A stretch of DNA of 64,000 nucleotides, from the NCBI GenBank assembly GCA_035561515.1, contig DATMXP010000037.1, positions 1-64,000 of the forward strand, read 5' to 3'. Positions 1 through 64,000 of the stretch are shown in pieces; the first letter of the stretch is position 1, and every line of letters begins with the position of its first letter. Position numbers and translations under genes: made by a program. This DNA comes from Terriglobales bacterium (GTDB lineage: Bacteria > Acidobacteriota > Terriglobia > Terriglobales > Acidobacteriaceae). The notes beneath the pieces are model-generated. The model saw nothing but the letters and a program-made list of their open reading frames with translations, was not told the DNA's origin and did not search any database.

Positions 1-91
1 ATAGTAGTTAGAATGATGGAAGAAGGGGAATATTCCTTTCTTCACTTCCCGCAATCCCCACAAATTCTAAGCGTACTCGAAGCCGACATTA

Positions 92-316
92 GTGTGTCGG
101 CTATTCGCTTTTGGAGACAGTTTGGACAGAAAGACCCGCGAACGAAAAATCCAAGATGTACTTCGCCAGTTGACGAGGGCATATCTCAGGGAACGTAATC
201 CTCGCATCTATGCCCGTCTGCGGAAACGCGCAACGGAAATCGTAGACGCTGACATAGCGGCAAAGCTCATCGGAGAAATGAATGCCATTGAAGAAACCAA
301 CTCAGAAAGAAATTAG
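92..316 (+). CDS. small basic protein of the integrated element, unknown function
   Basis: A 74-residue reading frame with a GTG start, rich in Arg and Lys (for example RKTRERKIQDVLRQL) and predicted to be mostly helical. I do not recognise a family. It is the first of three small same-strand frames (92-316, 282-431, 443-832) that overlap or lie close together, as in phage or integrative-element cargo. The charged helical composition would suit nucleic-acid or protein binding, but that is only inference. The start is uncertain, because residues before RKTRE may not be translated. Confidence 0.4.
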   Translation: MCRLFAFGDSLDRKTRERKIQDVLRQLTRAYLRERNPRIYARLRKRATEIVDADIAAKLIGEMNAIEETNSERN

Positions 317-431
317 CGGCAGCATCAGGAAGCCGCGTAAAGAACAACCTACAGCTAAGACTCCTAAACGCGGCCCTGTGACCTGTAGCTGGCGTGAGGT
401 AGTCTCCAACGGGAAATTGAATTACCGATAA
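282..431 (+). CDS. very small basic protein of the element
   Basis: A 49-codon frame starts with ATG at 282 inside the end of the preceding frame and stops with TAA at 429-431. It encodes a Lys/Pro/Thr-rich tail followed by a short region ending CSWREVVSNGKLNYR. The composition is non-random (Lys and Pro in the first half, then a compact-looking end), and the frame sits between two other small same-strand frames. Function unknown. It could be a chance ORF. Confidence 0.3.
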   Translation: MPLKKPTQKEISGSIRKPRKEQPTAKTPKRGPVTCSWREVVSNGKLNYR

Positions 432-442
432 AGGACTAATGG

Positions 443-832
443 ATGGAACCAACAATACAGGATTTACAGGTTCAGATTGAGGAGCTACGGAACAAGCTGA
501 ACGAGTCCGAACAGGGCCGTCAGTTCCTTGTGGAGCATTTCACGGAACGATTAAGCGAGGACAGCGAGAAACGTGCTCAAGAGCTATTGGCCGAACGTCT
601 GCAATCGAAGCAGGAGAGCGTACAGGCACAACTCAAGTCGATTGGACTCAAACGGCCAGATTCCTATGCTGAATACAAAAGCCTCAGTCTTACCGACCAA
701 GCACGTTGTTTGAGCGAATTCGGAGGCGAAGCGTTCATGGCCGACCTACTGCGAAAGAAAGCTGCTGAGGACGCGGAACTTCGTCGTAAGGCAATCATTG
801 AACAGCAGGCAAAGAAGAATCCCACGCTCTAA
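443..832 (+). CDS. coiled-coil small protein of the element
   Basis: A 129-residue protein with ATG at 443 and a purine-rich site (AAAGGA, about 430-435) upstream. The first 60 residues show heptad-like Leu/Ile spacing with many Glu, Gln and Lys (QIEELRNKLNESEQGRQF), indicating a coiled coil. The C-terminal 35 residues are Ala/Glu/Lys-rich and helical. No family recognised. It is the last gene of the small cargo cluster, followed by a region of inverted repeats and then the oppositely oriented serine recombinase. A structural or DNA-associated role is possible but not shown. Confidence 0.5.
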   Translation: MEPTIQDLQVQIEELRNKLNESEQGRQFLVEHFTERLSEDSEKRAQELLAERLQSKQESVQAQLKSIGLKRPDSYAEYKSLSLTDQARCLSEFGGEAFMADLLRKKAAEDAELRRKAIIEQQAKKNPTL

Positions 833-1140
833 CAGGAATTGGGGCAGCAAAGTATTCTCCCTTCCGCTGTCCGAACGCTCCCGACGTGTGACGGTGAGCG
901 TAAACACGATGGGCTGGTGCCATCCTTCGCTGGCCCATCACATTTCGCTGCACACTGTGCAGCAACAAGATTCCGCAGCCGTTGAGCCGTCTTTGGGATT
1001 CCATAAGGACGATAGGCGAGATGTGCGGAAGTTGGTCAAAATGGGCGTACCGGAACGTACAGCTATTGACCCTTGCACACGTCTAGCAGACGACCGTATT
1101 TCTCCAGCGGTGAATGTCGCCGGATAGAGGTGCAAAAATG

Positions 1141-1188
1141 CGGTCTGCGCTTCAATTGGAGAAAAAAGGCCACTAGAAGCGCAGACCG
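1141..1188. repeat. perfect 13-bp inverted repeat (stem-loop), likely bidirectional terminator or recombination site
   Basis: Left arm CGGTCTGCGCTTC at 1141-1153 and right arm GAAGCGCAGACCG at 1176-1188 are exactly complementary around a 22-nt A-rich loop. It lies between convergent genes, 78 bp beyond the stop of the serine recombinase. Confidence 0.7.
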
Positions 1189-1192
1189 TTAA

Positions 1193-1206
1193 ACAACCTA
1201 GGTTGT
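1193..1206. repeat. 14-bp perfect palindrome
   Basis: ACAACCTAGGTTGT is self-complementary and begins 5 bp after the large stem-loop. It could be a dimeric protein binding site. No specific regulator is implied by the sequence. Confidence 0.6.
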
Positions 1207-1265
1207 CAATGAACGCCCTGCACATTGAGTGCATACGACCTGAGCCGTTGAACTTGTATCGCCAA

Positions 1266-1841
1266 CTACGCGAGTGTCCGGCGAATGGTCAACTCGCATA
1301 CGCCGAACTTCTCAGCGATTTGTTTGAACGTGGCACCGGACTCCCGCAGGGCTGCAATCTCTGCCCTGTGATGGTCACGCAGGGACTTTGGACGGCCACC
1401 TACGCGGCCCTGGGCCTTGGCACGGGCAAGCCCTGCAAGCGTTCGCTCGCGCAGCCTGTCTTTCTCCATTTTGGCGAAGCAACTGAGCAGGGCGATGATT
1501 CCGTCACCGAGCGGCCCAATGGTGGAGATATATGGTTCGCTGTAGCTGGTGAACTTCACACCGACGCTAGACAGTCGTTGCAGGTACGTGAGGGCTGCTA
1601 ATGGCCCTTCTCTGGTGAGACGGTCTAACGCCCAAACCAGAACGGCCTCAAAGCGACGTTTACCAGCGTCTCTGAGCATCGCCTGTAGTTGTTCGCGGTC
1701 TGCACGGCCTCCACTGGCAACGTCAACGTATTCTTGGACTATCTGCCAGCCCTGAGCTTCGCAGTGCTGTCTCAATTGACGAAGTTGGTTTGTTGCATCC
1801 TGTCCGTCAGTGCTAACGCGGCTATAAATGGCGATTCTCAT
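1266..1841 (-). CDS. serine recombinase (resolvase/invertase family)
   Basis: A complete 191-residue small serine recombinase. The N-terminal catalytic domain begins MRIAIYSRVSTDGQ, where the Ser of YSRVSTDGQ is the nucleophile. It continues with the DRLTR segment, and the helix E region contains MEKDRLRERTLAGLARAK. It ends in GRPK and a helix-turn-helix of about 40 residues (TFKQIAEKFGVCELTIRR). This is the normal resolvase/invertase size, so it is likely functional. It would catalyse site-specific strand exchange, either resolving or inverting element DNA. It lies convergent to the small cargo genes, next to perfect inverted repeats that could hold its site. Confidence 0.9.
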   Translation of the reverse strand: MRIAIYSRVSTDGQDATNQLRQLRQHCEAQGWQIVQEYVDVASGGRADREQLQAMLRDAGKRRFEAVLVWALDRLTREGPLAALTYLQRLSSVGVKFTSYSEPYISTIGPLGDGIIALLSCFAKMEKDRLRERTLAGLARAKAQGRVGGRPKSLRDHHRAEIAALRESGATFKQIAEKFGVCELTIRRTLA

Positions 1842-1995
1842 AGGGTTGAACCTCGTATCTAAAACGGTCGTTTTGTTACTGCGAATGATGGCGTCTGTAA
1901 ATCGTTGAAAGTTCGTGATGGATTGAACGTGAAATCGCTACCCGTTTTTGTTAGGCCACTGGGAACGTCCGGATTAGTGAACGTCCCCAGAGGAT

Positions 1996-2196
1996 TCAGT
2001 TCACCGCCATTGACTCAGCCGTGAGCATCACTGCCAAGTCACAAGCACAAATTGCTTTGCAGTTGTTCACTACCAGACCGCAGAACTTGGAGTGACACGT
2101 CACACATTCGCTCAGTAAGGCCACTGGCACCGTCTCTGAGCAGCTTGCACACTGTGCGACGGCTTCTGAGCCGTCCATCACTAACGAATCGCTCAT
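1996..2196 (-). CDS. small Cys-rich (zinc-ribbon-like) protein
   Basis: A 66-residue protein. I chose the ATG at 2196-2194 because a strong ribosome-binding site (AAAGGAG, 6 nt upstream) precedes it. A longer frame reaching 2241 lacks one. Cysteines are paired as CASC and CVTC, followed by C...C and CAC, a spacing typical of zinc-binding modules (CASCSETVPVALLSECVTC). It lies within the integrated element upstream of the serine recombinase on the same strand. Family not recognised; zinc binding is inferred from the cysteine pairs only. Confidence 0.55.
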   Translation of the reverse strand: MSDSLVMDGSEAVAQCASCSETVPVALLSECVTCHSKFCGLVVNNCKAICACDLAVMLTAESMAVN

Positions 2197-2719
2197 ATCG
2201 CTCCTTTGCCTCTTCTCGTATTCGTTGCTTAACGACTGCAACGTCCTTCAAAGATGCCCGAGCGGTGATGTGCGTCAAGTGGAAAACGAACTGGCAGATG
2301 GATGGATGAACACTCACAACTGCTAAGTGACTGGAGTGTATAGCGTTAACGTTAGTGGAAATGTATCTGTCGAGATGTGAAGTTAGGCAGTGAACATGCG
2401 CGTGTGCGTCAATTCGCGGCTGGAAACGGTTCACAGAGGGTGATGATGCATGGTCGGAGTAAGAAAACGACATACCGCGTCGGTAGCCCTGACAATTTTT
2501 CACTGTGTGGAGGTTGTCTAACAATTACGGAACTCATAATCGAATCGGTGACCTGCACAACTTCCACTGGCTAAGGTAGCGCAGAGGAAAAGATTCTCTC
2601 TGAGCCGTTCCAGAGGACAACTAAGGGCGTCTTTTTCTATTTTTTCGAGTGTTCGGGACGACTGTATAGCAATTCTTCCCAAGTGGTTCTCGTCGGCAAC
2701 GGAACCAAAAAACGAGGAG
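2197..2719. other. gene-free stretch in the element
   Basis: This region separates leftward genes (zinc-ribbon protein, recombinase) from the rightward HTH-integrase pair, so it should hold divergent promoters. The frames that cross it overlap on opposite strands and have no recognisable motifs or ribosome-binding sites. I see no RNA gene or clear repeat. Confidence 0.4.
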
Positions 2720-2956
2720 ATGTTTAAGCACCTGATGAATATCGAATGGCTGACGGCTGAAGAAGCCGCGCAGCATTTGCGTGTAAAAGTGCGAACGTTA
2801 CTGCTATGGACTCGCTTAGGAAAAATTAGAGGCTATGCGCTGTCTGGCACCCAAAGGAAGGTCTGGCGGTATCTCAGAGCTGACCTAGACGCATCACTGC
2901 TAGGAACTCCTGTGTTACATTCTGCTCTGCCGTCCGTGCTCGGGAGGATGGATTGA
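2720..2956 (+). CDS. small helix-turn-helix (excisionase/MerR-like) protein
   Basis: A 78-residue protein. WLTAEEAAQHLRVKVRTLLLW matches the winged HTH pattern of the excisionase / helix-turn-helix 17 group (LTxEEAAxxLxVxxxTLxxW), and it continues with a wing-like RKVWRY. Such proteins bind element ends or promoters and control excision by the neighbouring integrase. Its stop (TGA) overlaps the TTG start of the integrase, implying translational coupling. GAGGAG abuts the ATG at 2720, an unusually short spacing. The in-frame ATG at 2735 is an alternative start. Confidence 0.75.
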   Translation: MFKHLMNIEWLTAEEAAQHLRVKVRTLLLWTRLGKIRGYALSGTQRKVWRYLRADLDASLLGTPVLHSALPSVLGRMD

Positions 2957-4056
2957 AACGAGCACGGCATCAGAATGGAAGTGTAGTGTTTAACAAACGC
3001 AGCAAAACTTGGCATTTTCTCTGGCGTGAGAACGGTCAACGTCGCTCAAAGCTACTGGGGCCGGAGTCGGAACTTCCGACAAAGGCCGCAGCGTGGAGAG
3101 TGGCAGAACCATTCCGGCGGTCACTGGATGTGCCAACAACCACAACGCCGACAGTTAAGGCACTTGCCGAACGGTATGAGTCAGAGCGAATACCATCCCG
3201 GTTTTCGACAGCCAGAATGTACCGTTCATGGTTGCGGAACTACATCATTCCTGAGTGGGGCAGCAAAGGAGTAACGGAGCTACAGCCGCGTGCAGTTGAG
3301 CTTTGGCTGCGGCATCTGACCTTGTCTTCGAAGAGCAAAGCGCATATCCGTGCAATGCTTCGGATACTTGTTGACTTCGCTATGTGGTCTGGGTTGATGG
3401 AGATTTCGCGCAATCCGATAGAGCTAGTAGTAGTGCGAGGCGCGACGAATCGGACGAGGCAACCAAGAAGCCTAACCGTTGAAGAATTCCAGAGGCTAAT
3501 TCAACACTCGGGAGAGCCGCTTCGAACGATGGCTCAGGTGGCAGTATGTTTCGGCTTACGAGTCTCTGAGTTGCTGGCTCTCAAGTGGGGCGATATTGAC
3601 TGGCTACGAGGAAAGCTGCACATACAGAGAGCCATCGTGATGCAGAACGTTGATGATGTAAAAACCATCGCGTCTCGGAAGCCAATGAGTATTGATGCTT
3701 CACTTCTAGAGGTATTCCAAGTATGGCGACAACGTACCCAGTTTTCAGGGGACACTGATTGGGTGTTTGCGAGTCCAGTGGAACTGGGCCGACTGCCTTA
3801 TTCCTATCCTTGGTTCTGGCTGGAACTCCAAAAGGCAGCCAAGGCAGCGGAACTGGGAAAGCTGGGAACTCACACTTTCCGACATACCTACCGGAGTTGG
3901 CTTGATGCCGTCGGTACTCCTATAGCAGTGCAGCAACGCATGATGCGTCACACGGACATTAGAACGACTCTTAATGTTTACGGTGACGTTGTAACCGGAG
4001 AGATGGAGCAAGCTGGTTCGAGAGTCGCGGAACTCGCTCTAAGTGGACTGCTCTAA
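2953..4056 (+). CDS. tyrosine-type site-specific integrase
   Basis: A 367-residue phage-type integrase. The N-terminal part is a short arm-binding-like segment and a SAM-like core-binding domain (about 65-165). The catalytic domain carries the expected residues: Arg in GLRVSELLALKW, His-x-x-Arg in HTFRHTYRSW, a later His in MMRHTD, and the Tyr nucleophile in TLNVYGDV. The TTG start at 2953 is supported by GGGAGGA just upstream and by overlap with the HTH gene stop. It ends 46 bp before the 3' end of tRNA-Ser(GGA), the usual position of an integrase beside its tRNA attachment site. It catalyses integration and excision of the element that occupies the left end of the window. Confidence 0.93.
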   Translation: MKRARHQNGSVVFNKRSKTWHFLWRENGQRRSKLLGPESELPTKAAAWRVAEPFRRSLDVPTTTTPTVKALAERYESERIPSRFSTARMYRSWLRNYIIPEWGSKGVTELQPRAVELWLRHLTLSSKSKAHIRAMLRILVDFAMWSGLMEISRNPIELVVVRGATNRTRQPRSLTVEEFQRLIQHSGEPLRTMAQVAVCFGLRVSELLALKWGDIDWLRGKLHIQRAIVMQNVDDVKTIASRKPMSIDASLLEVFQVWRQRTQFSGDTDWVFASPVELGRLPYSYPWFWLELQKAAKAAELGKLGTHTFRHTYRSWLDAVGTPIAVQQRMMRHTDIRTTLNVYGDVVTGEMEQAGSRVAELALSGLL

Positions 4057-4078
4057 GTGGATTGCAGGTGGATTGCAG
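4037..4078. repeat. short direct repeats at the integrase/tRNA junction
   Basis: CTCTAAGTGGACTG (4037-4050) is followed directly by CTCTAAGTGGATTG (4051-4064). GTGGATTGCAG occurs twice back to back (4057-4067, 4068-4078). They cover the integrase stop and end 25 bp before the tRNA. Position and tandem nature would suit integrase arm-type sites, but this is inferred. Confidence 0.5.
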
Positions 4079-4102
4079 GCCGAGTTAAGTAGTTGAAAGT
4101 AC

Positions 4103-4192
4103 TGGCGGAGAGAGAGGGATTCGAACCCTCGATAGAGTTTCCCCTATACACGCTTTCCAAGCGTGCGCCTTCAGCCACTCGGCCATCTCTCC
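4103..4192 (-). tRNA. tRNA-Ser (anticodon GGA)
   Basis: Read on the minus strand it starts GGAGAGATGGCCGAGTGG and ends TCTCTCCGCCA, giving a 7-bp acceptor stem, discriminator G and an encoded CCA. The anticodon stem-loop CGCTTGGAAAGCG presents GGA (reads UCC and UCU). It has the long variable arm typical of tRNA-Ser and the TTCGAAT T-loop. Its 3' end faces the integrase gene and is therefore the likely attachment site of the element at 1-4100. Confidence 0.97.
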
Positions 4193-4270
4193 GCTGAGAA
4201 GGGATGTGGCTTCGTTCCATTGTACCAGCAGTTCTAATCAGGGCCGTCCCATGCGGCGCAAACGCAAAAC

Positions 4271-4298
4271 AAAAGCCCGACCTCGTGGGCCGGGCTTT
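4271..4298 (-). terminator. rho-independent terminator of the bacterioferritin gene
   Basis: On the minus strand AAAGCCCG and CGGGCTTTT form a stem around a short GC-rich loop, followed by a T-rich tail (TTTTGTTTTGC). It starts 17 bp past the bacterioferritin stop codon. Confidence 0.8.
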
Positions 4299-4314
4299 GC
4301 AAGCTTGGAATGCT

Positions 4315-4794
4315 TTAGTCTTCGCCTTCGCCCATCTGCTGCGCCAGGTAGTTCTGGATCCCCATCTGCTTGATCAACTCCAGTTGCGCTTCGAGCCAGT
4401 CGATATGGTGTTCTTCATCCACCAGGATGTGTTCCAGCAGTTCGCGCGACCCGGCATCGTTCGCCGCGGAGCAGACGTGAACGCCATCGTTCAGCCGCTT
4501 CACGGCGTCGTACTCCACCTGCAAGTCGTTCTTGAATTGTTGTTCCACCGAGCCGCCGATATTGATTTTGAAGTAATCGCTCATGTTCGGCGTCCCGTCG
4601 AGATACAGAATCCGCTCCATCAACTTCTCCGCGTGCTTCATCTCGTCGATGGATTCTTTTCGGACGTAGTTCGCGAGCCGCTCATAACCCCAGTTCTCGC
4701 ACATCTCGGCATGAAGGAAGTATTGGTTGATGGCCGTCAATTCAGCTTTCAGCACTTCTTGCAGGACTGCCAGAACTTTCGCATCACCTTTCAC
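4315..4794 (-). CDS. bfr: bacterioferritin
   Basis: A 159-residue protein of standard bacterioferritin length, beginning [19 protein letters not shown]. The di-iron ferroxidase ligands are visible: Glu in ELTAINQ, Glu and His in DEMKH, Glu in VEYDA, and Glu and His in DEEHHIDW. The Met of DEMKH that binds haem in known bacterioferritins is present. It oxidises ferrous iron and stores it as a mineral inside a 24-subunit shell in the cytoplasm. It is apparently monocistronic, with its own terminator. Confidence is high. Confidence 0.95.
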
Positions 4795-4879
4795 GTGTCG
4801 CTCTCCAGATGGATATCGTTATCAGTACGCGAAATTCTACCAGCAATCCCCGTTTGTGACAGCGGTGTCCTCCGAACCT

Positions 4880-5680
4880 CTAAGCTGCCGTGGTTTTTCC
4901 TCCGAGCAGCGTCAAAACTTCGCCCGTGATATAGCTCGAATCCGCCTCCGACGCGAAGAATACATACGCCGGTGCCACTTCCTCAGGTTGGCCGGCCCTT
5001 CCCATCGGCGTGTTCTTGCCGTGTTTGGCCGTCTCCTCCGGATCAAAGTCGCTCGCCACCAGAGGCGTCCAGATCGGGCCCGGTGCAACGCAATTGACCC
5101 TTATCCCTCTTTCCACCATCTGCTGAGCCAGAGTCTTCGTGAACGCGTGGATCGCGCCCTTCGTAGACGAGTAATCCAGTAGGTCCTTGTTGCCCTGCAA
5201 CCCGGTGATCGACCCTGTATTAATGATGGCGCTACCCGGCTTCAGGTGGGGAATTGCGGCTTTTGCCATGTGGAAGTAGCCGTAGATGTTCGTCCGAAAC
5301 GTGTGGTCCCACTGCTGCTCGGTGATCTTCTCAATGCTCTCCTGGCTGTTCTGAAACGCAGCATTATTGACCAGGATGTCCAACTTCCCGAACTCCTCGA
5401 CCGTGTTCTCCACGGCCTCTCGGCAGAAATTCGGATCGCCGACGTCACCTTCAATCAGTAGGCATCTGCGGCCAGCCCCTTCCACTGCCGCTTGTGTCTC
5501 TTCAGCGTCGCTTTGTTCTTCGGGCAAGTAAACAATAGCCACATCAGCACCCTCTCTGGCGTACAGAGTGGCCACCGCCCGGCCAATCCCCGAATCGCCG
5601 CCCGTGATAAGCGCCACCTTCCCTTTCAGTTTTCCTGCTGGCTTGTATTCTTCGCCCCGGAACCGCGGGCGCGGCTCCAT
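4880..5680 (-). CDS. SDR-family oxidoreductase (YghA/YhxC-like), main body
   Basis: A 266-residue short-chain dehydrogenase. The cofactor motif TGGDSGIG is at residues 26-33, NNAA follows the fourth strand, the catalytic Ser lies in INTGSITG and the Tyr/Lys pair in YSSTK. The C-terminal loop with GQPEEVAPAYVFFASE and TGEVLTLLGG is typical of the subgroup containing YghA and the stress proteins YhxC/GsiB-neighbour dehydrogenases. It is an NAD(P)-dependent reductase of unknown physiological substrate. Family members carry about 40 further residues before this start. Those residues are found here in another frame (5626-5844), so the gene may be frameshifted; see that entry. The first available start in this frame is the ATG at 5680. 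Confidence 0.9.
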   Translation of the reverse strand: MEPRPRFRGEEYKPAGKLKGKVALITGGDSGIGRAVATLYAREGADVAIVYLPEEQSDAEETQAAVEGAGRRCLLIEGDVGDPNFCREAVENTVEEFGKLDILVNNAAFQNSQESIEKITEQQWDHTFRTNIYGYFHMAKAAIPHLKPGSAIINTGSITGLQGNKDLLDYSSTKGAIHAFTKTLAQQMVERGIRVNCVAPGPIWTPLVASDFDPEETAKHGKNTPMGRAGQPEEVAPAYVFFASEADSSYITGEVLTLLGGKTTAA

Positions 5681-5844
5681 CTCCGCAGCCCGGGCTTCTC
5701 CAGCTTCTTCTTCATGTACGGAGGTTCTGGTTCCTGGACGGGTCCTTCCGTCGTTCTCCGATGCGGGAACTCATGCACCCGCGCCTTCTTCTTCTCCTGT
5801 GTCTCTCCTGATCCGGACTTCTTCGGACTGCTCTTCTTCGCCAT
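5626..5844 (-). CDS. out-of-frame N-terminal part of the SDR gene (probable frameshift) or small separate ORF
   Basis: ATG at 5844-5842 is preceded by CAGGAGTG, a good ribosome-binding site. The frame encodes a Lys/Ser-rich start (MAKKSSPKKSG), then PEPPYMKKKLEKPGL. In YghA-like dehydrogenases a similar Pro-rich segment with PGL runs directly into a Glu-Met-x-Pro-x-Pro stretch. Here the continuation AAEMEPRPRF lies in the SDR frame starting near 5690. Restoring one base around 5685 would give one uninterrupted protein of about 320 residues. After that point this frame becomes basic nonsense and stops at 5626. I read it as a frameshift or sequencing error, with a genuine overlapping small gene as the alternative. 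Confidence 0.5.
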   Translation of the reverse strand: MAKKSSPKKSGSGETQEKKKARVHEFPHRRTTEGPVQEPEPPYMKKKLEKPGLRRWSRARGSGAKNTSQQEN

Positions 5845-5901
5845 CTCCCACTCCTGATGCTGTGATGCGAGAGCGAACAAATGCGCAACGGCTACGCTCG
5901 A

Positions 5902-6651
5902 TTACGCCGCGCGGCGCTCCTCGAGCCGTCGTACCAGCGCCTTCAACTCCAATGCGTTCTGGACGGCGTAAGCAGCCTGGTCGTTATCGAAGTACGCAAA
6001 CACCGCCTTCAGCCTGCCCCGTTGTTCATGGATCCACGACGCCCACTCTTCCAAACGTTCCCCCGAGTAACTCCCTTGGTAAGGACCACCCGGCCCATGC
6101 AGCCGCACATACGTCCAGTCCGCCGTAACCTCAAGCGGCGAGTGCCTGCCATTTAGCTCGAAAATGCAGAATGCCGCATTATGGCGACGCAGGATCTCGT
6201 ACACGCGGTCTGTGTGCCACGAGTGTTCCCGAAACTCGATGGCATACCGATGCCGCTTCGGCAGTGCTGCAAGAAACTCCTCCAGCCGCTCCGGATTCAT
6301 GCCCCACTTTGGAGGAAGCTGAAACAGAATGGGTCCCAGCTTCTCCTTCAGTTCCTCGGCCCTCGGAATCAGGTTCTCCAGCGCGTTTTCCGGGTCCTTC
6401 AATTTCTTCATGTGAGTGATGAACCGCGAACCTTTCACGGCGAAGCAGAAGTTCGTCGGAGTCGCTTCCCGCCAGCTCCGAAACGCAGCCTCTGTCGGCA
6501 GCCGGTAAAAGCTGTTGTTGATCTCGACGGTATCGAAATGCTGGTAGTACACCTCCAGCATCTTGGCGCCCGGCAGCTTCGGGTCATAAAAGGGGCCACA
6601 CCAATGCTTGTAGTGCCATCCCGAAGTTCCAATCCGAACGCCGCCGTGCAT
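5902..6651 (-). CDS. DUF72 family protein (YecE-like)
   Basis: A 249-residue protein with the DUF72 signature. It starts RIGTSGWHYKHWCGPFYDPK, followed by EINNSFYRLP, KGSRFITHMKKLKD, the LFQLPPKW stretch and YVRLHGPGGPYQGSY near the end. The family folds as a TIM barrel and is widespread, with no settled biochemical role. Its ATG overlaps the TGA stop of the upstream membrane-protein gene (TGATG), so the two are translationally coupled. Confidence 0.9.
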   Translation of the reverse strand: MHGGVRIGTSGWHYKHWCGPFYDPKLPGAKMLEVYYQHFDTVEINNSFYRLPTEAAFRSWREATPTNFCFAVKGSRFITHMKKLKDPENALENLIPRAEELKEKLGPILFQLPPKWGMNPERLEEFLAALPKRHRYAIEFREHSWHTDRVYEILRRHNAAFCIFELNGRHSPLEVTADWTYVRLHGPGGPYQGSYSGERLEEWASWIHEQRGRLKAVFAYFDNDQAAYAVQNALELKALVRRLEERRAA

Positions 6652-7193
6652 CAGAGTTGTCTCCTGATCGCCGAACGCACCAGCTCTGTTGTCATACCGA
6701 AAACCACGTGTTCTCCCGCTGAATCCGCGTGCATGGCTTTGCTGTACTCTTCGCGGTGGCGCGTCAGGCCAAACTTAGGCATCAGGTACTCGAATGCGAC
6801 CAGCCACAGCCCAATTCCGAACCCGAGCCCCGCTCCTGCTTTTGTGATCGGTGCCACTTCATTCGCGGCGCCATACGCAGCTCCTAACCCAGCTCCCATC
6901 GCGTAATGGACAGCAGTGGCTCCGAGCGCCCGTTGCTGTCGCGTTAATTCGCGTCCAAGAACCCGCCGGCTGAACTCACTTGCCACCACCACCGTTGAAT
7001 CCCATTCCTGTGGGCTGGCATTCATCGCCAACTTGCTGCCTTTCACCAGGAATGGTCGCGGCCTTTCTTTCAGCACGAGTCGATCGAACGCTCCCGCGAA
7101 CAGCGACATGCACCACGACCCGAGCAACCCGCCAATCGCTCCTGCCGTCGCTCCTTTCAGCAGCTTGGAAAGCACAACTTCCGTTCGCTTCAC
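6651..7193 (-). CDS. small membrane protein, YagU/DUF1440-like
   Basis: About 180 residues from a GTG at 7193 that has GAGGG four bases upstream. An in-frame TTG at 7271 would add 26 basic residues. It has a Gly/Ala-rich hydrophobic segment (LLKGATAGAIGGLLGSWCMSLF), then a soluble stretch, then two further membrane-like segments (AVHYAMGAGLGAAYGA and AGLGFGIGLWLVAFEY). The layout resembles the YagU/DUF1440 inner-membrane proteins, but I am not certain of the family. It forms a two-gene unit with the DUF72 gene. Function unknown. Confidence 0.65.
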   Translation of the reverse strand: MKRTEVVLSKLLKGATAGAIGGLLGSWCMSLFAGAFDRLVLKERPRPFLVKGSKLAMNASPQEWDSTVVVASEFSRRVLGRELTRQQRALGATAVHYAMGAGLGAAYGAANEVAPITKAGAGLGFGIGLWLVAFEYLMPKFGLTRHREEYSKAMHADSAGEHVVFGMTTELVRSAIRRQL

Positions 7194-7307
7194 ATATCCC
7201 TCTGCATGCTTTGACGCCAATCCTTCCACTCGTGTTCTCTTGGCAACCCTGCTCTTGCGACACTGTTCCAAGCCAAGGGACGATACTCACTCACGGAGAC
7301 GATTTCG

Positions 7308-8000
7308 ATGTCGCGTAATCAGAATTTCTGGACGGGATTTGGAGTTGGTGCTGCTGCTGGTGCTGTTGCCATTCTGCTGCCACAAATACTAGGCCGTGCC
7401 GGAGCCAGCCGCATCATTCGTCTGGAGAAAAGCGTTCAGATCGGACGCCCCGTCGAGGAAGTCTTCGAGGCCTGGACTGATTGGGATCGCCTGCCTCGCG
7501 TTTCTGACCACATCGCCAACATTCGCAACTTCGGCAACCGCTCGCATTGGCGCGTGAACCTCGGCGGCCGAATCGTCGAGTGGCACGCTCTCACCGAGCA
7601 GTTCATTCAAAATCAGGCAATCGGATGGAAATCCATCAATGGACCCAAGCACACGGGGCGAATCACCTTCTCGCCGCTCGGGGACAACACCATCGTTCAC
7701 GTCACCATGAACTACGCGCCGCCTTCACGAGTGATGCGTCCATTTATGTCGTCGATGACTGGTCACATGGAAGGGCTGATTGAGAAAGTCCTGCGACAGT
7801 TCAAGGCTTCCGTTGAATCCAGGCCCGCAGGAGTACAGAACGCGGTGAGAACCGGAATCTCGCAACCCGGACCCGGCACCAGCATGACCGACTTGCCTCG
7901 AACGGGAACCTTCGGCGACGAACCACAGAAGATCGAGTCACGTTTCGGTGGCTCGGTACATCCTGCCGGCTATCCGAATTCGCCCGATGTGAAGCGCTAG
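7308..8000 (+). CDS. membrane-anchored SRPBCC (START-like) protein
   Basis: A 230-residue protein. An N-terminal hydrophobic, Gly/Ala-rich segment (WTGFGVGAAAGAVAILLPQIL, residues about 5-27) is followed by a polyketide cyclase / START-like domain. The latter begins with RLEKSVQIGRPVEEVFEAW and contains the WHALTEQFIQNQAIGWKSING core and a long C-terminal helix. The last 60 residues are polar and probably disordered. SRPBCC proteins hold hydrophobic ligands in a deep pocket; the ligand here is unknown. ATG at 7308 has GGAGA upstream. It is transcribed divergently from the YagU-like gene. Confidence 0.85.
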   Translation: MSRNQNFWTGFGVGAAAGAVAILLPQILGRAGASRIIRLEKSVQIGRPVEEVFEAWTDWDRLPRVSDHIANIRNFGNRSHWRVNLGGRIVEWHALTEQFIQNQAIGWKSINGPKHTGRITFSPLGDNTIVHVTMNYAPPSRVMRPFMSSMTGHMEGLIEKVLRQFKASVESRPAGVQNAVRTGISQPGPGTSMTDLPRTGTFGDEPQKIESRFGGSVHPAGYPNSPDVKR

Positions 8001-8024
8001 CAGCAGTTCGAATCCAGCTAGCGC
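7994..8024. terminator. inverted repeat between convergent stops
   Basis: GCGCTAGC (7994-8001) and GCTAGCGC (8017-8024) are perfectly complementary around a 15-nt loop. Each arm contains the TAG stop of one of the two convergent genes. It has no T-run, so termination is only a guess. Confidence 0.4.
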
Positions 8025-8506
8025 CGGATCACCATGTCTTCCATCGGCATGGATTTCAGTTCCACCTCGCGCGACTTCGTGGTGGATTTCTTCGTTTCGC
8101 TTGTCACGGTCAACTTGCCCTTGAGCGTACGGTATCCTTCTTCGCCTTTCACCTTCTTGGAATCGGTGACAACCGTGCCGTTAAACTCGTACCAGACGCC
8201 GTGTACGGTCTTTGTGACGAAGTGCAGTTGGTCCCCCTTTAGTTCGCCTTCCTTTATGAGATGGTCGAGGAAGGCGCCTTTATCACTGTCTTCTTCTCCA
8301 TAGCGGGAGATGAACCCCGTCACTCTCGTCCCATCCTCCACGTCGATTTGCAGGAACTCCCCATCGGAAAGAAAGGTGTACATCCCCGAGATATCCTCTT
8401 CCGTTCCGGGTTTAGCCTCGGCGGGCGGCTTGTCTTGGGGTTGAGTTTGCGCAAAGCAGAGGGCTGTCGCTGCCATCATTAGCAGTATCAGTGCTGTCTT
8501 CATCAA
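8018..8506 (-). CDS. secreted hypothetical protein
   Basis: A 162-residue protein with a clear signal peptide (MMKTALILLMMAATALCFAQ, cleavage probably near residue 19-20). The mature part has a short Pro/Glu linker, then a beta-rich domain of alternating polar and hydrophobic residues (GMYTFLSDGEFLQIDVEDG, VHGVWYEFNGTV). Exported, probably periplasmic. I recognise no family. It is convergent with the SRPBCC gene and alone on its strand. Confidence 0.7.
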   Translation of the reverse strand: MMKTALILLMMAATALCFAQTQPQDKPPAEAKPGTEEDISGMYTFLSDGEFLQIDVEDGTRVTGFISRYGEEDSDKGAFLDHLIKEGELKGDQLHFVTKTVHGVWYEFNGTVVTDSKKVKGEEGYRTLKGKLTVTSETKKSTTKSREVELKSMPMEDMVIRR

Positions 8507-8653
8507 TGGGACCTTCTTCTCACATTAGAGCACGGAATTTGCTGGTTACCATTGGCATCTGCACCTTACTCTCTCGTTATAGGTCGGGTATTGTCCTGAG
8601 AATTACCCGGCCAAAGCTGCTCTATAATTCCTAATACACTTCACTGGTGACAA

Positions 8654-10531
8654 ATGGCGTCCACCCCGCGTGAAATCCAAGGCTTTCTCCCTCTTGAGGC
8701 AGAACTGCCGGACCTCCATTTGCTCATCGAACTCCCTCCCTGGCACCGCGTTTTCTTCGGAAACATGGTGGACTTTCTTCACCTTCGCCGGCAGCCTCGT
8801 TACTGGTACCGCTACGCCCCGGCGCAGTTTTGGGACGACGTCTTCGTGGCTCGCGGCATTCCCTGGAGCCGCGTTCGCCAATCTGCTTTTGCGCACATCT
8901 TTGTGATTCTGGCCATTTATGGCCTTACCGATGCGTGGACGAAATGGTACCTGCGGCAGCCCAGAGTCCAACTTCGCACCATCGTGAAGTACGATCTTTC
9001 GGAATACCTTCCGCCGCTTGAGACCGGAAGCGAACCTGCGCCAGCGCCGCGCAAAGGGCAGCCCAAACTCGCCAGGCAACACATCATTTCTTTGCCGCGT
9101 AACCCCGATAACCGCGAGCAGACCATCATTTCCGCGCCTGATGTGAAGCTGCCATCGAACATCCCTCTGCCCAATATCGTCGCGTGGACACCTGTCCCTG
9201 GCGTGCCGACCGCTCTTGCCCATCGTGACGTCTCGCAGATTCGCATGCCCAATCTGCCGAATTCCATCATTGCGCCGCCACCCGAGACCTATTCCCCCGA
9301 CCTTTCAAAATCCGCACTGTCCAGTGTGGGGCCGAAGATCATTCCACCTCCGCCGGACGCTGCCAGCTTCGACTCAACTCACAAGCTGAATGCGCCAACC
9401 GGAATCATCGGTCCGCCTCCATCTGCTGACCTGGCCCGTCTGAACCAGCGTTCCATGAATGCCCCAACGCCGTCCGTTATCGGGCCGCCACCCGACGCGA
9501 ACCTATCTCGTAATCTGGGGACCATGAATATCGGCCACATGACGCCTACCGTCTCCGCACCGAAATTCGAAGTCGCGGAGCAGCGTGCAATTCAACTCGC
9601 TCCCAGTAAAGGGCCCGTTGGCAGGAGCCAACCCACTCGCGGAGGATCTGCTGCCGCAGGCGGCGCTCCACCGATCAATCCCGTCGGCGGAATCAAAAGC
9701 GGGCCCGATGCGGGGCAGTTCATTGCTCTGAACGTCAATCCCGTTGTGCCGAACGGGCCCCTTCGCATTCCGCCCGGACGCCGTTCCGGTGAGTTCGAAG
9801 TCGGCCCCGAAGGCAAACCCGACGCTCCCGGCACGCCCGAGATTAAAGCTGGCGGCACGGGGCCCGGAGGATCTGGAACCGGAAGCTCCGGAGGAGCAGG
9901 GAAGTCCAACAGCCAATTGCCGAGCGGCATTTCCATCGCAAATACTCCCGGTGCTCCGGCCCCGGGATCCGTCGTGGTATCGGCTCCCAATCCCGAAAAG
10001 CGCCCAACCCCCTCTTTCGCGGACGCGGCTCGAGAAGTCTTGAGTGCTTCCGCACGGCCGCCTCGGATCGGGGAAATTCCCCGCGATACCCGCTCAGGCT
10101 CCAGCGCACCGGAGATGCCAAAGATTGAGGGCCGCGTATTCGGGACGAAAAAGGTCTACACCCTCGCTCTCAATATGCCGAACCTCACTTCTTCTGGTGG
10201 AAGCTGGATCATCCGCTTCGCCGAACTGGGCCAGGAACGGAGTGGCGCGGCAATCAGTGCTCCGGTTGCGATGACCAAGGTTGATCCCGCTTATCCGGCT
10301 GAACTTATGCGTGACGGAGTGGAAGGCACTGTCATCCTCTACGCCGTCATTCACAAAGACGGCACAGTAGGCGACGTCCGAGTCATCAAAGGTGTCCAGG
10401 AGAAGCTCAACGAGAGTGCCCGGCTTGCTCTGACCCGTTGGAAATTCCGCCCCGGCACGAAAAACGGCGAAGCCGTCGAGCTCGAAGCTGTTGTCCAGAT
10501 CCCATTCAAAGCTCCCCGCTTTCATTTCTAA
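8654..10531 (+). CDS. large TonB-family energy-transducer-like protein with Pro-rich repeats
   Basis: A 625-residue protein. A cytoplasmic N-terminal segment of about 75 residues precedes one membrane helix (about 77-95, AFAHIFVILAIYGL). A long periplasmic region (about 100-500) is very rich in Pro, Gly, Ser and Asn and contains four spaced copies of an I-I-x-P-P-P-x-x-x-x motif (IIAPPPETYS, IIPPPPDAAS, IIGPPPSADL, VIGPPPDANL). The C-terminal 90 residues form a TonB domain (YPAELMRDGVEGTVILYAVI, then LALTRWKFRPGT). Such proteins couple the inner-membrane proton gradient to outer-membrane receptors. No ExbB/ExbD genes are adjacent. The unusually long N-terminal extension suggests a specialised partner. 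A response-regulator gene follows 79 bp downstream. Confidence 0.88.
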   Translation: MASTPREIQGFLPLEAELPDLHLLIELPPWHRVFFGNMVDFLHLRRQPRYWYRYAPAQFWDDVFVARGIPWSRVRQSAFAHIFVILAIYGLTDAWTKWYLRQPRVQLRTIVKYDLSEYLPPLETGSEPAPAPRKGQPKLARQHIISLPRNPDNREQTIISAPDVKLPSNIPLPNIVAWTPVPGVPTALAHRDVSQIRMPNLPNSIIAPPPETYSPDLSKSALSSVGPKIIPPPPDAASFDSTHKLNAPTGIIGPPPSADLARLNQRSMNAPTPSVIGPPPDANLSRNLGTMNIGHMTPTVSAPKFEVAEQRAIQLAPSKGPVGRSQPTRGGSAAAGGAPPINPVGGIKSGPDAGQFIALNVNPVVPNGPLRIPPGRRSGEFEVGPEGKPDAPGTPEIKAGGTGPGGSGTGSSGGAGKSNSQLPSGISIANTPGAPAPGSVVVSAPNPEKRPTPSFADAAREVLSASARPPRIGEIPRDTRSGSSAPEMPKIEGRVFGTKKVYTLALNMPNLTSSGGSWIIRFAELGQERSGAAISAPVAMTKVDPAYPAELMRDGVEGTVILYAVIHKDGTVGDVRVIKGVQEKLNESARLALTRWKFRPGTKNGEAVELEAVVQIPFKAPRFHF

Positions 10532-10609
10532 GGTTTCATTCTTTGTCCGACTGAGCTGAATTCAGCATCCAATCACTCTGTTGCCCGGAGGTGCGTCATC
10601 ACAGACAAG

Positions 10610-11419
10610 GTGCGAATCCTGTTTGTCGACGACGAGCCCAACATTCGCGCGTCACTGCCGGCAATTCTCCGTCTGCATGGATTCCAGGTCACATCCGCTG
10701 GAACGGTTGGCGAAGCGCTACAGGCCATCGCCTCCGAGAAATTTGACGTGCTTATCTCCGACCTCAACATCGGTAGTCCCGGTGATGGCTTCACCGTCGT
10801 GAGCGCCATGCGTCGCACCCAGCCCAACTGTGTAACGCTCATCCTCACCGGGTATCCTGCGTTTGAAACGGCGCTTCAGGCAATTCGAAGCCAGGTCGAC
10901 GACTACCTCATCAAGCCCGCTGGCGCCGAGAAACTCGTCAAAGCGATCGAAGCTCGTTTAAACCATCGCGCGCCTCATCGGCCGATTGTGCCCAAGCGTG
11001 TCTCTGCCATCCTTCTCGAAAATGCCCAGGCGCTGGTGGATACCATCGTCGACAGGGAACTCCGCATTCTGCATTTGCCCCGTGTTCATTTGAGTGAAGA
11101 AGAATGCCGCCAGAACGCATTGAGTTTCGTCGAGGCGCTGGCACTCCAGCTCGAGAATGGCAGGACCGAACTGCTCCCCGATCTCGTGGAATTGAGCGCT
11201 GCTCACGGGCAGGCGCGCTTCAGGCAGGGATACTCGGCGCCTCTTCTGGTGGAAGAGCATCGCCTCTTCTGCAATGCGGTACTCGAGTGTGTTCAGAACA
11301 ACCTGCTGGCCGTGGATGTCAGCAGCCTGGTGCCCGATCTCAAGCACCTGTCAGATATTCTCGCTTCCATGCTGCGAGAAGCAGTAGCGTCGTTTACCCT
11401 CGTCTCCGACGCTGCGTAA
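10610..11419 (+). CDS. response regulator with C-terminal helical (RsbRD_N-like) domain
   Basis: A 269-residue protein starting at GTG 10610, where the receiver begins immediately as VRILFVDDEPN. The receiver (1-120) has the acidic pair, phosphoacceptor Asp in VLISDLNIG, Thr in LILTGYP and Lys in YLIKPAG, so it should be phosphorylatable. The C-terminal part (about 130-265) is all-helical, with ECRQNALSFVEALALQLENG and a second helical half. This resembles the RsbRD_N / globin-like domain of stress-sensor proteins (inference). It has no DNA-binding domain, so it probably works by protein contact. It follows the TonB-family gene and may be co-transcribed with it. Confidence 0.8.
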   Translation: MRILFVDDEPNIRASLPAILRLHGFQVTSAGTVGEALQAIASEKFDVLISDLNIGSPGDGFTVVSAMRRTQPNCVTLILTGYPAFETALQAIRSQVDDYLIKPAGAEKLVKAIEARLNHRAPHRPIVPKRVSAILLENAQALVDTIVDRELRILHLPRVHLSEEECRQNALSFVEALALQLENGRTELLPDLVELSAAHGQARFRQGYSAPLLVEEHRLFCNAVLECVQNNLLAVDVSSLVPDLKHLSDILASMLREAVASFTLVSDAA

Positions 11420-11441
11420 GAACGCGAAGGGAAGCCGCCCG

Positions 11442-12377
11442 CTAGACCTCTTGCTCCACCAACACCGGTGCTCTGAGGTTAGTAAAGTCGCGCTCCTTCG
11501 GCGCCCCTTCCATAGCCATCAGCACGAAGCGCTTTGCCGCCCGAGACAAGCTCCGTCCTTCTCGATAGACCAGTCCCAGTTCGCGGTAAATCGGTGCCGC
11601 ATCTGTCCGCAGGATCTTGATCTTCCCCTCTTTTACTTCTTCCTGCACGAAGCTCTCGCAGATCATTGATATGCCCAGTCCGGCGCTCACGAACTTCTTC
11701 ACCATTTCCGCGCTGGTCAACTCCATCGTCACCTTCAACTGTGGACGGAACGGGCGCAACTGCTTCTCCATGATTCTCCGCAGCGAGCCCATCTTATGCA
11801 GGATCAGGTCCTGTTGTGCGACTTCCGATGTCGTCCATGCCTTCCGCTTGGCGATCTCACTGCTCGAAGCTGCGATCCAGACCAGCGGATCCCGGTAAAT
11901 TGGAGTCACGATCAGCGTGCTCGAACGAACTGGCATCGTTACCACACCCAACTCGAGTTCGTTGTCCTCCACCTTTTGCAGCACTTTGTGGCTGAAATTG
12001 CGATATACGCTGATTCGCACCTCGGGAAACTGCGTGTGATACCGCGAAAGCAGGCCCGGCAATACATGCAGGAAAGTCGTCTCGTTTGCCCCGATCGAAA
12101 GCACTCCACGTACATCTGACCCCGAATCCGCCACCACTTGCAGCGATTCCTGCCGCAAGGCAATCATCTGCTTGGCGTAATCCAGAAAAAGTTCCCCCGC
12201 CGGCGTCAACGTGACCAGTTTCTTTGTGCGGTCAAACAGCTTGGCGCCGTTTTCCTCCTCGAGCTTTCGTATCTGCGCGCTGATGGCCGGCTGCGAACGC
12301 AGAACTTTTTCCGCCGCCCGCGAAAAATTCCCCAATTCCGCCACTGCAATGAAGCTTATGAGTTGGTCGAAGTCCAT
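11442..12377 (-). CDS. LysR-family transcriptional regulator
   Basis: A 311-residue LysR-type regulator. The winged HTH is at residues 1-60 (FDQLISFIAVAELGNFSRAA, then SQPAISAQIRKLEEE). A linker helix and a two-lobed periplasmic-binding-like effector domain follow (from about 90, VLSIGANETTFLHVLP). Full family length. The target is unknown. LysR regulators often control a divergent neighbour, which here would be nrdJ, although 600 bp and a separate nrdJ promoter lie between. The effector cannot be predicted from the sequence. Confidence 0.93.
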   Translation of the reverse strand: MDFDQLISFIAVAELGNFSRAAEKVLRSQPAISAQIRKLEEENGAKLFDRTKKLVTLTPAGELFLDYAKQMIALRQESLQVVADSGSDVRGVLSIGANETTFLHVLPGLLSRYHTQFPEVRISVYRNFSHKVLQKVEDNELELGVVTMPVRSSTLIVTPIYRDPLVWIAASSSEIAKRKAWTTSEVAQQDLILHKMGSLRRIMEKQLRPFRPQLKVTMELTSAEMVKKFVSAGLGISMICESFVQEEVKEGKIKILRTDAAPIYRELGLVYREGRSLSRAAKRFVLMAMEGAPKERDFTNLRAPVLVEQEV

Positions 12378-12715
12378 GTTTGTATTGTGAGCCAGAAATG
12401 TGAACGCCGTATTAGAAGTTATCTATTAGTCGCATAGGAATTTTGTATGACCATTTCGGGAATCGCAGCTAAGAAATACACGCTGTCACGATGCCCTAAA
12501 GTCCTCGTTTTCCACCCTTTCCACACTTGCACCGGATTCGGGTAATTGACCCCATCCCGCACCACACTTACTCTGAACTCGCCTGTCCCGGCCCACCCAG
12601 CCCAAAGCCAGACAAGCTCGTGGCAACGCTCAAAATGGCACCTTGTGTCAAGTGCCGTTTTGGACAAGAATCGCCCCGGATAAGTAATTGAACTACAATA
12701 GGTAGTACATGGGTC

Positions 12716-12744
12716 TTGACACGCCCAACATACAGGCGTAATTT
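12716..12744 (+). promoter_or_regulatory. sigma70-type promoter of nrdJ
   Basis: TTGACA at 12716-12721 (perfect -35), a 17-bp spacer, then TAATTT at 12739-12744 (-10). Transcription would begin near 12751, giving an untranslated leader of about 225 nt before the nrdJ ATG. Confidence 0.7.
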
Positions 12745-12750
12745 CAGCAT

Positions 12751-12976
12751 CCCAAGCTTGTGAAGGAACTTCCACAGGAAGCTGCTCGAGCCTGCGGGGG
12801 AGGGGACGCAAGCCTGGTCTCAAGCCGGAGTTCCGGCACTGGCTTCACCAGAAAGTGATCTTTGCTGTACGCCCAGATTTTTGCCTTCGCGCTCGCTTAC
12901 GCGTGAACTCGGAACCACGATTCCGGGAGCGAAGGTCGCATTAACCTTTTTTGCCGTGTCTGAAGGAGACCAGTCC
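12751..12976 (+). promoter_or_regulatory. structured 5' leader of nrdJ, candidate cis-regulatory RNA
   Basis: The leader contains nested pairing: AAGCC (12810-12814) can pair with GGCTT (12841-12845), enclosing a perfect hairpin GCCGG-AGTT-CCGGC (12824-12837). Just upstream lies a G-rich segment with GGGGACGCAAGCC (12802-12814) and GGAACTTCC-type self-complementary sequence near 12764. It does not match the adenosylcobalamin riboswitch core that would be the obvious expectation for a B12-dependent enzyme. A candidate structured RNA called the nrdJ motif has been reported upstream of such genes, as far as I recall. I cannot compare it here. Confidence 0.45.
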
Positions 12977-16021
<3,045 letters not shown>

Positions 16022-16032
16022 AGTTTTTGTAG

Positions 16033-16066
16033 CTGACAGGGCGAAGCCCTGTCAGCGTTTGTTTGT
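16033..16066 (+). terminator. hairpin after nrdJ, likely terminator
   Basis: CTGACAGGGC (16033-16042), loop GAA, GCCCTGTCAG (16046-16055), then CGTTTGTTTGT. The 10-bp stem begins 12 bp after the nrdJ stop. Its core AGGGC-GAA-GCCCT resembles other hairpins in this region (17355-17374). Confidence 0.65.
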
Positions 16067-16106
16067 CATTCCGACGCCGAGCGTAGCGAGGTGGAGGAAT
16101 CCCTAC
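16065..16106. repeat. dispersed-repeat-like intergenic element
   Basis: Starts GTCATTCCGACGCCGAGC, continues GTAGCGAGGTGGAGGAATCCC. This phrasing (GTCATTCCGA...GCGTAGCGAGG...GAGGAATC) is, as I recall, common in intergenic DNA of several phyla including Acidobacteriota. A degenerate relative (GTCGAGTGGAGCGAGGTGAAG) is seen at about 17431-17467. Confidence 0.5.
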
Positions 16107-16235
16107 CGCGACCACCATCGCGCCGGGACTCACGCCACGCGAGGCGACATATCGATCGATTTCTCCGGCCGAACGACGCCGGACAGCAAGCTCTGGGTAC
16201 GGAACGGTTTCGTTCCGGACCGGAGGTGATGGAAG

Positions 16236-16259
16236 AGCCTGGCTTCGGCCAGGCTTTTT
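16236..16259 (+). terminator. rho-independent terminator
   Basis: AGCCTGGC (16236-16243), loop TTCG, GCCAGGCT (16248-16255), then a T-run. It is the strongest terminator shape between nrdJ and the metallo-hydrolase gene, ending 49 bp before the next start. Confidence 0.8.
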
Positions 16260-16307
16260 CACTTTCGCCTAACCGCTGCGCTACCATGATTCCCGGGATG
16301 GCAACGC

Positions 16308-17195
16308 ATGAAATTCTTTCTTCTTGCTCTTTTACTTTGTTGCGCACTCGCAGTCTCGGCCCAAAGCCAGGATCGCCCGCTCAAGGTCACCCTGCTCGGC
16401 ACCGGTGTCCCTGACCCCGATCCCGACCGCTTCGGCGCCTCCATCCTCGTTCAAACCCCCGACGCCAACCTCCTCTTCGACGTCGGCCGTGGCGCCGTCA
16501 CTCGCCTCAAGCAGGCCGGAGTTTCGGCCGACCACATCCGCGCCGTCTTCCTCACCCACCTGCATTACGACCACTTCGCCTCGCTGCCCGATCTCTTGCT
16601 TACCGCCTGGCTCTTCGGACGCACCACTCCGCTCCCCGTCTACGGACCGCCCGGCTCTCTCTCCATGACCGCCGCACTAACGAAAGCGTTCTCCGCCGAC
16701 GTCGCCTCGCGCTCGCTCCCCGCCGAAGGCGCGCAGTTTCGCACCTCTGAGATCCACGAAGGCCTCGTCTACGAGCAAGGCGCCCTCCGCGTCACCGCGT
16801 TTCTCGTCGATCACCGCCAACTCAAGCCCGCGTTCGGATACCGCATCGATTACCACAACCGCTCCGTCATCGTCTCCGGCGATACCCGCTATTCGGCCAA
16901 CCTGGTCAAGTTTGCGAAAGGCGCCGACGTCGTCATGCACGCCGCATGGCTTCCCGACGCGAAGAACCCCGCGCCCCCGGAAAAGCGTGGCATCGCCTCC
17001 GCCGAAGACGCCGCCCGTGTCTTTGCCGAAATCAAGCCCCGCCTCGGCGTCATCTATCACTACCTCGCGCCCGAGGGCATTGCCGACGCCGTCCGTCGCA
17101 TCTACCCGGGCCGCGTCGTCGTCGCCGATGACCTCACCACCATCACCGTTACCGACAAAGACGTGCTTCTGCAGCACCCAAAGTCCAAAGATTGA
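16308..17195 (+). CDS. secreted metallo-beta-lactamase-fold hydrolase (RNase Z-like group)
   Basis: A 295-residue protein with a signal peptide (MKFFLLALLLCCALAVSAQS). The metal-binding motif is LTHLHYDHFASL (HxHxDH). A later Asp lies in VSGDTRYS, a His in DVVMHAAW and a final His in IYHYLAPEG. The opening VTLLGTGVPDPDPDRFG is typical of the RNase Z / arylsulfatase-like branch. It hydrolyses an ester or phosphoester in the periplasm; the substrate cannot be assigned. It is flanked on both sides by hairpins and repeats and appears monocistronic. Confidence 0.88.
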   Translation: MKFFLLALLLCCALAVSAQSQDRPLKVTLLGTGVPDPDPDRFGASILVQTPDANLLFDVGRGAVTRLKQAGVSADHIRAVFLTHLHYDHFASLPDLLLTAWLFGRTTPLPVYGPPGSLSMTAALTKAFSADVASRSLPAEGAQFRTSEIHEGLVYEQGALRVTAFLVDHRQLKPAFGYRIDYHNRSVIVSGDTRYSANLVKFAKGADVVMHAAWLPDAKNPAPPEKRGIASAEDAARVFAEIKPRLGVIYHYLAPEGIADAVRRIYPGRVVVADDLTTITVTDKDVLLQHPKSKD

Positions 17196-17204
17196 TGGCC
17201 CCGA

Positions 17205-17350
17205 TCTCGATTGTTGGTGGGGTGTCGTATCTCGAGCATGGATTCCGCATCTCGACATCGATGAGTCTCGCATCTCGATCATTGATGCTTCCCGCATCTC
17301 GACTATTGATGGATTCCGTATCAATGGTTGATGGGTTTCGTATCTCGACT
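17205..17350. repeat. degenerate tandem repeat, unit about 21 bp
   Basis: About seven copies of a unit close to ATCTCGAC-ATTGATG-GATTCCGC begin 10 bp after the metallo-hydrolase stop. ATCTCGA recurs at roughly 21-bp spacing, with TTGATG in the middle of each unit. Copies differ by several substitutions. On the minus strand the unit reads as a seven-residue repeat of the type EMRDSSM, but there is no sign that it is translated. Confidence 0.7.
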
Positions 17351-17354
17351 TTAG

Positions 17355-17374
17355 CCCAGGGCGGAAGCCCTGGG
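17355..17374. repeat. GC-rich hairpin repeat
   Basis: CCCAGGGC, loop GGAA, GCCCTGGG: a perfect 8-bp stem with tetraloop, without a T-tail. It is similar in core to the hairpin after nrdJ and probably belongs to a dispersed palindromic family. Confidence 0.6.
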
Positions 17375-17401
17375 TAGCCGGCCCCAAAGCAGTTTTCACA
17401 G

Positions 17402-17421
17402 GGCACGGCTTTAGCCGTGCC
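17402..17421. repeat. GC-rich hairpin repeat
   Basis: GGCACGGC, loop TTTA, GCCGTGCC: a second perfect 8-bp stem with tetraloop, 27 bp after the previous one. Same architecture, different stem sequence. Confidence 0.6.
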
Positions 17422-17808
17422 GAAAGTTAAGTTCGACGTCGAGTGGAGCGAGGTGAAGTAATCCCTTCACCACAACGGCCCTCGGGACATCGTCCAATTG
17501 CGCCAGTGATCGGTGGGGTTAGGTGGTTAGTTCCAAAACCGGAAAGTTAGGTGATTCTTTGTTGCAGCAATTACCTTTTGTGTTATAAGCGTGTATTCCC
17601 CCTTCACGACACCGGCCAACAATCTCTGGCTCGGAACACAAGTTTCGGGCGCAAGAGACAACGGCGCCACAAAAAGGTTGTGCCGTTGTTGTGTTCGCAT
17701 CAAAACGCCCTGTGAAAGAAAAGTGATGTCGGAGTGAAGCTCTAAAGGGATCGCGAAAAGACTGACGCAGCGGTTCAGTTGGCTTTTGCTCCAGAAAGGA
17801 AACGATCT

Positions 17809-18441
17809 GTGCTTTTCTCAAAACCGACTTGGCCTGACATACCTCTAGAGGAGGTAAAGAAGAGAGCGAGGCTTCTCGTGATCGACGATAATGATTTCCC
17901 CTATCAGTCTCTATTTGAGAAAGATGGATATACGTTAGAGAAGTGGGCTGACGTCGACGATCTCTCCAAGCTAGAGTCGGGCTACTTCGACCTGTTGCTA
18001 CTCGATCTCCAAGGTGTTGGTCGACAGCAATCTAACGAGCAAGGGCTAGGCATACTTCGTCATTTGCGCCAATCGGCTCCAGCTCTGGTCATTATTGCCT
18101 ACTCCAGTGCTGATTGGCCCTTGAAATATCAAGAGTTTTTTCGCCTTGCAGATGCTGTTCTGAGCAAGAGTTCCGACTACGTTGATTTTAAGAGGAAGGT
18201 TGATGAGTTGCTGCAGCAGCGGTTCTCCCTTGGTTTCTATCTTGGACGAATCAAGACGATTGTTGGAGTCATCGATGACGTGCAGAAGCTCGAAAAGGTA
18301 GCTCAAGACGCAATCCTTCGAAATAAGCCCAACATGCTAAGAAAGTTTTTGGAATCTCGGGTAGTGAATTCTCAGGCAGTTTCCAATGCGATTTCTGTGG
18401 TGCAGATTGCAGTTAGCATAGCGTCCTTATGGAAAAATTAG
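17809..18441 (+). CDS. AT-rich stand-alone receiver protein with helical C-terminus
   Basis: 210 residues from GTG 17809, chosen because GAAAGGAAA precedes it. The TTG at 17779 is in frame but has no ribosome site. The receiver domain (about 20-130) keeps the acidic pair Asp26-Asp27 (VIDDND), the phosphoacceptor Asp66 (LLLLDLQGV), a Ser in the Thr position (IIAYSSAD) and Lys (AVLSKSS). About 80 residues of helix follow, without a recognisable DNA-binding motif (FYLGRIKTIVGVIDDVQKLE). It ends in a hydrophobic helix (AISVVQIAVSIASLW). It overlaps the next gene by 13 bp. Base composition is clearly AT-richer than nearby genes, suggesting transfer. Confidence 0.75.
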   Translation: MLFSKPTWPDIPLEEVKKRARLLVIDDNDFPYQSLFEKDGYTLEKWADVDDLSKLESGYFDLLLLDLQGVGRQQSNEQGLGILRHLRQSAPALVIIAYSSADWPLKYQEFFRLADAVLSKSSDYVDFKRKVDELLQQRFSLGFYLGRIKTIVGVIDDVQKLEKVAQDAILRNKPNMLRKFLESRVVNSQAVSNAISVVQIAVSIASLWKN

Positions 18442-19550
18442 CTCTGACGTTCTTTCCCTTTCCCCACAAAGTCGCTGGCAAGCGGCGTGAAGGGTTCCAA
18501 CTCCCCGCGCCACGACAGTGCAATTCGTGCGATCGCCAATGTGAACGGAAGAAAACGTTTGAGGTCAAACTTTGCTCATACGGAGTGAATTACGTGTGGC
18601 TCGACGCACAGTGTCTCACGTACGGATTTCTAGTTCCGCCAATCAGCTCTGCCGCGCAGAAAAAAGCTTTTCGCGAACATCCTTATAACAAGACTACCTT
18701 GATCGAGATCCATCGTGCGATGAGCGTTTACAGAAGTATAAGTAAGGAATTCACAGATGAAATCGAGAATCGCAAAGCTGCTCTGATTGAGAAATATAGA
18801 GCAGAGAAGGGTTTCGAAAAGGACCTGCTGGAGCTCCTACGTCCCGAGATCAGAAGAAGCTTCTCCTACTTGCACGACTATCGCCAGTTCATAGCGAGAG
18901 TGCGACAGAATATTAACGTTGTTCTTGATCGTTATCCAGGCGACACAATTGAACAGAAACTGTCCCGGGCCTTCCCATCAGAAAAAGCAATATACGCCTC
19001 CACTATTCTCATGGAAGAAAAGCTTCAGGCCGCATATCTTCTCCTGAATCCGGATCGAATGCTGGTTACAGATGAAACTATTTTTCGCGTTCACGGGCTT
19101 GTAACTAAGTATCTGCGTATTTATCAGGCATCATTCGACGAAAAGAACGTACGGGTCAAAGTAGTGGGTGAGAGTCACGGAGAAGTCAAAGGGAGCCAAA
19201 TTGCGTCTTCAGTGATACCCCACACTTTGATAGACAACGCGCTCAAGTATGCTCCTCGTGGGTCAGAAGTCATCGTCGAGTTTCGCGAGACAGAGGACAG
19301 AATAGAGCTGTCAGTGTCATCGTACGGCCCGCAGATCCGGAACGACGAACGCGAGAAGATTTTCGAAATTTTCTTTCGCAGTGATGCTGCCGTTAAGCAA
19401 GAGGAAGAGGGCGCAGGGTTTGGTCTATACCTTGCCCAATTCGCGGCAAAGCAGCTCGGCACCGCAATTGTAGTCAAGCAACAGTCAAAGAAAGATAACA
19501 GTCGAGGCTACTGGACGACCTTCTCAATTGCTTTCACGAGAGAAAGGTGA
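18429..19550 (+). CDS. histidine-kinase-like ATPase with Cys-rich N-terminus
   Basis: A 373-residue soluble protein. The N-terminal region has a cysteine cluster, CNSCDRQC at residues 31-38 plus Cys49 and Cys62, suggesting a metal or Fe-S site. A long helical part (90-240) contains SYLHDYRQF, with His149 a possible phosphoacceptor. The GHKL ATPase domain spans about 240-370: N-box IPHTLIDNALKYAP and G2-like GAGFGLYLAQFAA. The G1 box reads SYGPQI, lacking the Asp that normally contacts adenine. No membrane segment, so it would sense a cytoplasmic signal. It is translationally overlapped with the receiver gene, and together they look like a mobile two-component module. Function unknown. Confidence 0.75.
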   Translation: MEKLALTFFPFPHKVAGKRREGFQLPAPRQCNSCDRQCERKKTFEVKLCSYGVNYVWLDAQCLTYGFLVPPISSAAQKKAFREHPYNKTTLIEIHRAMSVYRSISKEFTDEIENRKAALIEKYRAEKGFEKDLLELLRPEIRRSFSYLHDYRQFIARVRQNINVVLDRYPGDTIEQKLSRAFPSEKAIYASTILMEEKLQAAYLLLNPDRMLVTDETIFRVHGLVTKYLRIYQASFDEKNVRVKVVGESHGEVKGSQIASSVIPHTLIDNALKYAPRGSEVIVEFRETEDRIELSVSSYGPQIRNDEREKIFEIFFRSDAAVKQEEEGAGFGLYLAQFAAKQLGTAIVVKQQSKKDNSRGYWTTFSIAFTRER

Positions 19551-19601
19551 TCGCCGGGTGCCTCTCCTAACGCGGCAGCGATAGGAGGGGCAAGACACTG
19601 C

Positions 19602-20321
19602 TCACGCCGCCGCCGCCCGCGATCCCGCATCCGCCCCGCGCGCCATCCTCACCAGCCACCACGCCGTCAGTCCCCATACCATGAACACCAGCGGCAGATA
19701 CGACCACGTCATTACCGCCGGGCTCAACACGTTCCAACCCAGGTACTCGCCGACAATTCGCAGCGCCACGCGCAACGCGTTGATCGCCATTGCTGCCGCG
19801 ATCGGCCAGTGTACCGACACGCGCGGAATCACCGTCAGCACAATCACGCTTCCCAAGGTAGGCGCCATCATCAGCGGAAAATATAGCGCGTGCTGTATTC
19901 CCTGGAACACCTCCATGGAGTGCAACATGCTGGCCCTTACCGCCGCGTCCGTCGTCGCGTGGAATTCCGCCGGCAACTGGATCTGGAAATAGAACAGTTC
20001 CGTGCTCCTCAGAGTGATCTCCATCAGGAAGAACACGAAAAACCCGAGGAAGGCCAGCCACGCGCCGGCCCGGTTCTGCCGCTCGAAGGTCAGGCACACC
20101 GTGTAGTACACGAACACCAGCCCGAAGATCGCCAACAGCATCAGCCACGATCTCGCCACGTTCAGCGGATGCGCCCCGCTCTCGAGCGCTCCGGCCAGGC
20201 CGTTGCCCTCCGGTACCTTCGCAAACACCCACCACTGAAACGACTGCACCGCAATGTACAGAACCGACACTACGGCGGCAGCAACATGCATCCTTCTTCC
20301 AATCAACCGGTCTACCCCCAA
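19602..20321 (-). CDS. multi-pass membrane protein, unknown function
   Basis: A 239-residue protein with six to seven hydrophobic segments: VAAAVVSVLYIAVQSFQWWV, SWLMLLAIFGLVFVYYTVCL, WLAFLGFFVFFLMEI, FPLMMAPTLGSVIVLTVI, AAAMAINALRVALRIVGEY and LVFMVWGLTAWWLV. Size and layout resemble DUF4386-type proteins, but I am not sure of the family. It has GC-rich codon use like the host chromosome, unlike the preceding kinase pair. Upstream of it lies the 18-bp repeat cluster. Confidence 0.7.
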   Translation of the reverse strand: MGVDRLIGRRMHVAAAVVSVLYIAVQSFQWWVFAKVPEGNGLAGALESGAHPLNVARSWLMLLAIFGLVFVYYTVCLTFERQNRAGAWLAFLGFFVFFLMEITLRSTELFYFQIQLPAEFHATTDAAVRASMLHSMEVFQGIQHALYFPLMMAPTLGSVIVLTVIPRVSVHWPIAAAMAINALRVALRIVGEYLGWNVLSPAVMTWSYLPLVFMVWGLTAWWLVRMARGADAGSRAAAA

Positions 20322-20835
20322 GCTGGTATGTCCTTTTGACGTGGACCATTAAAAAGTGTCACGAGTCGCCGACCTCGTGAGAGATGTCAAGGGGGTCACG
20401 ACGCCAATTTCCCCGCATAGTCTTGAAAACACTCGCAAAATAAATTTCAAAACCGTGGCATGATGCCCCCACCCAAATTGCTATCCTGAAAATGTAGGTG
20501 GTGAAGACGCATTTTGCCGACGACCAACAACTAATGACTAACAACTTGCTTCTTCTAACTCCTTTGTTTTCATATATGCGTCGTGTAACCCCTTTGCTTT
20601 CATATACAGATTGGCCATATATGAAAACAAAGGACTTATAAATCCTTTAGAATCATATATGTAGAGCCCGACGCTCGCGTAACCGCTTTGTTTTCTTATA
20701 CGAAGGCAAAACAGGGGGGGAGGGGGTCACCTCTGTTGGTATGGACCGGTGTAACCCGACACCTGCTTTCTCATAATCTCCGGGTGTCCTGGTGAGGCAA
20801 GCTTTTTGCTAACCGCTATTCCTGGCACCTATCCT
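20322..20835. other. AT-rich intergenic region with an 18-bp repeat cluster
   Basis: A 514-bp gap between two leftward genes. The middle (20561-20701) holds five copies of an 18-bp motif. After it come a G-run (AGGGGGGGAGGGGG) and a small hairpin GGTGT-AACCCG-ACACC near 20748-20763. Frames here are short and overlap the repeats, so no gene is supported. Confidence 0.6.
20561..20701. repeat. five copies of an 18-bp motif, two of them a perfect inverted pair
   Basis: Copies: CCTTTGTTTTCATATATG at 20561-20578; CCTTTGCTTTCATATAC at 20591-20607; the exact reverse complement of copy 1 (CATATATGAAAACAAAGG) at 20616-20633; CCTTTAGAATCATATATG at 20644-20661; CGCTTTGTTTTCTTATAC at 20684-20701. Copies 1, 2 and 5 follow AAC or AACC. 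Copies 1 and 3 make an 18-bp inverted repeat around copy 2. This looks like an operator cluster or part of a dispersed element. Confidence 0.8.
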
Positions 20836-22227
20836 CTACTTGGCGACCGGATAATTCGCTTTTACGAACTCGATTGCCTTATCTCTGCTGCTAAGCGTGC
20901 CCTCGAGTTGCTGGTCCTCCACGGCCGCCAGCATCTCCTTGAACAGCGGACCCGGCTCGTACCCCATCGCGATCAGGTCCCGGCCAGTCAGCAACGGCGC
21001 CGGCTTGATCGCCTCAGGCGGCAGTTCGGCTCGCTTGGTGGAAACGTAGTCATATAGCGATAGGTCGGCGTGGCTGCTCAGGCAATCGATCCGGTGCAGT
21101 GCCAGGTGCTCGTCGAAATTCGGAAGCCGGATGAAGCGCTTGAAGGTCGACTCCTTCATCTTCGGCGCGTCGGCGAACCGCATGTGGTTGTTCACCAGTG
21201 CAAGGATCTGTTCGGTGTCGTCGTTCGACATCCGCAGCCCCTGACATATCTCTTTTGCCATCGCCACCCCGACCTCGACGTGAAGGTCGAACCGGATGCG
21301 GTCCGGAGCACGACGGAACGTCGGAGGCTTGCCGACATCATGCAGCAACGCGCCCCACGCCAACGTACGCGACACGCCCTCGGGCAGCTTCTCCAGAAGC
21401 AGCAGCGTATGAATCCATACGTCGCCTTCCGGATGGTATTGCGGCGGCTGTTCCACACCTTTCATTTTTTCGATTTCTGGCAGCACTTCGTGCAGCAACT
21501 TCGATTCATCGAGCAATTGGAATGCTTTTCGCGCGCGACCTTCAGTCAGCATCTTCGTCAGCTCTTCGCGAATACGTTCGCGGCTGACCTGGTGAATTTC
21601 CGGCGCAAGCCGCTGAATCGCCGACATCGTCTTCGGCTCGATCTCATATCCGAATCGCGCGGCAAAACGAACCGCTCGCAACATCCGTAGTTTGTCTTCG
21701 GCGAATCGCCTTTCAGCTTCTCCGATCGTACGAATGATTCCTGCTTGCAGATCAGATCTTCCGCCGACAAAGTCGAGCACGCGATCGCCATCGAGCGGAT
21801 CGAGCAGCAATCCGTTGATCGTGAAGTCGCGCCGCTGAACATCTTCCTGCGCAGTCTTGCTGAACCGCACTTCGTCCGGATGTCGACCGTCGCTGTAAAC
21901 GCCATCATTCCGGAACGTCGCGACCTCGATCGCCTTGTGCTTCGCCGCTTCCACCGCGGATTCAATCGCATCCTGCTTCGCGGCATCTTCCAGGTCTTTC
22001 GCGGTCAGTCCATCCGTCGGAACCAGCACAACGCCAAACTGCGCTCCAACTGCATATGTCTCCGGAAAGATCCGCATTACTTCTCTCGGAGTTGCACTGG
22101 TCGCGACGTCGTAATCCGCAGGTTCTCGCCCGAGCAGCAAGTCACGAACGCATCCTCCGACGAGATACGCTTCGTGCCCATGCTCTCGCAAGGTCCGAAT
22201 TACCGACACTGCTGCCTGCTTGATCAC
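20836..22227 (-). CDS. cca: CCA-adding tRNA nucleotidyltransferase with HD domain
   Basis: About 463 residues from a GTG at 22227. The frame stays open further upstream into the prolyl oligopeptidase gene, but that part is unlike the family. The nucleotidyltransferase head has YLVGGCVRDLLLG and the metal-binding DYDVATSATP, then QRRDFTINGLLLDP. The neck/body contains RMLRAVRFAARFGY. A C-terminal HD domain (HTLLLLEKLP, WGALLHDVGKPPTF) is present. It adds or repairs the 3' CCA of tRNAs in the cytoplasm. It is divergent from the prolyl oligopeptidase, with a 69-bp shared promoter region. The start codon is moderately certain. Confidence 0.9.
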   Translation of the reverse strand: MIKQAAVSVIRTLREHGHEAYLVGGCVRDLLLGREPADYDVATSATPREVMRIFPETYAVGAQFGVVLVPTDGLTAKDLEDAAKQDAIESAVEAAKHKAIEVATFRNDGVYSDGRHPDEVRFSKTAQEDVQRRDFTINGLLLDPLDGDRVLDFVGGRSDLQAGIIRTIGEAERRFAEDKLRMLRAVRFAARFGYEIEPKTMSAIQRLAPEIHQVSRERIREELTKMLTEGRARKAFQLLDESKLLHEVLPEIEKMKGVEQPPQYHPEGDVWIHTLLLLEKLPEGVSRTLAWGALLHDVGKPPTFRRAPDRIRFDLHVEVGVAMAKEICQGLRMSNDDTEQILALVNNHMRFADAPKMKESTFKRFIRLPNFDEHLALHRIDCLSSHADLSLYDYVSTKRAELPPEAIKPAPLLTGRDLIAMGYEPGPLFKEMLAAVEDQQLEGTLSSRDKAIEFVKANYPVAK

Positions 22228-22296
22228 CCTTGAATTGTAGAGGACTTCGCCACGCGACACGAACCGCTTCCAGATGACACAATAGATGACGAGAAG

Positions 22297-24384
22297 ATGA
22301 CGACTATTTTGACCTCTGGCAAAGTTCCCGATCTCAGCAAACCACCCATCGCAAAGAAGGTCCCGAAGACCGACATCGTGCATGGCGAAAACCGTGTTGA
22401 CGACTACTTCTGGCTCCGCAACAAGCCCGATCCCGAAGTGAAAGCCTATCTCGACGCCGAGAACGTCTACACCGATATCGCGATGGCTCACACGACCGAA
22501 CTGCAGCAAACGCTCTACCGCGAAATGGTCGGTCACATCAAGGAAACCGATATCGGAGTTCCGTATCCTGAAGGCAATTACTTCTACTACGCGCGAACCG
22601 AAGCCGGAAAACAGTATCCGATCTTCTGCCGCAAGCCGAGCCTCGACGGTACTGAACAGATCGTGCTCGACGTGAACCAACTCGCCGAAGGCGAGAAGTT
22701 CATGAGCATCGGTGCGATGAACGTCAGCGACGACGGAAACCTGCTTGCCTACTCAACCGACAACACCGGCTTTCGCCAATACACGCTGCATATCAAGAAC
22801 CTCACCACTGGCGAAGTCTTCCCCGAACGCATGCTGCGAACCGGATCGGTTGCGTGGTCGTCTGACAACCGGACGATCTTCTACACCGTGGAAGACGAGC
22901 AGACCAAGCGCCATTTCCAGCTCTATCGTCACGTGCTTGGAACACCTGTCGAACAGGACGTTCTCGTATACGAAGACGCCGATGAGCGCTTCAACGTTGG
23001 TGTGTATCGCACGCGCAGCCGCGAGTTCATCATCCTCCAAACTGGAAGTCACACGACCAGCGAATCGCACTACGTTCGCGCCGCAAATCCCAACGGTGAT
23101 TGGACGCTGATTGCGCCGCGCGTTCAGGATCAGGAATACGACGTCGATCATCGCGGCGATCGGTTCTACATCCGCGTGAACGACACTGGTCGCAACTTCC
23201 GCCTCGTCTCAGCGCCTATCGGTTCGCCAAGCCGCGAGAACTGGCATGAAGTGATGCCGCATCGCGCAGACGTGATGCTGACCGAGATCGACTGCTTCCA
23301 GGACTTCTACGTTCTGGTCGAGCGCGAGAGAGGCCTGCCTCAATTCCGGATCATCCACTTCGACACCCGCACTGAGATGATGGTTGAGTTTCCGGAACCC
23401 GCGTATTCTGCACAGCCAGCGCAGAACCGCGTCTTCCAGACTACGAAATATCGCTACAGCTACCAGTCGATGGTTACGCCGAGCTCGGTCTATGACTACG
23501 ACGTGAACACGCGCCAGTCAGAACTACGGAAGCAGATCGAAGTTCCGGGATACGACAAATCTCTGTACCGTTCCGAGCGCCTGTTTGCCACGGCCAAAGA
23601 CGGCGTAAAAGTGCCCCTCTCAATCGTCTATCGAAAAGGCTTCAACCGCGACGGTTCGCATCCGATGCTGCTGAACGGTTACGGTTCGTACGGTTACACG
23701 TATCCGATCAACTTCAGCTCCAACGCTCTTAGCCTGTTGGATCGCGGATTCTCGGTGGCCATCGCGCATATCCGCGGCGGCGGCGACTTGGGCAAGCCTT
23801 GGCATGACGATGGACGAATGATGAACAAGAAGAACACCTTCACGGACTTCATCGCCGTTGCGGAACACCTAATCACAGAGAAGTACACATCGCCGGATAA
23901 GTTGGTCATCAGCGGCGGAAGCGCAGGCGGCTTGCTGATGGGCGCTGTCGTGAACATGCGTCCTGACCTGTTCAAGGCCGTTGTGTCGAAGGTTCCGTTC
24001 GTGGACGTGATCAACACAATGCTGGACGCATCGCTGCCTTTGACCGTCCCCGAGTACGAAGAATGGGGCAATCCAAACGAGAAACCTGCTTACGATTACA
24101 TGCTCTCGTATTCGCCCTACGATCAACTCGAACCCAAGGCTTATCCAGCGATGCTGGTGAAGACCAGTTTCCACGACAGCCAGGTGATGTATTGGGAACC
24201 TGCGAAATACATCGCCAAACTCCGGACATTGAAAGCGGACTCGAATCCGCTGTTGCTGAAGACCAATATGGCTGCAGGTCACGGAGGCGCTTCCGGACGC
24301 TACGATTTCCTGCACGAGATCGCGTTCGACTACGCGTTCATGATCTGGCAGGTCGAAGCGCCCGAAAAGGCTCTGTCCACTTAG
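22297..24384 (+). CDS. prolyl oligopeptidase family serine peptidase (S9A)
   Basis: A 695-residue cytoplasmic-type peptidase; no signal peptide is visible. An N-terminal beta-propeller (about 70-400) covers the active site. The alpha/beta-hydrolase domain carries the triad Ser542 in GGSAGG, Asp627 in SFHDSQV and His662 in AGHGGASG. The sequence opening VDDYFWLRNKPDPEVKAYLD is the usual propeller entry of the oligopeptidase B branch. It cleaves short peptides after proline or basic residues; which one cannot be decided. ATG 22297 lies in the divergent region with cca. It is convergent with the M28 peptidase, with 2 bp between stops. Confidence 0.95.
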   Translation: MTTILTSGKVPDLSKPPIAKKVPKTDIVHGENRVDDYFWLRNKPDPEVKAYLDAENVYTDIAMAHTTELQQTLYREMVGHIKETDIGVPYPEGNYFYYARTEAGKQYPIFCRKPSLDGTEQIVLDVNQLAEGEKFMSIGAMNVSDDGNLLAYSTDNTGFRQYTLHIKNLTTGEVFPERMLRTGSVAWSSDNRTIFYTVEDEQTKRHFQLYRHVLGTPVEQDVLVYEDADERFNVGVYRTRSREFIILQTGSHTTSESHYVRAANPNGDWTLIAPRVQDQEYDVDHRGDRFYIRVNDTGRNFRLVSAPIGSPSRENWHEVMPHRADVMLTEIDCFQDFYVLVERERGLPQFRIIHFDTRTEMMVEFPEPAYSAQPAQNRVFQTTKYRYSYQSMVTPSSVYDYDVNTRQSELRKQIEVPGYDKSLYRSERLFATAKDGVKVPLSIVYRKGFNRDGSHPMLLNGYGSYGYTYPINFSSNALSLLDRGFSVAIAHIRGGGDLGKPWHDDGRMMNKKNTFTDFIAVAEHLITEKYTSPDKLVISGGSAGGLLMGAVVNMRPDLFKAVVSKVPFVDVINTMLDASLPLTVPEYEEWGNPNEKPAYDYMLSYSPYDQLEPKAYPAMLVKTSFHDSQVMYWEPAKYIAKLRTLKADSNPLLLKTNMAAGHGGASGRYDFLHEIAFDYAFMIWQVEAPEKALST

Positions 24385-24386
24385 CC

Positions 24387-26657
24387 CTACTGTAGAGCGC
24401 GTTCCAGTTCAGCGGCGGCTGCGTCAATCGCAGCCGCTTCGTTCATCAGCACCTTGCCGACGCGTTCGATCGCACTGCCAGCCAAATCGAACTTGTCCTG
24501 CTCAATCGCCTCGCGAACAGCGGGAATTGTCTTCACGCCATAGCCTGTGTAGAGTCCCGGAGCGTAGATCTGGTGTTTGAACCACGGTCGTTCCGGCAGA
24601 CCTTCGGCCAGCAGAAACGCACGCTCTGTCTGGATGAGCTTCGTGTTCACCGCGACAGCTTTGGTAAGCGTTGCGCCTCCGTTCTGTTGCGTACGATCCA
24701 ATAAACGCTGGTAGCGATCGGCACTTGCGCGCAGAGCTTCAATCCCGTTCCGCAGAGGAGCGAAGTTCAGGTAAGGAGCGACTGCGAGGCGCGGCGGCGG
24801 AACCGACTTCTTTCGGGGATCGGCGATAGCAGCAAAAACGCCTTCATCGAGCTGACGATTCCGTTCAAGTGCGTCTTCGCGTTTCTTCTTCGCAAGTTTC
24901 TCCAATTCATCGATGTAGCGGCCGATTGTGTCGGATGAACCGCGGAAATCGAAGGGAAGAACATCGGCACTGGCGAGTCGCATGACGGCAGTACCAACCG
25001 TTTGCGCGAGTGCCCGTCCGTAAATGAAGTCGTAGTCGTCGAAGTGTGTGTACCAGTAGAAGTCGTCGTAGATGGAGTGGTAAACGCCCTCGCCATCCTC
25101 TCCTTCGTAACTGAAATTCAAAGATGCGATTCCGAGATGATCGATGAAGGCCGTGTAGTCGGAGCCAGATCCGAGAGCGTGAATGCGAAGCTGACTGCGC
25201 TCACGGATGTCTTTACGGTCATCTTCCTCTTTCGCGCTGGAGATTCGATGGAGCTTCAGCCGCTGCCAGACGGAAATGTTTTTCTCGGGGTCGACGAGAT
25301 CGCGGGCGACATCGTTGACAAATGTTTCCAGGGAGTGTGATCCGCCGGCGCTGAGGAAGCCTCGGCCATTGCCATCGGTGTTGATGTACGCGACAGCTTT
25401 TTGACGGAGTTCGTCGGCGTGAGTTTCAGCCCATTCTGTGGAGCCGAGAAGTCCGGGTTCTTCGCCGTCCCAAAAGGCGTAGATGATGGTGCGCTTTGGG
25501 CGCCATCCCTGTTTGAGCAACTCGGCGTAGGCACGGAGTTCTTCCATTTCGGGAGCAGCGCCCGAAACCGGATCCTGCGCGCCATTCACCCAAGCGTCGT
25601 GGTGATTGCCACGAACGATCCACTGATCGGGGAACTCAGAACCGGGGATGGTGACGATAACGTTGTTCACGGGTTTTCGGTCCCAGTTCGACTTCATGAC
25701 GAGGTGGACTCTCGCGGGGCCCGGCCCAGTGTGATAGGTAATCGGCAGCGCGCCGCGCCACGATTCAGGCGCAGTTGGCCCGCCGAGTTGGGCAAGAAGA
25801 GGTTGAGCGTCGCTATAAGAGATTGGCAGGACAGGAATTTTCGTCAGCGTCTTAACTTCGCTGAGGTCCAGGCGCTTCGCATCTCTGGTCGCACCGACGT
25901 CGGGGGTAAGCGGGTCACCCGGATAGGTTGGCATGTCAGCGACGCTGCCACGCTGAACGCCGTTGGGATTGCGGTATGGACCAGCAGGGAATACATCGCC
26001 CTCGAAGTACCCATCATCGCGCGGGTCCGAATAGATAATGCAACCGATGGCACCATGTTCGGCTGCAACTTTGGGCTTGATTCCTCGCCATGAGGCACCG
26101 TAACGCGCAATCACGATGGCGCCTTTCACCGAGATGCCAAGGCGGTCGAGTTCTTCGTAGTCACGAGGCAGTCCGTAATTCACGTATACGAGAGGACCAG
26201 TGACATCGCCGTCGATGGAGTAGGCGTTGTAGGTAGGAAGTTGCTCCTCCTGTTGCTTCGAAGTCGGGTCTTCGGGGACGGGCGGTTCCTGCAGCTTTGC
26301 CGTGAAGTGTTTCGGCGCAACAAGTTCAAGGACACGTTGCTGTGGGGTGGGAAAGAGGACGTCAAAGGTTTCGATTTTTGCATCCAGACCCCACTGGCGG
26401 AAGGTGTTCATCAGCCACTCGGCGTTCTCTTTGCCATAGGGTGAACCGACGTGGTGCGGGCGCGCCGACAATCGCTGCATGTATTCGCGAATCTTTGCCG
26501 GTTCCGGGATAGCGTGAAACTTCTGCTGCCATTGGCGCTGGCTTGCCGCGTTCGCATTTGAAAAACCGGCAATCGAATTAGTTTCCGGAGGCGCCGCGTT
26601 CAGGGATGACGAAGAGAGAGCAAGGGCGAGAAGGACCGCAAAAATCTGTCGAATCAT
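24387..26657 (-). CDS. secreted M28-family zinc peptidase (glutamate carboxypeptidase II-like)
   Basis: A 756-residue protein with signal peptide MIRQIFAVLLALALSSSSLN. Domain order matches the glutamate carboxypeptidase II / transferrin-receptor group: an N-terminal segment, a PA insert (GPLVYVNYGLPRDYEELDRL to about 300), the M28 catalytic domain with zinc ligands in RGNHHDAWVNGAQDP, WDGEEPGLLGS and GSGSDYTAFIDHLG, and a C-terminal helical dimerisation domain (about 620-756). It releases amino acids from peptides in the periplasm or outside. Paired convergently with a peptidase gene, so both may serve peptide use. Full length, no damage seen. Confidence 0.93.
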   Translation of the reverse strand: MIRQIFAVLLALALSSSSLNAAPPETNSIAGFSNANAASQRQWQQKFHAIPEPAKIREYMQRLSARPHHVGSPYGKENAEWLMNTFRQWGLDAKIETFDVLFPTPQQRVLELVAPKHFTAKLQEPPVPEDPTSKQQEEQLPTYNAYSIDGDVTGPLVYVNYGLPRDYEELDRLGISVKGAIVIARYGASWRGIKPKVAAEHGAIGCIIYSDPRDDGYFEGDVFPAGPYRNPNGVQRGSVADMPTYPGDPLTPDVGATRDAKRLDLSEVKTLTKIPVLPISYSDAQPLLAQLGGPTAPESWRGALPITYHTGPGPARVHLVMKSNWDRKPVNNVIVTIPGSEFPDQWIVRGNHHDAWVNGAQDPVSGAAPEMEELRAYAELLKQGWRPKRTIIYAFWDGEEPGLLGSTEWAETHADELRQKAVAYINTDGNGRGFLSAGGSHSLETFVNDVARDLVDPEKNISVWQRLKLHRISSAKEEDDRKDIRERSQLRIHALGSGSDYTAFIDHLGIASLNFSYEGEDGEGVYHSIYDDFYWYTHFDDYDFIYGRALAQTVGTAVMRLASADVLPFDFRGSSDTIGRYIDELEKLAKKKREDALERNRQLDEGVFAAIADPRKKSVPPPRLAVAPYLNFAPLRNGIEALRASADRYQRLLDRTQQNGGATLTKAVAVNTKLIQTERAFLLAEGLPERPWFKHQIYAPGLYTGYGVKTIPAVREAIEQDKFDLAGSAIERVGKVLMNEAAAIDAAAAELERALQ

Positions 26658-26832
26658 GGCTTGTCTTTCAATGTGAGTGAAGCAAGGTGACCGGAATTAT
26701 ACAGGGCGACGTCTCCGGCGCGTCCCCAACGGAGCGGTTGTCGTAACAGGCGAGCGTGGCCACCGCGGCGGGTTGGCGCAATCACCGCTGCGATACAATA
26801 AATGAGTATCGGTTAACAGAGAGAGGTGCATC

Positions 26833-27159
26833 ATGGCAGGCAATCATTGGACGCCCGCCGGCAACCAGACAGGCCGGACGGTATTTTGCGTGAAGTTTCA
26901 GCGGGAGCTGCCCGGATTGGATGAGCCGCCATTCAATGGCGAGCTCGGCGATAAGATCTACCAGAATGTTTCGGCTGAGGCGTGGAAGATGTGGAGCGAA
27001 CACTGCAAGATGATCCTGAACGAATACCGGTTGAATCCGGCGAACAAACAGGACCAGGAACTCATCGTGAAGCAGATGGAGCAGTATTTCTTCGGCGAGG
27101 GCGCCGCACTACCCGCGAACTATGTTCCACAGCAGGGCGGCCACGGTCACGGTCACTAG
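26833..27159 (+). CDS. yggX: probable Fe(2+)-trafficking protein
   Basis: A 108-residue protein. The core matches YggX: RTVFCVKFQRELPGLDEPPF with the single conserved Cys, then NVSAEAWKMWSEHCKMILNE and a C-terminal VKQMEQYFFGEG. YggX proteins protect Fe-S enzymes from oxidants and help traffic iron. It adds about 10 N-terminal residues and a His-rich tail (GGHGHGH) to the typical length, the latter possibly binding metal. ATG 26833 has GAGAGG upstream. A terminator follows directly. Confidence 0.9.
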   Translation: MAGNHWTPAGNQTGRTVFCVKFQRELPGLDEPPFNGELGDKIYQNVSAEAWKMWSEHCKMILNEYRLNPANKQDQELIVKQMEQYFFGEGAALPANYVPQQGGHGHGH

Positions 27160-27176
27160 ACCAACGGGATACAGAG

Positions 27177-27201
27177 ACGCCGGTGTGAGCTGGCGTTTTT
27201 T
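27177..27201 (+). terminator. terminator of yggX
   Basis: ACGCCGG (27177-27183) pairs with CTGGCGT (27190-27196) allowing one G-T, followed by a run of T. It overlaps the stop codon of the convergent tsaD gene. Confidence 0.7.
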
Positions 27202-28339
27202 ATTTGAGGACGAGACCAGCTTCCGCCGAAACGTCGAGCGGGGCAAAGTCACGAGCGAGAAACTTCGGATACGCCGCCGCGGCAATCATGGCGGCATTGT
27301 CGGTGGACAGCGGTCGCGACGGGAAGTAGACGCTGATGCCGGCCTCCGCGGCACGTGACTCAAATGTCGCCCGTAACTCGCTGTTCGCAGCGACACCACC
27401 GGTGACAAGCAGTGTTGCGACGTTGAAGGTCTGAGCTGCTGTGAGGGTTTTTCCGACGAGGTCCTGCACAACCGCACGCTGGAACGAAGCGACCAGGTCA
27501 AGCGTTTGCCGGTCGCAGAGTCTTCGGTAGTCTTCCACACCCGGCTTCTCGATACGGAGGAGCTCTTTTCGGCGCGCCTCAATGGCTTCCTGCATTCCGT
27601 TCAGTTCCACGTAACGAAGAACCGCGGTTTTGATACCGCTATAGCTGAAATCGAAGTGCGGCCGCTGTTCAAGAGGCTTGCCATGATCGCGACGGTCGCG
27701 ATGCTTCATTTGCGCCAGGGCAAACTTCACTGCCTGAGGGTCGCCATGTTTTGCGAGTTGATCGATGACTGGGCCTCCCGGATATCCGAGGCCAAGCAGT
27801 TTGGCGACTTTATCAAAAGCTTCACCAGCAGCGTCGTCCCGCGTGTGTCCGACATTGGAGTAGCGCCAACTGGCTCCCTCCTGCTCGGCTAAGTAGAGAT
27901 GCGTATGTCCGCCGGAAACCACAAGTGCGACAACGGGGAACTGAAGCTGGTGATTTCCCTGTAGCCGCTGCTCGAGCAGGACGGCGTGGATGTGTCCTTC
28001 CAGGTGATTGACCGTGATGAGCGGCTTGTCGAGTGCAAAGCAAATTGCCTTGGCGAAACTGAGGCCGACCAGGAGAGCTCCAGCGAGTCCGGGACCTCGT
28101 GTGGCGGCTATGGCGTCGAGTGATTCGTAACTCTGTCCGGACTGCTCAAGCGCAGCGCGAAGGACGGGAACGATGTTGCGCAGGTGTTCCCGCGACGCCA
28201 ATTCAGGGACGACTCCCTGGAATGGCTTGTGAGTGGCAAACTGCGAGAGCACGACGTTGGAGATAACTTCTTCGCCGGAACGCACCACGGCGGCGGAAGT
28301 CTCGTCGCAGGAGCTCTCAATGCCCAGGATATAGGCCAT
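27200..28339 (-). CDS. tsaD: tRNA N6-adenosine threonylcarbamoyltransferase
   Basis: A 379-residue TsaD. It begins YILGIESSCDETSAAVV, contains the metal-binding HLEGHIHAVLLE, VVSGGHTHLYLAE, a GEAFDKVAKLLGLGYPGGP stretch and the C-terminal VTGGVAANSELR. It transfers the threonylcarbamoyl group to A37 of ANN-decoding tRNAs (t6A), together with TsaB and TsaE. The Sua5/TsaC-like enzyme that makes its donor is encoded at 43.9 kb in this window. It lies 37 bp downstream of the amidase gene on the same strand, so it may be co-transcribed. Confidence 0.97.
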   Translation of the reverse strand: MAYILGIESSCDETSAAVVRSGEEVISNVVLSQFATHKPFQGVVPELASREHLRNIVPVLRAALEQSGQSYESLDAIAATRGPGLAGALLVGLSFAKAICFALDKPLITVNHLEGHIHAVLLEQRLQGNHQLQFPVVALVVSGGHTHLYLAEQEGASWRYSNVGHTRDDAAGEAFDKVAKLLGLGYPGGPVIDQLAKHGDPQAVKFALAQMKHRDRRDHGKPLEQRPHFDFSYSGIKTAVLRYVELNGMQEAIEARRKELLRIEKPGVEDYRRLCDRQTLDLVASFQRAVVQDLVGKTLTAAQTFNVATLLVTGGVAANSELRATFESRAAEAGISVYFPSRPLSTDNAAMIAAAAYPKFLARDFAPLDVSAEAGLVLK

Positions 28340-28376
28340 ATCCTGATGATAAAGGAAGCGGGTGGACGTGTAGTAC

Positions 28377-30623
28377 TTATTGCCCTTCGGCCATCTTGGT
28401 AGCCACTTTTACGCCGCTCAGACCGCCGATGTATTTGGATACTCCCTTGTAAAGGGAATCGGCGATCTTCTGACGGTACTCCGTGCTCTGTAGTCTCTTT
28501 TCATCAGTGGGATTACTGATGAACGAAATCTCGGCAAGAATCGAGGGCATGTTGGCGCCGATCAAAACGATGAATGGCGCCTTCTTCACGCCGCGGTTCC
28601 TGATAGCTGGAGCCTTCGCCGCCAGTCCGGCGTGGAGCGACGACTGCACATCAAGCGCGAACTCGCGTGATTCCTCGATTTTTTCCTTGAGAGCGATCTT
28701 CTTTACGAGGTCCTGCAGTTCGTGGATCGATTTTTCCGAAACGGCGTTTTCACGGGCGGCGACTTCAAGAGCGTCTCGGGATGACGTGAAGTTCAGGTAA
28801 TAGGTCTCAACTCCGCGGGCCGATTCGTCGCGGCTTGAGTTCGCATGCACCGAGATGAACAGATCCGCCTGCTGCTGATTGGCGATAGCAGTACGAGTCT
28901 CGAGCGGGATGAAGGTGTCGTCGTCGCGGGTGTAGACGACCTCTGCGCCGAGGCGCTGCTCAAGTGCCTTGCCAAGGCGCAGAGCGACGTCGAGGACGAG
29001 GTCTTTTTCCATCAACCCGTTGGGACCGATGGTTCCGGTGTCGTGTCCACCGTGTCCGGCATCGACCACGATGCGCCCGATCTTCAGGCCGAGAGCGCGG
29101 ATGAGCGAGCGCTCGCCGTCGGTGGTCGGCTTGGCTGTGCGGGCCGCGAGTTTTTCAGGGGCCTGACGCTTCTTGCCGCGAACACGGATTGGTGGCTCTT
29201 CGTGCTTCGAGGCTGTCTCTTTGGAAACGGGCGGCTCGGATTTTGCTACCGTCTCCGTTTTCTTCGGCTCAGGGCTTTTTGGTTCCGGATCGGGCTCGAC
29301 AATCCTGGTCGGGACCTCTCTGGGCACCTGCGCAGTACTTGTTTCCGTGGCCTTAGTGGTTTCTTCCCTGGGCTGAGGCTTGGAGGCTTCCTGCTTCGGA
29401 GTGTCTAGTTTCGCGACTTCGGTTTTCTTTTCGGCAGGGTTTTCAGTGGCTTTCGCCGCAGTCTCCGTCTTCGAACTTGGCTCAGTCGCAGGAGCGGACT
29501 TCTTCGCAGCGGCTGTGGGCTTCTTGTCGGCAACGGCCTTCTTCTCTCCGGCTGGTTCGGACGTGGGCCTGGGTTGCTGTGTGCGCGCCATCAGCTTGGT
29601 GGGCTTGTTGCCGTGGATGTCGATAATGAGCCGATATGGGTTCGGCAACAGGAAAGCCGAGTAGTCGCCAACATCGTCGCCGACTTCGAGCACAACGCGG
29701 GTGAGGCCGGGAGCGAATTGTCCGACGCGGATCTTCTTGAGGAAGCCGTCGTCCACGTCGAGGGTTTTGCCCTTGAGGACAGAGGAGAGCTTCGTGTCTT
29801 TCAGGTCGAAGTAGATGCGATCGGGATTCGGAATGCGGCCGAAGTCGTACTGGATTTCCTGCTCAAGATCGATGGCGATGCGAGTGTAGTCGGGGGTGGA
29901 CCAGTGGCGGACGCCGGTGACAAGAGTCCTGGTCGCCGGGCGATCGGCTGGCTCGGCTGAGACTTCGGCTACGGTGGCCTTTTTGTCGGCTGCGCCGGTT
30001 TGTTTTTCTGCCGCAGGCTTCACGGACTCCCGAGTTTTTGCCGAGGCAGCCTTGGCGGCCTGCGCTTCTTCGTCTTCGATTTCCTTCAGTGCGGCACGAG
30101 CGTCAGCAATGAGCTCGGTGTTGGGATACCGCTTTACGAATTCCTGGAGAGTTTCCTTGGCCTTGGCGTTGTCGTTGAGGTCGTCGCGATAGATCTGCGC
30201 GATGGTGAACAGTGCTTCCACGCGATACTTGCTGCCCGGATACTCCTTGCGGAGAAACTCGTACTGACCGATGGCATTCGTCAGGGATTCGGTGCTCTTG
30301 AAGGTGCGGCCCTGCTCGACCAGGAGTTCGGCGACGGCGGCCACACTGGCATCAGCCTTGGTAGAGGTCGGCGCGGTGTAGTAAACCTTGCGGTAAGCCT
30401 CGATAACCTTTTTGTAATCGGCGATTTTGCGGTCCTTCGCGGGCCGGCCATTGAGCGCTTCGCGCATGCGTTCGGCATTTTCGAACTGGGTGCGCGCAAT
30501 TTGTTTCTTCTGGGCAACGGTGAGCGCTTGTGCGGGAGATGTCAGTAATGCGATCGCCACGAAAGCAGAAAGCAAGCGGCAGATGGCGGAGTATTTCGTG
30601 TTGGCCCGTGAGTCCCTATTCAT
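28377..30623 (-). CDS. N-acetylmuramoyl-L-alanine amidase with TPR-like and AMIN domains
   Basis: A 748-residue exported protein. An N-terminal hydrophobic signal (FVAIALLTSPAQAL) is followed by TPR-like repeats (about 40-165, e.g. YPGSKYRVEALFTIAQIYRD) and an AMIN domain (about 225-340, VRHWSTPDYTRIAIDLEQEI). A long Lys/Pro/Ala/Glu linker follows. The zinc amidase_3 domain (about 515-735) has VVDAGHGGHDTG, the Glu of MEKDLVLDVA and the His of FISVHANSS. It cleaves the amide bond between glycan and peptide of peptidoglycan, probably at division. AMIN domains localise such enzymes to the septum. The TPR fusion is unusual compared with AmiC. Its start overlaps the transglycosylase stop (ATGA). 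Confidence 0.92.
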   Translation of the reverse strand: MNRDSRANTKYSAICRLLSAFVAIALLTSPAQALTVAQKKQIARTQFENAERMREALNGRPAKDRKIADYKKVIEAYRKVYYTAPTSTKADASVAAVAELLVEQGRTFKSTESLTNAIGQYEFLRKEYPGSKYRVEALFTIAQIYRDDLNDNAKAKETLQEFVKRYPNTELIADARAALKEIEDEEAQAAKAASAKTRESVKPAAEKQTGAADKKATVAEVSAEPADRPATRTLVTGVRHWSTPDYTRIAIDLEQEIQYDFGRIPNPDRIYFDLKDTKLSSVLKGKTLDVDDGFLKKIRVGQFAPGLTRVVLEVGDDVGDYSAFLLPNPYRLIIDIHGNKPTKLMARTQQPRPTSEPAGEKKAVADKKPTAAAKKSAPATEPSSKTETAAKATENPAEKKTEVAKLDTPKQEASKPQPREETTKATETSTAQVPREVPTRIVEPDPEPKSPEPKKTETVAKSEPPVSKETASKHEEPPIRVRGKKRQAPEKLAARTAKPTTDGERSLIRALGLKIGRIVVDAGHGGHDTGTIGPNGLMEKDLVLDVALRLGKALEQRLGAEVVYTRDDDTFIPLETRTAIANQQQADLFISVHANSSRDESARGVETYYLNFTSSRDALEVAARENAVSEKSIHELQDLVKKIALKEKIEESREFALDVQSSLHAGLAAKAPAIRNRGVKKAPFIVLIGANMPSILAEISFISNPTDEKRLQSTEYRQKIADSLYKGVSKYIGGLSGVKVATKMAEGQ

Positions 30624-31501
30624 TCCGTATTGGTAATCCTGAGCACCCCGTTCGGGTTACGAGAAATCCGGATAGGTGCGGCGGTCGAAGTAAAGAACCG
30701 GCCCGGCGCACCGTTCCAGTAAAGTTCGGTAATTCTTTTTACGTAGTCTCTCGTTTCCCGGTACGGAGGCACGCCGTTGTTACGGTTCACCGCACCTTGT
30801 CCGGCGTTATAAGCAGCCAGCGATAACGGGACGTCACCGTTATTATTCGCGAGCAGTTCCTTAAGATGCCGAACACCTGCTTCCACGTTTTGTTTCGGAT
30901 CGAATGGATTCGTAACATTCAAGCTGCGGGCAGTGGCGGGCATTAACTGCATCAGGCCCATCGCGCCCTTGCGGGATACGGCCCGCGAATTGAAATTGGA
31001 TTCGACTTTGACGATCGCCCGAACCAGATTTGGGTCCACGTTGTGCTTTTGGGCGGCTTCCTCGATGGCGCGGTCGATCTCGGCGGATGAAACCTGGTAT
31101 CCAGTTGCCAAAGTACGGTAGTTCGGGTTGTCGGAGGCACCCCGACCCTTCGGTTGGGAAGAAACGTAACTTTGGACTTCGGCGGCCGCGCTTCGGGCGG
31201 CAGTCAGAGCCGCGTAGGAGGGTCGCTTTACAGGAATCCAACGGCGCTCGGCGTTACTCCAGTAGACGTAGCGGGCAGACGACCGTGGCGCGGTGCGAGC
31301 GGAGGCCTTGGTGGGACGCACGGGAGCGCTTTCGTCGTTTACGTAAACGGTGCGCCCGTTCTCGTCGCGAATGGCAGTGATGCGGTCGCCGGCCTGAACG
31401 CTTGGAAGCACAGTCAATCCCAGGAAGAGGAACAAGGAGGCGCGGAGAAGAGAAGCGTGAATTCGCGTCGGCCGCAGCCGGATCTTTCGCCAAGAAAACA
31501 T
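30620..31501 (-). CDS. lytic murein transglycosylase (SLT domain)
   Basis: 293 residues from the ATG at 31501, which has GGAAGGAGTG upstream. A frame open to 31555 lacks this support. Signal peptide about residues 15-38 (LLRASLFLFLGLTVLPSVQA). A short DUF4124-like segment (ITAIRDENGRTVYVNDE) is followed by an SLT domain: catalytic Glu in RAIVKVESNFNSRAVS, then GAMGLMQLMPATA, LAAYNAGQGAV and a final YVKRI. It cleaves glycan strands of peptidoglycan, forming 1,6-anhydro ends. Forms a two-gene cell-wall unit with the overlapping amidase gene. Confidence 0.93.
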   Translation of the reverse strand: MFSWRKIRLRPTRIHASLLRASLFLFLGLTVLPSVQAGDRITAIRDENGRTVYVNDESAPVRPTKASARTAPRSSARYVYWSNAERRWIPVKRPSYAALTAARSAAAEVQSYVSSQPKGRGASDNPNYRTLATGYQVSSAEIDRAIEEAAQKHNVDPNLVRAIVKVESNFNSRAVSRKGAMGLMQLMPATARSLNVTNPFDPKQNVEAGVRHLKELLANNNGDVPLSLAAYNAGQGAVNRNNGVPPYRETRDYVKRITELYWNGAPGRFFTSTAAPIRISRNPNGVLRITNTE

Positions 31502-31851
31502 GAACACTCCTTCCCTTGGCGCACCAACCTGGGCGAACCGTGCGCGATATACCAAGCTACTTCGAAGACATCTACCAGAGTAGGAGGATTATAGCCCTGA
31601 CGGGAACGGGCTTCAATCCGGCGAAAGGCAGGGAATCAACCAAGTGAACGCCCCTAAACGACTGAAATTTCATGGAATTTCGGCAACGCGGACGGCCGGA
31701 GTAGCGGAAGGACTAAGTACCATTGGGCGAGGGTACCAGCCCCCCAGAGCCCGATTTCCAGCCAACCGGGAGAGGGATGAGGGCGCATCCCATCACGAAA
31801 CAGTTATAAGCAAGCCCTCTATATCGCTCGACCTAACAAATTGGGGAATTC
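31502..31851. other. intergenic, no feature recognised
   Basis: It contains the promoter side of the transglycosylase gene and the upstream region of a small rightward gene. I see no RNA gene, strong palindrome or repeat. Frames crossing it lack ribosome sites and family features. Confidence 0.4.
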
Positions 31852-32085
31852 ATGTTGCTGGGAGATCTACGCTCGTTTCGCCGGCTTTCGCCAGCGTTTT
31901 CGTTGAGAGGCACAGTCTTCTGCTGGGAGTGTTCGCTGTGTCACAAGCTGTTCGTGCCGGTACCCCATGACTCGCCTGCGAGCGGGGAGGAATTGGCCCG
32001 GATCTCGTCGGAATTCAACCAGCACGATTGCGCGATCCAATTTGCGGTTGGCCGGGACCGTCGAAAAAAAGCACTCGTTGCGTAA
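31852..32085 (+). CDS. small CxxC protein, unknown function
   Basis: A 77-residue protein, ATG at 31852 preceded by GGGGAA. It contains FCWECSLCHKLFVPV, with the pair CSLC, a Cys two residues before it and a later Cys in FNQHDC. This gives a CxxCxxC...HxxC pattern that could bind zinc. The C-terminus is basic. Convergent with the single-receiver gene, with 9 bp between stops. No family recognised. The coherent Cys pattern and composition argue for a real gene. Confidence 0.5.
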   Translation: MLLGDLRSFRRLSPAFSLRGTVFCWECSLCHKLFVPVPHDSPASGEELARISSEFNQHDCAIQFAVGRDRRKKALVA

Positions 32086-32094
32086 GGAAAAGTC

Positions 32095-32475
32095 CTACTT
32101 TCGGAAGCGCGCGGCCGCACCTTCCACGACACTCAAAAGATGGTCGGTGCTTATCGGGTAAGTGAGGAAGGCGCTGGCCCCGACGCTCTCCGCCTGGCTG
32201 CGTGCAATGGATGTCGCCTCGGTTCCGGTATGAAAAATGACTGCCGCGTGCTTGGTACGTTCGTCTGATTTGATCTGGCGGCAGACTTGGTACCCATTGA
32301 TACCTGGCATGTTGATGTCCAGCAAAACTACCTGCGGAGCGTGCTGGCTGGCGAGGTCAAGGGCTTCTTCGCCGTCCTTGGCGAGAATTACCTCATAGCC
32401 TGCGTTCTGGAGAATTTTCCCCATGGCATAGCGGTGCGCTTCGTGATCGTCAACGACCAGGATCTGAATAGACAT
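32095..32475 (-). CDS. single-domain response regulator with altered Lys position
   Basis: A 126-residue CheY-like receiver. The acidic pair is in LVVDDHEAHR, the phosphoacceptor Asp in VVLLDINMPG, and the Thr in IFHTGTEA. Where receivers normally have Lys-Pro, this one reads FLTYPIS, so the conserved Lys is a Tyr. This should weaken or change phosphorylation signalling. No output domain. No kinase is adjacent, so its partner is unknown. ATG 32475 chosen as the only start giving a complete first strand. Confidence 0.88.
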   Translation of the reverse strand: MSIQILVVDDHEAHRYAMGKILQNAGYEVILAKDGEEALDLASQHAPQVVLLDINMPGINGYQVCRQIKSDERTKHAAVIFHTGTEATSIARSQAESVGASAFLTYPISTDHLLSVVEGAAARFRK

Positions 32476-32585
32476 GAGAGTTAAGGGCGAGCTCTGCTCA
32501 TGATACCCAGAACAGAACTATTTGCAACACTTGTGCGGCAAGATTAAGGGAAAATTCCGGGTAAGGAGTTCCGGGGGGCAAGGTA

Positions 32586-32661
32586 TGGAGCCGACGATCG
32601 GACTTGAACCGATGACCTGTCGATTACGAATCGACTGCTCTACCAACTGAGCTACGTCGGC
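32586..32661 (-). tRNA. tRNA-Thr (anticodon CGT)
   Basis: On the minus strand it starts GCCGACGTAGCTCAGTTGG and ends CGTCGGCTCCA: a 7-bp acceptor stem, discriminator U and encoded CCA. The anticodon arm GTCGATTCGTAATCGAC presents CGT (reads ACG). D-loop and T-loop (GGTTCAAGTCC) are normal. No integrase is next to it. Confidence 0.97.
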
Positions 32662-32766
32662 CTGATTCGATTTTATCTGTCGCTGTCGAAATCGTAAAGA
32701 TGCCCTCGTTGCGATACCCTGTTTGCCAGACTCACCGAAGTACCATGCTTTGCCGCGGAGCGAAAG

Positions 32767-33630
32767 ATGCGTGAGTTTCAGGTGTTGTTTGACGATGGAG
32801 AGCCCAGTTCGATTGAGAGCGATGTCCTTCGTCCGTATGGTCGATTGGGGTTCCCTGCGCCGCCGGAAGGCCGGCCTTGGATCTACGCGAACTTTGTACA
32901 GTCGATGGATGGAATCACGTCACTCCTGGGACGGCACGGGTCGGGTGGGGACATTTCCCAATCGTCAGAGGACCGCTGGCTGATGGATGTGCTGCGCGCG
33001 CACGCCGATGCCGTCATCATGGGACTGAACACGCTTGTGCACGAACGCGTTTACATGGGGAACCCGAGGGGGCCGGTGTTCCGAATCGCGAATGCCGAGG
33101 TGCAAGAACTTCGGAAAATACTTGGGCGGGTAAAGTTCAAGAACGTATTTGTGACGAATTCGGCGAACCTGGAATTGGCAGACTTTCGCGTTTTCGACAG
33201 CGAAGAGGTGGATGCCTTCGTGGTCACCACGACGGCGGGGGCGTCGCGATTGCGCGCACAACGGCATCCGATGGTGACGATCATCGAGTCAGGGGAATGG
33301 CCGCGGGTTGATCTGCAACGAATGGTGAGGCTTCTGCGGGAACAACTAGGAATCCGCTACCTTCTGTGCGAAGGCGGGCCGACGTTCTACGGATCGATGG
33401 CAAAAGCTGGATTGATCGACGAAAAGTTTGTCACCGTGGCACCCGTCGAGGTAGGACAAGCCGCTCCACCGGAGCAGGAGATGGCGGAGTTCGACAAGAC
33501 ACGGTTGCGACCGAACACCTTCACCGGGCCTGGGTTCACGAAGGAAAAGATGTCGCGATGGAAATGGCTGAGTTGCCGGAAGGCCGGCGATCACGAGTTC
33601 AATCGATATCGATTGCTGAGAAACTTATAG
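32767..33630 (+). CDS. RibD C-terminal / dihydrofolate-reductase-like reductase
   Basis: A 287-residue protein with one RibD_C domain: PWIYANFVQSMDGITSLLG, AHADAVIMGLNTLVHE, the GIRYLLCEGGPTFYGSMAKA motif near the end and an extended C-terminus. This domain reduces a ribosylamino-pyrimidine in riboflavin synthesis when fused to a deaminase. Stand-alone versions are NAD(P)H-dependent reductases of varied or unknown substrate. No other rib genes are nearby, so a riboflavin role is not supported by context. ATG 32767 is the first start fitting the domain. Convergent with the permease gene, with 1 bp between them. Confidence 0.85.
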   Translation: MREFQVLFDDGEPSSIESDVLRPYGRLGFPAPPEGRPWIYANFVQSMDGITSLLGRHGSGGDISQSSEDRWLMDVLRAHADAVIMGLNTLVHERVYMGNPRGPVFRIANAEVQELRKILGRVKFKNVFVTNSANLELADFRVFDSEEVDAFVVTTTAGASRLRAQRHPMVTIIESGEWPRVDLQRMVRLLREQLGIRYLLCEGGPTFYGSMAKAGLIDEKFVTVAPVEVGQAAPPEQEMAEFDKTRLRPNTFTGPGFTKEKMSRWKWLSCRKAGDHEFNRYRLLRNL

Positions 33631-33631
33631 C

Positions 33632-36016
33632 CTAGAAGGGCCGATTACTGCTTGGCGGCCGCTTGTGTTTGTCCGTCTCCTCGTCGGGCGAGGGAGGCTC
33701 CGCGGTGAGGGTTGGGCCTTCGTCTGGCAGGGAAGGCGTCTGTGCGCGTCCTCCGTCGTGTTTCAATTCACGCAGAATGTCATCGCGGTCGCGTCCGGTG
33801 TAATCACGGGCGAAACGTGTTAAGGCCAGTGTGACCACGTCCGAGTGGTGGACGCGATCCATCCCTCTTTCCTTGGTAATGCTCAACCACAGACGATGCA
33901 CCAGGTGAACGTCTTCCGACTTCATCGTCGGCGCGTGGGGACCGATGCGGAAGGTGTCGACCGAAATGTCGGGACGCACCACCTGCAAAACGAACTGGCG
34001 CTTGGGTTCGGGCGCGGCTTCCCATGCCCGACCGAGGTTGAATGCCTGTTCCTGAGAGCTCATCCGGCTGGAGAGGCCGATTATTACGGCGGAAGACTGC
34101 ATGGCATTGGCCGTTTGCACGATAGCTGACCACGGATCGCGGGCCGGAACCACCAGCAGGGAAATGCGCTTGCCAGCCTTTTCAGCAACGGAGACAGCAC
34201 GAGTGAAGAGCGTTTGCTCGTAATCGCTGAATATCTGCTCCATGGCAAGGTCGGACGTGCCGGTCCCGAAACGGCTAATGCGGGCCGACATGACGACAAT
34301 GTCGTCCTTGTCCGTGTCGGTATGTTGCAGCGCCCACAGCAGGTGATACATCGCGTTGTAATCGCGAACGGCGACGAGCACGTTATTCGGGCGAACACCC
34401 ACGGAGTCCGTAGCGACATTGTCCCGATGTAGTAACTGGAAGTGTTCCCGCATCTGCCGCTCGGCGTCGGCATGCTTGCGCTTGTTCACCTTCTCCGAAA
34501 TGGTGAAGATGGCAAAGAACACGCCGGCGAAGATGAGACCACTTACCGTCGCGACCGACTTCGTAAACAGGTTAATGATGGCGGTGGAAACCAGGACAAA
34601 GCAGACGGACGCGAGTCCGACGGGAACTTCGAAATTTCCAATCTTGAAGTTGGGTGGGACTTTCCAGCCACGTTCGCCCTTGTACTTGAAGCGCAGCAAC
34701 AGCATCGACGTGCTGTTGAAGACGAAGCTCCACATTACGCCGAAGGCATAGGCTTCGCCCAATAGGTAAACATCGCCCCGGCTCACAAAGATGATGATCA
34801 ACTGGAAGATCACCACCATGTTGATGTTGCGGTAGCTGGTGCCGTAGCGCTTGTGCGGTTTACGGAACCAGTCGGTAAGCACGCCGTCTTCGGAGACGCG
34901 GTTGAGGACGCCGTTGGAGCCGACTATGGCAGTGTTAATGGCTCCCGAAAGAATCAGGAAACCGACGAACACCACAAAGACGCGGAACAGGATCTTCAGG
35001 AATTGCGGGCCTACCAGGTACATCGCCAACCCTGCAATCAGGTTGTCTTTGTAGACCGGCACGCGGACTGCGTCGGGAATCAGCATCACCGCCAGCAACG
35101 AAACAATGCCGGTGAAGATGAAGCTGTAGATGGCAATGATGAGCGCTGTGCGCTTCAGGTTCTTGAGTTTGGGGTGAGCGATTTCGCGGTAGACCTGGGC
35201 AAGGCTCTCCTCACCGCTCATGGCCAGCACGGAGTGGCCGAAGGCCATCATGATGCCAATCAGGGGGAAGAGCTTCCAAATATCGCTTCCACTCAGGAAG
35301 CCTAATGCGTGCTCCGCGAAATTGAGGTTGCTCGGAATCGGGGCGGGAGGAAGTTGCCAGTCCTTACGAATGAGCAGCGTTATGCCGGCCCAACTGAGCA
35401 GGATGACCACCATGACGGTGGTAATCTGCATCACGCGCAGGGCCTTCTCGCTTGATTCCTCAATGCCCTTGATGTTCTGCCACCAGTAGTAGATCGTGAC
35501 GATCGCGGCAAGGGTGACGGCCACCCAGTTCACGGGGACTTGCGGAGTCCCACCGAATGCCTGGTGAATGCTCGGGGGTATGAATCCTACGGAATCGGCG
35601 TAGGCCAGCAGTTCGTTTAAAAGGCCTCCGAGGTATTGGCCGGCAGAAACGCCTGAAATTGGCCCGGTCAGGACGTAGTCGAACATCAGCGCCGAAACTG
35701 CCGCCTTGGCGAAACCGCCGCCGATGGCTTCCTTAACAATGCGGTACACGCCGCCGCGCACAAACATCGAGCAGCTCTCGACGTACACGGCGCGCACCGC
35801 GAACGAGAAGAGCATGACGCCGATAATGAACCAGGGCGCGGTTTTTCCGATGGCCTGCTCGGCGATGCCGCCGGCGTAAAAGGCCGACGAGCCGAGGTCG
35901 TTTAGAATGACGGCAGCCGCTCTCCAATAGGAGATGAACGTCAGCATCACCGACGTTGCGACTACGATTCGTACACGATCGGATGAAGGCGAGTTTGGCG
36001 GCGCAGTGGAGCCCAT
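33632..36016 (-). CDS. APC-family permease fused to a C-terminal stress-like domain
   Basis: A 794-residue protein. About 12 membrane segments in the first 480 residues follow the amino acid-polyamine-organocation pattern (IVVATSVMLTFISYWRAAAV near the start, ALMFDYVLTGPISGVSAGQY, GHSVLAMSGEESLAQVYREI). From about residue 520 a soluble universal-stress-protein-like domain follows (VLVAVRDYNAMYHLLWALQH, then SAVIIGLSSRMS). The last 35 residues are Pro/Glu-rich. Predicted inner-membrane amino acid or related importer whose tail may bind nucleotide or regulate transport. Substrate unknown. Divergent from lnt with a 55-bp intergenic space. Confidence 0.88.
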   Translation of the reverse strand: MGSTAPPNSPSSDRVRIVVATSVMLTFISYWRAAAVILNDLGSSAFYAGGIAEQAIGKTAPWFIIGVMLFSFAVRAVYVESCSMFVRGGVYRIVKEAIGGGFAKAAVSALMFDYVLTGPISGVSAGQYLGGLLNELLAYADSVGFIPPSIHQAFGGTPQVPVNWVAVTLAAIVTIYYWWQNIKGIEESSEKALRVMQITTVMVVILLSWAGITLLIRKDWQLPPAPIPSNLNFAEHALGFLSGSDIWKLFPLIGIMMAFGHSVLAMSGEESLAQVYREIAHPKLKNLKRTALIIAIYSFIFTGIVSLLAVMLIPDAVRVPVYKDNLIAGLAMYLVGPQFLKILFRVFVVFVGFLILSGAINTAIVGSNGVLNRVSEDGVLTDWFRKPHKRYGTSYRNINMVVIFQLIIIFVSRGDVYLLGEAYAFGVMWSFVFNSTSMLLLRFKYKGERGWKVPPNFKIGNFEVPVGLASVCFVLVSTAIINLFTKSVATVSGLIFAGVFFAIFTISEKVNKRKHADAERQMREHFQLLHRDNVATDSVGVRPNNVLVAVRDYNAMYHLLWALQHTDTDKDDIVVMSARISRFGTGTSDLAMEQIFSDYEQTLFTRAVSVAEKAGKRISLLVVPARDPWSAIVQTANAMQSSAVIIGLSSRMSSQEQAFNLGRAWEAAPEPKRQFVLQVVRPDISVDTFRIGPHAPTMKSEDVHLVHRLWLSITKERGMDRVHHSDVVTLALTRFARDYTGRDRDDILRELKHDGGRAQTPSLPDEGPTLTAEPPSPDEETDKHKRPPSSNRPF

Positions 36017-36071
36017 CGTTAGTACACCCGGAACACCCGGGTGCGGCAGTACCGTAAGCGACTTATCTTAA

Positions 36072-37696
36072 ATGCAAATCGCTCCAGTGACGAATCAGAA
36101 TGCGAATGCGGCCGAGCGGAGTTTTGAGCTCCGCAATGTAAGAGGCTGGATACCCTGGACTCTTGCTTTCTTTTCCGGGGTTCTCCAGGTGCTTATCTTC
36201 CCGCTCCCAAATTGGACATTCCTCTGCTGGGTTGCGCTTGCCCCATTGTTTGCGGCCGCATTGCTGGCGGGTAATCGCTATTCGGGACGGCCTCTGCGGG
36301 CAGCAATGCACGGCTTTCTGGTGGCGTGGGTGAGCGGTATCACTTTCTATGCCGGATCGTGCTACTGGGTGTACCACGTGATGTTCCTCTACGGCGGCCT
36401 GAGCGCTCCGCTCGCCGGAGGGGTGCTGGTTCTGTTCTGTCTATACGTGGGCCTGGTGCACGGAATATTCGGCGCGCTGCTCGCATTCATGGCTTCGCGG
36501 GCCGGGTGGGGGATACGTGCCCTGCTTCTGGCGCCCTTCTTCTGGGTGGCAGCGGAGTTGTTCCGCGCTCGGGTGATCGCCTTCCCGTGGGATCTTCTAG
36601 GAACCGTGTTGGTGGATAACATCCCCATGTCGCGAATTGCCACGGTAACGGGGGTTTATGGGCTGTCGTTTGAAGTGGCCCTTATGAATGCCACCTTCAT
36701 CGGAATCCTGTTGATGAACCGGAAACGGCGCACTCTGGGCCTTGCGGCATTCATCTTCATGTTCGGTATTCTCGAGACAGGTTCCTTCCTGCCGGCGCCC
36801 GAGAGCACCTCCAGCGGAACCGCGCGGATCGTTCAGCAGAACCTGCCGCTCAACCTCGACTGGACCCCCGAGTTCTATGAACAAACGCTGGCCGACCTGA
36901 AGAAGTTGAGCATCATGCAACCGGGAGAGGGTATGCCCGGTGACCCTCTGCCGGACTTGGTGGTCTGGCCGGAATCGCCGGCGCCATTCTTTGAGAACGA
37001 GCCGCGGTACCGGCAGACGCTCAGCGACATTGCGCGGGAATCCCGGGCGTACGTACTGGCTGGAATGTTGGGTACGCGGCACGGTACGGAACCGGCTCAG
37101 GAACTCTTCAACTCAGCCGAGTTGATTGATCCGAGCGGAGAATGGATCGCCCGCTACGACAAGATTCATCTGGTGCCCTTTGGCGAGTATGTTCCTTTGC
37201 AGAACCTGTTGAGTTTCGCGAAGAAGTTGACGAAGGAAGTGGGCAATTTTGTTCCGGGAACGGAACGGATGGTGCTGCCGGTCCACACCTACAAGCTTGG
37301 AATTTTCATCTGTTACGAGTCGATCTTTCCGGACGAGGTGCGGCTGTTCGCGCGCGACGGCGCGGGCCTGCTGGTGAACATTTCCAACGACGGCTGGTTC
37401 GGGAATACAGCGGCACCGATGCAGCATCTACGCATGGCTCGGATGAGGGCGATCGAGAACAATCGCTGGGTCGTGCGTTCTACCAACACGGGAGTGAGCG
37501 GCTCAATCGACCCGCTGGGGCGCGTTGTGAAGCAGCTCCGGCGTAACGTTCGCGTTGGGCTCGACGTCCCTTATGGCGTGATTACCAGCACCACTTTCTA
37601 CACTCGACATGGAGATTGGTTCGCGTGGACGTGTGCGATAATCAGTATCGGAGCTCTATTTTTGCGCTCACCATTTCGAACCGGTGTATCTACCTA

Positions 37697-37697
<1 letters not shown>
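36072..37697 (+). CDS. lnt: apolipoprotein N-acyltransferase
   Basis: A 541-residue inner-membrane enzyme. About six N-terminal membrane segments (ALAFFSGVLQV-type through residue 230) precede a nitrilase-like periplasmic domain. The catalytic triad is visible as Glu in VVWPESPAPF, Lys in YDKIHLVPFGEYVP and Cys in GIFICYESIFP. A last membrane segment is at the C-terminus. It adds the third acyl chain to the N-terminal Cys of lipoproteins, the final maturation step. Its TAA stop overlaps the prfB start (TAATG), so the two are translationally coupled. Confidence 0.95.
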
Positions 37698-38819
<1,122 letters not shown>

Positions 38820-38822
38820 GCA

Positions 38823-39494
38823 ATGGCTTCAGGAGCGCAATCTCTCAGTCGACAGCACTTCATCCGCCGGGGTCTGCGTCTTGAGTACCTGACCCTCGGG
38901 TGGAATTCTCTCGAGGCGGTCATCGCCGTAGTGGCGGGACTTACGGCGGGCAGCATTGCGCTGGTCGGGTTCGGCTTCGACTCTGTCGTCGAGTGCCTGT
39001 CAGGAGCTGTACTCGTGTGGCGGCTGCGCACGGATGCGGAACTGCATCGGCGTGAGCGCGTGGAGGCGGTTGCCCTCCGGTTGGTCGGGGTGAGCTTCCT
39101 TATTCTTGGAGCTTATGTCGCGTGGGAAGCGATTGCCACGTTGATCGAGCGGGAGGCACCAGAGCATAGTCCTCCCGGTATCGCGCTGGCTATCGCATCA
39201 TTGATCGTGATGCCGCTCCTTGCACGAGCGAAGCGCACCGTGGCAAAAAGCATAAGCAGCAATGCCATGCATGCTGATTCGCGACAGACGGATATCTGTG
39301 CCTATCTTTCGGCAATCTTACTGGGCGGACTCGTTCTGAACGCAGCCCTGGGATGGTGGTGGGCTGACCCGTTGGCTGCACTCATCATGACGCCGATTAT
39401 TCTGAAAGAAGGGGTCGACGCGATTCGCGGCAAGAATTGCGGATGCGAGTGGCCACTCGCGGAATCGGGCTGCACGGACGGATGTCATGAGTAG
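38823..39494 (+). CDS. cation diffusion facilitator family transporter (short form)
   Basis: A 223-residue membrane protein with about five to six helices. Metal-site Asp residues typical of CDF proteins are in GFGFDSVVECLSG (helix 2) and AMHADSRQTDI (helix 5). The cytoplasmic C-terminal domain of classical CDFs is missing; instead there is a short Cys-rich tail (NCGCEW...CTDGCHE). It probably exports a divalent cation such as zinc in exchange for protons. ATG 38823 is 3 bp after prfB. It overlaps the next gene by 8 bp, so it begins or belongs to the four-gene run up to 41661. Confidence 0.85.
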   Translation: MASGAQSLSRQHFIRRGLRLEYLTLGWNSLEAVIAVVAGLTAGSIALVGFGFDSVVECLSGAVLVWRLRTDAELHRRERVEAVALRLVGVSFLILGAYVAWEAIATLIEREAPEHSPPGIALAIASLIVMPLLARAKRTVAKSISSNAMHADSRQTDICAYLSAILLGGLVLNAALGWWWADPLAALIMTPIILKEGVDAIRGKNCGCEWPLAESGCTDGCHE

Positions 39495-40158
39495 CATTAC
39501 GACGTTTACGGAAAACCCGCGACTTACGCAGCGTTTCAACGATGCGCTGGTGTTTACGGCTGAGCTGCACTGCCGGCAAACGCGTAAGGGCGGAGACCAG
39601 ATCCCATACATCTCGCACCTGCTCGGAGTCGCTTCGCTGGTGATCGAAGCCGGCGGGGATGAGGACATGGCGATTGCCGCGCTCCTGCACGACGCAGTTG
39701 AGGACCAGGGCGGCATGGAGACGCTGGAACGAATCCGCGAACGTTTTGGAGAGCGTGTAGCTCATGTGGTTGTCGGCTGTACAGATGACTTCACGGGGCA
39801 CAACAGAACCGCCTGGTGCGACCGGAAGACGAAGTACATCGAGCACCTGCGCGAAGAATCCGACGAAGAGACCAGGATTGTGTCGCTGGCCGACAAGGTC
39901 CATAACGCACGCACCATCCTGCTGGACTACATCGAGCAGGGAGACGCGGTGTTTGCACGCTTCCGTGCACGCAAGGACGGCACGATCTGGTACTACCGCT
40001 CGCTTGTGGATGCATTTCGCTACGCCGAGGAGAAGCGTCCGATCCAGCACCATGCGCGTGGTCACGAGCGATTGCTCCGGGAACTGGATCGGCTCATTGG
40101 AAAGCTGGAACAAAGAACGAATATTGACGGTCGGAGCGTCAATCCATGTCGAGGATGA
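39487..40158 (+). CDS. HD-domain hydrolase related to (p)ppGpp hydrolases
   Basis: A 223-residue protein with the RelA/SpoT-type HD fold: RKGGDQIPYISHLLGVASLV (first His), IAALLHDAVED (His-Asp), and SLADKVHNARTILLDY with a downstream Asp. This single-domain form resembles small alarmone hydrolases (MESH1/SAH), which remove pyrophosphate from (p)ppGpp. There is no synthetase or ACT domain. The residues are present but the substrate is inferred from the family. It overlaps the CDF gene by 8 bp and the next gene by 13 bp. Confidence 0.85.
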   Translation: MSSITTFTENPRLTQRFNDALVFTAELHCRQTRKGGDQIPYISHLLGVASLVIEAGGDEDMAIAALLHDAVEDQGGMETLERIRERFGERVAHVVVGCTDDFTGHNRTAWCDRKTKYIEHLREESDEETRIVSLADKVHNARTILLDYIEQGDAVFARFRARKDGTIWYYRSLVDAFRYAEEKRPIQHHARGHERLLRELDRLIGKLEQRTNIDGRSVNPCRG

Positions 40159-41243
40159 TCGAACTGATCCGGCAATCGGCTGTGCCGGCTACAGTGATGC
40201 GTTCGGCGGCACGAGGTGCGTTGTCCTTGCCTGCCGGGGAGATGGTCGAAATCCTTGTGTACCTGAGCCACAATCCCACGTTTTCGGACCAGGCGAGACT
40301 TTCGTTGGCGGGCTTCGATTTGGAATCGATGAAGCAGGTTGCAAGCGACGCGAAAACCCCTGTAGAAGTTTTTGAGTATCTCGGTGTGCCAGAAAATGTC
40401 CGTCCCGCCATCTTGCCGATTCTGCTGGATAATCCCGCCTTGCCGCACCATGTGCTTCTACAACTTGCGTTAAGCCATTCTCAGGAAATCCTTTCTGTGA
40501 TGGCCGGTAACAAGCGAGTGCAGGCAGACCTTCCAGTGTTGCGAACGCTGTTCTCGAATCATGCGCTTCCGCTCGATGCCAAAGCGCAGATTGAACCGTT
40601 ACTGAATGCTTCGGATCATGCGGGGAAGGACTCCGAATACTCAGAGGAGGACCTGCTCGAGATCGAGGGAGACATCGCCAGGTACCTGACCGAGCATGCG
40701 ACAGAAATTGCGGCAGAGGAAGCCAAAGGTTTTGAACTTATTGATCTGACGGAAGAAGAAAAGCACGAACTGGTTGCACATAAAGAGAAGGAACACGCGT
40801 CCGCCGAGGATCGCAAGCGCATGTCGCCGCTGCAGAAGATCGCTTCGATGACGGTTGGCGAGCGCGTCCAACTGGCGATGAAGGGCAATCGCGAAGAGCG
40901 CTACATTCTGATCCGCGACGGGTGCAAAGTCGTATCGTCAGCGGTACTGGAATGTCCGAAGTTAACGGATCAGGAAGCGGAGACCTTTGCGGCCATGAAG
41001 AACGTGCAGGAGACAGTGCTGCGCGGGATCGCCGGGAAGCGGAAGTTCATGAAGTTGTACCCCGTGGTGCGGGCGTTGTCTTCGAATCCGCGCTGTCCGC
41101 TGGATGTTGCCTTGCCGATGCTCAAGAATCTGCTGGTGCAGGACCTGCGCAACCTTTCCATGAACAAGAACGTCTCAGACACGCTGCGGAAGGTTTCCTT
41201 CAAGATGTTCAAGGAAAAGAGCAGCACGAAGAAAGACCAGTAA
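40146..41243 (+). CDS. uncharacterised all-helical (HEAT-like) protein
   Basis: A 365-residue soluble protein with no recognised catalytic motif. It looks built of short helical repeats: VEILVYLSHNPTFSDQARLS, ILPILLDNPALPHHVLLQLA, LPVLRTLFSNHALPLDAK, and again MKLYPVVRALSSNPRCPL and MLKNLLVQDLRNLSMN. A charged helical middle (about 160-230, Glu/Lys-rich) separates the halves. Repeated N-P-x-x-P-x turns suggest a HEAT/alpha-solenoid scaffold. It is translationally overlapped with the HD hydrolase (13 bp) and followed 1 bp later by a CoA-binding protein, so it may scaffold or regulate one of them. I do not know a function. Confidence 0.75.
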   Translation: MSRMIELIRQSAVPATVMRSAARGALSLPAGEMVEILVYLSHNPTFSDQARLSLAGFDLESMKQVASDAKTPVEVFEYLGVPENVRPAILPILLDNPALPHHVLLQLALSHSQEILSVMAGNKRVQADLPVLRTLFSNHALPLDAKAQIEPLLNASDHAGKDSEYSEEDLLEIEGDIARYLTEHATEIAAEEAKGFELIDLTEEEKHELVAHKEKEHASAEDRKRMSPLQKIASMTVGERVQLAMKGNREERYILIRDGCKVVSSAVLECPKLTDQEAETFAAMKNVQETVLRGIAGKRKFMKLYPVVRALSSNPRCPLDVALPMLKNLLVQDLRNLSMNKNVSDTLRKVSFKMFKEKSSTKKDQ

Positions 41244-41244
41244 G

Positions 41245-41661
41245 ATGGAGGACAAGTTGCCGGAAACCGATCCCATGCTGAACGTATTGAAACAGGCGAA
41301 AACGATTGCGGTCGTTGGATTGTCGGACAACCCACTTCGCTCAAGCTACGGCGTCTCCGCGTACATGCAATCGCAGGGCTACCGCATCGTCCCCGTAAAC
41401 CCGAACTGCGACTACGTGCTCGGCGAGAAGTCATATGCTTCGCTGCTCGATATTCCGGAGAAGGTGGACATCGTGAACATCTTCCGCCGCTCCGAATACG
41501 TGCCGGCTATTGTGGAACAGGCAATCCAGATCAAGGCTCCCGCTATCTGGATGCAGGAGACCGTCGTTCACGCCGAAGCCGCTGAAAAGGCACGTAAGCA
41601 GGGCATTTTTGTGGTGATGGATACCTGCATTCTGAAGGAACACCGCAGGCTCGTGCGCTAG
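41245..41661 (+). CDS. CoA-binding protein (YccU-like)
   Basis: A 138-residue Rossmann-fold protein of the CoA-binding family: AKTIAVVGLSDNPLRSSYG near the start, RIVPVNPNCDYVLGE, VDIVNIFRRSEYVPAIVEQA, then AIWMQETVVHAEAAEKAR and MDTCILKEHRRL. This is the standard length. Members bind CoA or a nucleotide; the cellular role is not settled. It is last in the run 38823-41661. Its TAG overlaps the TAG of the convergent rarA gene at CTAG (41658-41661). Confidence 0.9.
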   Translation: MEDKLPETDPMLNVLKQAKTIAVVGLSDNPLRSSYGVSAYMQSQGYRIVPVNPNCDYVLGEKSYASLLDIPEKVDIVNIFRRSEYVPAIVEQAIQIKAPAIWMQETVVHAEAAEKARKQGIFVVMDTCILKEHRRLVR

Positions 41662-42986
41662 CTTTTGCTTCTGATTTTCCGGATTTCTTCCATTCGGTCG
41701 CGAATCCGCTTTTCTATACCTTGATCCGTGGGGTAGTAGTAGCGGCGTCCGCGCAGGTTGTCGGGCAAGCACTCCATGTTGGCGACCTTCTCTTCGTAGT
41801 CGTGCGCGTACTCGTAGCCTTTTCCGTATCCCACATCCTTCATCAAGCTGGTAACCGGGTTACGCAGGTGCAACGGAACAGGATCGGCGGCGGTGTGTTC
41901 CACATCCGCTTTTACAGCGCCATAAGCTGTATAGAGTGCATTTGATTTCGGCGCCAGCGACATGTAAACAACTGCTTCGGCGAGCGCCAGGTTTCCTTCC
42001 GGCAGCCCGATGAAATCGACAGCTTCCTTCGCCGCCATCGAAATCTGGAGAGCATGTGGGTCGGCCAATCCCACGTCTTCTACTGACATGCGGACTACAC
42101 GCCGGGCAATGTAGAGCGGGTCCTCACCAGCTTCCAGCATGCGCGCCAGCCAGTAGAGCGCGGCGTCGGGATCGCTGTTGCGAACCGACTTGTGCAAAGC
42201 GGAGATGAGGTTATAGTGCTCCTCTCCTGCTTTGTCGTAACGCAGAATGCGCTTCTGAAGCGCTGATTCCACGATGGCGTCGGTGATGACGTCGGAGTTT
42301 GTGTCCTTCGCGAGCGTGGATGCAATCTCAAGCACGTTGTACCCGGATCGCGCGTCGCCGCTTGAATACGCAGCGATCTTCGCGAGGGCACTTGGCTCCG
42401 CGGTAAGCCGCAACTCGCCTAGCCCGCGTTCCTCATCTGCCAGCGCACGTTGCAGCAGCATCACGATCTGTTCTTCAGTCAGTGGGTTCAGGACATACAC
42501 GCGGCAGCGCGACAGCAATGCGGAGATGATCTCGAATGAGGGATTTTCGGTCGTAGCGCCTATCAGCCGAATGTTGCCCTTCTCCACGTGAGGAAGAAAC
42601 GCGTCCTGCTGCGCCTTATTGAAACGGTGAATCTCGTCAACGAACACGATCGTTCGCGTGCCGTATTGCCGGGCCTTCTCGGCCTCAGCCATCACCTGCT
42701 TGATTTCCTTAATTCCTGACAATACGGCCGAGAACTCGATGAACTCAGCACGCGTGACGCCCGCGATAATGTGCGCGAGCGTGGTTTTACCGACACCCGG
42801 CGGTCCCCAGAAGATGATGGAGCCTGCATCGTCGCGCTCGATCTGCACGCGCAACGGCTTGCCCGGCGCGAGAATGTGCTGCTGCCCCACGAATTCGTCG
42901 AGCGTGCGCGGGCGCATACGGTCCGCCAGCGGACGTGATTTGTCCACCGGTTCAGGCAGGTTCGGAGCAGTGTTGAAGAGGCTCAT
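41658..42986 (-). CDS. rarA: replication-associated recombination protein A (AAA ATPase)
   Basis: A 442-residue clamp-loader-like ATPase. PLADRMRPRTLDEFVGQQHI begins the AAA module, with Walker A GPPGVGKTT, Walker B VFVDEIHRFN, sensor 1 GATTENPSFE and LLSRCRVYVL. The C-terminal half has the MgsA tetramerisation region (SVRNSDPDAALYWLARMLE) and ends GRRYYYPT. It acts at stalled replication forks with SSB. ATG 42986 overlaps the stop of the upstream methyltransferase gene (ATGA). Confidence 0.96.
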   Translation of the reverse strand: MSLFNTAPNLPEPVDKSRPLADRMRPRTLDEFVGQQHILAPGKPLRVQIERDDAGSIIFWGPPGVGKTTLAHIIAGVTRAEFIEFSAVLSGIKEIKQVMAEAEKARQYGTRTIVFVDEIHRFNKAQQDAFLPHVEKGNIRLIGATTENPSFEIISALLSRCRVYVLNPLTEEQIVMLLQRALADEERGLGELRLTAEPSALAKIAAYSSGDARSGYNVLEIASTLAKDTNSDVITDAIVESALQKRILRYDKAGEEHYNLISALHKSVRNSDPDAALYWLARMLEAGEDPLYIARRVVRMSVEDVGLADPHALQISMAAKEAVDFIGLPEGNLALAEAVVYMSLAPKSNALYTAYGAVKADVEHTAADPVPLHLRNPVTSLMKDVGYGKGYEYAHDYEEKVANMECLPDNLRGRRYYYPTDQGIEKRIRDRMEEIRKIRSKS

Positions 42987-43789
42987 TTAGCCCGTTGCCT
43001 CTGCGCTTCATACAGGATTACCGATGCCGCGATGGCTGCATTCAATGACTCAACCCGATCCGAGTGGGGCACCCGGATAAACTCGTCGGCCAGTTCAATG
43101 TATTCACGCGGAACGCCGGCGCCCTCACTTCCCACGAGAATGGCGATACCCCCATCCAAATCCACTTCCTCAATGGATCTTCCCTTGTGAGAAGAGGTCG
43201 CAACCACCCGGATGCCGTGACTTTTTAGGTTGGATATGGACTCTGCTGTTGCGTGTAGAGTCGGTATCCGGAAACTCGATCCCGCCGACGCTCGGATCAC
43301 TTTCGGATTAAACTCGCTGACGGTCCTGTCTCCCAAAAGGATGCCGGTAGCTCCGAATGCTTCCGCCGACCGGATGATGGTGCCAAGATTTCCCGGATCC
43401 TGAATTCCCATGGCGCCGAGCAACAACGGGGTCTTCTGCTGCAGTAGTTTTTCTAGTGAGAACTCCGGCCACTTTACGAGGGCGGCAATGCCCTGGGGAG
43501 TTTCCGTGGCGACCGCGCTCGCGAATACATCGTCAGGTAGCGCGATGATTTCGGCGTGGCTCGAGATCTGCGGGAGCAGTTTGTCCATGCGAGGTTCTGC
43601 CGAAGCTGAGAAGAATACCGCGCGAAATCGTAAGCCGCTGCGGGTGGCTTCTTCGATGATGCGAACGCCCTCGATCGCGCAGAATCCATCCACCAATTCG
43701 CCGTGCTGAAATGCGCGACGGAGGTCCTTTACGAGGCTGTTTTGGCGGCTGCTTATCTGCCGGACGCGCGTGTTATGCGTGGTTGCCAT
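42983..43789 (-). CDS. TrmH-family RNA 2'-O-methyltransferase
   Basis: A 268-residue SpoU/TrmH-type knotted methyltransferase. The N-terminal substrate-binding region (about 1-100, VKDLRRAFQHGELVDGFCAI) is followed by the SPOUT domain: LLGAMGIQDPGNLGTIIRSA (motif 1), ILVGSEGAGVPRE (motif 2) and VESLNAAIAASVILYEAQRQ (motif 3). It uses S-adenosylmethionine to methylate ribose in tRNA or rRNA; the exact nucleotide is unknown. Co-transcribed with rarA through a 4-bp overlap. Divergent from the Sua5-like gene. Confidence 0.93.
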   Translation of the reverse strand: MATTHNTRVRQISSRQNSLVKDLRRAFQHGELVDGFCAIEGVRIIEEATRSGLRFRAVFFSASAEPRMDKLLPQISSHAEIIALPDDVFASAVATETPQGIAALVKWPEFSLEKLLQQKTPLLLGAMGIQDPGNLGTIIRSAEAFGATGILLGDRTVSEFNPKVIRASAGSSFRIPTLHATAESISNLKSHGIRVVATSSHKGRSIEEVDLDGGIAILVGSEGAGVPREYIELADEFIRVPHSDRVESLNAAIAASVILYEAQRQRAK

Positions 43790-43912
43790 TCGCCAACCAT
43801 CATACGCTTTGAACGCAGTGCCCCCAGCTCTCGAAAAGCGGTCGCCTTACGCCGGGGCGTTCAAAGTGATATGTTATTCTCGCCGTTTCCGCCAGGAACC
43901 CGAGAGGGCTGT

Positions 43913-44578
43913 TTGCACGCTGAAATCATAAAAATCAACAGCAACGAACCTGAGCCGTCATTGATCGCCTATGCAGCCGAAAAACTGCGCCAAGGCGAAG
44001 TTCTCGGGATGCCGACCGACACGTTCTACGGGCTCGCGGCCGATCCGCTGAATCTACGGGCCGTCGACCGTATTTACGACATCAAGTCCCGCTCGCGGCA
44101 CAAGCCGTTGTCTCTGCTGATCGAGAGCGTCGACCAGGCGGAAGACATGGCGAAGAATCTGCCCGACGAGTTCTACGCATTGGCACGAAAGTTCTGGCCT
44201 GGCCCGCTTACATTGATCGTGAAGGCCGGCGGCCGCCTGCCGCTGAAAGTGACCGCGAATACCGGGAATGTCGCGATTCGTGTTCCCGCATCGCCGATCC
44301 CGGTTGCGATCGTCAGGCTTGCGGGGCTGCCGATCACCGCGACATCGGCAAACCTGAGCGGCGCGGCGGAATGTACGACGGCCGAAGCCGTTCGAAGCCA
44401 ATTGCGTGACCGCCTGCAGGTAATTATTGATGGGGGACCTTCTCCCCGTGATATTCCTTCCACCATCGTGGATTTGAGCGGTGACTTCGGCCGCGGCTGG
44501 CAGGTGCAGCGTGAAGGTGCCATTCCGACGCAGGAGATCGCCGCAGTTCTCGGTGGTGAAGCACAGGGCGCAAGCTAG
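43913..44578 (+). CDS. L-threonylcarbamoyladenylate synthase (Sua5/YciO/YrdC family)
   Basis: About 221 residues from a TTG at 43913 with GAGAGGG upstream; an ATG at 43871 would add 14 residues. It starts HAEIIKINSN. The YrdC domain has VLGMPTDTFYGLAADP, RIYDIKSRSRHKPLSLLI, KFWPGPLTLIVKAG, VAIRVPASPIPVAIVRLAG and ITATSANLSG. It makes threonylcarbamoyl-AMP from threonine, bicarbonate and ATP, the donor for TsaD in t6A synthesis. Length is that of TsaC rather than two-domain Sua5. The TrmH gene starts divergently about 120 bp away. Confidence 0.93.
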   Translation: MHAEIIKINSNEPEPSLIAYAAEKLRQGEVLGMPTDTFYGLAADPLNLRAVDRIYDIKSRSRHKPLSLLIESVDQAEDMAKNLPDEFYALARKFWPGPLTLIVKAGGRLPLKVTANTGNVAIRVPASPIPVAIVRLAGLPITATSANLSGAAECTTAEAVRSQLRDRLQVIIDGGPSPRDIPSTIVDLSGDFGRGWQVQREGAIPTQEIAAVLGGEAQGAS

Positions 44579-44581
44579 AGT

Positions 44582-45178
44582 TTGGGTCGCCGGAAATCCA
44601 TCCTGTTGAAAGTGGCAATGCTCGCGGGCGCGGGCATTCTTCTGTACTTCATTCTTCTTGGGTTTCGCATCGTGCACGCCTCGCGCGGCGATGCCCTGCG
44701 CAAGACCGATGCGATCGTCGTTTTGGGTGCTGCAGAATATGCGGGGCGACCCTCTCCTGTCTATAAAGCGCGGCTTGACCACGCCTATGATCTCTTCCAG
44801 CAAGGACTTGCTCCCGTGGTGATTACAACCGGCGGTGCTGGACTTGATCCCATTTATACGGAAGGCGGGGTCGGGCGTGATTATCTGAGCAAGCAAGGCG
44901 TGCCAGACGTAAACCTGATTGCCGAAACTCAGGGTAACGATACCGCGGAATCGGCAGTGCGTGTCGGGACGATCCTTCACAAGAATCATATGCGTACGGT
45001 GCTCGTCGTCAGCGACGCGTACCACATATTTCGTATCAAGCGGCTTATGGCCAATGAAGGTGTGGAAGCTTTCGGCGCTCCTCGCCCGGGCTCACTGCCG
45101 AAGTCGGCATGGGGGCGTTTCAGCGGCGTGTGCAGGGAAGTGGTAAGTTACTTCGCCTGGAAGCTGGGCATTACGTAA
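44582..45178 (+). CDS. YdcF-family (DUF218) membrane-anchored protein
   Basis: A 198-residue protein with one N-terminal hydrophobic segment (MLAGAGILLYFILLGFRIV) and a DUF218 domain: TDAIVVLGAAEYAGRPSPVY, VVITTGGAG, AETQGNDTAESAVRVG, and VLVVSDAYHIFRIKRL. Family members include SanA and YdcF, linked to envelope integrity, with no defined reaction. A TTG start at 44582 lies 3 bp after the upstream stop. Its TAA overlaps the next ATG (TAATG), so it sits in an operon with the Sua5-like and deacetylase-like genes. Confidence 0.88.
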   Translation: MGRRKSILLKVAMLAGAGILLYFILLGFRIVHASRGDALRKTDAIVVLGAAEYAGRPSPVYKARLDHAYDLFQQGLAPVVITTGGAGLDPIYTEGGVGRDYLSKQGVPDVNLIAETQGNDTAESAVRVGTILHKNHMRTVLVVSDAYHIFRIKRLMANEGVEAFGAPRPGSLPKSAWGRFSGVCREVVSYFAWKLGIT

Positions 45179-46083
45179 TGCCGAAGACTCTCTACTATAC
45201 CGATCGTTATGTCATCCCCCTGCCCGAGGGACATCGCTTTCCCATCAAGAAATACCGGATGTTGCGGGACCTCCTGGAAACCGACCGGCGATTCGCCTTC
45301 GAACCGGCGCCGTTGGCGAAACCAGAAACAATTCAACTTGCGCACGATCCGCAATACGTTGAAGCATTCCTGAAGGGCACGCTCAACCCGCAGGCGGTCA
45401 GGAGAATCGGCTTTCCGTGGTCCGAGGGACTGGTGCAGCGCACGCTGGCTTCGGTCGGCGGGACGATCGCAGCGACACGGGAAGCCCTCGCGAATGGATG
45501 GGGCGGGAACCTTGCGGGAGGCACGCATCACGCGTTTCGGGCTGAGGGTTCCGGTTTTTGCGTGTTCAATGATATCGCTGTTGCTGCGCAGTGGGTGCGG
45601 TCGTTCGGATCAATCAAACGGGTCGCGGTTGTTGATCTCGACGTCCACCAGGGAGACGGTACGGCGCAGATTTTCCAGGATGACCCGAACGTGCTCACCC
45701 TCTCAGTGCATTGCGAAGTTAACTTTCCTTTCCGCAAACAGCAGAGCAAGATCGATATCCCGCTGGCGGAAGGCATTGCGGACACGGAGTATCTTGCCAG
45801 ACTGAGTGAGGTGCTGCCGCGCGTGCTTGATTTCCGGCCCGGCGTTATCTTCTATCAGGCTGGAGTGGACGTGCTTGCATCCGATGCCCTGGGGAGACTC
45901 CAACTCACTCCTGAAGGTGTTCAGCGCCGCGATGAGGCAGTGATCGGTATGGCGCGAAAAGCTGGAGTGCCGCTGGTGATCACGATAGGCGGCGGTTACT
46001 CTCAGCCGATTGAGTTAACCGCCCAAGCTCATGCAGCAACGTTCCGAACGGCAGCCGATATCTTCGGAATCGCGGTCGATTAA
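45178..46083 (+). CDS. histone deacetylase superfamily (AcuC/ HdaH-like) protein
   Basis: 301 residues from ATG 45178, which overlaps the upstream stop (TAATG). The frame extends upstream but reads nonsense there. Catalytic elements: GGTHHAFRAEGSGFCVFND (paired His), VAVVDLDVHQGDGTAQIF (zinc Asp and His), YQAGVDVLASDALG (second zinc Asp) and ITIGGGYS (transition-state Gly/Tyr region). A zinc-dependent deacetylase of proteins, acyl-CoA synthetase or polyamines; the substrate is unknown. Preceded by MPKTLYYTDRYVIPLPEGHR, a typical start. Next gene is 3 bp away. Confidence 0.93.
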   Translation: MPKTLYYTDRYVIPLPEGHRFPIKKYRMLRDLLETDRRFAFEPAPLAKPETIQLAHDPQYVEAFLKGTLNPQAVRRIGFPWSEGLVQRTLASVGGTIAATREALANGWGGNLAGGTHHAFRAEGSGFCVFNDIAVAAQWVRSFGSIKRVAVVDLDVHQGDGTAQIFQDDPNVLTLSVHCEVNFPFRKQQSKIDIPLAEGIADTEYLARLSEVLPRVLDFRPGVIFYQAGVDVLASDALGRLQLTPEGVQRRDEAVIGMARKAGVPLVITIGGGYSQPIELTAQAHAATFRTAADIFGIAVD

Positions 46084-46086
46084 AAA

Positions 46087-46482
46087 ATGAAAGTTGCCGT
46101 TCGTATCCTCGGGATATTGTTGGCCCTATTTCTGCTCGTTGGGTCGATCGCAGATATCCTCGGACTTCTGCCGCATAGCGGACGCATGCCTTCTGCCATG
46201 TTCCGCTTTCGACTGAACTTCGTGCCGATCGTGACCGGTATTCTCTTGCTGGTGAACTATCGGAAGATAAAAGGCAGTGCGCGGAAGTTCATCTACTTCG
46301 TAACTTTCCTGGCGGTGAATCTCTGGTACTCATTGTTGGAAATGCGAATGGTGGCGGGCTTTTTCTCGGGTGCCAAGAGCTACCACGTGCTTCCCACGGC
46401 ACTATTCTTTATGGCCATCCTTTGGGGTACCTTCTGGCTGGCGCTGAATCATCACTTCGGCAAAGCGCGGCGCTCCACCTAA
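46087..46482 (+). CDS. small membrane protein, unknown function
   Basis: A 131-residue protein with about four hydrophobic segments (ILGILLALFLLVGSIADILG, FVPIVTGILLLV, FIYFVTFLAVNLWYSLL, TALFFMAILWGTFWLAL). Starts 3 bp after the deacetylase-like gene, probably in the same operon. Its stop overlaps that of the convergent DUF92 gene. No family recognised. Confidence 0.7.
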   Translation: MKVAVRILGILLALFLLVGSIADILGLLPHSGRMPSAMFRFRLNFVPIVTGILLLVNYRKIKGSARKFIYFVTFLAVNLWYSLLEMRMVAGFFSGAKSYHVLPTALFFMAILWGTFWLALNHHFGKARRST

Positions 46483-47231
46483 GCTCCCACGAAGTACAGC
46501 ACTAGCGCGATTACGCCAGCAAAGATCGTGCTGATCGAGTTCACGCCGTTGTTCTTCAAGGTGCCACTCCGTTCCAGGGTAGCGCCGAGCAGACTGTCCA
46601 CGATGGTCCCCAGGAATCCCGCGGCCGCAGCGAGCCAAGCTACGGAAGGCGTGTAAAGACCAACCATCGCACCTATAAGTGCAATTACCAGTGCACTGAC
46701 CAGGGCCGCCCCGGTTCCCGGCAGGCTGATTGCGCCATTCGTGCCGGGTTCGACCTGATTGAAACTCGTGATGAGCCTTGGCTTCGCGGATAACACCTCA
46801 CCCAGTTCGCTTGAAACGGTATCGGCTGTGGCTTCGGCCAGTGATGCCACAGCGGCGACCGCGAAAGCCGGTCCGAATTTCACCGTAAGAACTGCATATC
46901 CGGCCGCTGCCCCAACGTTCGCCAGCACCTGCTTCGCATTGCGTCCGTGTTTATCTTCAGCAATCCCAAGCTGACGCTTTCGCGTGTATCCAATTCGAGT
47001 CGAGAGCCACGTCGCAGCAAAGACTCCGAAGAGCGTTACGAAACCTCCCAAACCCAGGGAGACGTAGATCAGCAAAGCCGCTACAGCACCTGCAACTGCT
47101 CCGGACGCGGTTACACCTCGGCTCACATATCCGAGCACCCCAAAGACGGCAGTCACGAGCAGGGCTGGAACCAGTCTGTCGAGAGGTTGGCTGGGGTTCA
47201 GTATTTCTAGTCCGGCGAAGATTGGCGACAC
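46479..47231 (-). CDS. DUF92 family membrane protein
   Basis: About 250 residues from GTG 47231. The frame extends to 47432, but its first 67 residues are charged nonsense and would overlap the Ku gene. Multiple hydrophobic segments follow (LLVTAVFGVLGYVSRGVTAS, AALLIYVSLGLGGFVTLFGV). The DUF92 hallmark with AVASLAEATADTVSSELGEV and LGTIVDSLLGATLERSG is clear. Relatives include plant VTE6/phytyl-phosphate kinase and integral membrane proteins of unknown role. Divergent from ku, with a 63-bp gap. Confidence 0.85.
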   Translation of the reverse strand: MSPIFAGLEILNPSQPLDRLVPALLVTAVFGVLGYVSRGVTASGAVAGAVAALLIYVSLGLGGFVTLFGVFAATWLSTRIGYTRKRQLGIAEDKHGRNAKQVLANVGAAAGYAVLTVKFGPAFAVAAVASLAEATADTVSSELGEVLSAKPRLITSFNQVEPGTNGAISLPGTGAALVSALVIALIGAMVGLYTPSVAWLAAAAGFLGTIVDSLLGATLERSGTLKNNGVNSISTIFAGVIALVLYFVGA

Positions 47232-47294
47232 AGGATTTCCCGCAGCGCATCGTAACAGCTGAGGCTTGTTGCAGCCAGAGCCACGAGGACTTGT

Positions 47295-48158
47295 ATGGCA
47301 GCTTCGGTTTGGACCGGTTACCTGACGTTCGGACTCATCTCGATGCCCGTGCGGCTCTTCTCTGGAGCTCGCGGGACGCGTGTTTCTTTTCACATGCTGC
47401 ACCGTACGGACAACGTCCGCGTAAAGCAGCAACTCATTTGCCCCGAAGAGGATGTGGTGGTGGATCGCAGTGAGATTGTGAAGGGCTACGAGTACCGGAA
47501 GGGCGAGTACGTCATCATCGAACCCGATGAGATCAAAAAGATCGAGCCGAAGACCGCCAAGGCCATGGAGATTCTGGAGTTTGTGAAATCCGATGAAGTC
47601 GATCCCATCTACTTCGAGTCTTCGTATTACCTGATGCCGGAAGAAGCGGGGCAGCGTCCTTACGCTCTGCTATCGCGGGCGCTCGAAGAAACCAACTACG
47701 TCGCGATCGCGAAGCTCACCATGCATAACCGCGAGTACACCGTTTTCCTTCGTCCTTACGAAGGCGGCATGATGCTGCACACCATGTATTACTCGGACGA
47801 GGTCCGGCAATTGGAGAATTTCGGGCGTCCCGATGTCGAGATCAAAGAGGCGGAGTTGAAAGTCGCGCACCAGTTGATCGAGGCGCTTTCAGCGGATTTT
47901 GAGCCTGAAAAGTACCACGATACCTTCGAGGACAATCTCCGTACCCTCATCAAGGCGCGCTTGGAGGGCAAGGAAGTCACGCCTGTTGCCAAGCCCAAGG
48001 TAGCCCCTGTCACCGACCTTATGGCGGCGCTGAAACAGAGCCTTGCCAGCATGGAAGGGAAGAAGAAGCCGCCGCAGCGGGTGCACGACGTGGAAGCCGC
48101 AAACCGCACACACATGAAGACCGCGGCGAAAAAGAAAGGTGGGAAGAAGGCCGCCTAA
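47295..48158 (+). CDS. ku: Ku protein for non-homologous end joining
   Basis: A 287-residue bacterial Ku: MAASVWTGYLTFGLISMPVR at the start, SFHMLHRTD, VKQQLICPEE, EYVIIEPDEIKKIEPK, then YFESSYYLMPEEAGQRPYAL and a Lys-rich C-terminal tail (AAKKKGGKKAA). It forms a ring-shaped homodimer that binds DNA ends and recruits ligase LigD. LigD is not in the window. Standard length. The basic tail, found in many Ku proteins, helps DNA binding. Divergent from DUF92. Confidence 0.95.
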   Translation: MAASVWTGYLTFGLISMPVRLFSGARGTRVSFHMLHRTDNVRVKQQLICPEEDVVVDRSEIVKGYEYRKGEYVIIEPDEIKKIEPKTAKAMEILEFVKSDEVDPIYFESSYYLMPEEAGQRPYALLSRALEETNYVAIAKLTMHNREYTVFLRPYEGGMMLHTMYYSDEVRQLENFGRPDVEIKEAELKVAHQLIEALSADFEPEKYHDTFEDNLRTLIKARLEGKEVTPVAKPKVAPVTDLMAALKQSLASMEGKKKPPQRVHDVEAANRTHMKTAAKKKGGKKAA

Positions 48159-48296
48159 CCGACCCATTCGCAACATTCCCGTCCTACCCGGGTTTTGACG
48201 AATCGTCCCGCCTGCACCTGTCCCGGGTGCTGAATGCGGGTTCAGTGCTTTACAATAGGTGGTTCAGCACTCTCTTAACCTGGAGTTGACGGCCCT

Positions 48297-49514
48297 GTGC
48301 CGATTCGCTTGAGAAATCCATTCCTACTGCGTTCTTACACGACTTTTGCCGCGCTGATACTTCTCCTTTCGGTCATCTTCTTGACCGGTTGCGGCGAAAC
48401 TTATCGGCAGTCTTTAACGCCCATCATTCCTCCCGGAGGCGATCCACAGGCGACCCACTATGCGGTTGCCATCAGTAAGAATGGCGGTGCCGATGGTGCT
48501 GGCATGCTCGCGCAAATCAACGTTCCCGGCGACGTAAACATGGGCAACAGGCAGGTGGGGGTGGACCCGGTACACGCAAGCTTCGCGCCTGTGCAATCGC
48601 GTGTCTGGATTGTGAATCGCGGCGGCGACAGCGTGACTGCTTACGTGCCAACCGTCTTATCAGCTCCGTCTGCCACTTTGTCTCTGGAACCGAACTCCGG
48701 TGCGAGTTTCGTGGCTTCCACCCTGAACCAGGCGTTCGTCGCAGAATCGAACCTCGACAAAGTAGCGATGATCGATGCCAATCAGACAGTGGCTGTGGCT
48801 TTCGTTCCAGTGGGAGACAACCCTGTCTCGATTGCCGCCACGCAGGCTCTTGCCAAAATCTATGTCGCTAACCGCAATGACTCAACCGTGTCGGTGATCT
48901 CGACGAGCCTTCTCCAGACGACAGGTACTCCTATCCCGGTTGGTTCTGGCCCGGTTGCGACGGCAATTCAAACTAGCGGTGCGTACGTGTATGTCGCGAG
49001 CGACGCGGGGAACAGCATTTCTGTGATCGACACCAACAGCGACACAGAGATCCAGCGCGTAACCGGCCTGTCCGCTCCGAGCCAGTTGGTGTGGGACAAC
49101 GGTCTGAAGCGCTTGTACGTGGTAAACAGCGGTTCAAACACTGTCAGTATTTTCAATGCATCCGCACCACAGCTTACGCTGCTGCGGACGGTGAACCTCT
49201 CGGGAGCTCCGCTTGGCATTGCCGTCCTCGACGATGGCAGCAAGTTCTATGTGCTTCGTGGCGGCAGTCCCGGACAGGTAGACGTTTACGATGCGCAGAG
49301 CTTCTTATTGCGCACCACGATTACCGTGCAGAATGATCCGGTTTCGATCGCGGCTTCGCCAGGATCCACGAAGGTCTATGTCGCAAACAGGGCAGGAGAC
49401 CCCAACACCGCAAGTCTTGCGAATGGCTCCATTTCGATCATCAAGACGCTGGACGAATCGGTGATCAACATTGCGCCGGCGGGCCCGAACCCCTTCACGG
49501 TCCTGGCACAATAA
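48297..49514 (+). CDS. YncE-like beta-propeller lipoprotein
   Basis: A 405-residue protein starting at GTG 48297. The N-terminal signal with lipobox (LLLSVIFLTGCGET, Cys about residue 31) predicts a lipoprotein. The rest is a seven-bladed propeller of the 40-residue YVTN type: repeats such as KIYVANRNDSTVSVIST, AYVYVASDAGNSISVIDTN, RLYVVNSGSNTVSIFNAS and KVYVANRAGDPN. Such proteins are extracytoplasmic binding or surface proteins; the ligand is unknown. It stands alone with a terminator downstream. Convergent with the chemotaxis operon. Confidence 0.9.
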   Translation: MPIRLRNPFLLRSYTTFAALILLLSVIFLTGCGETYRQSLTPIIPPGGDPQATHYAVAISKNGGADGAGMLAQINVPGDVNMGNRQVGVDPVHASFAPVQSRVWIVNRGGDSVTAYVPTVLSAPSATLSLEPNSGASFVASTLNQAFVAESNLDKVAMIDANQTVAVAFVPVGDNPVSIAATQALAKIYVANRNDSTVSVISTSLLQTTGTPIPVGSGPVATAIQTSGAYVYVASDAGNSISVIDTNSDTEIQRVTGLSAPSQLVWDNGLKRLYVVNSGSNTVSIFNASAPQLTLLRTVNLSGAPLGIAVLDDGSKFYVLRGGSPGQVDVYDAQSFLLRTTITVQNDPVSIAASPGSTKVYVANRAGDPNTASLANGSISIIKTLDESVINIAPAGPNPFTVLAQ

Positions 49515-49534
49515 GAGCATCCGGAGAAAAAAGT

Positions 49535-49560
49535 AGGCGAGGCAGGCGCCTCGCCTTTTT
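49535..49560 (+). terminator. rho-independent terminator
   Basis: AGGCGAGGC (49535-49543), loop AGGC, GCCTCGCCT (49548-49556), followed by a T-run. It is 20 bp after the propeller-lipoprotein stop. It may also serve the convergent che operon, since an A-run lies on its left. Confidence 0.9.
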
Positions 49561-49582
49561 AGTTGTACTCAGGAGAATAAGA

Positions 49583-50071
49583 TCAGTCCGCTGCGGTCTC
49601 GCCCTTCCGCCGGCGGTTATAGTGCATGGCAATATTCATGAAGACAGGGCCGCTGCTGGTTTCGAAGCACATCACGAGTGCTTCCGTATCTTCAGTACTC
49701 ACCGCCCCGCGGTCTTCGGTGTGAATCTCCGGTGGCAAAACCTTGAAGTGAAATCCCTGGTCGTTGAGGACCGTGACCGCATTTCCAATCACCTGGTTTG
49801 CCAGCTCACAAATGGCTTCCGGAACCATTTCTTCGGAACAGCTTTCGTCCCCCGTCAACCTGTGAGTTACCTGCTTTGCTGCATTGGTCTCCAGGTCGAA
49901 AATCACGCGTCCTTCGATGTCGCCCGAAACCCGAACCACAGCAGCCACACCTTTGCGCAGGTAGGCACCTTCGTCCATGGTTACGTCGCCCATCGAGGTG
50001 GGAGACTGCAACGTCTGCGCGAGTACGGCATCCGCAGCGTTGATGAACGGCTGAATCAGTTCCATCCTCAT
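49583..50071 (-). CDS. cheX: chemotaxis phosphatase CheX
   Basis: A 162-residue protein with the CheC/CheX/FliY fold: RMELIQPFINAADAVLAQTL at the N-terminus and the phosphatase helix PEAICELANQVIGNAVTVL with its ExxN motif (Glu, Asn). Only one such helix is visible, as in CheX. It should dephosphorylate CheY-P and end the signal. Last gene of the che operon; its start overlaps the cheY stop by 4 bp. Confidence 0.88.
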   Translation of the reverse strand: MRMELIQPFINAADAVLAQTLQSPTSMGDVTMDEGAYLRKGVAAVVRVSGDIEGRVIFDLETNAAKQVTHRLTGDESCSEEMVPEAICELANQVIGNAVTVLNDQGFHFKVLPPEIHTEDRGAVSTEDTEALVMCFETSSGPVFMNIAMHYNRRRKGETAAD

Positions 50072-50520
50072 TGGATTGCTCCAGCGGGTGCGCTGTTCTC
50101 CGAAGAAGCCAGCGCCGCATCGCCGAGGACGTACTTCACTACCTCGTACAGGACTTCCGCCTTCACGGGTTTCTGTACAAAATGGCGCGCGCCCTTCTGT
50201 AGTGCCGCGATGATGTTCTCCTGGTAACCCACGGACGAGACCATCACGATGCGAGCTTCCGGTGACTGGCGCACGATCCGTTCCGCTGCTTCGATGCCTT
50301 CCATCTGCGGCATCGTGATGTCCATCAATACGATGTCCGGATGCGTGCGACTGTATTCAGTGATTGCGGTACAGCCGTCGCCGGCTTCTCCGGCTACCTG
50401 TCCGCCGAACGATTCGATCATCCGCGCGAGGTTTTTGCGCGCGAAGATGGAATCATCAACGACCAGGTATCTGACCGGCCGCATGTCCTTGCTTCGAACT
50501 AGTGGGGCAAATTGCTCCAT
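50068..50520 (-). CDS. cheY: chemotaxis response regulator CheY
   Basis: 150 residues from ATG 50520, chosen because GGAGG lies just upstream. A GTG at 50541 would add seven. The receiver has YLVVDDSIFARKNL, IVLMDITMPQMEGIEA with the phosphoacceptor Asp, VMVSSVGYQ and HFVQKPVKAE. The first 15 residues are an extra tail before the first strand. It is phosphorylated by CheA. The output may be a flagellar or pilus motor; none is encoded in the window. Confidence 0.9.
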   Translation of the reverse strand: MEQFAPLVRSKDMRPVRYLVVDDSIFARKNLARMIESFGGQVAGEAGDGCTAITEYSRTHPDIVLMDITMPQMEGIEAAERIVRQSPEARIVMVSSVGYQENIIAALQKGARHFVQKPVKAEVLYEVVKYVLGDAALASSENSAPAGAIQ

Positions 50521-50553
50521 GGTTCCCTCCAGCGCGATCACAAACCGCGCCAG

Positions 50554-51642
50554 CTAATCTCCTGTTGCTACGACCGCTGTTTGCGGCCGGGTAGCCTGTT
50601 TCATTACTGCACAATGTGTTTGTAGCGTGTTGGCCATCGCCTCTAGCGGTATGACTCTCATCGCATGTCCGCGTTCTATTGCGACTCGCGGCATGCCAAA
50701 CACCACGCAACTTTCTTCTGCCTGGGCGATGGTTATGCCACCGGCATGACGAATCGCACCCAGTCCTTCAGCGCCGTCTTCACCCATGCCCGTCATCAGC
50801 ACGCCGACGGCACGCTCCTGGAATTCCGAGGCTACGCTCTGCAGCAGCACGTCAGCCGAAGGGCGATGTCCGTTGACTTTATCCCCATCGCTGAGCACCA
50901 CCACATGACCCAGGGGCATATGGCGAACCTTCATATGCTTGTTGCCCGGACAAACGAGGGCGCGTCCCGCCAGCAGAAGATCGCCTGACTTCGCTTCCCG
51001 GACTTGGATCGCACAGGTTTCGTCCAAGCGCTTGGCGAACATCTCGGTAAATCCTTCCGGCATGTGCTGCACGATCAAAATCGTGCCAGGAAACTCCGCC
51101 GGTAACTGCGACAGCACGTACTGCAATGCCTGCGGACCACCGGTCGAGACGCCAATCGCAACCACTTTGGTCGGCGAATTGGCAGGCTCGGACGGCGGCT
51201 TCATCTTCTTCTTGATCTGCGGCTCTGGCAGTCGCACCAATTGGCTTTTCACCGCTGCCTTGATCTTCGCGACCAGTTCGCTGGCGATCTGGTCCATGTG
51301 CGTCGTCGGATCCTGCGGCTTGGCCACAAAGTCGAATGCCCCAAACGAGAGCGCCTTGAACGTTGCCGAGGCGCCTTCCTTTGAGTGCGCGCTGACGACA
51401 ATCGTCGGCAGCGGATGTTTGCGCATGATCTTGCGTAGCGTTTCCATCCCGTCCATCCGCGGCATGTCAAGATCGAGCGTTACGACATCCGGCTTCAGAT
51501 CCGGGATCTTTTCCAGCGCGAATGATCCGTCCATGGCGGTTCCCACAACTTGAATCGAGCCTTCGCGCTCGATCATCTGCGGGATCAGCTTCCGCATCAG
51601 CGCGGAATCATCCACCACCAGGACTCGGATGGGTTTCTTCAT
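50554..51642 (-). CDS. cheB: protein-glutamate methylesterase/deamidase CheB
   Basis: A 362-residue CheB with an N-terminal receiver (phosphoacceptor Asp57 in VTLDLDMPRM) and a C-terminal methylesterase domain. The catalytic Ser166 is in AIGVSTGGPQAL, His193 in IVQHMPEGFTE, and the Asp in MTGMGEDGAEGLGAI. It removes methyl groups from chemoreceptors when phosphorylated by CheA, balancing CheR. The linker (about 135-158) is basic. Start overlaps the cheA stop by 4 bp. Confidence 0.96.
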   Translation of the reverse strand: MKKPIRVLVVDDSALMRKLIPQMIEREGSIQVVGTAMDGSFALEKIPDLKPDVVTLDLDMPRMDGMETLRKIMRKHPLPTIVVSAHSKEGASATFKALSFGAFDFVAKPQDPTTHMDQIASELVAKIKAAVKSQLVRLPEPQIKKKMKPPSEPANSPTKVVAIGVSTGGPQALQYVLSQLPAEFPGTILIVQHMPEGFTEMFAKRLDETCAIQVREAKSGDLLLAGRALVCPGNKHMKVRHMPLGHVVVLSDGDKVNGHRPSADVLLQSVASEFQERAVGVLMTGMGEDGAEGLGAIRHAGGITIAQAEESCVVFGMPRVAIERGHAMRVIPLEAMANTLQTHCAVMKQATRPQTAVVATGD

Positions 51643-53768
51643 ACGGCAGCACCCATGGATGCGGCTCGGGCGACCGGAACGGGTGCAACGGGAATGCGTG
51701 CGTAAGCAACACGGTCCACCAGCACGGGAACGTTCAGGATTAACACCACCGTCCCGTCTCCGAGGATGCTTGCGCCGCTTACCAGCTCCGTTGCGACCAA
51801 TTGGTCGTCCATGGCCTTGATGACTAACTCGTCCTCGCCGACTAGCTTGTCTACGATGAGTCCGAATTTTCGGTCTCCCATCGCGACCACTACTACGAAA
51901 AACTTGCTGATCGAATTCTCCCGGGCCTCCGGCATCAACCGGCTCAATCGAGCGAGAGTGATTACCTCGTCACGAATGCGCAGTACCTCGCAGTTATCCA
52001 CGCGATGGATCTGGTCGTGACTTGCGCGTGTGATCTCCACCACGGAGTTCAGCGGTACCGCATAGAGTTGGTCGCCCGAGGAGAACAACAATGCCTTGAT
52101 GATGGCCAGGGTTAGTGGCAACGTCAGCCGGAAGGTGGTGCCTCGTCCCGGCGTGCTGATGATCTGGATCGATCCTTTCAGCCGTGCTACCACGCTGCGG
52201 ACCACGTCCATGCCTACGCCACGTCCGGATAATTCCGTGATTTCATCACTCGTGCTGAAGCCCGATTCAAAGATAAGCTCCAGTTTCTGATGGTCCGACA
52301 TCGTGGCGATCTGGTCGGCCGTAGCAATGCCACGTTGGACTGCTTTCTCCGCAATCTTGTCAGCGGAGATTCCCCGGCCGTCGTCCGCCACCTCGATCAC
52401 CACGTGATTCGCCTGGTGATATGCACTGAGCTTCAGGAATCCTTGCGGAGGTTTGCCGGCAGCTACTCGCTCTTCCGGCGATTCAATGCCATGGTCAACT
52501 GCATTCCGCACCAGGTGCGTCAAAGGCTCGGCAAGCTGGTCGAGAATGCCTTTGTCCAGATCGGTCTCCTGCCCGACCATCACCAGCTCGGCATCCTTCC
52601 CGCACTGCTTTGCGGTGTCACGCAGCACTCGTGGAAACCGACGGAACAATTGCTCAACCGGCACCATGCGAATCTTCATCACTGACCGCTGCAGCGCGTT
52701 CAGCACCTGCGCCTGTTTCGACATCGCGTCCACAAAACGGACCTTCAGTGGATCCTTGGGGAACCGCTTTCCGAACTCATGGATCGACTGGTAAAGCATC
52801 GACTTGCCGATAATGAGTTCGCCCACCAGGTTCATCACCGCATCGATTCGGTCGGCATCCACGCGCAGCGTGTTCTCGACCGGCTGAGCTTCCTTGGCTT
52901 TGGCAGGACGTTGTGCCGCTTCGACAACAGCCTCTTCTAAATCCGGAACTGCAGGGGAAGCGACTGGCGTGTGTGTGGCCGCGATGCCGAGCACATCCGC
53001 ATCAGCATCTACGTGAGTGGCGGACTCCTGAACGGGAGGCGTCCACTGGTTCACGACGATGCCATCCACCACGGTTGGGATCGCGCACTTCTTCTCGATC
53101 TCGGCCTTGGAAACGGACGTCGCGAGCGCTACTTCAATCACGTCAAGCGTGCCGTCTACCGGAATGTGTTCAGGGTGCCGTGCGAGTACTCTTCCGAGCA
53201 AAGGGAACGCGTTCAGAATCACCTGCACCGCCGCCGCCCTCATCGGAGAGTTGCGGTCCATCGACACGGCGACACAGTAGACCACCTCGCCTGCTTCGAC
53301 GGCGTTCTTCATTGCGAGCCGGTCGTATTCGGTCCAGGAGAACTCCGGCACAAACTTCTTAGCCGCCGTGCTTCCCCCGGGCGCCTTGAGCAGCTTGGAA
53401 ATCATCGTCCGCAGCGGGTCAGCTTTGGGAGGCTGCATGTTTCCGCGGTACGCAGCCAGCAGCGCGTCGAACATATCGGCAGCGCTCAAGACCACTTCCG
53501 CGAGTCCTGTACCCGCGGACGCAGCCAGTTCCGGCGTCAGTACGTCTTCCAGCTCGTGCGCAAGCTCACTCAGCTCACGGAACCCACACGCCGCGGAATC
53601 GCCCTTCAATGTGTGAACGGTCCTGCGAATTCCACGCACGATTTCCGCGTCTCCTGGAGCTTTTTCCAGGTCCAGGCCCTGGTCGTTCAGCGCTTGCAGT
53701 AATTCCTGTGCGCTCTCGAAAAACAGTTCGCGTAATTCCGCTGCCCGTTCTTCTGAGAAGAAGTTCAC
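51639..53768 (-). CDS. cheA: chemotaxis histidine kinase CheA
   Basis: A 709-residue CheA. P1/Hpt domain with phosphoacceptor His52 in VHTLKGDSAACGF; a middle region (about 150-275) that may hold a divergent P2; dimerisation P3 helices near 300 (DAVMNLVGELIIGKSMLYQS); P4 ATPase with HLVRNAVDHGIESPEER, VADDGRGIS and GRGVGMDVVRS; and the P5 CheW-like C-terminus (LLFSSGDQLYAVPLNSVVEI). It autophosphorylates in response to receptor signals and passes phosphate to CheY and CheB. Overlaps cheR and cheB by 4 bp each. Confidence 0.96.
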   Translation of the reverse strand: MNFFSEERAAELRELFFESAQELLQALNDQGLDLEKAPGDAEIVRGIRRTVHTLKGDSAACGFRELSELAHELEDVLTPELAASAGTGLAEVVLSAADMFDALLAAYRGNMQPPKADPLRTMISKLLKAPGGSTAAKKFVPEFSWTEYDRLAMKNAVEAGEVVYCVAVSMDRNSPMRAAAVQVILNAFPLLGRVLARHPEHIPVDGTLDVIEVALATSVSKAEIEKKCAIPTVVDGIVVNQWTPPVQESATHVDADADVLGIAATHTPVASPAVPDLEEAVVEAAQRPAKAKEAQPVENTLRVDADRIDAVMNLVGELIIGKSMLYQSIHEFGKRFPKDPLKVRFVDAMSKQAQVLNALQRSVMKIRMVPVEQLFRRFPRVLRDTAKQCGKDAELVMVGQETDLDKGILDQLAEPLTHLVRNAVDHGIESPEERVAAGKPPQGFLKLSAYHQANHVVIEVADDGRGISADKIAEKAVQRGIATADQIATMSDHQKLELIFESGFSTSDEITELSGRGVGMDVVRSVVARLKGSIQIISTPGRGTTFRLTLPLTLAIIKALLFSSGDQLYAVPLNSVVEITRASHDQIHRVDNCEVLRIRDEVITLARLSRLMPEARENSISKFFVVVVAMGDRKFGLIVDKLVGEDELVIKAMDDQLVATELVSGASILGDGTVVLILNVPVLVDRVAYARIPVAPVPVARAASMGAAV

Positions 53769-54661
53769 AACTCCACCTCGATCTTCTGGTACGCGGTACC
53801 GTTATTCTGGTGAATCATCCGGAACCGGTCGGTGAGTCCAAATAGGCTTTCTGCATGTCCGACGAATAGATATCCGTCCTGATTCAAGCAGCGATAGAAC
53901 TTCTCGATTAAGCGTTTCTGCTCCGCCTCGTCGAAATAGATCATCACGTTCCGGCAGAAAATGAAGTCATTCCGCTGCGGGAGGAATTCTGTTTTCAGGT
54001 TATGGAAATCGAAGTGGACCAGGTCGCGTACCGCTCGTTTCACCTGGTAATGGTCACCAAGTTTGTCGAAGTAGCGCAGCCGGTACATATAGTCCACCGG
54101 CTCCATCTGGTTTTCGGAATAAAGCCCTTCTTGCGCCGTCCGCAAAGCCGAATAGCTGATGTCCGAAGCCAGCACTTCCACCCGCCACGGAGGCGGGATC
54201 AGCGGCTTCGGAACCGGCATGTCAAACGGCAGAGGGTTGCGAAGATAGTAGTAAGCCAGTGCGTCCGCGATCTGCATCGCGAGCGTATACGGCTCTTGCC
54301 CCGTAGAACAGCCTGCACTCCACACTCGCAATGTCCAGTCGCGACGTTCCTGCTTGCGGCGGAGCATCTCTTCCAGCGTTGTCTTCTGGAAAAGCTCCAA
54401 CTGCGGCTTGTTGCGGAAGAAGCTGGTTTCGTTGACGGTCAGGATTTCAAGCAGGGAAGTCAGTTCCGCCTTGCCTTCACGGCTGGTGAGCAGGCGGTAG
54501 TAGCTATAGAAGGAGTCGAGCCGGCAGGCTTTCAGGCGGCGCTGCAAACGGTCCTGCAGGAAGTGTGCGCGCCGCTCGTCAAAGTACATCCCACATTCGT
54601 GGTAGACGAGTGTCTGCAACAACTTCAGCTCAGGCTCGGTGATGGGTATGGACGTTGCCAT
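53765..54661 (-). CDS. cheR: chemotaxis methyltransferase CheR
   Basis: A 298-residue CheR: an N-terminal helical domain (LKLLQTLVYHECGMYFDERR) and a SAM-dependent methyltransferase domain with VWSAGCSTGQEPYTLAMQIA and FIFCRNVMIYFDE. It ends FVGHAESLFGLTDRF. It methylates receptor glutamates for adaptation. No C-terminal TPR domain. The receptor encoded next door lacks the usual pentapeptide tether at its end. Confidence 0.96.
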   Translation of the reverse strand: MATSIPITEPELKLLQTLVYHECGMYFDERRAHFLQDRLQRRLKACRLDSFYSYYRLLTSREGKAELTSLLEILTVNETSFFRNKPQLELFQKTTLEEMLRRKQERRDWTLRVWSAGCSTGQEPYTLAMQIADALAYYYLRNPLPFDMPVPKPLIPPPWRVEVLASDISYSALRTAQEGLYSENQMEPVDYMYRLRYFDKLGDHYQVKRAVRDLVHFDFHNLKTEFLPQRNDFIFCRNVMIYFDEAEQKRLIEKFYRCLNQDGYLFVGHAESLFGLTDRFRMIHQNNGTAYQKIEVEL

Positions 54662-54676
54662 TCCTGCTCGCTTGTC

Positions 54677-55150
54677 TTACTGCACTGCCATGTTTTCCGC
54701 AATCGTGCTTGCTTTCTGTAACTCGCCGCGCTTCAGCACCCGTTGCAGATCGACCAGGATGATCAGCCGGTTCTTCAACTTGCCCACGCCAGTCACGTAC
54801 GTTTCGCTCTCGTCTTTCATGACTCTCGGAGGCGGTTCGATCTCGGAGTGCGGAATGCGCATTACCTCCGACGCCGAATCAACAATTAGCCCGACCAGCT
54901 TGCCTTCGGAATCCACCACGATGACCCGGTTCTTTTTGTCCGTCGATGTGTGTTGTTCTCCAAAGCGCTTGCGCAGGTCAACCACCGAAACGATCTTGCC
55001 GCGAAGGTTGATCACCCCTTCGACGAACTCCGGCGAATCGGGCACCGACGTGATCTCCGGCACGCGCACGATCTCATGCACGCACGTGATGGGAACCCCA
55101 AAGGTTTCCGCTCCTACCCGAAAGCCGACTATGTGCAGGTCGCTGCTCAT
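54677..55150 (-). CDS. cheW: chemotaxis coupling protein CheW
   Basis: A 157-residue CheW: HIVGFRVGAETFGVPITCVH, EIVRVPEITSVPDSPEFVEG, INLRGKIVSVVDLRKRFG, and a C-terminal KNRLIILVDLQRVL. It links the receptor tips to CheA. The C-terminal few residues extend slightly beyond the domain. It lies between the receptor gene and cheR, with short gaps (12 and 15 bp). Confidence 0.95.
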   Translation of the reverse strand: MSSDLHIVGFRVGAETFGVPITCVHEIVRVPEITSVPDSPEFVEGVINLRGKIVSVVDLRKRFGEQHTSTDKKNRVIVVDSEGKLVGLIVDSASEVMRIPHSEIEPPPRVMKDESETYVTGVGKLKNRLIILVDLQRVLKRGELQKASTIAENMAVQ

Positions 55151-55162
55151 GTTTAACTCCGG

Positions 55163-57232
55163 CTATACCCTTGCCACGCCGTAGGCGTTCTCGAACGAAC
55201 CGTTGCCGTTTCCGTTCCCGTTGCCACTTCCATTACCGTAGCTGTAGCCGTTCGACTTGCCGTAGCCATTGCCGTTATCCCCTCGGCCGTAAGCAGGCGG
55301 CGCGGCCGGCACTCGGCTGCTGTTTGCATCGATCGAGAATCGGTCCATGCTGTCGATCAGCACGCGAGACATTTTCGACATCTGTTCGGCAGAAGCTGCC
55401 AGTTCGGTCGAGCCGGACGTGAAACGCTGAATCAGTTCGCGCATGCGTTCCATCGCCATCACGACCGCCTGCGCTCCCGACGCCTGCTCTTCCACCGCCG
55501 AGTTGATCTCGTGGGTCAGTTCGTTCAATCGGGTTGTTGCTTTGGCAATCTGTGAAGATCCATGCGACTGCTCGTTTGTCGCTGCGCCGATTTCCTGCGC
55601 GAACTTGTAAACCTCGGTTACGACGTTCGAGATCTTTTTCAACGCGCCGTTCAAGTCGGTGCCGAGAGTCAGTCCTTCGTCCACGATCGTGGTGCTCTTC
55701 TGCATGTTCTCGACCGCGCGACGAGCTTCTTTCTGAATGCTTTGGATAAGCTCTGAAATTTCCTTGGTGCTGGCGGCCGACTTCTCCGCCAATTTGCGAA
55801 CTTCTTCCGCAACCACCGCGAATCCGAGCCCGTGTTCTCCGGCGCGGGCCGCTTCGATGGCGGCGTTCAGTGCCAGCAGGTTAGTTTGCTCGGCCAGGTC
55901 GTCGATGACTTCGATGATCTTGCCAATGTCGTCTGCCCTCGTTCCCAGGACGTCGATGATCTCTGACGAAGACTGAATCGAGGTGTTGATGCGTCCCAGA
56001 CCGTCGGTCGTCTTCTGCATCGTGGAAATGCCGGCTTGCACTTCTTCGCGTGATCTCTGCGATATGTCGAGCAGCACCTTGGCCGTGTCGGCCACGCGCT
56101 GGATCGACGCCACCATTTCGTCGATGGACGATGATGTCTCGCTGACGCTGGAAGACTGCATCTGCGTGCTTTTCACCATGTTCTGCACGTTCACGCTCAT
56201 CTCGTGCATCGTGCTGGTGACTTCGTCGATGGACGAGGAGGCCTGTACGCTGAGCTTGGCGGATTCTTCGGATGCGCTCGCGACCTGGTTCGAACCACTC
56301 GATACCTGCGACGCGCTGTCGCGGACCGCACTCACCAGCGAACGAAGCCCTTCGATCATGCGGGTAAACGCGATTGCCAGGGTGTCTCGCTGCGAACGGG
56401 GGCGAACCTGCACGGTTAAATCGCCGCGCGCGATGGCCTCGGATACCTGTGACATCTCGCGCAAATAACCGACCATCGTGCTGAAGGTCTTGGCCAGTAC
56501 TCCGATTTCGTCGTTCTGTCGAATGTCGATCTGGTGCTCAAGGTCGCCGGTCTCGCCGATCTCACGTGCTACGCCGATCAGACGGTCCAGAGGATTGAGA
56601 ATGGCGTTGGTTGTGCGGTAAGCGATGAAGCTGCCGACCCCCAGCGCCAACGCTGCGCCGAGGATGGCCACCAGCATGGTCACGGTGCTCGCTGTCGCGT
56701 CTTCCTTACGCTGGTCGCTCAAGTCTTGATCGATGAAGCGTTCTAGTTCATCGACATGCGTGGTCGACTTTGATGTCCAAACTACCGGGTCAAGCTGGAG
56801 ATACTGAATTTGCAGTTCGCCAACCGTGGCGTTGCCCGAATCAACTTGCTTGCGCTTCTCGATCAACGGACGCGCAAAATTGTTCTCCCAATCCCGCTCG
56901 GAATCGCTCAGTTTCGAAAGAGAGTTTTTTTGCTGGTCGGTTTGTGCCTGCTGGCCTGCTTTCGAGATTGCTTCCCGCAGCTTCGCAAGCCCATCCGTCA
57001 GGGAATTCACTTCGTTGTTCGAACCACTGAGCAGGTAATTGCTCAGTTGCTGCCGGTTCTGCATCATCTGGAACCGGATCCCCTCCACTTCCTGCGAGAA
57101 ATCGAATGCGTGCTGCGTCGCATTGCGAGCCGAGTGTTCACGCTGAACCGCGGCGATGTTGATCAGGCACAGGAACACCACTACCAGGAGAACGAGTCCA
57201 AAATTTAAGTACAGCTTTCTTCGTATGCTCAT
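55163..57232 (-). CDS. methyl-accepting chemotaxis protein with Gly/Asn-rich C-terminal tail
   Basis: A 689-residue receptor. First membrane helix at residues 7-27 (LYLNFGLVLLVVVFLCLINI). A periplasmic four-helix-bundle sensor (about 30-180) follows, then a second membrane helix (MLVAILGAALALGVGSFIAY), HAMP (NPLDRLIGVAREIGE) and a signalling domain with the tip EQTNLLALNAAIEAARAGE and a long coiled coil. The last 45 residues are a low-complexity tail of Gly, Asn, Tyr and Ser (GNGSGNGNGNGNGS) after a Pro/Ala hinge. No CheR-binding pentapeptide ends the protein. It is the input of the Che operon. The ligand is unknown. Confidence 0.93.
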   Translation of the reverse strand: MSIRRKLYLNFGLVLLVVVFLCLINIAAVQREHSARNATQHAFDFSQEVEGIRFQMMQNRQQLSNYLLSGSNNEVNSLTDGLAKLREAISKAGQQAQTDQQKNSLSKLSDSERDWENNFARPLIEKRKQVDSGNATVGELQIQYLQLDPVVWTSKSTTHVDELERFIDQDLSDQRKEDATASTVTMLVAILGAALALGVGSFIAYRTTNAILNPLDRLIGVAREIGETGDLEHQIDIRQNDEIGVLAKTFSTMVGYLREMSQVSEAIARGDLTVQVRPRSQRDTLAIAFTRMIEGLRSLVSAVRDSASQVSSGSNQVASASEESAKLSVQASSSIDEVTSTMHEMSVNVQNMVKSTQMQSSSVSETSSSIDEMVASIQRVADTAKVLLDISQRSREEVQAGISTMQKTTDGLGRINTSIQSSSEIIDVLGTRADDIGKIIEVIDDLAEQTNLLALNAAIEAARAGEHGLGFAVVAEEVRKLAEKSAASTKEISELIQSIQKEARRAVENMQKSTTIVDEGLTLGTDLNGALKKISNVVTEVYKFAQEIGAATNEQSHGSSQIAKATTRLNELTHEINSAVEEQASGAQAVVMAMERMRELIQRFTSGSTELAASAEQMSKMSRVLIDSMDRFSIDANSSRVPAAPPAYGRGDNGNGYGKSNGYSYGNGSGNGNGNGNGSFENAYGVARV

Positions 57233-57274
57233 TGCACTGCTCCACCGGTTGTCCCGGGAACAGAATTCGTTTGT

Positions 57275-57646
57275 TTACCTGTCGTTACCGTTGCTGAACT
57301 GAAACTCCACCACCTGCGTGGTGTCGTTTGAGGCTGGTTCGTAGCGCCACTTCTTAACTGCGCTGACGGCCGACTCCACCAGTAAGGGGTGTCCGCCAAT
57401 CACCTTTGTGTCCTTCACCGACCCGTTTGCTGCAATTACCACTTCCACCTTCACAACACCGCTCAGGTTCATCCGCTTCGCTAGATCGGGGTAGACGGGC
57501 GAGACCTTTGTCTTCACCTTTCGTCCGCCATCGTCGATGGCAGTGGCTGCTGAGACTCCCAGCGATAATCCAAGTAGTCCAAGAATGAGAGTTATTGAGA
57601 ACCAATGTTTAAATTTACGGGTTAACACGCTGACCCTCCCGGTCAC
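57275..57646 (-). CDS. small secreted TonB C-terminal-domain protein
   Basis: A 123-residue protein. An N-terminal hydrophobic signal or anchor (WFSITLILGLLGLSLGVSA) is followed directly by a TonB C-terminal domain (VKTKVSPVYPDLAKRMNLSG, VVKVEVVIAANGSVKDTKVI, SAVKKWRYEPASND). It lacks the Pro-rich spacer and is far shorter than TonB, so it probably acts as a periplasmic domain protein. It lies 42 bp upstream of the receptor gene on the same strand and may be the first gene of the chemotaxis operon. A link to chemotaxis is only inferred. Confidence 0.85.
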   Translation of the reverse strand: MTGRVSVLTRKFKHWFSITLILGLLGLSLGVSAATAIDDGGRKVKTKVSPVYPDLAKRMNLSGVVKVEVVIAANGSVKDTKVIGGHPLLVESAVSAVKKWRYEPASNDTTQVVEFQFSNGNDR

Positions 57647-57948
57647 ACTGCGGGCTTACGCATTTGAGTTATGTGCAACCCCTTTGCCATGCCGATGACT
57701 CATCGATAGTTTTTGTAAGTTACTGAGGTACAAACAGTTATGGTGAACGGGAGGACGTCTCAGGCCAGGTGTTTTCGTCTCAAACCCTGTTCTTGTGGCT
57801 CATTTCATCTCACGCTGAGACAGACACCTTAGTCGGCTCGCGGTTACCTCAAGGGCAACTTGAGGTTCAATTAGCCTTGACTCAAATTGAGATTGCAGAG
57901 TACCTTGCACTTTCCCGCAGTTGGTCCCGCAATGCTGCGCAACCACTC
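57647..57948. promoter_or_regulatory. divergent regulatory region with several palindromes
   Basis: Between the leftward TonB-like/che genes and the rightward kinase operon. It holds GTCTCA...TGAGAC arms (about 57755-57822), a hairpin CCTCAAG-GGCAA-CTTGAGG (57847-57865) and a near-palindrome CTCAAATTGAG (57880-57890). TTGACT at 57878-57883 could be a -35 element for the kinase operon. The kinase frame is open from 57769, so part of this region could instead be coding. No sigma54 -24/-12 pair (GG-N10-GC) was recognised with confidence. Confidence 0.45.
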
Positions 57949-60777
57949 ATGAGCGTAGAGACGAACAACACCGCAGACGCGCAGCAGAACCGTGCTGAAG
58001 AGCTTCAGCAGTTGCTCGATATCACTTCTGAACTGGGAACCCTCGGCGATCTCGACGAGTTTCTTCAGAAGTTCGTCGTCCGCGCAGCTCAGTTTTTAGG
58101 CTTCCGTCGAGCGTTTATAGCCATCGCCGATCAGGGCAGGTTTGACATCCGTTGGGTTGCCGAAAATAACGCTGCTAAGGCATTGCACGCGCAGTTACCT
58201 GATCCCGGGGCGAAGCGGTTGGTCTCGAGTTCTGAACCGGTCTTCGGCGATAACTTCAATCAACTCATATCTGCCGACTCTCAGTTCAGCCTGCAAATCG
58301 AACGCTTCCTGTCTGTGCCGCTCCTGGCTTCCGACCGTTCTCCTCTGGGGATTCTGGCCGTCTACGACCGCGATGCCGGCCAAGTCTCACAAGAAGACAT
58401 CCGCCGGGCCAAAGCGCTAGGGGCCGAGGTCGCTGTCGTTCTCGAAGCGACACAGAACCTGCATCTGGCCAAAGTGAACCGCGAGCGCGCCGAAAGCCTG
58501 ATGAATCTGGCCCTAGAGCTAAATTCGTCACTTCGGTTGCCACAATTTGTCAGAAGCTTTACCCAACGTGCTGCCGACATGTTGAATTCCCGGGCCGCAG
58601 TCCTGGCGCTGGCTCAGCGGTCTGTCCTCGAGACGGTGCTGGTTCACGACCCCCAGAACGTTCCTGATAAAGGCCTGCTTCGACGGCTGAACTCGGCCAT
58701 GACGGAACTTGCGGCCAATCATACTGAGGCTATCGCTACCGGAACGGCCGCTTCACTTATTGGGCAGTCCATCGCAACAGCGCTTAACTGGCAGAACCTT
58801 ACCGTGGCCCGCCTCCGTAGTGGCGATGGCGAACTCATCGGGCTTCTCTGCCTTGTCGACCCGAGCCAACCCCTGGGCGAAGGCGATCGCAACCTTCTTC
58901 ATGCGCTCGCTGCCCACGCGTCCGTTGCCCTGGAGAACGCCCGCCTGTTCACCCGCATGGACCAGGCGAACCGGCATTGGGTCGAAATTTTCGATTCCAT
59001 CACCGACTTCATCGTCGTTCACGACGAAAGCAATCGTGTACTCCGTGTAAACCGCACGCTGGCAGACTTCATCGGCGTTCGTCCGTCGGAGCTAATCGGG
59101 GTCAGCATGCGCGCGCTGGTCGCCATGGCCAGTGACAACAGCGGCCAGCCATGCCCGTTCTGCCGCGTTGGACTCGACGGTGCCGACGAATACATCCATC
59201 CCGTGCTTGAGCGGACGTACCTGGTATCCACCTCGCGCATCCACGGCGCCCTGAACGAGGCCTTCCAGACCATCCACGTGCTGAAGGACATTACGGATCG
59301 CCGCGAAGCCGAGCGCCGCTATCGCGAACTGTTCGACACGATCCAGGAAGGACTTTTCTTTTCGACCCCGGACGGCCGGTTCATCGAAGTCAACGACGCC
59401 CTTGTCCGCATGCTCGGTTATGAAAGCCGCGAGCAGTTGCTGCAGGTCGATATACCGAGAGCGCTCTATATGTCTCCCGGCCAGCGGGAGACCTTCCAGA
59501 GCGCCATTGAAGGCGAAGGTATGCTGCGGAATTACGAGGAGGCCTTGCTCAAGCGTGATGGATCCATCATCCATACGCTCCAGAACGCCTTTGCGGTGCG
59601 CGACTCTCAGGGCAAAATTATTCAGTACCGCGGTCTGATCCTCGATATCACCGAGCAGAAGAACTATCAGGCTGAACTCCAGCGACAGCGCGACTTCAAC
59701 AACAAGATCCTGAACAATACGCAAAGCATGATCCTGGTGGCCGACACCGCCGGGCTGGTCAGCTATGCGAACAAGCGGTGTTACGAAGCAGGTGGCTATA
59801 CACAGTCCGAACTTCTAGGCCGCCGTTTGTCCGAGTTGGTTGCGCCGGGCCGACGGGAACTGCTCCAGGAAGCGCTCGAAACCACCATCCGCGGCCTTCA
59901 GGTCGACAATCTCGAACTGCCCATTGTTCTCGGCCGTGGCCGCGTCGGTCAGTTCGCCGTGAACCTCAGTCCGATGCGCGACGAATCCGGGCAGGTCGCG
60001 TCGATCGTGGTCGTGATGACCGATATCACGGACGCTGCCATGCTCCAGGCGAAGTTAGTCCACACGGAAAAGATGGCCGCCGTCGGCCAACTCGTCTCGG
60101 GCGTTGCACACGAGGTAAACAACCCGCTCACGGCGATCCTTGGATTCGCCGATCTGCTCATCGATCATCCGGACGTGCCGGAATTTGCCAAGTCCGATCT
60201 GCGGGTCATCCTGGAAGAAGCACAGCGCACTAAGCAGATTGTGCAAAACCTGCTTAGCTTTGCGCGCCAAATGCCGCCGCAGCGCAAGCCGGTGCAAATC
60301 AACGGCATCCTTCGCCAGACTCTCGCCCTGCGTGCCTACGACTTCGCCAATCACGGTGTGAAAATCGTGGAGCGTTTCAGCCCGAAAGTGCGCGAGGTCG
60401 TCGGCGATTCTCACCAATTACAGCAGGTGTTCCTGAATATTCTCAACAATGCCTACGACGCTGTCCGCGAGGCTGATCATCCCGGCCAGATCGTCATAGA
60501 GACCAGCGAGCACGACGGGATGGCGGAAGTGGTCTTCCGCGATAACGGCCCCGGTATTCTCTACCCCGAGCGTATCTTCGATCCATTCTTCACTACCAAG
60601 GAAGTCGGGAAGGGAACGGGCCTCGGGCTGAGCATCTGCTACGGCATCATCCGTGAGCATCAAGGCGAGATCACGTGCCGCAATAACCCGGACGAGCCAG
60701 GTGCCATGTTTGTGGTCCGGTTGCCGCTCGCCGCGGATGAAGCCATCGCTGCGTATGCGGCGGGAGCAAACGCATGA
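57949..60777 (+). CDS. soluble GAF/PAS histidine kinase
   Basis: 942 residues from ATG 57949; a GTG at 57769 would add 60 residues that overlap palindromes. No membrane segment. Two GAF-like domains (about 20-180 and 190-345), then three PAS domains (about 350-475, 480-600, 605-720). The HisKA box is HTEKMAAVGQLVSGVAHEVN with phosphoacceptor His in AHEVNNPLTAILG. The HATPase has QQVFLNILNNAYDAVRE, FRDNGPGI and GKGTGLGLSICYG. It senses an internal signal and passes phosphate to the overlapping receiver (60774) and/or NtrC protein (61169). The GAF domains might bind a nucleotide or haem; not determined. Confidence 0.93.
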   Translation: MSVETNNTADAQQNRAEELQQLLDITSELGTLGDLDEFLQKFVVRAAQFLGFRRAFIAIADQGRFDIRWVAENNAAKALHAQLPDPGAKRLVSSSEPVFGDNFNQLISADSQFSLQIERFLSVPLLASDRSPLGILAVYDRDAGQVSQEDIRRAKALGAEVAVVLEATQNLHLAKVNRERAESLMNLALELNSSLRLPQFVRSFTQRAADMLNSRAAVLALAQRSVLETVLVHDPQNVPDKGLLRRLNSAMTELAANHTEAIATGTAASLIGQSIATALNWQNLTVARLRSGDGELIGLLCLVDPSQPLGEGDRNLLHALAAHASVALENARLFTRMDQANRHWVEIFDSITDFIVVHDESNRVLRVNRTLADFIGVRPSELIGVSMRALVAMASDNSGQPCPFCRVGLDGADEYIHPVLERTYLVSTSRIHGALNEAFQTIHVLKDITDRREAERRYRELFDTIQEGLFFSTPDGRFIEVNDALVRMLGYESREQLLQVDIPRALYMSPGQRETFQSAIEGEGMLRNYEEALLKRDGSIIHTLQNAFAVRDSQGKIIQYRGLILDITEQKNYQAELQRQRDFNNKILNNTQSMILVADTAGLVSYANKRCYEAGGYTQSELLGRRLSELVAPGRRELLQEALETTIRGLQVDNLELPIVLGRGRVGQFAVNLSPMRDESGQVASIVVVMTDITDAAMLQAKLVHTEKMAAVGQLVSGVAHEVNNPLTAILGFADLLIDHPDVPEFAKSDLRVILEEAQRTKQIVQNLLSFARQMPPQRKPVQINGILRQTLALRAYDFANHGVKIVERFSPKVREVVGDSHQLQQVFLNILNNAYDAVREADHPGQIVIETSEHDGMAEVVFRDNGPGILYPERIFDPFFTTKEVGKGTGLGLSICYGIIREHQGEITCRNNPDEPGAMFVVRLPLAADEAIAAYAAGANA

Positions 60778-61172
60778 ACCCTGCAACGGCGCCGCAAAAA
60801 CTGCCTGTCCTGCTGATCGAGGACGAAGCGGCTGTCATGTCGTTTGTGAAAGCGGCATTGGAGCGTGCTGGCTACAGCATTGTCACCGCAGCTTCCGGCG
60901 TCGAGGCACTCCCACTACTCGAGGACGGAGACTTTCTCGGGGTGGTTAGTGACATGCGTACACCGGGCGGCGTGGACGGAGCGGATGTCCATGCTTGGCT
61001 TGCAAGCAACCGGCCCAACCTGGTGTCGAAGCTCATCTTTATTACTGGGGACATCGTCAACGAGGAAACGGCGCAAACGCTGGCAAAGACCGGCGCACCC
61101 TGCGTGGAGAAGCCGTTCCGTATTCAACAACTCTTGGAAGTCGTAAAAAAGGTAATGGGGAGTCCGCGATGA
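60774..61172 (+). CDS. single-domain response regulator
   Basis: A 132-residue receiver. VLLIEDEAAVMSFVKAALER has the acidic pair, GVVSDMRTPGGVDGADV the phosphoacceptor Asp, IFITGDIVNE the Thr, and CVEKPFRIQQ the Lys. All switch residues are present. It overlaps the kinase gene by 4 bp (ATGA) and the NtrC gene by 4 bp. Likely an intermediate or competing phosphate acceptor in this operon. Confidence 0.92.
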   Translation: MNPATAPQKLPVLLIEDEAAVMSFVKAALERAGYSIVTAASGVEALPLLEDGDFLGVVSDMRTPGGVDGADVHAWLASNRPNLVSKLIFITGDIVNEETAQTLAKTGAPCVEKPFRIQQLLEVVKKVMGSPR

Positions 61173-62566
61173 CGGACGATTTTAGAGTACGTTTTCTTAT
61201 CGTCGACGACGAGCAAAGTATCCGTCGTCTCTGCATGACAATTGGGGCTTCGCTCGGTTTTGACGTTGCCGAGGCCGAAAGCGCCGAAGCTGCACTGGCG
61301 TATCTTGAAACCGATTCTCCCGACGTCGTTCTTGTGGACCGCATGCTCCCGGCGATGTCCGGTGACGAGTTCCTAAAGCAGGCCAAACAGATGTTGCCCC
61401 GCACCGAATTCGCCATGATCACCGGTCATGGTTCGATCGAGTCGGCTGTCGAAGCCATGCGCCTTGGTGCCTACGACTACATCACGAAGCCGTTCGGTGC
61501 CGGACAACTCAAGCTCCTGCTTCAACGCATGAAGGAGAAAGTTCGCCTCGTTGCCGAGAACGAATACCTGAAACAGGTCGTCTCAAACGAGATGGAACTG
61601 AACGTTATTGACGGTTCCTCGGCGAAGATTCAGGACATCCTGCGAATGATCTCGCGCCTGAAGGACACCCGCACGCCTGTGCTGATCATGGGTGAGAGCG
61701 GAACCGGCAAAGAGTTGGTTGCGCGCGCCATTCACTTCCGCGGATCGTTGGCGAAGCGCCCCTTTGTCGCCGTCGATTGCGGATCCCTCGTTCCGACGTT
61801 GATCGAGAGTGAACTGTTCGGATACGAGAAGGGTGCCTTCACGGGAGCACTGAAAACGAAGCAGGGACTTTTCGCATCCGCGAACGGTGGGACGATTTTC
61901 CTCGACGAAATTGGCGAGCTACCGCTTGAAATGCAGGCCAAGCTCCTGCGCGTATTACAGGAAAAAGAAATCCGCCCAGTCGGTTCGAACGACAAAATCA
62001 AGATCGACGTGCGGATCGTCGCAGCGACCAACCGGGACCTGGAAGCTGCGTACAAAGCTGGCACGTTCAGGAAAGACCTCTACTTCAGACTCAATGTCGT
62101 CACCATCCAGATCCCGGCCCTTCGAGAGCGTAAGTCCGATATTCCCGCACTTGTGCAATCTTTCCTTACTCGTTATGCTCCGGACGAAAAAATTCAGCTC
62201 ACGGCCGGTGTAATGAACTGCCTGCTGCAATATGATTGGCCCGGCAACGTCCGCGAGCTTGAAAACTGCATCGAGCGAGCGATTGCCTTGGGCAATCACA
62301 AGCTCATCGATATTCCTGACCTGCCGCCCGCAATTGCTTCCGCGGCGCCGGCGGGTATTGGTATTGCGCAGGTTGCTACGAGCAACACCGGCAACCTCGA
62401 AGACCTTGAGCGGGAAACCATTCGCCGAGTCTTCGAGCAGTGCAAGGGAGACAAGGTGCTGGCGGGGAAGACGCTTGGCATCAGCCGCGCTACGCTCTAC
62501 CGCAAACTCAAGCGGTACAACATCGAGCCGGGTTCACCGCAAGCGATGGGCGTCGGCGCCAGCTAG
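61169..62566 (+). CDS. NtrC-family sigma54-dependent response regulator
   Basis: 465 residues from ATG 61169, which overlaps the previous stop (ATGA). The frame extends upstream in another gene but is not used. Receiver domain 8-120 (phosphoacceptor Asp in VVLVDRMLPAM). AAA+ domain about 145-370 with Walker A GESGTGKE, the sigma54-contact loop GAFTGA and Walker B GTIFLDEIG. Fis-type HTH at the end (LAGKTLGISRATLYRKLKRY). It activates sigma54 promoters when phosphorylated by the upstream kinase. No obvious target gene lies in the window. Convergent with a membrane-protein gene through overlapping stops (CTAG). Confidence 0.96.
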   Translation: MTDDFRVRFLIVDDEQSIRRLCMTIGASLGFDVAEAESAEAALAYLETDSPDVVLVDRMLPAMSGDEFLKQAKQMLPRTEFAMITGHGSIESAVEAMRLGAYDYITKPFGAGQLKLLLQRMKEKVRLVAENEYLKQVVSNEMELNVIDGSSAKIQDILRMISRLKDTRTPVLIMGESGTGKELVARAIHFRGSLAKRPFVAVDCGSLVPTLIESELFGYEKGAFTGALKTKQGLFASANGGTIFLDEIGELPLEMQAKLLRVLQEKEIRPVGSNDKIKIDVRIVAATNRDLEAAYKAGTFRKDLYFRLNVVTIQIPALRERKSDIPALVQSFLTRYAPDEKIQLTAGVMNCLLQYDWPGNVRELENCIERAIALGNHKLIDIPDLPPAIASAAPAGIGIAQVATSNTGNLEDLERETIRRVFEQCKGDKVLAGKTLGISRATLYRKLKRYNIEPGSPQAMGVGAS

Positions 62567-63048
62567 CGAACAGATCTCTGGGCGACCGTTGCGTTCGTGA
62601 TGGGCGCCCACTTTCTTATCGCGAGGGCGATCGGCAAGCCCACAAAGAACAGATGTCCGACCGGGCCTGAGATCAGTGATGCCCAGGTGAACCGCCCCTG
62701 TTGCGCCCGCGATAATGGAACCACCACGTAGTGCATAAACAGGAAGACGAACTCTCCGTAAAGCATTCCGAACAATACCGCGCGTTGTACGAGGAAAGTC
62801 AGCTTCCTGCTCGCAAGGTAGTAGACCGTCGCTGCCGTGAAGGCGATGGTGAAATGGAATCCCAGCCCAAGCAGCGCGGTGCTCCATCCACCGTCGAAGG
62901 CGGCACGTCCAAGTGCGCCGCTGGCGACGGATTGCAGGATTCGGATGGGCTTCACGCCGCGGATACCCCAGGCGACCATCGCTGAACTGATATCGAGGAT
63001 CCCGCACCAAAAGCCGCCCCAGAAGATTGCCTTCAATGGACTTGCCAT
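62563..63048 (-). CDS. small integral membrane protein, unknown function
   Basis: A 161-residue protein with about five hydrophobic segments (AIFWGGFWCGILDISSAMVA, LLGLGFHFTIAFTAATVYYL, AVLFGMLYGEFVFLFMHYVV, LISGPVGHLFFVGLPIALAI). ATG 63048 is preceded by GGAGGGG. No family recognised with confidence. It stands alone on the minus strand, convergent with the NtrC gene and divergent from the DUF481 gene. Confidence 0.75.
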   Translation of the reverse strand: MASPLKAIFWGGFWCGILDISSAMVAWGIRGVKPIRILQSVASGALGRAAFDGGWSTALLGLGFHFTIAFTAATVYYLASRKLTFLVQRAVLFGMLYGEFVFLFMHYVVVPLSRAQQGRFTWASLISGPVGHLFFVGLPIALAIRKWAPITNATVAQRSVR

Positions 63049-63243
63049 TCCACCCCTCCGCTGGTCGGAGAGTGTAACGTACTTGGGCTTCGGCGAGGAG
63101 GCGAACTGTTACGGAGCTACAGCCGAGTGCCTTGAAATGGGCGAAACCCAAATTGGGCCTCCGCCAAATTGCCTGGCGCGAATGTGCTGGCTTTTGCCCC
63201 CTCGTGGCGAGATCATTTCTGCACATCCGAGAAGGAGTACAGT

Positions 63244-64000
63244 ATGTCTTCACGTTACTCCGCACTGTTTTCCTGCCTCCTGTTTGCAATCAGCGCTTTC
63301 TCTGCCGACCAAGTCACGCTCACGAACGGTGACCGATTCACGGGCGATATCCTGAAGTCAGACGGCAAGACCCTGACGTTAAAGACCGAGTTGGCCGGGA
63401 CCATTGAGATCCAATGGTCTGGCGTCAAGGAACTCGCGTCGGACCACACGCTGACGGTGACATCTGGAGCCGAACATCCGTACTCCGGAATCGTGGCCGC
63501 GAGGGACGGCGTCGTGACGATTACCGCAGGACCTGGAGACGTCAGGACGGTGCCGCAAGCGGAGGTGAAGGCCCTGCGAACACCCACCGAACAACTGGCG
63601 TATGAGAAGTCGCTGAATCCTCCTTTGTATCGAGGGTGGAATGGCGGCATCAATGTGGGATTCGCGCTGACAGGCGGGAACAGCAAGACGACAAACCTGG
63701 GCGTGGCATTCACGGCTGCGCGTCCGACGCTCACCGACAAATGGAACCTGTATGCGAATTCCGTGTACGCGACGAACAACGCTCCTGGTGTAACTGCGAC
63801 CACGACGGCGAACAACATCACGGCTGGAGCGCGTTATGACCGCAACATCACCAAGAGACTATTCGGCTTTGTGAACACCGACTTCCAAACGAATGAGTTG
63901 CAGGAATTGGACCTGCGATCACTGTTCGGCGGAGGTCTCGGCTTCCATGCCATCAAAGGCGAGCGCACGACGCTGGACTTGCTGGGCGGCGCGAACTATA
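63244..64000 (+). CDS. DUF481 (YdiY-like) outer-membrane protein, truncated by the window end
   Basis: ATG 63244 with AAGGAG nine bases upstream. The frame stays open to the window end, so 252 residues are visible. Signal peptide about residues 1-20 (SALFSCLLFAISAFSADQV). A beta-rich N-terminal part follows (VTLTNGDRFTGDILKSDGK), then the DUF481 beta-barrel entry GWNGGINVGFALTGGNSKT with repeating amphipathic strands (KWNLYANSVYATNN, RLFGFVNTDFQTNELQEL). Members are salt-induced outer-membrane proteins; their exact role is unclear. The 3' end lies outside the window. Confidence 0.88.
   Translation, partial: MSSRYSALFSCLLFAISAFSADQVTLTNGDRFTGDILKSDGKTLTLKTELAGTIEIQWSGVKELASDHTLTVTSGAEHPYSGIVAARDGVVTITAGPGDVRTVPQAEVKALRTPTEQLAYEKSLNPPLYRGWNGGINVGFALTGGNSKTTNLGVAFTAARPTLTDKWNLYANSVYATNNAPGVTATTTANNITAGARYDRNITKRLFGFVNTDFQTNELQELDLRSLFGGGLGFHAIKGERTTLDLLGGANY

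What the first reader, a model, noticed from the sequence alone, without database searches (positions are those of the whole stretch)
20561..20701. Five-copy 18-bp repeat cluster with a perfect inverted pair in an otherwise gene-free gap
CCTTTGTTTTCATATATG appears exactly in direct and inverted orientation (20561, 20616) with three variants. Copies 1, 2 and 5 follow AAC or AACC. It lies upstream of a membrane-protein gene. It could be a multi-site operator, a transcript-end element, or part of a dispersed Acidobacteriota intergenic family of unknown function.
Basis: seen in the sequence. Interest (0 to 1): 0.65.

Follow-up and report, generated by a model that had tools for sequence, protein, structure and literature searches.

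The report
Modular intergenic repeat family of Acidobacteriota
The five short repeats are the tail of a 340-base non-coding element that is scattered at about 50 places in this Acidobacteriota genome and, in diverged form but with the same layout, through related genera; it looks like an undescribed, promoter-bearing mobile DNA element rather than a switch for the neighbouring gene.

Summary
It is the 3' module of a composite intergenic element (window 20385-20726): a left module with a promoter-like block, a variable centre, then the units, then a terminal G-run. The genome holds about 57 such loci; many sit at contig ends. A diverged form with the same order (TGTCAA, promoter, hairpin, 2-5 units TAA(C/G)..CTTTGTTTT(C/G), G-run) occurs in many genera of the class Terriglobia. 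Unit heads are conserved. Tails are specific to each element but shared among its units. Unit spacings are fixed at about 30, 41 or 52 bp. In other genera sense sigma-70 promoters (10 or more of 12 matches) precede the arrays in 12 of 36 elements (shuffles 0.3, antisense 1). Orientation ignores neighbouring genes but runs against GC skew (30/40, p=0.002) in this genome; elsewhere 12/19, not significant. The orthologous gap is empty in 29 other genera, and one species of another genus has an insertion carrying a 2-unit module where its sisters have 20-40 bp. Best reading: a non-autonomous mobile, modular repeat (like BOX or REP mosaics) whose phased units bind a trans-acting protein. The protein and the mobilising enzyme are unknown.

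The parts
20385..20509 (+). Left module: TGTCAAGGGGGTC end, A-rich stretch, then a promoter-like block (TTGCTATCCTGAAAATGTAG; -10-like TATCCT at 20482-20487)
   Evidence: About 36-40 loci in the genome carry it; aligned with 10 other sequences from 8 other genomes, TGTCAA is invariant and TGnTANNNT-type -10 positions are conserved; the strict sigma-70 scan does not call it in this genome
20510..20555 (+). Variable centre (short here, 46 bp); other copies carry hairpins, GTCATTCTGAGGCG repeats and GACTAACGAC micro-repeats here
   Evidence: Comparison of copies
20561..20578 (+). Unit 1
20591..20608 (+). Unit 2 (30 bp after unit 1)
20616..20633 (-). Unit 3, inverted; exact complement of unit 1
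   Evidence: DNA hairpin -17.1 kcal/mol, z -5.95
20644..20661 (+). Unit 4 (CCTTTAGAATCATATATG); forms a second palindrome with unit 3
20685..20702 (+). Unit 5 (41 bp after unit 4)
20714..20726 (+). G-run GGGGGGGAGGGGG: right end of the element; similarity between copies stops about here
   Evidence: present at the same place in other genera

Best explanation
The feature is one copy of an undescribed family of non-autonomous, modular, mobile intergenic DNA elements of Terriglobia. Shown: a fixed order of modules (left promoter-like module, variable centre, array of 2-5 CTTTGTTTTC units at set spacings, terminal G-run), high copy number, spread through unrelated intergenic sites, presence/absence at one orthologous site in another genus, and orientation set against replication (GC skew) rather than against genes in this genome. 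Inferred: a conserved trans-acting protein (a transposase-like or nucleoid-type protein) binds the units on one face of the helix. It recognises the conserved head, and its specificity for the tail drifts by lineage, which would explain why units within an element share a tail. The element's own promoter transcribes the centre and the array towards the G-run. The element spreads in trans through a single-stranded (lagging-strand) route, as Y1/HUH elements do; the enzyme itself has not been identified.
For: Copy number and dispersal: (about 57 loci; many at contig ends). Same architecture in other genera: 119 of 397 genomes in the order hit, against 20 with control hits; 31 of 80 loci listed are Acidobacteriota, the rest scattered singletons. 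Fixed spacings of 29-30, 40-41 and 51-54 bp in 38 elements; periodicity R=0.82 at 10.25 bp, p=5e-5 against uniform. Tails agree within an element 0.60 against 0.38 between genomes, permutation p=5e-5 over 17 genomes, while heads agree 0.75 and 0.72. Sense promoters in 12 of 36 at 10 or more of 12 matches, against 1 antisense and 0.3 in shuffles. Orientation against 20-kb GC skew in 30 of 40, regression intercept -0.040 (se 0.010) with coding bias fitted; gene orientation 17 of 40. Presence/absence: a 684-bp stretch with a 2-unit and G-run module between xerC and the next gene in G360, against 20-40 bp in several sister species. No element at the orthologous cca gap in 29 genera.
Against: No target-site duplication or terminal inverted repeat was seen. 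No transposase gene is flanked by unit arrays: of 7 Y1_Tnp genes, 3 lie near a left module but none near a complete unit array. The skew bias is not significant in three other genomes (12 of 19). In G360 the stretch is longer than the module, so the exact inserted unit is uncertain. An architecture conserved across orders is more than most selfish repeats show. The spacing classes are few and partly inherited, so helical phasing is suggestive only. The window copy has no consensus sigma-70 promoter.
Confidence: 0.52

Rival explanations
1. A multi-copy non-coding RNA gene: the left promoter makes a short RNA that ends at the following hairpin, or runs on through the units to the G-run, and the RNA is the functional product.
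For: Sense promoters upstream of arrays in other genera, often followed by a terminator-like hairpin (sequences); conserved -10 region; folding z -4.2.
Against: The central hairpins differ from copy to copy, some being REP-like inserts. Pairing columns in 14 copies show only one pair with changes on both sides. No Rfam match. Fixed spacing of direct units is not expected of a folded RNA. Some elements (G360) show no promoter.
Confidence: 0.17
2. A chromosomal nucleoprotein or replication-linked site (fork barrier, nucleoid or segregation site): phased units load a protein, and direction relative to the fork matters.
For: Orientation against GC skew but not genes; spacings near whole helical turns; terminal G-run on a fixed strand.
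Against: Absent from the orthologous gaps tested. Copy number varies from a few to dozens between genera. The skew bias is weak elsewhere.
Confidence: 0.17
3. A multi-site operator or terminator for the adjacent membrane-protein or cca gene.
For: Clustered, partly palindromic sites in the gap between two genes on the - strand.
Against: The same cluster is at about 57 loci beside unrelated genes in both orientations and is absent beside cca in 29 genera.
Confidence: 0.03

Closest known systems
BOX elements of Streptococcus pneumoniae (PMC3049150)
   Same: Composite small interspersed repeats: end modules with a variable number of internal modules, intergenic, foldable, thought to be spread in trans.
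   Different: BOX ends are related to an IS by their inverted repeats. Here no inverted ends were found, the end modules are a promoter-like block and a G-run, unit spacing is fixed, and the layout holds across genera and orders.
REP/BIME sequences with RAYT (Y1_Tnp) transposases (PMC2817692, PMC3733652, PMC6006769)
   Same: Intergenic, dispersed, palindromic parts, mosaic arrangement; some copies here carry GTAG-hairpin or REP-like inserts in the centre.
   Different: The units are not GTAG-hairpins. No RAYT is flanked by unit arrays. The element is about 300-550 bp with a promoter and a G-run end.
TIR-flanked tyrosine transposases (TIRYT) of Acidobacteria, e.g. Koribacter versatilis (PMC3733652)
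   Same: Same phylum; some of their TIRs form a repeat family in the genome.
   Different: The reported motif GGGGWSAS does not match the G-run GGGGGAGGGGG, and no unit array flanks the Y1 genes here.
Acido-1 and Acido-Lenti-1 RNA motifs (Rfam RF01686, RF01687; PMC2864571)
   Same: Non-coding elements reported from Acidobacteria.
   Different: No Rfam match inside the element in any copy tested; the one Acido-Lenti-1 hit, in Terriglobus roseus, lies outside it.

Membership tests
REP/BIME (GTAG-tagged) | 20-40 bp hairpin with GTAG/GTGG foot as the repeated unit | tested here: not met
   The units are direct or inverted CTTTGTTTTC words without a GTAG foot; only a central hairpin in other copies has GTAG at its foot.
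REP/BIME (GTAG-tagged) | Copies flank a RAYT (Y1_Tnp) gene | tested here: inconclusive
   3 of 7 Y1_Tnp genes have a left module within about 1.2 kb; none has a complete unit array. The gene at C16:21380 is flanked by a hairpin repeat also found in element centres.
MITE | Terminal inverted repeats | tested here: not met
   Ends are TGTCAAG... and ...GGGGGAGGGGG in the copies read.
MITE | Target-site duplication | tested here: inconclusive
   None seen by eye in copies with both ends; the G360 empty-site comparison is at about 80% identity and its ends are not resolved.
BOX-type composite repeat | Two end modules with a variable number of internal modules | tested here: met
   3-, 4- and 5-unit forms and variable centres between constant ends in the same genome.
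BOX-type composite repeat | Sequence relation to the BOX family or its IS partner | not tested
   No comparison with BOX sequences was run.
Known RNA family (Rfam) | Score above the gathering threshold | tested here: not met
Gene-specific operator | Found beside the same gene in relatives | tested here: not met
   29 orthologous cca gaps lack a unit array with its G-run.

The most novel reading that the evidence does not exclude
A class-wide family of transcribed, replication-oriented elements in Acidobacteriota in which a conserved protein reads helically phased CTTTGTTTTC sites next to a terminal G-run: either a new trans-mobilised element class moved by an unknown enzyme, or a host-maintained chromosome site that uses transcription against the fork.
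Probability: 0.25. Interest if true: 0.8.

Novelty: new variant of a known kind. Interest (0 to 1): 0.55.

Why it matters
It gives a testable handle on what fills the intergenic space of a very abundant soil phylum. The element breaks assemblies (many contig ends of this genome lie in it). It carries promoters, hairpins and a G-run into gene neighbourhoods. Its conserved head with a drifting tail predicts a lineage-specific binding protein that could be pulled down. No report of it was found in the open-access papers searched, but that library is incomplete.

Tried and rejected
Operator or terminator for the neighbouring genes. Known RNA family. Viral origin: the 27 viral contigs that match a loose pattern contain no 2-unit array. 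RNA covariation: too few changes among copies to judge. Anti-Shine-Dalgarno role of CUCCUUU: rejected by eye, because that part is not conserved between lineages. Stop codons in several frames: rejected by eye, because T of TAA is often C. Leftward promoter from CTTGACA (complement of TGTCAAG): no -10 match seen by eye. IS1595 transposases beside units in G196 and G296: in G196 it is an insertion into unit 2 with an 8-bp duplication TATCTAAG, so it is not the element's own enzyme.

Full report
OBSERVATION. They lie in a 514-bp gap between a CCA-adding/poly(A) polymerase gene and a membrane-like gene, both on the - strand. Both strands fold better than shuffles, and as DNA units 1 and 3 form a strong hairpin.

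WHAT IT BELONGS TO. A search of the window's own genome (G000, 5.41 Mb, 60 contigs) found the 18-mer exactly 26 times, and 93 times with up to 3 mismatches; the same pattern read backwards gave 1. Searching with the whole gap gave 73 matches in about 40 places. A sequence model of the right part, built from 14 copies, added a more diverged subfamily, for about 57 loci in all; some are halves of one copy split by the assembly. Reading the copies side by side shows a constant order: a left module starting TGTCAAGGGGGTC and ending at a promoter-like block; a variable centre; an array of units; and the run GGGGGGAGGGGG, after which similarity stops. In the window these are 20385-20509, 20510-20555, 20556-20702 and 20714-20726. 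Unit patterns in this genome fall into a few types, e.g. ++-++ with centre distances 30, 31, 22 and 41, and +++ with 53-54 and 29.

DISTRIBUTION. In 120 genomes of the same family the right-module model matched only this genome and one other genus (G020), whose copies have the same layout but diverged sequence (sequences). A looser unit pattern hit 119 of 397 genomes of the order, against 20 with the reversed control. Loci from these genomes and from a scan of 84,980 species genomes (31 of 80 listed loci are Acidobacteriota, including Terriglobus roseus, Granulicella, Candidatus Acidiferrum and gp2 genomes; the others are scattered singletons) show the same architecture. One Blastocatellia hit appears to be in coding sequence and is probably chance.

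ANATOMY ACROSS GENERA. In 38 elements with at least two recognisable units before a G-run, start-to-start spacings fall at 29-30 (15), 40-41 (18), 51-54 (5) and 70-71 (2), with two odd values; two of the 38 (L222, L244) are from other phyla and are probably chance. Collapsed to distinct genome-spacing pairs, the periodicity is R=0.82 at 10.25 bp (p=5e-5 against uniform), but the peak is broad and the classes are partly inherited. The first 15 bases of the unit agree equally within and between elements (0.75, 0.72); the next 10 agree 0.60 within an element and 0.38 between genomes (permutation p=5e-5, 17 genomes). A good sigma-70 promoter pointing into the array lies upstream in 12 of 36 elements, against 0.3 in shuffles and 1 antisense. 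An alignment of left modules keeps TGTCAA invariant and a TGnTANNNT-like -10. In two genera a left module alone stands just upstream of a gene (L353 and L359), so it is probably a working promoter type. In the window genome itself a strict consensus scan does not call a promoter; there it rests on homology.

CONTEXT. Neighbouring genes show no clear orientation preference (left 18:18, right 18:12). The element's strand has negative 20-kb GC skew in 30 of 40 cases (p=0.002), and a regression that includes coding bias keeps the effect (intercept -0.040, se 0.010), while coding bias itself shows none (17 of 40). In three other genomes the direction is the same but not significant (12 of 19). If the leading strand is G-rich, as usual, the element's unit strand runs against the fork. 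Positional conservation is absent: the gap 3' of cca in 29 other genera has no unit array with a G-run. In genus g9, G360 has 684 bp carrying a 2-unit and G-run module between xerC and the next gene, where several sister species have 20-40 bp. This is presence/absence at one site; gain is the simpler reading.

MOBILISING ENZYME. Unknown. The genome has seven Y1_Tnp genes; three lie near left modules, none near a complete unit array. One (C16:21380) is flanked on both sides by a hairpin repeat that also sits in the centre of many elements, so the centre collects REP-like inserts.

CONCLUSION. Shown: family, architecture, spacing, tail coherence, sense promoters in other genera, orientation bias in this genome, and presence/absence at one site. 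Inferred: a binding protein, mobility in trans, and a lagging-strand route. Closest in kind to BOX elements (PMC3049150) and REP mosaics (PMC2817692, PMC3733652), without meeting the defining features of REP or MITE. Rated a new variant of a known kind.

Noticed in passing
L107 (G000:C16) 1173-1215 and 1854-1893: A Y1_Tnp gene (1294-1833) is flanked on both sides by TGTGGCGCGGACACTCCTGTCCGCGGCC; a near-identical hairpin sits in the centre of many elements, which looks like a REP/RAYT pair.
   Followed up: partly
L440 (G196:C4) 10050-11880: An IS1595-like transposase gene (10102-11091) interrupts unit 2 of an element, with similar inverted ends and an 8-bp duplication TATCTAAG; a similar gene start follows a unit in L191 (G296).
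   Followed up: partly
L353 (G009) and L359 (G036), just 3' of cca: The left module alone (TGTCAAGCCCC...GCTATCCTGA or GCTATTCTAA) stands just upstream of another gene, as a likely native promoter.
   Followed up: no
own genome, contig ends of C4, C8, C10, C14, C16, C17, C18, C21, C22, C23, C24, C35, C38, C39, C41, C43, C45, C47, C50, C53: Many contig ends of the assembly fall inside this element, so its copy number is uncertain and probably underestimated.
   Followed up: partly
element centres, e.g. L063, L068, L084: GTCATTCTGAGGCGAAGCCGAAGAACCTCTGTACTT repeats, one to three copies, in the centre of many elements.
   Followed up: no
window 20727-20760; L115, L182, L209, L218: A further shared stretch (GGTA(C/T)GGACCGGT...) often lies just beyond the G-run, also in other genera.
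   Followed up: no
L081 (G000:C8 1-404): A copy in which the array turns back into an inverted centre and left module, i.e. a head-to-head composite at a contig start (possibly an assembly artefact).
   Followed up: no
L252 680-724 (-), Terriglobus roseus: Acido-Lenti-1 RNA (RF01687) match, outside the element.
   Followed up: no
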